Source: Draconibacterium orientale
Lineage (GTDB): Bacteria; Bacteroidota; Bacteroidia; Bacteroidales; UBA1556
Assembly (NCBI GenBank): GCA_022736595.1
Contig: DZDC01000002.1
Span: forward strand, 13,620-47,818
DNA: 34,199 nt
Direction: 5' to 3'
The notes under the pieces are model-generated. The model searched no databases, was not told where the DNA came from, and saw only the letters and a program-made list of their open reading frames with translations. This document shows, piece by piece, positions 1 through 34,199 of the stretch. Made by a program: the position numbers and the translations under genes. Position 1 is the stretch's first letter. Each line of letters begins with the position of its first letter.

Positions 1-1896
1 ATCGAAGATGGAGATATGTATTTTAATTTGGGATATGGCTATTTGCAACAAGCATTAAATAAGTATATTATAGCAAATACTTTTAATTCAAATAGTGCTG
101 AATTGAATTATAAAATTGGGAAATGCTACTTGGAATTAAACCAGCCCGATAAGTCTTTAACAGCACTTTTTAAAGCAAGAGCACTGAATAAAAATTTATG
201 TGATGGACTTTACTATAATATTGCCAAATCGTATCAACAGGCCCTAAAATTCGATTCTTCCATTTTTTTTTACAAAATCTATTTGAATCGGTTGGATCCT
301 GAAAACTACAAAGCTCAACAACCCAGAATAAATCAGGCCATTCAAGAATGTAATGTAGGTAAACAATTGGTTTCTAATCCTGTTTCGGTTACCATTGAGA
401 ACTTAGGCCCCAATATTAATAGTGAATTTCCTGATTATGGGGTCGTTGTAAACATGGATGAGAGTATGCTGTTTTACACTTCGCGCCGACCTAACACCAC
501 TGGCGGCTTTCGCAATGAAGCTGATCAGATGTTTTATGAAGATAGCTATTGGAGTCTCCGACAAAACGGAAAATGGTTGCCTAACAAAAATATGGGCACC
601 AAAATTAATACCGAAGGGCATGACGCCCCAGTGGGCATTAGTCCCGATGGACAATTGCTAATTTTATATCGTGATTTTAATGGTGGTGATCTGTTTCAAA
701 GTATCTTAAAAGGAAAGGATTGGACCGACCCTGTAGCCTTGCCTGAACCCATTAATACAAAGTACCAAGAATCATCAGCTTCCTATTCCTATAATGGTAA
801 ACGATTGTTTTTTGTAAGCGATCGTCCCAAAGGATTTGGAGGTAAGGATATATATTATACCGATTTACAAAGTGATGGTAAGTGGGGAGAAGCGATTAAT
901 TTAGGCGCTAAGGTCAATACATCAGGCGATGAAATCGCTGTTTTTTGCATGCCCGATGGCAAAACCATTTATTTTAGTAGTAATGCTCATTCAGGCATGG
1001 GTGATTTTGATGTATTTCGATCATCGTTCATTAATAATACATGGTCCACTCCTGAAAATTTGGGGTATCCCATTAACAATACCGGTAGCGACGTGTTTTT
1101 TGCACTTTCTGCTTCTGGAAAGAGTGCTTATGTTTCTTCTCGCAGAACGGAAGGGCTTGGGGATCAAGATATTTATGTCATTAGTTATACCGAAGATGAG
1201 AGGAAAGATTCTGTCACCATAGCGAACCAAATCAAAGATGATAAAGTAAATACAACCAATGCAAGAGGAACTTCGTTAACGCTTCTGAGCGGGTTTGTGA
1301 TGGATGAAGTAACAAAAGTCGCCATTGAAGCGTCTTTGGAACTTACCGATAATCAAACTGGAAAAGTGATTGCCGCCTTTACCTCTAACTCATTGACAGG
1401 AAAATACATGATTTCGTTACCTTCGGGTTATAATTATGGAATGAATGTAAACGCCAATGGCTATTTGTTTCACAGTGAGAATTTCGTCATCGAACAAGAC
1501 CAAGCATTTAAACAAATGCAGCTCAACATCAATCTTAAGAAAGTGGAAGTGGGCAAAAGTATTGCTCTTAATAATATTTTCTTCGATTACGATAAATCGA
1601 GCTTGAACAATGAGTCCGTATCGGAATTGAATCGACTGACAATTTTATTGAACGAATATCCCAGTCTCAAAATTCAAGTGGAAGGGCATACCGATAATGT
1701 GGGTACGCACGAATACAATCAGCAACTATCTGAAGCTAGAGCAAAAGCCGTTGTAGATTATTTGATAAGCAAAGGAATAGATTCAGCTCGATTGAAGTAC
1801 ATGGGATTTGGTTATTCAAAACCTGTCGCCGATAACACTGAGCAGGAGGGAAGAGGTAAAAATAGAAGATCAGAATTTAAAATCATCGATAAATAG
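1..1896 (+). CDS. OmpA-family outer membrane/periplasmic protein with N-terminal TPRs, PD40/WD40-like beta-propeller, carboxypeptidase-regulatory-like domain and C-terminal OmpA peptidoglycan-binding domain (5' truncated by window edge)
   Basis: The reading frame is open from base 1 (IEDGDMYFNLG...). TPR-like helices, repeated 'SPDG..L/YFSS...G..DI/DVF' propeller motifs, 'LSGFVMDEVTKVAIEASLELTDNQTGK' CRD-like segment, and OmpA motif 'IFFDYDKSSLN...VEGHTDNVGTHEYNQQLSEARAKAVVDYLISKGI'. Confidence 0.9.
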   Translation: MEDGDMYFNLGYGYLQQALNKYIIANTFNSNSAELNYKIGKCYLELNQPDKSLTALFKARALNKNLCDGLYYNIAKSYQQALKFDSSIFFYKIYLNRLDPENYKAQQPRINQAIQECNVGKQLVSNPVSVTIENLGPNINSEFPDYGVVVNMDESMLFYTSRRPNTTGGFRNEADQMFYEDSYWSLRQNGKWLPNKNMGTKINTEGHDAPVGISPDGQLLILYRDFNGGDLFQSILKGKDWTDPVALPEPINTKYQESSASYSYNGKRLFFVSDRPKGFGGKDIYYTDLQSDGKWGEAINLGAKVNTSGDEIAVFCMPDGKTIYFSSNAHSGMGDFDVFRSSFINNTWSTPENLGYPINNTGSDVFFALSASGKSAYVSSRRTEGLGDQDIYVISYTEDERKDSVTIANQIKDDKVNTTNARGTSLTLLSGFVMDEVTKVAIEASLELTDNQTGKVIAAFTSNSLTGKYMISLPSGYNYGMNVNANGYLFHSENFVIEQDQAFKQMQLNINLKKVEVGKSIALNNIFFDYDKSSLNNESVSELNRLTILLNEYPSLKIQVEGHTDNVGTHEYNQQLSEARAKAVVDYLISKGIDSARLKYMGFGYSKPVADNTEQEGRGKNRRSEFKIIDK

Positions 1897-1937
1897 AGGT
1901 CTATATAATAAATTTGAAAAGTCTGAGTTAAGCAAAA

Positions 1938-2600
1938 ATGCAAATAAGTAAAAAGACATCTATACTCTTTAGTTTACTACTACTTTCTTTTTTTGGGTTT
2001 TCACAGATAAAATATCCATGGGAAGAGAATGAGAATACGCCCCATTTGATACAGTTTTCAGGAGTAGTGGTAACAGGGGATAGTTTAAAACCAGTGCCTT
2101 TTGCCGGGATTCAGATTGTAGGAACCTATTATGGAACATCTTCAGATTATAATGGATTCTTTTCTATGGTAGCAAAAGCTGGAGATGTTATTCAATTTAC
2201 ATCCATTGGATATCGAACGGCTCGATATAAAATTCCAGATACTCTTAGTTCTACTCGATATACGCTCATCCAAATGATGCAAACAGATACCATTTTGTTA
2301 ATGGAAACTGTTATTTATCCTTGGCCCTCTTTAGCTGCACTTGAGCAAGCCATTGTAAATATTGTAATTCCGGAAGACGATTACGATAGGGCAATAAAAA
2401 ACCTTACCCTTCAAGAGTTGAGAGAAAGAGGGGAGTATATGCCCATGGATGGGTCAATGAATTATCGACATCAAATGCAACAAATTATTAATAAGTCATA
2501 CTATAATGGGCAATATATGCCTTATCAATTCCTTAACCCCTTTGCATGGGCTCAGTTTATAGAAGCATGGAAGGCTGGCAAGTTTAAAAAGAAAGATTAA
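1938..2600 (+). CDS. Exported protein with carboxypeptidase-regulatory-like (CarboxypepD_reg-like) domain
   Basis: 220 aa; N-terminal signal-like hydrophobic segment; 'FSGVVVTGDSLKPVPFAGIQIVGTYYGTSSDYNGFFSMVAKAGDVIQFTSIGYRT' matches the Bacteroidetes CarboxypepD_reg-like pattern. Confidence 0.8.
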   Translation: MQISKKTSILFSLLLLSFFGFSQIKYPWEENENTPHLIQFSGVVVTGDSLKPVPFAGIQIVGTYYGTSSDYNGFFSMVAKAGDVIQFTSIGYRTARYKIPDTLSSTRYTLIQMMQTDTILLMETVIYPWPSLAALEQAIVNIVIPEDDYDRAIKNLTLQELRERGEYMPMDGSMNYRHQMQQIINKSYYNGQYMPYQFLNPFAWAQFIEAWKAGKFKKKD

Positions 2601-2608
2601 ACGCTACG

Positions 2609-3319
2609 CTATTTTTTGTGCAAACCACATTCACGGGTGTCGGGGTTTTCCCACCACCATCTTCCAGCTCTTACATCCTCACCTTCAATGATTGCCCGGG
2701 TACAAGGTTGGCAACCAATGCTGGGAAAACCTTGGTCGTGCAAGGTATTGTACGGAATTTTATGGGTTTTAATATAGTTCCAAACGTCAGCCTCAGTCCA
2801 ATCAATCAAAGGATTTATTTTAATACTCTGGTTTAGGGCATCCCATTCCACCTTTTGCATCTCAGTTCTGGTAATCGATTGCGATCGACGCAAACCAGTA
2901 AACCATGCATTCTTACCTTCAATGGCTCTTTTAAGTGGATTGAGTTTGCGTATTTGGCAGCAAAGCTTTCTATTTTCAACACTTTCGTAAAATAAATTTA
3001 TACCGTGGTTCAATACCATTGCTTCCAATTCACTTGAATCTGGAGAATATACATGGATTTGAAGCTTGTATTTTTTAACGGTGCTATCGAGTAAATTATA
3101 GGTTTCAGGAAAGATGCGCCCAGTATCTAAAGTAAAAATCTGACATTTCTTTTCGCTATTGTATATCAAATGCGTTATTACTTGGTCTTCAGCGCCTAAA
3201 CTGGTTCCAAAGACGATTTCCTCATTCCAATTTTGATTAAAAAAGTTAACTATTTCTTGAGCATTCAAAGGTGCAACAAGTTTATTTAATTCCTCGACGG
3301 ATTGTTGATTAAGGTGCAT
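2609..3319 (-). CDS. cysH: Phosphoadenylyl-sulfate / adenylyl-sulfate reductase
   Basis: 236 aa; 'TSLGAEDQVITHLI', 'TLDTGRIFPETY', 'CCQIRKLNPLKRA', 'WFTGLRRSQS', 'GCQPCTR', 'ECGLH'. The CC...CxxC pattern suggests the [4Fe-4S] (APS-type) form. Confidence 0.9.
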   Translation of the reverse strand: MHLNQQSVEELNKLVAPLNAQEIVNFFNQNWNEEIVFGTSLGAEDQVITHLIYNSEKKCQIFTLDTGRIFPETYNLLDSTVKKYKLQIHVYSPDSSELEAMVLNHGINLFYESVENRKLCCQIRKLNPLKRAIEGKNAWFTGLRRSQSITRTEMQKVEWDALNQSIKINPLIDWTEADVWNYIKTHKIPYNTLHDQGFPSIGCQPCTRAIIEGEDVRAGRWWWENPDTRECGLHKK

Positions 3320-3325
3320 ATTTAA

Positions 3326-5431
3326 CTATTTTAATTCAGTTACAACTTCAACACTTTCTAATAAATAGGGGTCGGCTTTCAGCTTTTTATGCCATTCATT
3401 GGCCGATTTCACTTTTGCAGTATCCGAGGCAATAAATTCCATGTCAATTTTAAGAGGAGACACCATTAATAAGGTAGTGTCGGTGAAAAGATTTTTATAC
3501 AAGTCATTCTCTTGTTTTCGTTTCGCCATTTCGGCTCGGTATTGCGTTAAGTTTAAGCTTACAAGGGTTTGATCTTGGTACTTTTTTACTGACTTAGCTT
3601 GTTGCTCAAGAAGACTAAAGGTATTGTTGCTCTTAATTCTTTTGGTGCTTTTAGTCACAATATCCTTCTTTTTTTGTATTGAGTTAGTCGGTTGGTATTG
3701 GGTGGTGTTGATTTTATCCCAGTCTAAATGATGATCGAGTTCGGCTTCACCATATTTTATGTATTTGTACTGATCAGGTAAGATAATATCTGGTACCACA
3801 CCTTTGAGCTGGGTGCTTTCCCCTGTAATTCTATAAAACTTTTGGAAGGTAAGTTTCAATGCTCCAAAGGGTTTGTAAGTGTTGTAATTTCCATTTACAA
3901 TTTCATCTAAATCAATAAAACGTTGAACTGTTCCCTTTCCAAAGGATTTTTGACCACCAATAATGACGGCTCTTCCATAATCTTGGAGAGCACCAGCAAA
4001 AATTTCTGAGGCTGATGCACTGTTTGAATTTACCATTACGGCCATGGGACCGTCATAAAGAACTGAAGGATCATTATCGCTTAAGATTTCGGGAGCTCCT
4101 GTTTTTTGTCGCACTTGTACGATTGGGCCAGTGGGTATAAACAAGCCTGCCATGGTAACCACGTCGGGGAGGCTACCCCCTCCATCGTTTCTAAGATCGA
4201 TAATGAGACCGTCGATACCCTGATTTTTTAACTTGATTACTTCTTTTCTTACATCATCTGAGCACCTACGTCCCCCTCCTTTTTCATTAAAGTTGACATA
4301 GAATGAAGGCAAATAGATGTATCCAATGTTTTTATTGGAGCTGGGGCTTTTTATAATGGCTGATTTAGCATAAGTTTCTTCAATTACCACGATATCCCGT
4401 ACAATGCTGATTTGCTTAATATCACCTTCCACGGTTTTCACTGTGAGTTTAACAGTAGTTCCTTTTTTACCACGGATATAGGTTACCGCTTTGTCAATAC
4501 GCATCCCCGATATTTCAACGGTTTCACCATTTTCTTGAGTAACTTTTAAAATTAAGTCGCCCGCTTTTAATTCACCTTGTTTATAAGAAGGGCTTCCTGG
4601 CATGATTTGAACCACTTTAATAAAGCCGTCTTTTTCTTGCAAGGTAGCTCCAATTCCTTCTAATTGCCCGCTCATGGCAATGTCAAAATCTTCTTTGTCC
4701 TTTGGAGGAAAATAGTTGGTGTGAGGATCAAAGCAAGCGCTGACTGAGTTAAGATACAAGGAAAAAAAGTCTTTTCTTTCCATTTGAGATAATCGATGAA
4801 GATAATCTTGATTGCGTTTCTTAACTTTTTCGCGGGCTTCCTTTTCAATAGTTGTGAAGTCTTTAATTGCGATAGATGTATCCTTTTTTTCAGCAGCAGC
4901 TTCTTGAATTTCGAGCTGAGTTACCATTTCAAGCATCACTTGATATTTTAGCGATTTACGCCACGAATCTTTAAGCTCGTCCTTGCTTTTAGCAAAACTG
5001 TTTTTCTTATCATCCAACTCGAGTTCGTCGTTAAGGTCAAATTGAAAGGGTTCACTTAAAATATTTTCATAAAGTGCTTCTACTTCGCTGATGCGTTTGG
5101 TGAGAATACTGTATGATAAGTCAAAAAAGTCGAGATTGAGTGCATTGAGTTGGTCATCCAACTGGAGACGGTAAGCTTTCAACTGAGTATAATCTGATTC
5201 AAGTAGAAATTTTTTGGTATAATCAATGCCTTCGATATAGGAATCGAATACTTTTTCCGAAAATTGATCATCCACTGGAATATTGTCATAATGGGCATAT
5301 TTTAGTCCACTCATTAAAAGTTCAAGGACAATTTTCTCCTTATCTTTTTGGTCTTCAGTATAGGTTTTGTAAGCGGCTATTAATGCAATTGGCAAAAGTA
5401 ACGCCACAACTTTGATGATAATGCTTCTCAT
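3326..5431 (-). CDS. Carboxy-terminal processing (tail-specific) protease, S41 family with PDZ domain
   Basis: 701 aa; N-terminal TM/signal; PDZ 'GIGATLQEKDGFIKVVQIMPGSPSYKQGELKAGDLILKV'; catalytic 'VNSNSASASEIFAGALQDYGRAVIIGGQKSFGKGTVQ' Ser/Lys dyad; Prc-like C-terminal region. Confidence 0.93.
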   Translation of the reverse strand: MRSIIIKVVALLLPIALIAAYKTYTEDQKDKEKIVLELLMSGLKYAHYDNIPVDDQFSEKVFDSYIEGIDYTKKFLLESDYTQLKAYRLQLDDQLNALNLDFFDLSYSILTKRISEVEALYENILSEPFQFDLNDELELDDKKNSFAKSKDELKDSWRKSLKYQVMLEMVTQLEIQEAAAEKKDTSIAIKDFTTIEKEAREKVKKRNQDYLHRLSQMERKDFFSLYLNSVSACFDPHTNYFPPKDKEDFDIAMSGQLEGIGATLQEKDGFIKVVQIMPGSPSYKQGELKAGDLILKVTQENGETVEISGMRIDKAVTYIRGKKGTTVKLTVKTVEGDIKQISIVRDIVVIEETYAKSAIIKSPSSNKNIGYIYLPSFYVNFNEKGGGRRCSDDVRKEVIKLKNQGIDGLIIDLRNDGGGSLPDVVTMAGLFIPTGPIVQVRQKTGAPEILSDNDPSVLYDGPMAVMVNSNSASASEIFAGALQDYGRAVIIGGQKSFGKGTVQRFIDLDEIVNGNYNTYKPFGALKLTFQKFYRITGESTQLKGVVPDIILPDQYKYIKYGEAELDHHLDWDKINTTQYQPTNSIQKKKDIVTKSTKRIKSNNTFSLLEQQAKSVKKYQDQTLVSLNLTQYRAEMAKRKQENDLYKNLFTDTTLLMVSPLKIDMEFIASDTAKVKSANEWHKKLKADPYLLESVEVVTELK

Positions 5432-5725
5432 AATTTTAATTAAAAATGGAGAGCGAAAATAAAAAAATAATCATCGGTAAGCCCAAAGCAATTGTTATAA
5501 AATGTTACAAAAGGGAAATATTAATAGGGCAAGGGTTCCCTATGAGGGGGCATTGTCAGTAATTAATGTATAATTCAGGATGGAAAAGGGATCGCTTTTT
5601 CAAATGGAACGACAAATCATGTGGTGAAAAACTTTTAAAACTAGGGAGAATAATGAAGCTAGTGGTGACTTTATCAGCTAAATAGACAAGTGGATAAAAT
5701 AATTCAAATAATTTTGATAAAAAGA

Positions 5726-5755
5726 TTTGTAAAATAAAAATAATGTTTATCTTTG
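5726..5755 (+). promoter_or_regulatory. Bacteroidetes-type promoter for candidate ncRNA/leader (-33 TTTG 5726-5729, -7 TATCTTTG 5748-5755)
   Basis: 'gaTTTGtaaaataaaaataatgttTATCTTTGcagcc'; consensus TTTG-N18-TAnnTTTG; expected TSS about 5761. Confidence 0.7.
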
Positions 5756-5760
5756 CAGCC

Positions 5761-5905
5761 GCTTTTTATGGTAGCGAATCGTAAGATTAAGTACTATTAA
5801 AGCGAGTAAGATAAATTGTAAGGAACCTGATAAGGACAGACCGGTATAGGTTCCAAAAAAGTGAGAGTATCACTTTTGGGTCTGAATTAAGTGTCCTTCC
5901 TTCCA
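5761..5905 (+). ncRNA. Candidate structured RNA (small RNA or 5' leader) with pseudoknot
   Basis: Starts at the predicted TSS. Hairpin 5761-5803: GCTTT/AAAGC, ATGGTA/TACTAT, AATC-GTAA-GATT. Hairpin 5822-5854: GGAACCT/AGGTTCC. Hairpin 5857-5877: AAAAGTGA-GAGTA-TCACTTTT. Loop CAGACC 5837-5842 pairs with GGTCTG 5879-5884 (pseudoknot). Alternative AAGGACA 5832-5838 with TGTCCTT 5892-5898. No significant ORF. Confidence 0.5.
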
Positions 5906-5984
5906 ATTTTTCATACAAATCTTAATGTCAATAGTTCAAATAAGACAATTTAGTCAATTTAAATATTTGAATTTTAGTGTTTTA

Positions 5985-6006
5985 TGTAAATAAATATTTA
6001 TTTACA
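5985..6006. promoter_or_regulatory. 22-bp perfect palindrome TGTAAATAAATATTTATTTACA, candidate operator upstream of rpsL promoter
   Basis: Exact reverse-complement identity over 22 bp, 9 bp upstream of the -33 element of the rpsL promoter. Confidence 0.45.
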
Positions 6007-6014
6007 ATGAGGTG

Positions 6015-6044
6015 TTGATAATTAAGTTCTTAATTGTACTTTTG
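6015..6044 (+). promoter_or_regulatory. Bacteroidetes-type promoter for rpsL operon (-33 TTG 6015-6017, -7 TACTTTTG 6037-6044)
   Basis: 'gTTGataattaagttcttaattgTACTTTTGcaaac', spacer 19 bp, about 57 bp upstream of the rpsL ATG. Confidence 0.7.
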
Positions 6045-6101
6045 CAAACCCATTTTTAGGGTGAAATAATATCAATTGAAGCTAATAATTTATTTTAAAT
6101 T

Positions 6102-6542
6102 ATGCCAACAATACAACAATTAATTAGAAAAGGTCGCAAGAAGTTGACTGATAAAAGTAAAGCTCCCGCATTGGATTCATGTCCACAGCGTCGTGGAGTT
6201 TGTGTGCGTGTATATACCACTACCCCCAAGAAACCAAACTCAGCAATGCGTAAGGTAGCTCGTGTACGTTTAACCAATCAAAAGGAAGTGAATGCCTATA
6301 TTCCTGGTGAAGGACACAATTTGCAAGAGCACTCCATCGTGTTAATTAGAGGAGGAAGAGTGAAAGACCTTCCTGGAGTACGTTACCACATCGTTCGTGG
6401 TGCACTCGATACCTTAGGTGTTGAAGGTCGTACTCAACGTAGATCAAAATACGGTACCAAGCGTCCTAAAAAAGGTGCTCTAGCTAAAGGTGCTCCAGCT
6501 AAGGGCGCTCCAGCAAAAGGTGCTCCATCAAAGAAGAAATAG
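6102..6542 (+). CDS. rpsL: 30S ribosomal protein S12, with C-terminal KGAPA repeat extension
   Basis: [15 protein letters not shown]...[19 protein letters not shown]...[12 protein letters not shown]. Confidence 0.98.
6471..6530 (+). repeat. 4 x 15-bp in-frame tandem repeat (AAAGGTGCTCCAGCT) encoding [20 protein letters not shown] at the S12 C-terminus
   Basis: Units 6471-6485, 6486-6500, 6501-6515, 6516-6530 differ by only a few bases. Confidence 0.9.
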
Positions 6543-6570
6543 CATTATACATTATAAATAAGGTGTAACA

Positions 6571-7041
6571 ATGAGAAAACAAAAGCCTAAAAAACGAATT
6601 ATTTTACCAGATCCAAAATTCAATGATGTTTTGGTTACCAAATTCGTAAACAATATGATGTACGAAGGCAAGAAAAATATTTCATATAATATTTTTTATG
6701 ATGCCATGGAAATTGTACAACAAAAATTAAAAGAGGAAAACGCTCTTGAAGTGTTCAAAAAAGGACTTTCAAACGTTACCCCTTCAGTAGAGGTAAAAAG
6801 TAGAAGAATTGGAGGAGCAACCTTCCAAATTCCTACCGAAATTTATCCTGCACGTAAACAATCCATCGGTATCAAAGCTCTTATCGCTGCGTCACGTAAC
6901 CGTCATGAGAAATCAATGGCTCAGAAATTAGCTGGTGAAATCATAGCCGCTTTTAAAGAAGAAGGTACCGCATACAAGAAGAAAGAAGATACTCACCGTA
7001 TGGCCGATGCTAATAAAGCATTCTCCCATTTTCGTTTCTAA
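6571..7041 (+). CDS. rpsG: 30S ribosomal protein S7
   Basis: 156 aa, S7 signature 'MRKQKPKKR...[14 protein letters not shown]'. Confidence 0.98.
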
Positions 7042-7062
7042 ATAATTCATTGCAAAAAGTTT

Positions 7063-9144
7063 ATGTCAAATAGCTTACTACATACAAGAAACATTGGTAT
7101 TATGGCGCACATCGATGCTGGTAAAACTACCACCACCGAGCGTATTCTGTACTATACTGGCAAAAGCCATAAAATTGGTGAAGTGCATGACGGTGCTGCT
7201 ACTATGGACTGGATGGTTCAGGAGCAAGAACGTGGTATCACCATTACTTCTGCTGCTACTACTGTATTTTGGAAACATAACAACATTGAAAATAAAATTA
7301 ACATCATTGATACTCCCGGACACGTTGACTTCACCGTTGAAGTAGAACGTTCTCTTCGTATCCTTGATGGTGCTGTAGCACTTTTTTGTGCCGTTGGTGG
7401 GGTGGAACCTCAATCCGAAACCGTATGGCGTCAAGCTACAAAATATAAAGTTCCTCGTTTGAGCTTCATTAATAAAATGGACCGTTCTGGAGCCGATTTT
7501 TATTCTGTAGTAAATCAAATTAAAGAACGTCTAAAAGCCAATCCTGTTCCACTTCAAATTCCAATTGGAAGTGAAGAGCATTTTAAAGGGGTTGTGGATC
7601 TCATTCGTAATAAAGCTTTCGTTTGGGATGAAACAGATCAAGGAGTAAATGTATCCGAAATTCCTATTCCTGCTGATTTAATCGAAACCGCTGAAAAGTA
7701 CCGTATGGCTCTCATTGAAGGTGTGGCTGAAGAAAGCGATCACCTTCTTGAAAAGTTTATGGATGATCCCAATTCAATTACTGAAGAGGAAATGCTTTAC
7801 CATATTCGTAAAGCTACTGTCGAAATGCGGATAACTCCAGTAATGTGTGGTTCTGCATTTAAAAATAAAGGGGTTCAAATGCTACTTAATGCCGTTATCG
7901 ACTTCTTACCAAGTCCGCTCGACATTGAAGCTGTAGAAGGAGTTAATCCTGATACAGGTGAAACTGAACTTCGTCATGTGAAATCTGATGCTCCATTTGC
8001 AGCTTTAGCTTTCAAAATCGCAACCGATCCTTTCGTAGGACGTATTGCATTCTTCCGAGTTTACTCAGGTAGTCTCGACGCTGGAAGTTATGTACTTAAT
8101 ACCGGTACAGGTAAAAAAGAACGTATCAGCCGAATCATGCAAATGCATGCCAATAAGCAAAATCCATTGGACCGTATCGAAGCAGGAGACATTGGAGCTG
8201 CTGTGGGTTTTAAAACCATTCGTACTGGTGATACTCTTTGTGTTGAGGATTTCCCAATAGTTCTTGAATCAATGGATTTCCCAAATCCTGTAATCAGTAT
8301 TGCCATTGAGCCTAAAACTCAAAAGGATTCTGATAAATTAGGTAACTCCCTAGCAAAACTAGCTGAAGAAGATCCTACTTTCAAAGTTCATACTGATGAA
8401 GATAGTGGACAAACCATTATCAGCGGTATGGGAGAATTGCACTTAGAAATTTTGATAGACCGTCTTCAACGCGAGTTCAAAGTAGAGTGTAACCAAGGAC
8501 AACCTCAGGTAGCTTATAAAGAAGCATTATTGTCAAGCACCGAACACAGAGAAGTTTACAAGAAACAATCGGGGGGTCGTGGTAAATATGCCGATATCCA
8601 GTTTGAAATTGGACCTGCTGATAGTGGAGTTGAAGGCCTTCAGTTTATCGATGAAATCAAGGGTGGTGTTATTCCAAAAGAATTTGTCCCCAGCATCGAG
8701 AAAGGTTTCAAAGAAGCAATGAAAAATGGTACCCTAGCTGGTTTCGAGTTAGATAACCTTAAAGTACGCTTGTTTTATGGCGGATATCATGCAGTGGATT
8801 CAGACCAATTGTCATTTGAATTGGCAGCAAAAGTAGGTTTCAAAGACGCATGTCGTAAACTTAACCGTTGTCTGCTTGAGCCTGTCATGAAGGTAGAAGC
8901 AGTTACCCCAGACGATTATATGGGAGATATCATCGGAGACTTAAACAAACGCCGTGGAATGGTTGAAGGAGTTACAGCTAAAGATGGTATTCAAACTATC
9001 AAAGCCATGGTTCCGCTAAGCAATATGTTTGGTTATGTTACCAGCTTACGCACCATCAGTTCTGGACGTGCTACATCAACCATGGAATTCCACCATTACG
9101 CACAAGTTCCACAAAACATTGCAGACGAAATTATAAAGAAATAA
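7063..9144 (+). CDS. fusA: Elongation factor G
   Basis: 693 aa; '[19 protein letters not shown]', 'DTPGHVDF', 'NKMD'. Confidence 0.98.
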
Positions 9145-9162
9145 ATGCATATTTAAACGCAT

Positions 9163-9468
9163 ATGAGTCAGAAAATTAGAATTAAATTAAAATCATTCGA
9201 TTACAATCTGGTGGATAAATCCGCAGAGAAAATCGTTAAGACTGTAAAATCAACAGGTGCAGTGGTAAACGGACCTATTCCGCTTCCAACCGACAAAAAG
9301 ATCTATACAGTATTGCGTTCAACATTCGTAAACAAGAAAGCACGCGAGCAATTTGAGCACTCTACTTACAAACGTCTTTTAGATATTTACAGCACCACTT
9401 CAAAAACCATTGACGCTCTAATGAAATTAGAATTGCCTAGTGGTGTAGAAGTAGAAATTAAAGTGTAA
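9163..9468 (+). CDS. rpsJ: 30S ribosomal protein S10
   Basis: 101 aa '[22 protein letters not shown]...GPIPLPT'. Confidence 0.98.
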
Positions 9469-9490
9469 CTGAAAATTAAGTCAATTAGAA

Positions 9491-10114
9491 ATGTCAGGAA
9501 TAATAGGAAAAAAAATCGGCATGACTAGCCTTTTCGATGCCTCTGGTAAAAATATACCATGCACAGTAATCGAAGCTGGTCCTTGTGTAGTAACACAAGT
9601 TAGAACCATGGAAATAGATGGTTATGAGGCTATTCAACTTGCTTTTGACGAAGCAAAAGAAAAGCACACCACCAAAGCCATGATGGGTCATTTCAAAAAA
9701 GCAAATACTACTCCTAAACGTGCTTTAGCCGAGTTTACTCGTTTTGAAGTGCGCAGAGCCTTCGGTGATGTAGTTACCGTGGATGTATTTAGCGAAGGAG
9801 AATATGTTGACGTATCAGGAAATACCAAAGGAAAAGGATTCCAAGGTGTGGTAAAACGTCACGGTTTTAGTGGTGTAGGTGGAGCAACCCATGGTCAGCA
9901 CAATCGTTTGCGTGCCCCTGGTTCATTGGGAGCAAGCTCATGGCCTTCACGCGTATTCAAAGGAATGCGTATGGCTGGTCGTACCGGTGGCAACTCCGTG
10001 AAAATGATCAACCTTGAAGTGTTAAAAGTTGTACCAGAAAAGAATCTACTTATTGTTAAGGGATCAATTCCAGGTGCTATTAATTCATACGTAAAAGTAG
10101 AGAGATGGAGCTAG
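9491..10114 (+). CDS. rplC: 50S ribosomal protein L3
   Basis: 207 aa '[10 protein letters not shown]...[13 protein letters not shown]'; overlaps rplD by 10 bp. Confidence 0.98.
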
Positions 10115-10734
10115 TAGTATATAAAACCACAGGAGAAGAATCGGGTCGCAAAGTTGTTCTTAACGAACAAATTTTTGGAATCGAGCCCAATGATCACGCT
10201 ATTTACCTCGATGTAAAATTGCTTCAAGCCAATAAACGTCAAGGAACTCATAGTGCTAAGGAACGTAATGCAGTTTCAGGAAGTACCCGTAAGCTGAAAA
10301 GACAAAAGGGAACTGGTGGAGCTCGTTCTGGTGATATTAAGAGTCCATTATTGCGAGGTGGAGGAAGAGTATTTGGACCACGTCCGCGCAACTACTCTTT
10401 TAAGTTAAATAAGAAAGTTCGCAAGATTGCCCGTCTGTCGGCACTTACTTACAAAGCCAAAGAAAATGGCATTTTGATAGTAGAAGACTTCAACATGGCA
10501 ACTCCTAAAACCAAACTGTTTAATCAAATTCTTACCAACCTTAAGGTTAATGAAATCAGAACTTTATTGGTATTACCTATAGTAGATCAAAATATGTATC
10601 TAAGCTCACGCAACTTGTTCAGAAGTAGCATTGCCACAGCAAAGGATATCAATACTTACGATTTGCTTCACGCCAATAAATTGATCATCACCGAAAGTGG
10701 AATCAAAGAAATTGAAAAATTATTCAACGAATAG
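10105..10734 (+). CDS. rplD: 50S ribosomal protein L4
   Basis: 209 aa '[11 protein letters not shown]...[27 protein letters not shown]'. Confidence 0.98.
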
Positions 10735-10768
10735 ATCGATTTAGTTTAATTCATAAACATTAGTAAAG

Positions 10769-11059
10769 ATGAATATTTTAGAAAGGCCCATCATTTCAGA
10801 AAAGATGAACCAGTTAAGCGAGAAGTTTCAGCGCTATGGATTCATTGTAAATAAGAAGGCCAACAAGATTCAGATTAGAAAGGCAGTTGAAGAACTTTAC
10901 AATGTTGAAGTTGTGGCTGTAAACACCATGAATTATAGTGGTAAAAGTAAGACCCGTGGTACTAAATCGGGTTTTATTTCCGGTAGCACCGGTGCTTTCA
11001 AAAAAGCAGTTATCACCTTAGCAGATGGTCAAAGTATTGATTTTTATAGTAATATCTAG
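10769..11059 (+). CDS. rplW: 50S ribosomal protein L23
   Basis: 96 aa 'RPIISEKM...YGFIVNKKANKIQIRKAVEELY'. Confidence 0.96.
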   Translation: MNILERPIISEKMNQLSEKFQRYGFIVNKKANKIQIRKAVEELYNVEVVAVNTMNYSGKSKTRGTKSGFISGSTGAFKKAVITLADGQSIDFYSNI

Positions 11060-11071
11060 TAGAAGATAGAG

Positions 11072-11896
11072 ATGGCTTTAAAGAAATTCAAACCAACAAC
11101 CTCCAGTCAACGCTTCAAAATTGTAAGCGCATTTGACGACATCACAACCGCAACACCTGAAAAGAGTTTGTTGGCTCCAGTCAAAAATTCAGGTGGTCGC
11201 GACAATAAAGGTAAAATGACCATGCGCTACATTGGTGGCGGTCATAAAAAGCAATACCGTATCATCGACTTTAAACGTGAGAAGGACGGAGTTCCTGCAA
11301 CCGTTAAAAGTATTGAGTACGATCCAAATCGTACCGCACGTATCGCATTGCTATTTTATGCAGATGGTGAAAAACGTTATATTGTAGCACCCAAAGGCTT
11401 GCAAGTTGGCAAAACCTTAATGTCAGGTCCAGGAAGCGCACCAGAAGTTGGTAATACACTTTTGCTGAGCGAGATTCCATTCGGTACCATCATTCACAAC
11501 ATTGAGTTGCGTCCCGGTCAAGGAGCTAAAATGGCTCGTAGCGCTGGAAGTTACGCACAATTGATGTCGCGAGACGGAAAGTTTGCCATCATCAAATTGC
11601 CTTCAGGCGAAACCCGAATGATACTTCAAAGCTGCCGCGCAACCGTAGGTATGGTGAGTAACCCTGACCATAACTTGGAAGTGAGTGGAAAAGCAGGTCG
11701 TACTCGTTGGATGGGTCGTCGTCCTCGTGTAAATGCTGTACGTATGAATCCTGTCGATCACCCCATGGGTGGAGGAGAAGGACGTTCTACGGGAGGTCAC
11801 CCAAGATCACGTAAAGGCACTCCAGCTAAAGGTTATCGTACCCGTAGCAAGAAAAACCTTTCGGATAAGTATATAGTTGAAAGAAAGAAGAAGTAA
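11072..11896 (+). CDS. rplB: 50S ribosomal protein L2
   Basis: 274 aa '[22 protein letters not shown]...[17 protein letters not shown]'. Confidence 0.98.
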
Positions 11897-11913
11897 TTTA
11901 ATAGCCTAAGAAT

Positions 11914-12192
11914 ATGAGTCGTTCGCTTAAAAAAGGTCCATTTATACACTACAAACTAGACCGTAAGGTATTGGCCGCTCAAGAGTCAGGAAAAAAATCC
12001 ACCATCAAAACATGGTCGAGAGCATCAATGATCTCTCCCGATTTTGTTGGATTAACATTAGCAGTTCATAATGGAAATAAATTTATTCCAGTGTATGTAA
12101 CTGAAAATATGGTAGGTCACAAGTTAGGTGAGTTTTCGCCCACCCGTACATTCCGTGGCCATGCTGGTAGTAAAAATAAAGGCAAGAAATAA
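11914..12192 (+). CDS. rpsS: 30S ribosomal protein S19
   Basis: 92 aa '[11 protein letters not shown]...[17 protein letters not shown]'. Confidence 0.98.
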
Positions 12193-12203
12193 ATTCTAAA
12201 GTC

Positions 12204-12626
12204 ATGGGAGTTAGAAAACGTAAAAGCGCTGAAGTACGCAAAGAGAATAACAAAAGCACCTATTTTGCTAGGTTAAATGATGTTCCAACTTCACCACGCA
12301 AGATGAGACTTGTGGCCGACTTAGTTCGTAACGTAAATGTTGAACAAGCGTTGGCTATTCTGAAACATTCACCAAAAGAAGCTTCAGATCGCTTATATAA
12401 ATTATTGTTAAGTGCTATAAGTAATTGGCAAGCCAAAAACCAAGGTGCCCGAATGGAAGAAGCTCACTTATTTGTAAGTGAAGTATTCGTAGATAGCGGT
12501 CGTCAGCTGAAACGTATCCGTACTGCCCCACAAGGTCGTGCCAATCGTATCCGCAAGCGCTCTAACCACATTACCTTGTTTCTTAACAGTAGAGTAGAGC
12601 TTAACACCGAAATTACAAACAATTAA
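12204..12626 (+). CDS. rplV: 50S ribosomal protein L22
   Basis: 140 aa; position and '[13 protein letters not shown]...[21 protein letters not shown]'. Confidence 0.97.
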
Positions 12627-12636
12627 TTAGTCGAAA

Positions 12637-13368
12637 ATGGGTCAAAAAGCAAATCCAATAGGTTTACGATTAGGAATCACTCGTGGTTGGGATTCTAACT
12701 GGTTTGGTGGAAAAAGTTTCGAAACAAAAATCGTAGAAGACGATAAAATTCGTAAGTATTTGAAAGCACGTCTAGCAAAAGCTAGCGTTTCAAAAATAAA
12801 TATCGAAAGAACTCTTAAGTTAATCACTGTTACCATCAATACCGCCCGTCCTGGAATCATTATTGGTAAACAAGGTACCGAAGTAGATAAACTCAAAGAA
12901 GAGCTTAAAAAAATTACTGGTAAAGAAATACAAATCAATATCCTTGAGATAAAGAGACCGGAACTCGATGCTTACTTGGTAGGCCAATCCGTGGCTCAAC
13001 AAATTGAAGGTCGTGTTTCATACCGTAGAGCAATTAAAATGGCTATAGCAAGCAGTATGCGAATTGGCGCCGAAGGTATCAAAGTTATGATATCAGGTCG
13101 AATTGGTGGCGCTGAAATGGCTCGTAGTGAAATGTACAAAGAAGGTCGTATTCCGTTACATACCCTTCGCGCCGATATCGATTATGCATTGGTTGAAGCA
13201 CATACCACTTACGGATTGCTTGGAGTTAAAGTGTGGATTTTTAAAGGTGAAGTTTATGGCAAACGCGACTTTAGCGTTTACGAGTCAGCAGCCGTTAATG
13301 CTAATGATGCCAACCGTAAAAACACCAATCAACGCAATAAGAAGAATCCACGCAAAAGAACTCGATAA
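12637..13368 (+). CDS. rpsC: 30S ribosomal protein S3
   Basis: 243 aa '[14 protein letters not shown]...[14 protein letters not shown]'. Confidence 0.98.
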
Positions 13369-13402
13369 CCCAATATTAACGAACCTCTAAAATTTTGTAA
13401 TA

Positions 13403-13822
13403 ATGTTACAGCCAAAGAGAACAAAGTTCAGAAAACAAATGAAGGGAAGAATGAAAGGAAACGTGTCTCGCGGGGCAATGTTATCTTTCGGTTCTTTTGG
13501 AATAAAATCCCTTGAAGAAACCTGGATTACCGGACGTCAAATTGAAGCTGCTCGTCAAGCAGTTACCCGTTACATGAAACGTGAAGGGCAAATTTGGATT
13601 CGCCTATTCCCCGACAAACCTATCACCAAAAAGCCTGCAGAGGTACGTATGGGTAAAGGAAAAGGTGCACCTGAAGGATTTGTTGCCCGATGCAAACCTG
13701 GTAAAATCTTATTTGAAGCCGAAGGAGTATCCTTGGAAGTGGCTAAAGAAGCAATGCGCTTAGCAGCCCAAAAACTTCCAGTGAAGACTAAATTTATCGT
13801 ACGAAACGATTACTCTGAATAG
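13403..13822 (+). CDS. rplP: 50S ribosomal protein L16
   Basis: 139 aa '[19 protein letters not shown]...'. Confidence 0.98.
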
Positions 13823-13855
13823 TCGGGTTAACCTTTAAAATCTAAGAATCAAACC

Positions 13856-14059
13856 ATGAAAAAAGAAGTAATTAAAGATTTATCCACCGACGATCTTAAA
13901 GATCGTTTAAGTGAAGAGCAGTTGTTTTTGACCAAAACCAAATTGCATCATGCAGTTAGTCAAATCGAAAACCCTCAAGTCATCAAAAATACCCGCAAAA
14001 GTATTGCTCGTATTAATACTGAATTGAGAAAACGTGAATTAGAAGCTGCTAGTAAATAA
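13856..14059 (+). CDS. rpmC: 50S ribosomal protein L29
   Basis: 67 aa; canonical position between rplP and rpsQ; '[24 protein letters not shown]'. Confidence 0.95.
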
Positions 14060-14076
14060 TGTTAATCCGAACCAAG

Positions 14077-14337
14077 ATGGAAGAAAGCAGAAACTTAAGA
14101 AAAGAACGTATAGGTGTTGTAGTTAGCAACAAGATGGATAAAACCATCTCCGTTAACATAGAACGTAAAGTTAAACATCCTATGTACGGAAAATTCGTAA
14201 AGAGATCCAAAAAATATTTGGCTCATGACGAACTAAACACTTGCGGCATTGGTGATACCGTGCGTATCATGGAAACTCGTCCGCTTAGTAAAAACAAATG
14301 TTGGAGATTAGTCGAAATCATTGAAAGAGCTAAATAA
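14077..14337 (+). CDS. rpsQ: 30S ribosomal protein S17 (start reassigned to ATG 14077; the track's 14059 start adds MLIRTK)
   Basis: '[26 protein letters not shown]' matches the usual Bacteroidetes S17 N-terminus; the 14059 ATG overlaps the rpmC stop. Confidence 0.9.
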
Positions 14338-14339
14338 TT

Positions 14340-14708
14340 ATGTTACAACAAGAATCAAGAGCAATAGTAGCCGATAATAGCGGCGCCAGAGAAGTACTCG
14401 TTATTCGAGTGCTTGGAGGAACAAAACGTCGTTACGCTCGCATAGGCGACAAAGTAGTAGTGACCATAAAAAATGCTATCCCCAGTGGTAACGTTAAAAA
14501 AGGTACAGTAGCAAAAGCAGTGGTTGTTCGCTCCAAAAAAGAAATCCGCCGCAACGATGGATCCTACATCCGTTTCGATGATAACGCTGTAGTATTGTTA
14601 AATGGAGCAGGTGAAATGATGGGTACCCGCATTTTTGGTCCCGTTGCCCGTGAACTTCGTGAAAAGAAGTTTATGAAAATAGTTTCATTAGCACCCGAAG
14701 TATTGTAG
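14340..14708 (+). CDS. rplN: 50S ribosomal protein L14
   Basis: 122 aa '[27 protein letters not shown]'. Confidence 0.98.
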
Positions 14709-14734
14709 GTATAACTCGCAAGAATTGAAGTAAA

Positions 14735-15052
14735 ATGAATGCAAAATTAAAACTCAAAAAAAACGATATCGTAAAAGTTATCGCTGGTCAAGACAAAGGC
14801 AAAGATGGTAAGATCCTCGAGATCATTACTGAGAAAAACAAAGCCTTAGTCGAAGGTGTTAACATGGTATCCAAGCATACTAAGCCTAGTGCTAAGCACC
14901 CTCAAGGCGGTATCATTCAGAAAGAAGCCCCCATCCACATCTCAAATCTTATGTTTGTTGATGCTAAAGGTAAAGCTACACGCGTAGGCCGTAAAGAGGT
15001 TGATGGAAAAATTGTTCGTTACTCTAAAAAATCAGAGGAGGTAATTAAATAA
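14735..15052 (+). CDS. rplX: 50S ribosomal protein L24
   Basis: 105 aa KOW '[21 protein letters not shown]'. Confidence 0.97.
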
Positions 15053-15606
15053 TGAATTATACACCAAGTCTTAAAGTAAAATATTCCGACGAAATTGTTC
15101 CAGCTTTAATGCAACAATTTAATTATAAGTCGATAATGGAAGTTCCTCGCTTAATGAAGATTTCTATTAACCAAGGCGTAGGTAATGCCATTAGCGATAA
15201 AAAAATGCTTGACCTCACCGTTGAAGAACTTTCTAATATCGCTGGTCAAAGAGCCGTTAAAACATTGTCAAAAAAGGACATCTCAAACTTCAAACTTCGT
15301 AAAGGTGTGGGCATTGGTGCTCGTGTAACCCTTCGTCGCGAAAGAATGTACGAATTCCTTGAAAGACTCGTAAATGTTTCTTTGCCCCGCGTACGTGACT
15401 TTAGAGGTATCAATAATAAAGGTTTCGACGGTAAAGGAAATTACAACCTCGGTATCAAAGAACAATTGATCTTCCCCGAAATTGTAATGGATAAAGTAAC
15501 TCGTATCCAAGGTATGAACATCACCTTCGTAACCACTGCTAAAACAGACGCCGAAGCATACGCATTGTTGAAAGAATTTGGATTACCATTTAAAACTGAT
15601 AAATAA
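15052..15606 (+). CDS. rplE: 50S ribosomal protein L5
   Basis: 184 aa; TAATG overlap with rplX; '[14 protein letters not shown]...[25 protein letters not shown]'. Confidence 0.98.
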
Positions 15607-15875
15607 TGGCTAAAGAATCAATGAAAGCGCGCGAGCGCAAAAGAGAAAAAATGGTAGCTAAATATGCCAAGAAAAGAGCTGCCCTTAAAGAGGCTAACGA
15701 TGTGGAAGGTTTACAAAAACTTCCAAAAAATGCTAGCCCAGTGCGTTTGCATAACCGTTGCCAACTTTCAGGTCGTCCAAGAGGGTATATGCGCCAATTT
15801 GGAATCAGCCGTATCAACTTCCGCGAAATGGCGCTCGCAGGCCTTATCCCTGGAGTTAAGAAAGCAAGCTGGTAA
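15606..15875 (+). CDS. rpsN: 30S ribosomal protein S14 (zinc-independent, long form)
   Basis: 89 aa '[17 protein letters not shown]...[21 protein letters not shown]'; CxxC motifs absent. Confidence 0.98.
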
Positions 15876-15907
15876 ATATTAAATATTAATTTTTAAAATA
15901 CAATAAG

Positions 15908-16306
15908 ATGGTAACCGATCAAATAGCAGATTATTTGACTAGAATTAGAAATGCAGTAGCTGCAAAACATAAAGTAGTCGAAGTGCCTTCTTCAAACATG
16001 AAAAAAGAAATAACCAAAATTCTCTACAATAAAGGTTATATTCTTAGTTACAAGTTTGTTGATGAGGGCGTTAGTAAAACAATCAAAATTGCACTTAAGT
16101 ATCATCCCGAAACTAAAGCCTCAGCAATTCAATCCTTGGAACGTATTAGTAAACCTGGTTTACGTAAATATGCCAATTCAAAAAGCATTCCTAGAGTAAT
16201 CAATGGTCTAGGTATCGCAATTCTGTCAACTTCAAGCGGTATTATTACCGATAAAGAAGCTCGTCAATTGAATGTAGGTGGGGAAGTTATTTGTTATGTA
16301 AGCTAA
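15908..16306 (+). CDS. rpsH: 30S ribosomal protein S8
   Basis: 132 aa 'DQIADYLTRIRNA...STSSGIITDKEARQLNVGGEVICYV'. Confidence 0.98.
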   Translation: MVTDQIADYLTRIRNAVAAKHKVVEVPSSNMKKEITKILYNKGYILSYKFVDEGVSKTIKIALKYHPETKASAIQSLERISKPGLRKYANSKSIPRVINGLGIAILSTSSGIITDKEARQLNVGGEVICYVS

Positions 16307-16325
16307 TTTTCAAAAAAGATAACGT

Positions 16326-16883
16326 ATGTCAAGAATAGGAAAAATGCCCATCGCTATACCTGCTGGTGTAGAGATCAACATCAACATCAATAGCATTGTT
16401 GTTAAAGGAAAATTAGGAACGCTTACTCAAGCATTTGATCATAATGCAGTTGAAGTTAAAGTTGAAAACAACCAAATATTAGTACAACGGTTTAATGATT
16501 CAAAAGATGCTCGCTCTAAACATGGTCTTTATCGTGCTTTAATCAATAACATGGTTAAAGGTGTTTCCGAAGGATTTAAATCAGTACAGGAATTAGTTGG
16601 GGTAGGTTACCGTGCCGTAACTCAAGAGCAAGTTCTAGATTTGTCTCTTGGTCAATCTCACCACATCTATTTTCAAATTCCTGCTGAAGTGAAGGTTGAA
16701 ACCATTTCTGAAAAAGGTAAAAACCCACTCGTAGTACTTACCACTGCCGATAAGCAATTGTTAGGTCAAATCAGTTCAAAAATCAGATCATTACGCAAAC
16801 CTGAACCATACAAAGGTAAAGGGGTTCGTTACCAAAATGAGGTTGTACGTAGAAAAGCTGGTAAATCAGCTGGTAAAAAATAA
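16326..16883 (+). CDS. rplF: 50S ribosomal protein L6
   Basis: 185 aa 'MSRIGKMPIAIPAGV...EPYKGKGVRYQNEVVRRKAGKS'. Confidence 0.98.
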   Translation: MSRIGKMPIAIPAGVEINININSIVVKGKLGTLTQAFDHNAVEVKVENNQILVQRFNDSKDARSKHGLYRALINNMVKGVSEGFKSVQELVGVGYRAVTQEQVLDLSLGQSHHIYFQIPAEVKVETISEKGKNPLVVLTTADKQLLGQISSKIRSLRKPEPYKGKGVRYQNEVVRRKAGKSAGKK

Positions 16884-16901
16884 TATTATAAATAAAGCAC
16901 G

Positions 16902-17258
16902 ATGAAAGATACAAAATTATTTCACAGATCTCGGATTAGACGCCGTGTTCGCGCCAAAATATCAGGAACTCCTGAACGTCCAAGATTGAGTGTTTTTAGA
17001 AGCAATAAACAAATTTATGCACAGATTATCGACGACGCAGCAGGTCGCACCATTGCAGCTGCTTCTTCAATCGATAAAGAAGTAGCTTCTAAAAAAGTTA
17101 ACAAAATAGAACAAGCCAAGTTAGTAGGTGCACTTTTAGCCGATCGCGCTAAAGAAGCCGAAGTAGAAACTGTGGTCTTCGACCGCGGAGGTTATATCTA
17201 CCACGGACGTGTTAAGTCATTGGCTGATGGAGCTAGAGAAGGTGGTCTTAATTTTTAA
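16902..17258 (+). CDS. rplR: 50S ribosomal protein L18
   Basis: 118 aa '[33 protein letters not shown]'. Confidence 0.98.
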
Positions 17259-17273
17259 AACAACGGAAAAGGT

Positions 17274-17783
17274 ATGAACGATAATAAAATCAAATCAAGC
17301 GAAATTGAATTTAAAGATCGCCTTGTAAGCATCCAAAGAGTTACCAAAGTAACCAAAGGAGGAAGAACATTTAGCTTTTCAGCAATTGTGGTTGTTGGAA
17401 ACGAAAATGGGGTGGTAGGTTACGGACTAGGAAAAGCCAATGAGGTGACTGCAGCTATATCAAAAGGAATTGATGATGCTAAAAAACACTTGATTCAAGT
17501 GCCTCTTAACAAAGGAACCCTGCCTCATGAGCAAACAGGAAAGTATAGCGGAGCTCGCGTTTTTATGAAACCCGCTTCTGCTGGTACTGGAGTAATTGCC
17601 GGTGGTGCAATGCGTGCCGTGCTTGAAAGCGTTGGAATAAAGGATGTGTTAGCTAAATCAAAAGGGTCTTCAAACCCTCACTCTGTGGTAAAAGCAACGA
17701 TTGACGCTCTATCCCAACTCAGAGATCCTCGCACCATCGCTAAAATGCGTGGTATTACTTTAAATAAAGTTTTTAATGGTTAA
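17274..17783 (+). CDS. rpsE: 30S ribosomal protein S5
   Basis: 169 aa '[30 protein letters not shown]'. Confidence 0.98.
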
Positions 17784-17803
17784 TTTCGGAAGCATTAATA
17801 TAG

Positions 17804-17811
17804 TATTTTTG
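17804..17811 (+). promoter_or_regulatory. Candidate internal Bacteroidetes -7 box TATTTTTG (distal spc operon promoter)
   Basis: 'aatatagTATTTTTGcacg' in the rpsE-rpmD gap, 20 bp upstream of the rpmD ATG; no clear -33 TTTG. Confidence 0.35.
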
Positions 17812-17831
17812 CACGTTTAAAATTAAGGAGA

Positions 17832-18011
17832 ATGGAAAAGCTCAGAATTAAACAAATCAAAAGCGGTATAGGCCGCCCAGAGGATCAAAAGCGTACCCTA
17901 AAAGCTTTAGGAATTAGCAAGATGCAACGTCCACGCGAAGTTGTAGTAAGCCCTCAAGTATTGGGTATGATCGAAAAAGTAAAGCATTTGCTTTCAGTAG
18001 AAGAAGTTTAG
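17832..18011 (+). CDS. rpmD: 50S ribosomal protein L30 (missing from ORF track, 59 aa)
   Basis: Direct translation MEKLRIKQIKSGIGRPEDQKRTLKALGISKMQRPREVVVSPQVLGMIEKVKHLLSVEEV*; position between rpsE and rplO. Confidence 0.96.
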   Translation: MEKLRIKQIKSGIGRPEDQKRTLKALGISKMQRPREVVVSPQVLGMIEKVKHLLSVEEV

Positions 18012-18037
18012 TATTTAATATTTTAAGTAATAAAGTA

Positions 18038-18484
18038 ATGGATTTAAGTAATCTTAAACCAGCCTCAGGCTCAGTAAAAAATCGTAAGCGCATTGGTCGC
18101 GGTCAAGGTTCTACTCGTGGTGGTACCTCTACGCGTGGACATAAAGGTCAAAAATCTCGTTCTGGCTATTCTTCAAAAGCTGGATTCGAAGGAGGTCAAA
18201 TGCCTTTGTACCGTCGCTTACCTAAGTTTGGTTTCAAAAACATCAATCGTGTCGAATATCAAGGTATAAACCTAGATGTTATACAAGCACTTTGCGATTC
18301 AAAAGGAATTTCCTTTTTCGATTTTGAAGTGTTTGTTAACAACGGTTTAGCCAGCAAGAATGATTTGGTTAAAATACTAGGACGTGGTGTCCTAAGTTCA
18401 AAAGTTGAAATCCATGCTCACGCATTTACTGCTACTGCCTTATCGGCTATCGAAAAAGTAAATGGTGTTGCAACCAAACTTTAA
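18038..18484 (+). CDS. rplO: 50S ribosomal protein L15
   Basis: 148 aa 'RIGRGQGSTRGGTSTRGHKGQKSRSG...FEGGQMPLYRRLPKFGF'. Confidence 0.98.
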   Translation: MDLSNLKPASGSVKNRKRIGRGQGSTRGGTSTRGHKGQKSRSGYSSKAGFEGGQMPLYRRLPKFGFKNINRVEYQGINLDVIQALCDSKGISFFDFEVFVNNGLASKNDLVKILGRGVLSSKVEIHAHAFTATALSAIEKVNGVATKL

Positions 18485-18490
18485 TATTTT

Positions 18491-19885
18491 ATGAAGAAAT
18501 TTATAGAAACATTAAAGAACATTTGGCATATAGAAGAGTTACGTAATCGTATCATTCTAACGTTGTCGCTTGTGATGATTTACCGTTTGGGAGCCTATGT
18601 AGTTCTTCCAGGGGTAGATCCTCGCGGTTTGGAAGCCCTCCAACAACAAGGTGAAGACGGATTGATTGGACTTATTAATATGTTTTCAGGTGGAGCTTTC
18701 TCCAATGCATCCATTTTTGCGTTGGGTATTATGCCTTATATCACTGCATCCATCGTGATTCAGCTTTTGACTATGGCAGTTCCTTACTTCCAAAAGATTC
18801 AAAAAGAAGGAGAAAGTGGTCGTAAGAAAATAAATCAAATTACCCGACTCCTAACCGTAATTATTGTGGCTTTTCAGGCTCCAGGATACATCGCTAATAT
18901 GATTAATACTCTTGGAAAATATTACCAAAGCGAGTCAGGTGCTGTTTTAGAAACCGTTCCATTATATACCGATAGCCCAACCTTTTTCTATGTTTTATCT
19001 GTAGTTATCCTTATTGCAGGTACCATGTTTATTATGTGGTTAGGTGAGCGTATTACCGATAAAGGTATTGGAAATGGTATTTCTTTAATCATTATGATTG
19101 GTATTATTGCACGTCTTCCAATGGCTCTTGTTGCTGAGTTTTCATCTAAAGTAACTCAACAAACAGGAGGGTTGGTGATGTTCCTAGCCGAAATGGTATT
19201 CCTTGTATTTGTAATATTAGTAACCATTCTTCTGGTACAAGGTACACGCCGAGTTCCAATTAATTTCGCTAAACGAATCGTTGGAAATAAACAATATGGT
19301 GGCGTACGTCAATATGTTCCTTTGAAAGTGAATGCAGCTGGTGTAATGCCTATCATCTTTGCTCAAGCAATCATGATGTTGCCCATCACTATTATTGGAT
19401 ATGCACAATCTGATAACTTAAGTTGGTTTGCCACTGCTTTTAGCGATTTTCAAGGTTTTTGGTATAACTTGGTATTTGGCCTTATGATTATTGCTTTTAC
19501 CTATTTCTATACTGCAATTACCATTAACCCTAACCAAATTGCTGAGGATCTTAAGAAAAATGGAGGCTTCATCCCTGGTGTAAAACCAGGTAAAAAGACT
19601 GCAGAGTTTTTAGATAATATCTTAAGCCGCGTAACCCTTCCTGGTTCAATTTTCCTCGCTTTTGTAGCTATCATGCCAGCTATTGTTGGTCAAGTGGGTG
19701 TAAATCAGCAATTCGCACAGTTTTTTGGAGGTACTTCATTGCTTATCCTAGTAGGAGTAGTCTTGGATACACTTCAACAAATTGAAAGTCACTTGTTGAT
19801 GCGTCATTACGATGGATTAACCAAAACAGGACGCATTAAAGGCCGCAATAGCAATATGTATGGTGTTAGTGGCGTAAATATGTAA
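18491..19885 (+). CDS. secY: Preprotein translocase subunit SecY
   Basis: 464 aa multi-TM; 'PGVDPRGLEAL', 'LGIMPYITASIVIQLL', 'ERITDKGIGNGISL'. Confidence 0.98.
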   Translation: MKKFIETLKNIWHIEELRNRIILTLSLVMIYRLGAYVVLPGVDPRGLEALQQQGEDGLIGLINMFSGGAFSNASIFALGIMPYITASIVIQLLTMAVPYFQKIQKEGESGRKKINQITRLLTVIIVAFQAPGYIANMINTLGKYYQSESGAVLETVPLYTDSPTFFYVLSVVILIAGTMFIMWLGERITDKGIGNGISLIIMIGIIARLPMALVAEFSSKVTQQTGGLVMFLAEMVFLVFVILVTILLVQGTRRVPINFAKRIVGNKQYGGVRQYVPLKVNAAGVMPIIFAQAIMMLPITIIGYAQSDNLSWFATAFSDFQGFWYNLVFGLMIIAFTYFYTAITINPNQIAEDLKKNGGFIPGVKPGKKTAEFLDNILSRVTLPGSIFLAFVAIMPAIVGQVGVNQQFAQFFGGTSLLILVGVVLDTLQQIESHLLMRHYDGLTKTGRIKGRNSNMYGVSGVNM

Positions 19886-19903
19886 TAACTTAAGTGTTTA
19901 AAC

Positions 19904-20689
19904 ATGATCGTAAAAACACTTGAAGAGATAGAATTAATTAGACAAAGTTCTTTACTTGTTGGAAAAACTCTGGCTGAAGTGGCTAAAATCATGAAGCCCG
20001 GAGTCAAAACTATTGAAATGGATCGCTTAGCCGAGACTTTTATCCGAGATCATAAAGCTGAACCCGGATTTAAAGGATACGGTGGGTTTCCCGCAACACT
20101 TTGTATCTCTATCGGAGATGAAGTGGTACATGGAATTCCGGGCGATCGCGAACTTAAAGATGGTGATTTGGTTTCGGTGGATTGTGGCACTTTACTCAAT
20201 AGCTTTTACGGCGACTATGCCTACTCCTTTGCAATAGGAGAATGCGATGATGATCTCTTGAAACTTCAACAGGTCACCAAGGAGTCGCTTTACCTAGGTG
20301 CTGAGCAGGCAATATTAGGTCGTAGAACAGGCGATATAGGCTATGCCATCCAGAGTTACGTTGAAAGTTTTGGTTACTCCGTGGTTAGAGATCTTACCGG
20401 ACATGGTATAGGTCGCAAACTTCACGAAGGTCCCGAAGTTCTCAATTATGGAAAAAGAGGAAGCGGAAAAATGCTGCCTGAAAATCTTGTGATTTGCATC
20501 GAACCCATGATTAATATGGGAGTTAAAGAAGTAACACAAGACCATGATGGATGGACTATCAGAACTAAAGACCATAAAGCCTCAGCTCATTTTGAGCACA
20601 TGGTGGTGGTTAAATCCAACAAACCTGAGTTTTTGTCGACGTATGAATTTATAGAAGAAGTATTAAAGCATAACAAAAATATTAGATAA
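19904..20689 (+). CDS. map: Methionine aminopeptidase type I
   Basis: 261 aa '[20 protein letters not shown]', '[15 protein letters not shown]'. Confidence 0.97.
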
Positions 20690-20690
20690 T

Positions 20691-20909
20691 ATGGCAAAAC
20701 AAGTATCAATCGAACAAGATGGAATCGTCCTAGAATCCTTGGGCAATGCCATGTTTCGTGTTGAGCTTGAAAATGGACATGTGTTGATTGCCCATATTTC
20801 TGGTAAAATGCGAATGCACTACATAAAAATATTGCCTGGAGATAAGGTAAGACTCGAAATCTCACCTTATGACTTGTCCAAAGGAAGAATTTCATTTAGA
20901 TACAAATAG
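20691..20909 (+). CDS. infA: Translation initiation factor IF-1
   Basis: 72 aa '[42 protein letters not shown]'. Confidence 0.97.
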
Positions 20910-20931
20910 CAAACAATAAACAACAGATAAA

Positions 20932-21048
20932 ATGAAGATTAGAGCATCTGTAAAAAAGAGAAGTGAAGATGATATCATCGTTCGTCGTAAAGGCAGAGTA
21001 TACATCATCAATAAGAAAAACCCTAAGCTGAAACAGCGTCAGGGCTAA
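20932..21048 (+). CDS. rpmJ: 50S ribosomal protein L36 (missing from ORF track, 38 aa, cysteine-free)
   Basis: Direct translation [38 protein letters not shown]; canonical infA-rpmJ-rpsM order. Confidence 0.96.
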
Positions 21049-21092
21049 TTTATAATTTAATTATTTTAACGTAACCATTTAATTAAAAGTCT

Positions 21093-21470
21093 ATGGCTAG
21101 AATCGCGGGAGTAGACATCCCAAACAACAAGAGAGGCGAAATTGCCCTGACTTATATCTTCGGAATAGGTCGTAGCACTGCAAAAACTATACTGGAAACG
21201 GTTGGAGTTGACATCAACAAGAAAGTGAACGACTGGGATGATGAAGATCAAAAGAAGATACGTGAATACATCGGAAAGAACATTACCGTTGAAGGCGAAT
21301 TACGTTCAGAAGTACAAATGAACATTAAACGTCTAATGGATATTGGATCCTATCGTGGTGTACGTCATCGTCTCGGATTACCTCTACGTGGTCAAAGCAC
21401 TAAGAACAATGCCCGTACTCGTAAAGGTAAGAAAAAGACAGTTGCTGGAAAGAAAAAGGCAACTAAATAA
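21093..21470 (+). CDS. rpsM: 30S ribosomal protein S13
   Basis: 125 aa '[26 protein letters not shown]...[17 protein letters not shown]'. Confidence 0.98.
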
Positions 21471-21515
21471 GTAGGGTAAAAAGTTTAAAGAAAAACTTAA
21501 AGTATTAGTAGCATT

Positions 21516-21914
21516 ATGGCAAAAAACGTAAAGAAAGGTAAAGTGACGAAAAAGCGCGTGGTGAAAATTGAACCACTCGGTCACGCTCATGTAAGTGCTA
21601 CCTTTAACAACATCATTGTATCGTTGACCAACACTGCCGGACAGGTAATATCATGGTCATCAGCAGGTAAAATGGGTTTTAAAGGTTCCAAGAAAAACAC
21701 CCCTTACGCAGGACAGCTCGCCGCTGAAGACTGCGCTAAAGTTGCTTTCGATTTAGGTTTACGCAAAGTGAAGGTTTTTGTTAAAGGCCCAGGAGCAGGT
21801 CGCGAATCTGCTATCCGTGCTATCAACAATTCCGGCATCGAAGTAACCGATATTATGGATCATACACCACTACCACACAATGGTTGTCGTCCTCCTAAAC
21901 GTCGTAGAGTGTAA
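21516..21914 (+). CDS. rpsK: 30S ribosomal protein S11
   Basis: 132 aa '[46 protein letters not shown]'. Confidence 0.98.
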
Positions 21915-21944
21915 GTAAAGTTTAACTAAGAAAAATAGAATAAC

Positions 21945-22550
21945 ATGGCAAGATATATTGGTCCAAAAACCAAAATCGCAAGAAAATTTAACGACCCAAT
22001 CTTCGGTGCGGATAAAAATTTTGAAAAGAAAAAATATCCTCCCGGACAACATGGCCAGTCTCGTAAAAGAAGTAAACTATCCGAATATGGTACTCAGCTT
22101 CAAGCTAAACAAAAAGCTAAGTATACTTATGGTATCCTTGAGCGCCAGTTCCGCAATTTGTTCGAATCAGCAAGTCGTCGCGAAGGAATTACCGGTGAAA
22201 ACTTACTTCGTCTTTGCGAAGCTCGTTTAGATAACACCGTTTACCGTTTAGGAATTGCTCCTACTCGCGCAGCTGCTCGTCAATTGGTTTCTCACCGTCA
22301 CATTACTGTTAATGGCGAAATGGTGAATATTCCAAGCTATAGCCTTCGCGCTGGTGAAGTGGTAAGCGTTCGTGAAAAATCGAAATCTTTAGAAGCAATC
22401 ACCCTAAGTCTATCCGGTCGTAAAATGAGTTTCCCTTGGTTAACTTGGGACGCACAAAAAATGGAAGGTACCTTTTCAAGCTACCCAGAACGTGCCGATA
22501 TCCCCGAAAACATCAATGAACAATTGATCGTTGAATTGTACTCTAAGTAA
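21945..22550 (+). CDS. rpsD: 30S ribosomal protein S4
   Basis: 201 aa '[15 protein letters not shown]...[31 protein letters not shown]'. Confidence 0.98.
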
Positions 22551-22578
22551 TTTTTTCAAATAATTAAAATCATATTAG

Positions 22579-23571
22579 ATGTCTATTATAGCATTTCAAA
22601 AACCCGATAGAGTTATCATGGTCGAGAGTGACGATTACAAAGGTATCTTTGAATTCCGTCCCCTTGAACCTGGTTACGGTATTACTGTTGGTAATGCCTT
22701 GCGTCGTATTCTCTTAAATAGCCTCGAAGGTTACGCTATTACTAGCGTTCGTATCGATGGTGTTGATCAAGAGTTTTCTTCTATCGACGGTGTTATTGAA
22801 GATGTTACCGATATCGTTCTTAACCTTAAGAAAATTCGTTTTCGACGTCAAATTGACTCCTACGAAAGCGAAAAGGTTCTGATTAGTATCAGTAATCAAG
22901 ATATGTTTACTGCTGGTGATATCAACAAGTTTCTTTCTGGATTTCAAGTTCTAAATCCTGAATTGGAAATTTGCCACATGAATACCAACGTTAAACTTAA
23001 TATCGAACTTAACATCGAAAAGGGTAGAGGTTATGTACCTGCTGAAGAAAATAAAGTAATGAACGCACCTCTAGGTACCATTTTTATCGATTCCATCTAT
23101 ACTCCCATTCGTAATGTGAAGTATAAAGTCGAAAATTATCGTGTTGAACAAAAAACCGACTACGAAAAGTTGATTATGGAAATCGATACCGATGGTTCCA
23201 TCAAACCTATCAATTCTTTAAAGGAGGCAGCTAAGATTTTAATTCAACATTTTATGTTATTTTCTGATGAGAAAATTACTCTCGATGTGGAAGAAACTCC
23301 TGTAGCAGAAGAATTTGACGAAGGTACGCTCCATATACGTCAATTATTGAAATCTCGTTTGATTGATCTTGATCTTTCTGTGAGAGCTCTTAATTGCCTT
23401 AAAGCTGCCGAAGTTGAAACTCTTGGAGAACTTGTATCTTTCAATAGAAACGACCTGTTGAAATTCAGAAATTTCGGTAAGAAATCTCTGACTGAATTAG
23501 AAGAATTGGTTAGGGCTAAAAATCTAACCTTTGGAATGAATGTAGCCAAATTTAAATTGGATAAGGAATAA
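22579..23571 (+). CDS. rpoA: DNA-directed RNA polymerase subunit alpha
   Basis: 330 aa '[32 protein letters not shown]' and alpha-CTD '[22 protein letters not shown]'. Confidence 0.98.
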
Positions 23572-23576
23572 TAGCG

Positions 23577-24038
23577 ATGAGACATAACAAAAAATTTAAC
23601 CACCTAGGAAGAACAGCTTCGCATAGAAGCGCCATGTTGTCAAATATGGCTACTTCTTTGATTATACATAAACGTATAAAAACTACTGTAGCTAAAGCCA
23701 AAGCGCTTAGAATCTACATCGAACCCATAATCACCCGTTCAAAAGCCGATACTACTCACTCACGTCGTATGGTTTTTCGTAAGTTACAAAGCAAAGATGC
23801 TGTAAGCGAACTGTTTCGTGATATCTCTGCTAAAATAATGGATCGTCCTGGTGGTTATACTCGCATTTTAAAAATTGGTAATCGTCTTGGTGATAATGCA
23901 GAAATGTGTATTATCGAATTGGTGGATTACAATACCAATATGATTGGTAAAGCACCTAAAGCCGCTAAAACCACTCGTAGAAGATCAACAAAAAAAGTAA
24001 AAACTGCCACCGAAACTACTGAGGCAGCTGCTGAATAA
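23577..24038 (+). CDS. rplQ: 50S ribosomal protein L17
   Basis: 153 aa '[29 protein letters not shown]'. Confidence 0.98.
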
Positions 24039-24068
24039 CGCATTAGCATTATTTTAACTTTATATTTA

Positions 24069-24097
24069 GGGTTTGCAGTTTTGCAGACCCTTTTTTT
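24069..24097 (+). terminator. Rho-independent terminator of the ribosomal protein super-operon
   Basis: GGGTTTGCA-GTTT-TGCAGACCC-TTTTTTT, 9-bp stem with one G-U, 31 bp after the rplQ stop. Confidence 0.9.
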
Positions 24098-24158
24098 ATT
24101 ACTTTTATTCGCTCAAATAGATCCTAGTTTTTTAGTGATACTTACAATAAATCAATAA

Positions 24159-25484
<1,326 letters not shown>

Positions 25485-25505
25485 TTTTTATAAATAGATA
25501 GTTAC

Positions 25506-25542
25506 AGTGGCCACAAATGTCTAATTTTGTGGCCACTTTTTT
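25506..25542 (+). terminator. Rho-independent terminator after eno
   Basis: AGTGGCCACAAA / TTTGTGGCCACT 12-bp stem, 8-nt loop, T-run. Confidence 0.9.
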
Positions 25543-25592
25543 CATGGTAGAACTATCCCAGATACGCTTGGTATTCCATTTATTATTGCTTT

Positions 25593-27029
25593 ATGAAAAT
25601 TCATCGAATTCGATTGTCCCAGTTTATATTTATCTTCCTTGCTAACCTTTTTTTTGTTGGCTGCACTAATTCGAAACCCGAACAGACAACCTATATTAAA
25701 GTAAGAATGATGGGTGCTGAGAATAAATCGGCTTTGATTCAGCAACTTGGATACGAAATGGCCTCTGTGGATACCCTTGATTTTGATGGACAGGGGCAAT
25801 TGATAATTCCATTAAGTATTACTCAATCTGCCTATTTCAAGCTTTCAGTAGGTAGAAATGAACTTAATCTCTTCATGCGTCCCGGTGACTCTTTGATTAT
25901 AACCGCTCATATTAAAGATATCAATCGTTCTCTTAAGTACTCTGGAACTGCTCCTTTCTATAATGATTATTTGGCCAATTATTTTTCTCGGAGTAATGGG
26001 TTCCAAGACCAGATTTATGGACTAACCTCAAAATCTGAAAAATCGGTTCAACATTCCTTTGACTCCCTGAAGGCTCTGCAATTGGACGATTTGAATCAAC
26101 TGATCAAATCCATCTCTGGGCTCGACTCCTATTTTATCAAGATTGAAAAGGCGAGAGCGCTTTATGAATGGGCTAATTTACATCTATATTATCCTCAATT
26201 TTATGCCTACGCCCTTCGTAAACCAATATCTCAATTTTCACCAGATTATTATGCTTATTTGGGAGCCTTGGATTTCAACGATGCCACTTTGGTTGATCTT
26301 CCTGTTTATATTGGTTTTATTCAGGAGTTTATTCGCTTTAATTCTGAAATGGAATATCGAAAAATAATGGATAGTACTGATGTCCCTTATGTGAGCTTTC
26401 AGCTTTTGAATTTGGATAAAAAAGTTGAGCAAGCTGAGGTGAAGTCTAAAGTTGCAGCTGAAATTGTGAAGGATCATGTCAAAATGAATGGGGTGAAGGA
26501 TATTGACAGCTATTTGCCTTTATTTCAACGTATTTGCTCCAGTAAATACTATATTGAGCAAGTTGATGCTCAACTTATTTCGTGGAATCACCTGAGGCCA
26601 GAAATGCCAGCCAAGGATTTCCAGTTTATGGATGCAACGGGTAAACTTGTGAAACTATCCGACTTTAGGGGTAAATGGGTTTATCTTGATGTTTGGGCTA
26701 GTTGGTGCAGTCCCTGTCTTGTTGAAATACCTCACCTGAAAGTATTAGAACGTCAATTCCAGAATCAAGGATTTGTTTTTATAAGTGTATCTGTCGATAA
26801 TGACATTAAAAATTGGCAAAGTGCCATCAAGACTTATAACCTCAAGGGCTTTCAACTGTGGTCAGGCCCTGATAAAATATGGCGCGAGTTTTATAGAGTA
26901 AGTGGCATTCCTCGTTTTATGATTATTGATCCTGAGGGTAATTTTTACCAATCCAGTGCTGATAATCCTAGCGCTGGAGTTCATAAGACTTTACAACAAA
27001 TTGTTAAGGATAATGCTGTGGTTCAATAA
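25593..27029 (+). CDS. TlpA/ResA-like thioredoxin-family lipoprotein (thiol-disulfide oxidoreductase)
   Basis: 478 aa; lipobox-like 'LANLFFVGC'; C-terminal 'WVYLDVWASWCSPCLVEIPHLKVLE' CxxC thioredoxin motif. Confidence 0.85.
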   Translation: MKIHRIRLSQFIFIFLANLFFVGCTNSKPEQTTYIKVRMMGAENKSALIQQLGYEMASVDTLDFDGQGQLIIPLSITQSAYFKLSVGRNELNLFMRPGDSLIITAHIKDINRSLKYSGTAPFYNDYLANYFSRSNGFQDQIYGLTSKSEKSVQHSFDSLKALQLDDLNQLIKSISGLDSYFIKIEKARALYEWANLHLYYPQFYAYALRKPISQFSPDYYAYLGALDFNDATLVDLPVYIGFIQEFIRFNSEMEYRKIMDSTDVPYVSFQLLNLDKKVEQAEVKSKVAAEIVKDHVKMNGVKDIDSYLPLFQRICSSKYYIEQVDAQLISWNHLRPEMPAKDFQFMDATGKLVKLSDFRGKWVYLDVWASWCSPCLVEIPHLKVLERQFQNQGFVFISVSVDNDIKNWQSAIKTYNLKGFQLWSGPDKIWREFYRVSGIPRFMIIDPEGNFYQSSADNPSAGVHKTLQQIVKDNAVVQ

Positions 27030-27039
27030 TTTTTTTTCA

Positions 27040-27047
27040 TAACTTTG
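27040..27047 (+). promoter_or_regulatory. Candidate -7 box TAACTTTG upstream of DUF2851-like gene
   Basis: 'ttttttttcaTAACTTTGgtgacg', 32 bp before ATG 27079. Confidence 0.4.
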
Positions 27048-27078
27048 GTGACGTTAAAATTAATCTCACGAAAAGCCT

Positions 27079-28368
27079 ATGACTGAAGATTTTCTTTACT
27101 ACTTATGGAAATTTAGAGTTTATTCCATTCCTGCGTTTACTACCCAAGGTAAAGCGATTCGCGTGGTGGATGTAGGCCAACAAAATACAGGAAGTGGTCC
27201 TGACTTCTCTGGTGCCCGCATTTATATTGATGATATCATGTGGGCTGGTAATGTAGAAATTCATGTAAAATCTTCCGACTGGAATAGGCACCGCCATCAA
27301 CACGACTCCGCTTACGATTCGGTGATACTTCATGTGGTTTATGAGCATGATATGGAGATTGTTACTTCCGGAAACTCAACTTTGGAAGTGTTTGAACTCA
27401 AGGGGCAATTTGATATTCAACAATATTTAAGGTATAATCAAATTATAGCCTCACGCTTATGGATACCATGTTCTGGGCAATGGCATCAGTATAACGACTT
27501 TACCGTTTATAGTTGGCTTGATCGAATGCTTATTGAACGCTTGGAAGCAAAAGTTGAAGCCATAGAGAGTATTTTGTCGCAGTTTCAGGGAAATTGGGAG
27601 CAAGCTTTTTACGTTAGCCTAGCTAGGAATTTTGGTTTTAATGTCAACTCAGAAGCGTTTGAACAGCTTGCTAGGAGTATTCCTATTCAAGTTCTTGCTC
27701 GTTACAAGGATAGTGTTTTTCAGCTTGAAGCTTTGCTCTTTGGACAAGCATCTTTGCTCAACAGTCAACTCCTTGACGGATATGTACACGAATTAAAGGG
27801 TGAATATGAATATCTAGCCAAGAAACATCAGTTAAAACCCATTGAAGGTTATTTATGGAAGTTTATGCGATTGCGACCCGTTAATTTTCCTACCTTGCGT
27901 ATTGCCCAATTTGCCCAATTGATTCACCAGTCATCACACCTTTTTTCAAAAGTTCTCACTGCAACTAAACTATCTGATCTTCAGGTGCTTTTTTCATTAA
28001 AAGCCAGTGAATATTGGGATAAGCATTACCATTTTGCTAAAAAAGCAAAGGAGTTTCCTAAAGTTTTTGGTGATAGCTCTTTCGATTTGGTTCTCATCAA
28101 TACCATTGTCCCATTTTTATTTGTTTACGGCCATCATCAAAATTCTGAAGAATTAAAAGAACGGGCTTTTATGTTTTTGCAACATACCAAGGCCGAGAGC
28201 AATAGCATCATTCAGCGCTTTGCCAAGGAATCTGTAATTGCACACCATGCAGGTCAAAGTCAAGCACTACTACACTTAAAAAATCAATATTGCAGCCATA
28301 TTTCTTGCTTGCAATGTGCACTAGGAATGGAACTTATACGAGGAAATCGAAATAAGAAAGTTGAATAA
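27079..28368 (+). CDS. DUF2851-like conserved hypothetical protein
   Basis: 429 aa; 'NTGSGPDFSGARIYIDDIMWAGNVEIHVKSSDWNRHRHQHDSAYDSVILHVVYEHD', 'RLWIPC', C-terminal 'YCSHISCLQCALG'; family assigned from recalled motif pattern, not a search. Confidence 0.75.
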   Translation: MTEDFLYYLWKFRVYSIPAFTTQGKAIRVVDVGQQNTGSGPDFSGARIYIDDIMWAGNVEIHVKSSDWNRHRHQHDSAYDSVILHVVYEHDMEIVTSGNSTLEVFELKGQFDIQQYLRYNQIIASRLWIPCSGQWHQYNDFTVYSWLDRMLIERLEAKVEAIESILSQFQGNWEQAFYVSLARNFGFNVNSEAFEQLARSIPIQVLARYKDSVFQLEALLFGQASLLNSQLLDGYVHELKGEYEYLAKKHQLKPIEGYLWKFMRLRPVNFPTLRIAQFAQLIHQSSHLFSKVLTATKLSDLQVLFSLKASEYWDKHYHFAKKAKEFPKVFGDSSFDLVLINTIVPFLFVYGHHQNSEELKERAFMFLQHTKAESNSIIQRFAKESVIAHHAGQSQALLHLKNQYCSHISCLQCALGMELIRGNRNKKVE

Positions 28369-28383
28369 ACTAGAAATTAGGTA

Positions 28384-28878
28384 TTACTTTGTGAGATATT
28401 GGGAAGGTTTGTAATAGGCCTCTTTGCCAGGATAGCTAAATTTTGCTTTGGCAATACGCTCTGGGAAAACAAAGAAATCGAAATAACCTGTGCTGCATAA
28501 TTCATGATCCGAATTAAACAGTTGAGCTTCAATTTTTGCGATGTTTTTTTCCTGTGATACTACTTTTGCTTTAATATGAATAAACTCTTGGGTTGTAAAA
28601 ACCTTATGGTGAAAATTGACAGTTAAACTCTGGGTAACACCGGCGGAACCCAGTTTTATATGAACACACCAAGAAGCAACCTCATCAAGTAAGGTGGTTT
28701 GTATGCCACCATGAAGCAAATTGATGAACCCTTGAAAGTTTGGGTCAACTTTCCATTTGCCGATTACAAATTCGTCTTCTTCGAAAAAGCTAATATTTAA
28801 TCCAATGGGATTGTTCGGACTACATCCAAAACACTTATAATCAGGATGCCCTTCAAAGGCTTTGTATAATTCTGTCAT
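28384..28878 (-). CDS. PaaI-family hotdog-fold thioesterase
   Basis: 164 aa; 'CFGCSPNNPIGL', 'LLHGGIQTTLLDEVASWCVH' 4HBT motif. Confidence 0.82.
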   Translation of the reverse strand: MTELYKAFEGHPDYKCFGCSPNNPIGLNISFFEEDEFVIGKWKVDPNFQGFINLLHGGIQTTLLDEVASWCVHIKLGSAGVTQSLTVNFHHKVFTTQEFIHIKAKVVSQEKNIAKIEAQLFNSDHELCSTGYFDFFVFPERIAKAKFSYPGKEAYYKPSQYLTK

Positions 28879-28894
28879 CTAGGGTTAGCATAAA

Positions 28895-29587
28895 TTATCC
28901 CACATTGCTAATCTTTTGCAGTAAGGGTTCGTTAATTATTTCAATACGTTTGCCTTTGGTGGCAATGATATTGTCAGTTTTAAAGTCTTTGATAATACGG
29001 ATTACACTTTCGGGAGCCATTCCAGTGAGTGCAGCTAAGTCTTTTCTACTCAAAGGAAGATCAAATTTGGAGCTTTTAAATATTTTACGGCTCAAACAAA
29101 GTAAAATATCTGCAAATCGACCATGAAGTTGTTTTTGAGTTAAACTGAAAAAGCGATCATAAGTTATCAATGCATTATTAGTCATTATTTTATATAATTC
29201 AGCATTGAAGGTATTGTTTTGTTTTATTATTTGACGAATGGCACTGGTATCGATAAAACAAACCACTGTGTCGGCCAAGGCAGTAACGGTGTAAGGATGC
29301 AAATCGAAACCATATATATTTTCGGTGCCAATAAAATGGTTTCCAGTTTTAATGCAAAGAATAAGGCTATTGTCCCCCTCGTTTATGGTTATTTTCACTA
29401 ATCCTGTTTTTAGATACAATATATCACCAGCCTTAGTGCCTTGCTTAATAATTGTTTCGCCCTTCTTAAAATAAATTTCATTTTTATTATTTTGCATCAA
29501 CATATTTTCCTGCTCTGTTAGAAGCTTAAAACAGTTGCCTGCATCAATATTTGTCTCGCAATGATTTACTTGGTGTATCGTAGCCAT
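28895..29587 (-). CDS. Crp/Fnr-family transcriptional regulator
   Basis: 230 aa; cyclic-nucleotide-binding-like fold 'IYFKKGETIIKQGTKAGDILYLKTGLVKI' and HTH 'LPLSRKDLAALTGMAPESVIRIIKDFK'. Confidence 0.9.
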   Translation of the reverse strand: MATIHQVNHCETNIDAGNCFKLLTEQENMLMQNNKNEIYFKKGETIIKQGTKAGDILYLKTGLVKITINEGDNSLILCIKTGNHFIGTENIYGFDLHPYTVTALADTVVCFIDTSAIRQIIKQNNTFNAELYKIMTNNALITYDRFFSLTQKQLHGRFADILLCLSRKIFKSSKFDLPLSRKDLAALTGMAPESVIRIIKDFKTDNIIATKGKRIEIINEPLLQKISNVG

Positions 29588-29746
29588 CTTATTGTGTTGT
29601 TTTCAGAACGGTAAAAGTATAAAAAAACCTTTTAATAAATGAGGGAAATCATAAATTTTATGGACTAATTATCATTGAAAATTATCAATATCCATTAAAA
29701 AAGGTGAGAATAACTACAATCAATTATCTATTAGGGTCGAGTATTG

Positions 29747-30355
29747 TTAACCTTCGTACGGAACTCGATTGATGATAGATCGTCCAAGAGTGAGTTCATC
29801 GATAAATTCAATTTCATCCCCTATACTCACACCACGTGCTAATGTGCTAATTTTAATAGCTTTATTCTGCAATTTTCGATAGATGTAAAAATTTGTGGTG
29901 TCTCCTTCCACTGTAGTTGGCAGGGCAAGTATTACCTCCACTTGCAATTCGGGCTGCACTCTTGAAAATAAACTTTCAAAATTTAAGTCAGAAGGAGCAA
30001 TTCCATCCATGGGAGAAATTACTCCGTTGAGTACATGATAGTGACCTTGATATTGCTGCGTATTTTCGATGGCGAGTATATCTTGAATATTTTCTACAAC
30101 ACAGATTTGATGTGAATTTCGTTTTGTATTAGAACAAATTTCACATATTTCGTTTTCGCTGAGGTTATTGCAAATTGCGCAAAACTTGATTTGTTCTTTT
30201 AAATCTATAATGGCTTGGGCCAATTCCTTCGCTGCGTCGTCTTTTTGTTTAAGTAGATGAATACTTAAGCGTAAGGCAGTTTTACGTCCGATACCGGGCA
30301 GTTTGGCAAATTCGTTGACACACTTTTTAAGCGTTATTGAAGAAATATTATCCAT
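29747..30355 (-). CDS. recR: Recombination mediator protein RecR
   Basis: 202 aa; 'KLPGIGRKTALRLSIHLL', Cys4 Zn finger 'CAICNNLSENEICEIC', Toprim 'ICVVENIQDILAIENT'. Confidence 0.97.
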   Translation of the reverse strand: MDNISSITLKKCVNEFAKLPGIGRKTALRLSIHLLKQKDDAAKELAQAIIDLKEQIKFCAICNNLSENEICEICSNTKRNSHQICVVENIQDILAIENTQQYQGHYHVLNGVISPMDGIAPSDLNFESLFSRVQPELQVEVILALPTTVEGDTTNFYIYRKLQNKAIKISTLARGVSIGDEIEFIDELTLGRSIINRVPYEG

Positions 30356-30386
30356 GTTTGCTTGTCAAATTGAATGCAAAGAAAAC

Positions 30387-30421
30387 AAAAAAGCCTCATC
30401 AAAAATGACGAGGCTTTTTTG
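30387..30421 (-). terminator. Rho-independent terminator downstream of ferredoxin gene (bidirectional-looking)
   Basis: AAAAAAGCCTCATCA-AAAA-TGACGAGGCTTTTTT: paired stem flanked by A- and T-runs. Confidence 0.85.
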
Positions 30422-30439
30422 TTTCTTCGTGTTATTGTA

Positions 30440-30607
30440 CTATGCTGGAGAAATTGCTTCAACAGGGCAAACATCGGCACATGAGCCACAGTCAGTACAT
30501 AAATCTGGATTTATAACATAAATATCTCCTTCTGAGATAGCTTCAACTGGACACTCATCAATACAGGTGCCACAAGCAGTACAATCTTCACTAATAACGT
30601 AAGCCAT
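30440..30607 (-). CDS. 2x[4Fe-4S] ferredoxin (missing from ORF track, 55 aa)
   Basis: Direct translation MAYVISEDCTACGTCIDECPVEAISEGDIYVINPDLCTDCGSCADVCPVEAISPA*; two CxxCxxCxxxCP motifs. Confidence 0.97.
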   Translation of the reverse strand: MAYVISEDCTACGTCIDECPVEAISEGDIYVINPDLCTDCGSCADVCPVEAISPA

Positions 30608-30648
30608 TTCTAATAAAATTTTTGTTAATAATAGTTTTTAAAACGGTG

Positions 30649-30656
30649 CAAATATA
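30649..30656 (-). promoter_or_regulatory. Candidate -7 box TATATTTG for ferredoxin gene
   Basis: Minus strand 'ctaTATATTTGcaccg', about 42 bp upstream of ATG. Confidence 0.5.
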
Positions 30657-30970
30657 GATAGAACTTTGATAGAGTTTAAAACTTATGGTGATTTATAATA
30701 TTCTAAATAAGCAGTTTTATCTAAAACGATTTTAAATTAGAAGTCGTGGTTTTATGGAAATATTGGGATAGTTTTTCTAAATTGACTGATTTAAGATTAG
30801 CTCAGCAGATATAATCATTTTGAGTCGGAATTTGAAAATGGGACTTTTTTTTATCGATTTGTCCAGTTTTTTGAGTATTAGCTGTTATTTAGAGTATTTT
30901 TTAGGTTAATAATTGGCAAAAATCATGTTAAAAAAAAACGAATTTACTATTTAGCATATATATAAAAAAG

Positions 30971-30978
30971 TACCTTTG
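30971..30978 (+). promoter_or_regulatory. Bacteroidetes -7 box TACCTTTG for korAB
   Basis: 'aaaaagTACCTTTGccgc', 28 bp upstream of the korA ATG. Confidence 0.6.
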
Positions 30979-31005
30979 CCGCAAATATAAACTATTCAAA
31001 ATACA

Positions 31006-32847
31006 ATGGCTAAAAATAATAATTTTAAGGAATTAGAGCGAATAGTCGTTAAGTTTGCTGGCGATTCTGGAGATGGAATGCAGCTAACGGGATCCCAATT
31101 TTCGGATGCCGCTGCAATTTTCGGAAACGATTTGGCTACTTTCCCCGATTTTCCCTCAGAAATTAGAGCTCCTCAAGGAACAATTGCAGGAGTTTCAGGT
31201 TTTCAAGTTCATATAGGACATGCCGATATCCATACTTCAGGAGATAAGGCTGATGTTTTGGTTGCAATGAATCCTGCAGCATTAAAATACAATCTGCCCT
31301 ATTGTAAACCCGGTGCAACCATCATCATTGATGTGGATAGCTTTGACGAAAAAAGCTACAAAAAGGCTAATTGTACAGAAGATCCTTTGGTTTCTGATAA
31401 ATTGCAAGGCTTTAATGTCATTCAGGCTCCCATTACTTCTTTAACCCACGCTACTCTTAAAGAAACAGGTCTTGACTCTAAAACCATAGATAAAACAAGA
31501 AACCAATTTGTTACAGGTATTTTAGTTTACCTTTTCAATCGTGATATGGAGGTTGTTGAACAATTTATAAGAAATAAATTTAAGAAGAAACCCGAATTGG
31601 CTGAAGCTAATATTAAAGTGATTAAAGAAGGATACAATTATTCTGATACCATTGAGGCATTATCAACTACCTATATTGTAAATCCTAATATTAATCGCAA
31701 AGGGAAGTTCCGTACGATGACTGGAAATCAAGCTACTGCTTGGGGCTTAATGGCTGGTGCAGAAAAATCAGGATTAGAACTCTTTTTAGGGTCGTATCCT
31801 ATTACTCCTGCCACTGATATCCTTTCAGAATTGTCTATTCACAAAGAATTGGGTGTGAAAACCTTTCAAGCTGAAGATGAAATTGCAGGTATTAATTCAG
31901 CTATTGGTGCTGCTTATGCAGGGAGTCTATCTGCTACAACCACTTCCGGACCTGGGTTGAGTTTAAAAAGCGAAGCTCTTGGTTTAGCTTTTATTACCGA
32001 GTTACCTTTAGTAATTGTAAATGTACAACGGGGCGGACCTTCAACAGGTTTACCAACCAAAACCGAACAAACCGACCTTATGCAAGCCCTTTGGGGAAGA
32101 AATGGGGAAGCTCCCATTCCTGTAATTGCAGCGAGTTCACCAGCAGATTGCTTTGATTATGCTTTTGAAGCATGCAAAATTGCAGTGGAACACATGACTC
32201 CAGTGATCTTGCTTACCGATTCTTATTTAGCTAATGGAAGTGGATTGTGGCCCATAGTTGATATGAATCAATTGCCAGCCATCAAACCTCGTATAGCTGA
32301 AGCTAATACCGAATATCTTCCCTATCGTCGCGATGAGGTTACCCTTGCTCGTACTTGGGCTATCCCAGGGACTCCCGGTACCCACCATCGAGTTGGGGGA
32401 TTAGAAAAATTGGACGGTAAAGGCTCAGTTTCTCATGATCCTCATAACCATGAAAAAATGGTTCAGCTTAGAGCAGCAAAAGTGAATAAACTTGTTGACT
32501 TTTTACCTGAACAAAAAGTATATGGTAAAACTGAAGGCGATTTGCTTGTTGTAGGTTGGGGAAGTAGCAAAGGTGCTATTTATTCTGCATTCGATGAGTT
32601 ATCATCGGAAGGTAAAGATATTGCCTTTACCAATTTCAATTACCTATTTCCGCTGCCCAAGGAAACCGCTGATATATTCAAGAAATATAAACGCATCTTA
32701 GTTTGTGAGTTAAACTCAGGTCAATTTGCTCATCATTTGAGAACCCAATTGCCCCAGTTTGAATACCTGCAATACAATAAGATTCAGGCACAACCATTCA
32801 TGGTTTCAGAGTTATTAAGTAAGTTTAACGAATTATTGGAGGCCTAA
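31006..32847 (+). CDS. korA: 2-oxoacid (2-oxoglutarate):ferredoxin oxidoreductase, fused gamma-alpha subunit
   Basis: 613 aa; gamma domain 'KFAGDSGDGMQLTGSQF' then alpha 'GSYPITPATDILSEL...FQAEDEIAGINSAIGAAYAG'. Confidence 0.93.
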   Translation: MAKNNNFKELERIVVKFAGDSGDGMQLTGSQFSDAAAIFGNDLATFPDFPSEIRAPQGTIAGVSGFQVHIGHADIHTSGDKADVLVAMNPAALKYNLPYCKPGATIIIDVDSFDEKSYKKANCTEDPLVSDKLQGFNVIQAPITSLTHATLKETGLDSKTIDKTRNQFVTGILVYLFNRDMEVVEQFIRNKFKKKPELAEANIKVIKEGYNYSDTIEALSTTYIVNPNINRKGKFRTMTGNQATAWGLMAGAEKSGLELFLGSYPITPATDILSELSIHKELGVKTFQAEDEIAGINSAIGAAYAGSLSATTTSGPGLSLKSEALGLAFITELPLVIVNVQRGGPSTGLPTKTEQTDLMQALWGRNGEAPIPVIAASSPADCFDYAFEACKIAVEHMTPVILLTDSYLANGSGLWPIVDMNQLPAIKPRIAEANTEYLPYRRDEVTLARTWAIPGTPGTHHRVGGLEKLDGKGSVSHDPHNHEKMVQLRAAKVNKLVDFLPEQKVYGKTEGDLLVVGWGSSKGAIYSAFDELSSEGKDIAFTNFNYLFPLPKETADIFKKYKRILVCELNSGQFAHHLRTQLPQFEYLQYNKIQAQPFMVSELLSKFNELLEA

Positions 32848-32849
32848 AA

Positions 32850-33875
32850 ATGATAGATATAATTAAAGATATTCCACAATATACTCGTAAAGATTTTGTG
32901 TCCGATCAAGAAGTGAAGTGGTGTGCAGGATGTGGCGACTTTTCTATTTTATCGGCGGTACAAAACGCACTTCCCGAAGTGGGAGTTAAAAAAGAGGATT
33001 TTGTTTTCGTTTCAGGAATTGGATGTTCAAGTCGCTTTCCCTATTATGTGGATACTTATGGATTTCATGGAATCCATGGAAGAGCAGCAGCCATTGCCTC
33101 AGGTGTAAAATTGTCAAACCCTAAGCTTAGTGTTTGGATTGCAACCGGTGATGGCGATAGTATGGCCATTGGAGGAAATCACTTTATCCATATTCTTCGT
33201 CGTAACATTGATGTAAACATCATCATGTTTAACAACAAAATCTATGGGTTGACAAAAGGTCAATATTCCCCCACAACGGATTTGGGCCACGTTACCAAAA
33301 CCTCTCCTTACGGAACCATTGAGCATCCCTTTAAACCAGGGCAATTGGCAATGGGTGCAGGAGGTACTTTCTACGCTCGTACCGTGGATACTGACCCTAA
33401 GCAGATGAAGGAAGTTTTCATTGAAGCAGCCAAACATAGAGGTACCTCTATGGTAGAGGTTTTGCAAAACTGTGTGATCTTCAATAACAAAGTGCATGCA
33501 GAAATTACCAATAAAGAAAACCGTGACAACAACCAAATTTATTTAAAGCACGGTCAGAAAATGATCTTTGGTGCAAATGGTGAAAAGGGCTTGGTACTCG
33601 ATGGACTAAAGCTTAAAGTTGTGACCATTGGTCAAGATGGATATACAATGGATCATGTGCTTGTGCATAACGTGGAAGAAGAAGATCCAACTATGGCTTT
33701 CTTGCTTGCTCGTATGTCATTGCCCGAATTCCCCATTGCTATGGGTGTAATTAGAGCCTTTAAAACCGATGTTTATGACGATTTAATGACCGCGCAAATT
33801 GCTAATGTTAAAGCCAATTCTAAGATTAAAAATATGACTGATTTAGTTAATAGCGGCAATACTTTTAGTTTGTAG
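32850..33875 (+). CDS. korB: 2-oxoacid (2-oxoglutarate):ferredoxin oxidoreductase, beta subunit (TPP-binding)
   Basis: 341 aa; 'KWCAGCGDFSILSAVQ', 'GIGCSSRFPYYVDTYGFHGIHGRA', 'GDGDSMAIGGNHFIHILRRN'. Confidence 0.94.
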   Translation: MIDIIKDIPQYTRKDFVSDQEVKWCAGCGDFSILSAVQNALPEVGVKKEDFVFVSGIGCSSRFPYYVDTYGFHGIHGRAAAIASGVKLSNPKLSVWIATGDGDSMAIGGNHFIHILRRNIDVNIIMFNNKIYGLTKGQYSPTTDLGHVTKTSPYGTIEHPFKPGQLAMGAGGTFYARTVDTDPKQMKEVFIEAAKHRGTSMVEVLQNCVIFNNKVHAEITNKENRDNNQIYLKHGQKMIFGANGEKGLVLDGLKLKVVTIGQDGYTMDHVLVHNVEEEDPTMAFLLARMSLPEFPIAMGVIRAFKTDVYDDLMTAQIANVKANSKIKNMTDLVNSGNTFSL

Positions 33876-33895
33876 ATTCCTTAATAAATTATGAG

Positions 33896-33931
33896 AAGCC
33901 ACCTTTGAGTTTTCAATGGGTGGCTTTTTTT
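33896..33931 (+). terminator. Rho-independent terminator after korB
   Basis: AAGCCACC...GGTGGCTT followed by T-run; inner TTGA/TCAA extension. Confidence 0.88.
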
Positions 33932-33954
33932 ATGTCATGTTTTTTTTATGTCAT
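33925..33954 (+). repeat. 14-bp direct repeat TTTTTTTATGTCAT x2 separated by GT
   Basis: 33925-33938 and 33941-33954 are identical. Confidence 0.8.
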
Positions 33955-34102
33955 TTGCTTAATACCGATGAAGCATTTAACATAGTTCAGTTTCATGTGA
34001 TCTTCTTATGTTTTACATTAAGGTCACATGGAATTATTCATGTAGCATTTATTTTTTAAGGTATTCATGAAGCGTTTGGCTTACGCATGGCTTATCGCAT
34101 TA

Positions 34103-34128
34103 CTGCTTGTCTGGCGGCAGACAAGTAG
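34103..34128. repeat. REP-like GC-rich inverted repeat CTGCTTGTCTG-GCGG-CAGACAAGTAG
   Basis: 8-bp perfect stem extended to 11 bp with one G-U; GC-rich island in AT-rich noncoding DNA. Confidence 0.7.
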
Positions 34129-34199
34129 GATATTTAATTAAAAAATTTTAGTACATGACAATTTTCAATTTAGACCGTCTAAGGTTGAGGTTGTATTGT

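Follow-up and report, generated by a model that had tools for sequence, protein, structure and literature searches.

A pseudoknotted RNA found upstream of rpsL in some Bacteroidales is a candidate leader of the str-S10-spc ribosomal-protein operon

What is the RNA that appears to be encoded between prc and rpsL in Draconibacterium orientale? In the 34,199-nt stretch of DNA analysed here (the window), prc lies on the opposite strand (3326-5431) and rpsL heads a long run of ribosomal-protein genes. A preliminary description had proposed a structured, pseudoknotted RNA upstream of rpsL, unlike the common structured RNAs, and had offered two identities for it, an independent sRNA or a long leader at the 5' end of the str/S10 transcript. 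Homology, covariation and the lack of an Rfam match bear out the structured RNA. Of the two identities, the leader is favoured by the comparative data and the separate sRNA is generally not, although in the window itself a separate transcript may still be made. With moderate confidence, the element is taken to act in cis, as the leader RNA of the str-S10-spc ribosomal-protein operon in a subset of the Bacteroidales.

The genes downstream, named from translations of their open reading frames, form a single block that begins with rpsL at 6102 and continues through rpsG, fusA, the S10 and spc genes, secY, map, rpsM, rpsK, rpsD and rpoA to rplQ, with eno following after 24038. The block corresponds to fused str, S10, spc and alpha clusters (about 18 kb and about 30 genes) and is probably the regulated operon (Table 1). 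It includes rpoA, and no tuf lies between fusA and rpsJ. The S12 protein of the window carries a lysine-rich C-terminal tail with repeated AKGAP units (6465-6539), and most homologues align to its first ~124 residues only. No tRNA or tmRNA was detected in the window, and the Rfam search found no S4 leader ahead of rpsD there. The upstream neighbour of the element varies among same-genus homologues, and is a tRNA gene in two genomes.

The promoter, the 5' hairpin with its GNRA tetraloop, the two downstream stems and the loop pseudoknot of the preliminary description are all present in the window as it gave them. Comparative data extend the candidate leader to ~5911, with stem P1 closing the domain and the loop making another pairing, PKb. 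The promoter closer to rpsL is a further addition. In the resulting layout P1 closes P2, and the 17-20-nt loop of P2 pairs downstream in both PKa and PKb around a variable hairpin, P3, the length and sequence of which differ among homologues. G5822 and G5823 can pair in either P1 or P2, and only three bases separate P2 from PKb in the window. The 145-nt segment is more stable than its shuffles, folding at -36.6 kcal/mol versus -27.4 +/- 3.4 (z -2.7; 1 of 200 as good). The 5' hairpin keeps its position and folding, but not its sequence, in many homologues (its z is -3.4 in the window and averages -1.8 across 77 homologues), and a hairpin occupies this position in each of the nine same-genus homologues.

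Table 1. Features of the candidate leader RNA and its locus, in window coordinates.
Feature	Coordinates	Strand	Details
Bacteroidetes-type promoter	5726..5755	+	-33 TTTG 5726-5729, N18, -7 TATCTTTG 5748-5755
5' hairpin with GNRA loop GTAA, near predicted transcription start	5761..5803	+	GCTTT 5761-5765/AAAGC 5799-5803, ATGGTA/TACTAT, AATC-GTAA-GATT
Conserved core, used for model R2	5813..5856	+	alignment A4; GRAACCUGAYAAR-NNN-ARAC-NGN-UAUAGGUUYC
P1, 5' strand	5814..5823	+	5814-5818 and 5820-5823; U5819 mismatched
P2, 5' strand GGAACCU	5822..5828	+	99.6% paired cells over 33 sequences
PKb, 5' strand, in P2 loop	5832..5836	+	AAGGA; family motif GAYAARNN
PKa, 5' strand, in P2 loop	5837..5842	+	CAGACC; pseudoknot named in the preliminary description
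P2, 3' strand AGGUUCC	5848..5854	+	pairs with GGAACCU 5822-5828
P3, variable hairpin AAAAGTGA/TCACTTTT	5857..5877	+	two covarying pairs within genus
PKa, 3' strand GGUCUG	5879..5884	+	genus covariation, swap test
PKb, 3' strand UCCUU	5894..5898	+	genus covariation, swap test
P1, 3' strand	5899..5908	+	5899-5902, 5904-5908; then three more U to 5911
Second promoter, rpsL-proximal	6015..6044	+	TTG 6015-6017, N19, TACTTTTG 6037-6044
Probable regulated operon rpsL-rpsG-fusA-rpsJ ... rpsD-rpoA-rplQ	6102..24038	+	reading of open reading frames

Same-genus homologues of the element were found by DNA search, upstream of rpsL. A covariance model built from six of them (R1) had matches in 33 of 247 order genomes, and rpsL adjoins the element in 28 of the 30 best loci. 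A second model (R2), restricted to the 44-nt core, was run in a blind whole-genome search and matched 79 of 394 Bacteroidales genomes (E<=1e-3, 29 family labels), a lower bound given the strict filters in whole-genome scoring. The window is scored at 59.6 bits and is the sole match in its whole genome. With R2, rpsL lies immediately downstream in 30/30 best loci and in 40/40 further loci, that is, in all 70 examined. Named contigs that carry the element include Lentimicrobium sp. and several Bacteroidales MAGs, and the rpsL loci of Bacteroides, Parabacteroides, Tannerella, Prevotella and flavobacteria gave no match to it. None of ~280 genomes of other orders in the class was matched by R2 at E<=0.01, the class sample yielding only the window itself, and 13 weak matches at the phylum level were rejected as homologues, none of them being near rpsL. 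From these covariance-model searches inside and outside the order, the candidate element is order-restricted, normally single-copy per genome and strictly linked to rpsL.

Two loci, L028 and L053 (probably one contig in two collections), have a divergent element in the expected place before rpsL that scores 19 bits with R2 and retains a PKb-like helix (GAUGAAGU/ACUUCAU), and the family may reach beyond what the models detect. In an order relative, locus L008 (G020:C64:13461-13858) matches the promoter region of the window (query 1-49) at five or more sites close together, which resemble a repeated promoter array.

The structure is kept in the relatives, with compensatory changes in its stems. 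P2 is paired in nearly all cells of the alignment (Table 1) and varies little, but in two of its pairs both partners have changed. Genus-level covariation is seen in P1, P3, PKa and PKb. Since the partners of the loop lie at variable distances, the loop pairings were assessed by cross-species swapping, in which, after removal of near-duplicates, the loop segment of each species was matched either to the region downstream of it in that species or to the corresponding region of another. Own pairing beats swapped pairing for PKa (z 4.9), PKb (z 5.2) and P1 (z -5.8, as energy), and in no case did any of 20,000 swaps do as well; the test removes shared ancestry only in part, and shuffled downstream regions are weaker still than swaps. 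The pseudoknot of the preliminary description is PKa, which occurs with several pair types at variable positions (CAGACC/GGUCUG, AAGACA/UGUCUU, GAGACU/AGUCUC, CAAACC/GGUUUG). For PKb, long pairings number 14 of 61, versus 3.0 +/- 1.6 when swapped, and compensated helices include GAUAAAUG/CAUUUAUC, GAUAAAGG/CCUUUAUC, GACAAGGU/ACCUUGU and GAGAAGA/UCUUCUC. P2 and PKb may form together or alternate. Because a P2-free fold of PKa, PKb and P1 scores better in the window than P1+P2+P3 (-20.4 versus -14.0 kcal/mol, energies that leave out pseudoknots), the two folds can compete.

No relevant match to Rfam 15 (4227 families) was found for the window or for 29 homologue loci, at gathering or permissive thresholds. 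6S-Flavo, Flavo-1 and Bacteroidales-1, which are likewise structured RNAs of Bacteroidetes, did not match the element, and neither they nor other Rfam families reached the gathering threshold in the window or its homologues. The element is accepted as a new candidate leader of the ribosomal-protein type.

Mimicry of rRNA is frequent but not required in ribosomal-protein leaders, many of which lack it. The core ACCUGAUAAAGUG, which we take to resemble helix 41 of E. coli 16S rRNA, was considered as such a mimic and rejected, as Bacteroidales 16S differs there and neither the model nor local alignment did better than chance. In 23S rRNA the best matches are a palindromic GAAACC..GGUUUC stem, at E 0.28 or worse, and this candidate was also rejected. 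Nothing above chance was found on the sense strands of 16S and 23S; the assembly of the window's own genome contains no 16S. The missing resemblance neither supports a ribosomal-protein ligand nor excludes one.

For Bacteroidia, the survey of Eckert and Weinberg (2020, PMC7247131) lists ribosomal-protein leaders for L13 and for S4. Like the element, these are lineage-restricted 5' leaders of ribosomal-protein operons in the same class, and the S4 leaders are likewise without rRNA mimicry, but they belong to different operons, and the table of that study has no S12/S7 (str) leader for Bacteroidia. A search by term through the main texts of two other surveys, from 2010 and 2024, likewise yielded no such str leader. 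The rpsL motif of Candidatus Pelagibacter is also a structured RNA in the rpsL 5' UTR at the head of a fused str-S10-spc operon, and its ligand is undecided among many ribosomal proteins (PMC2704228). By that description it has a bulged P1 and a three-stem junction and is found only in Pelagibacter and marine samples, whereas the element here is a Bacteroidales pseudoknot with P2, a two-part pseudoknot and P3 instead of the junction; identity of the two was therefore rejected.

The promoter pattern ahead of the element recurs in 71 of 77 homologues, where 5.1 are expected from dinucleotide shuffles. A second promoter before rpsL is found in 45 of the 77, including the window (4.8 expected), and would give transcripts without the element, which argues against a leader. 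In the other 32, where the distance from element to ATG is mostly shorter, no second pattern lies between the element and rpsL, although the strict pattern may miss some; in these homologues the only promoter pattern is upstream of the element, which must then belong to the rpsL mRNA unless there is another promoter. The leader is favoured over an independent sRNA because the element always adjoins rpsL, about 40% of homologues have no intervening promoter pattern, and there is no general terminator.

An independent trans-acting sRNA of ~150 nt, ending at P1 and a short U-run and leaving rpsL to its own promoter, is unlikely. It would have a promoter of its own, the separate rpsL promoter of the window and 44 other homologues agrees with it, and so does the short U-run that ends P1 in several same-genus homologues. 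However, a free gene would be expected to move, yet every examined match is upstream of rpsL, and the 32 homologues without a second promoter pattern are not accounted for. Nor is there evidence of its own terminator before the next gene: the terminator scan gave no terminator-like site in the window, and a T-run of at least four at the P1 end is present in only 13 of 57 homologues, so that P1 as an intrinsic terminator is not supported. In the window, local termination may occur at the P1 end, where there is a short U-run (5907-5911), and a separate short transcript may be made, since rpsL has its second promoter there.

It is rather unlikely that the element, instead of being a simple protein-binding leader, serves the Bacteroidales ribosomal-protein superoperon specifically as a conformational switch or for antitermination. 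In that reading the P2 loop would be exchanged between the pseudoknot (P2+PKa) and an extended helix (PKa+PKb), setting polymerase read-through into the ~30 ribosomal genes. A processive antitermination or RNA-polymerase-modifying element, like put or EAR RNAs, for crossing the operon is improbable. The element lies after the promoter and before the first gene of an operon of exceptional length, and this position, its normally single copy and its compact, highly conserved fold would suit such a role, but transcripts from the rpsL-proximal promoter would lack it in 45 genomes, and other operons of the same genomes are without it.

Protein feedback is the usual control of ribosomal-protein genes, and the element is found only upstream of such genes, which makes it quite improbable that it is a metabolite- or signal-sensing riboswitch controlling ribosome production, with its loop alternating between the P2 pseudoknot and the extended PKa/PKb helix. 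The nearly invariant core with covarying flanks would fit a riboswitch, as would the better score of the P2-free fold, but that score takes no account of pseudoknot formation. Conservation at the DNA level only, or chance in an A+T-rich noncoding region where fortuitous stems are common, is very improbable given the compensatory pairing in P1, PKa and PKb, which no swap equalled, the strict synteny and strand, and the conserved promoter.

The leader is probably under autogenous control, bound by a product of its own operon. Transcription from the conserved promoter would yield a transcript with the 5' hairpin and the predicted compact domain of P1, P2, PKa, PKb and P3. A ribosomal protein of the operon in excess over rRNA would then bind the nearly invariant P2/pseudoknot core and stabilise the fold, reducing read-through or translation of rpsL and its coupled genes, in a feedback loop resembling those of other ribosomal-protein leaders. 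Where the rpsL-proximal promoter is present, as in the window, it would provide an unregulated basal supply. S7 is the first candidate for the ligand, as a prior only, because it regulates the str operon in E. coli, and the ligand may instead be L4, S8 or S12. The E. coli precedent concerns the same operon and makes S7 the likeliest ligand, but there S7 binds the rpsL-rpsG intercistronic region and not a leader (PMC10931766), whereas the element here is in leader position and no 16S resemblance is detected.

In the role proposed here, the element probably lets the cell tune the amount of its ribosomal proteins. The Bacteroidota are a phylum without Shine-Dalgarno-led initiation, and to our knowledge the balancing of ribosomal-protein synthesis in them has received little study. 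A recent review notes with regret that other phyla have not been examined for control of str by S7 (PMC10931766). If the proposal is true, the element would be a concrete, testable point at which one of the cell's largest operons is controlled, and would add a covariance model and a new leader fold of the ribosomal-protein type to the known set.
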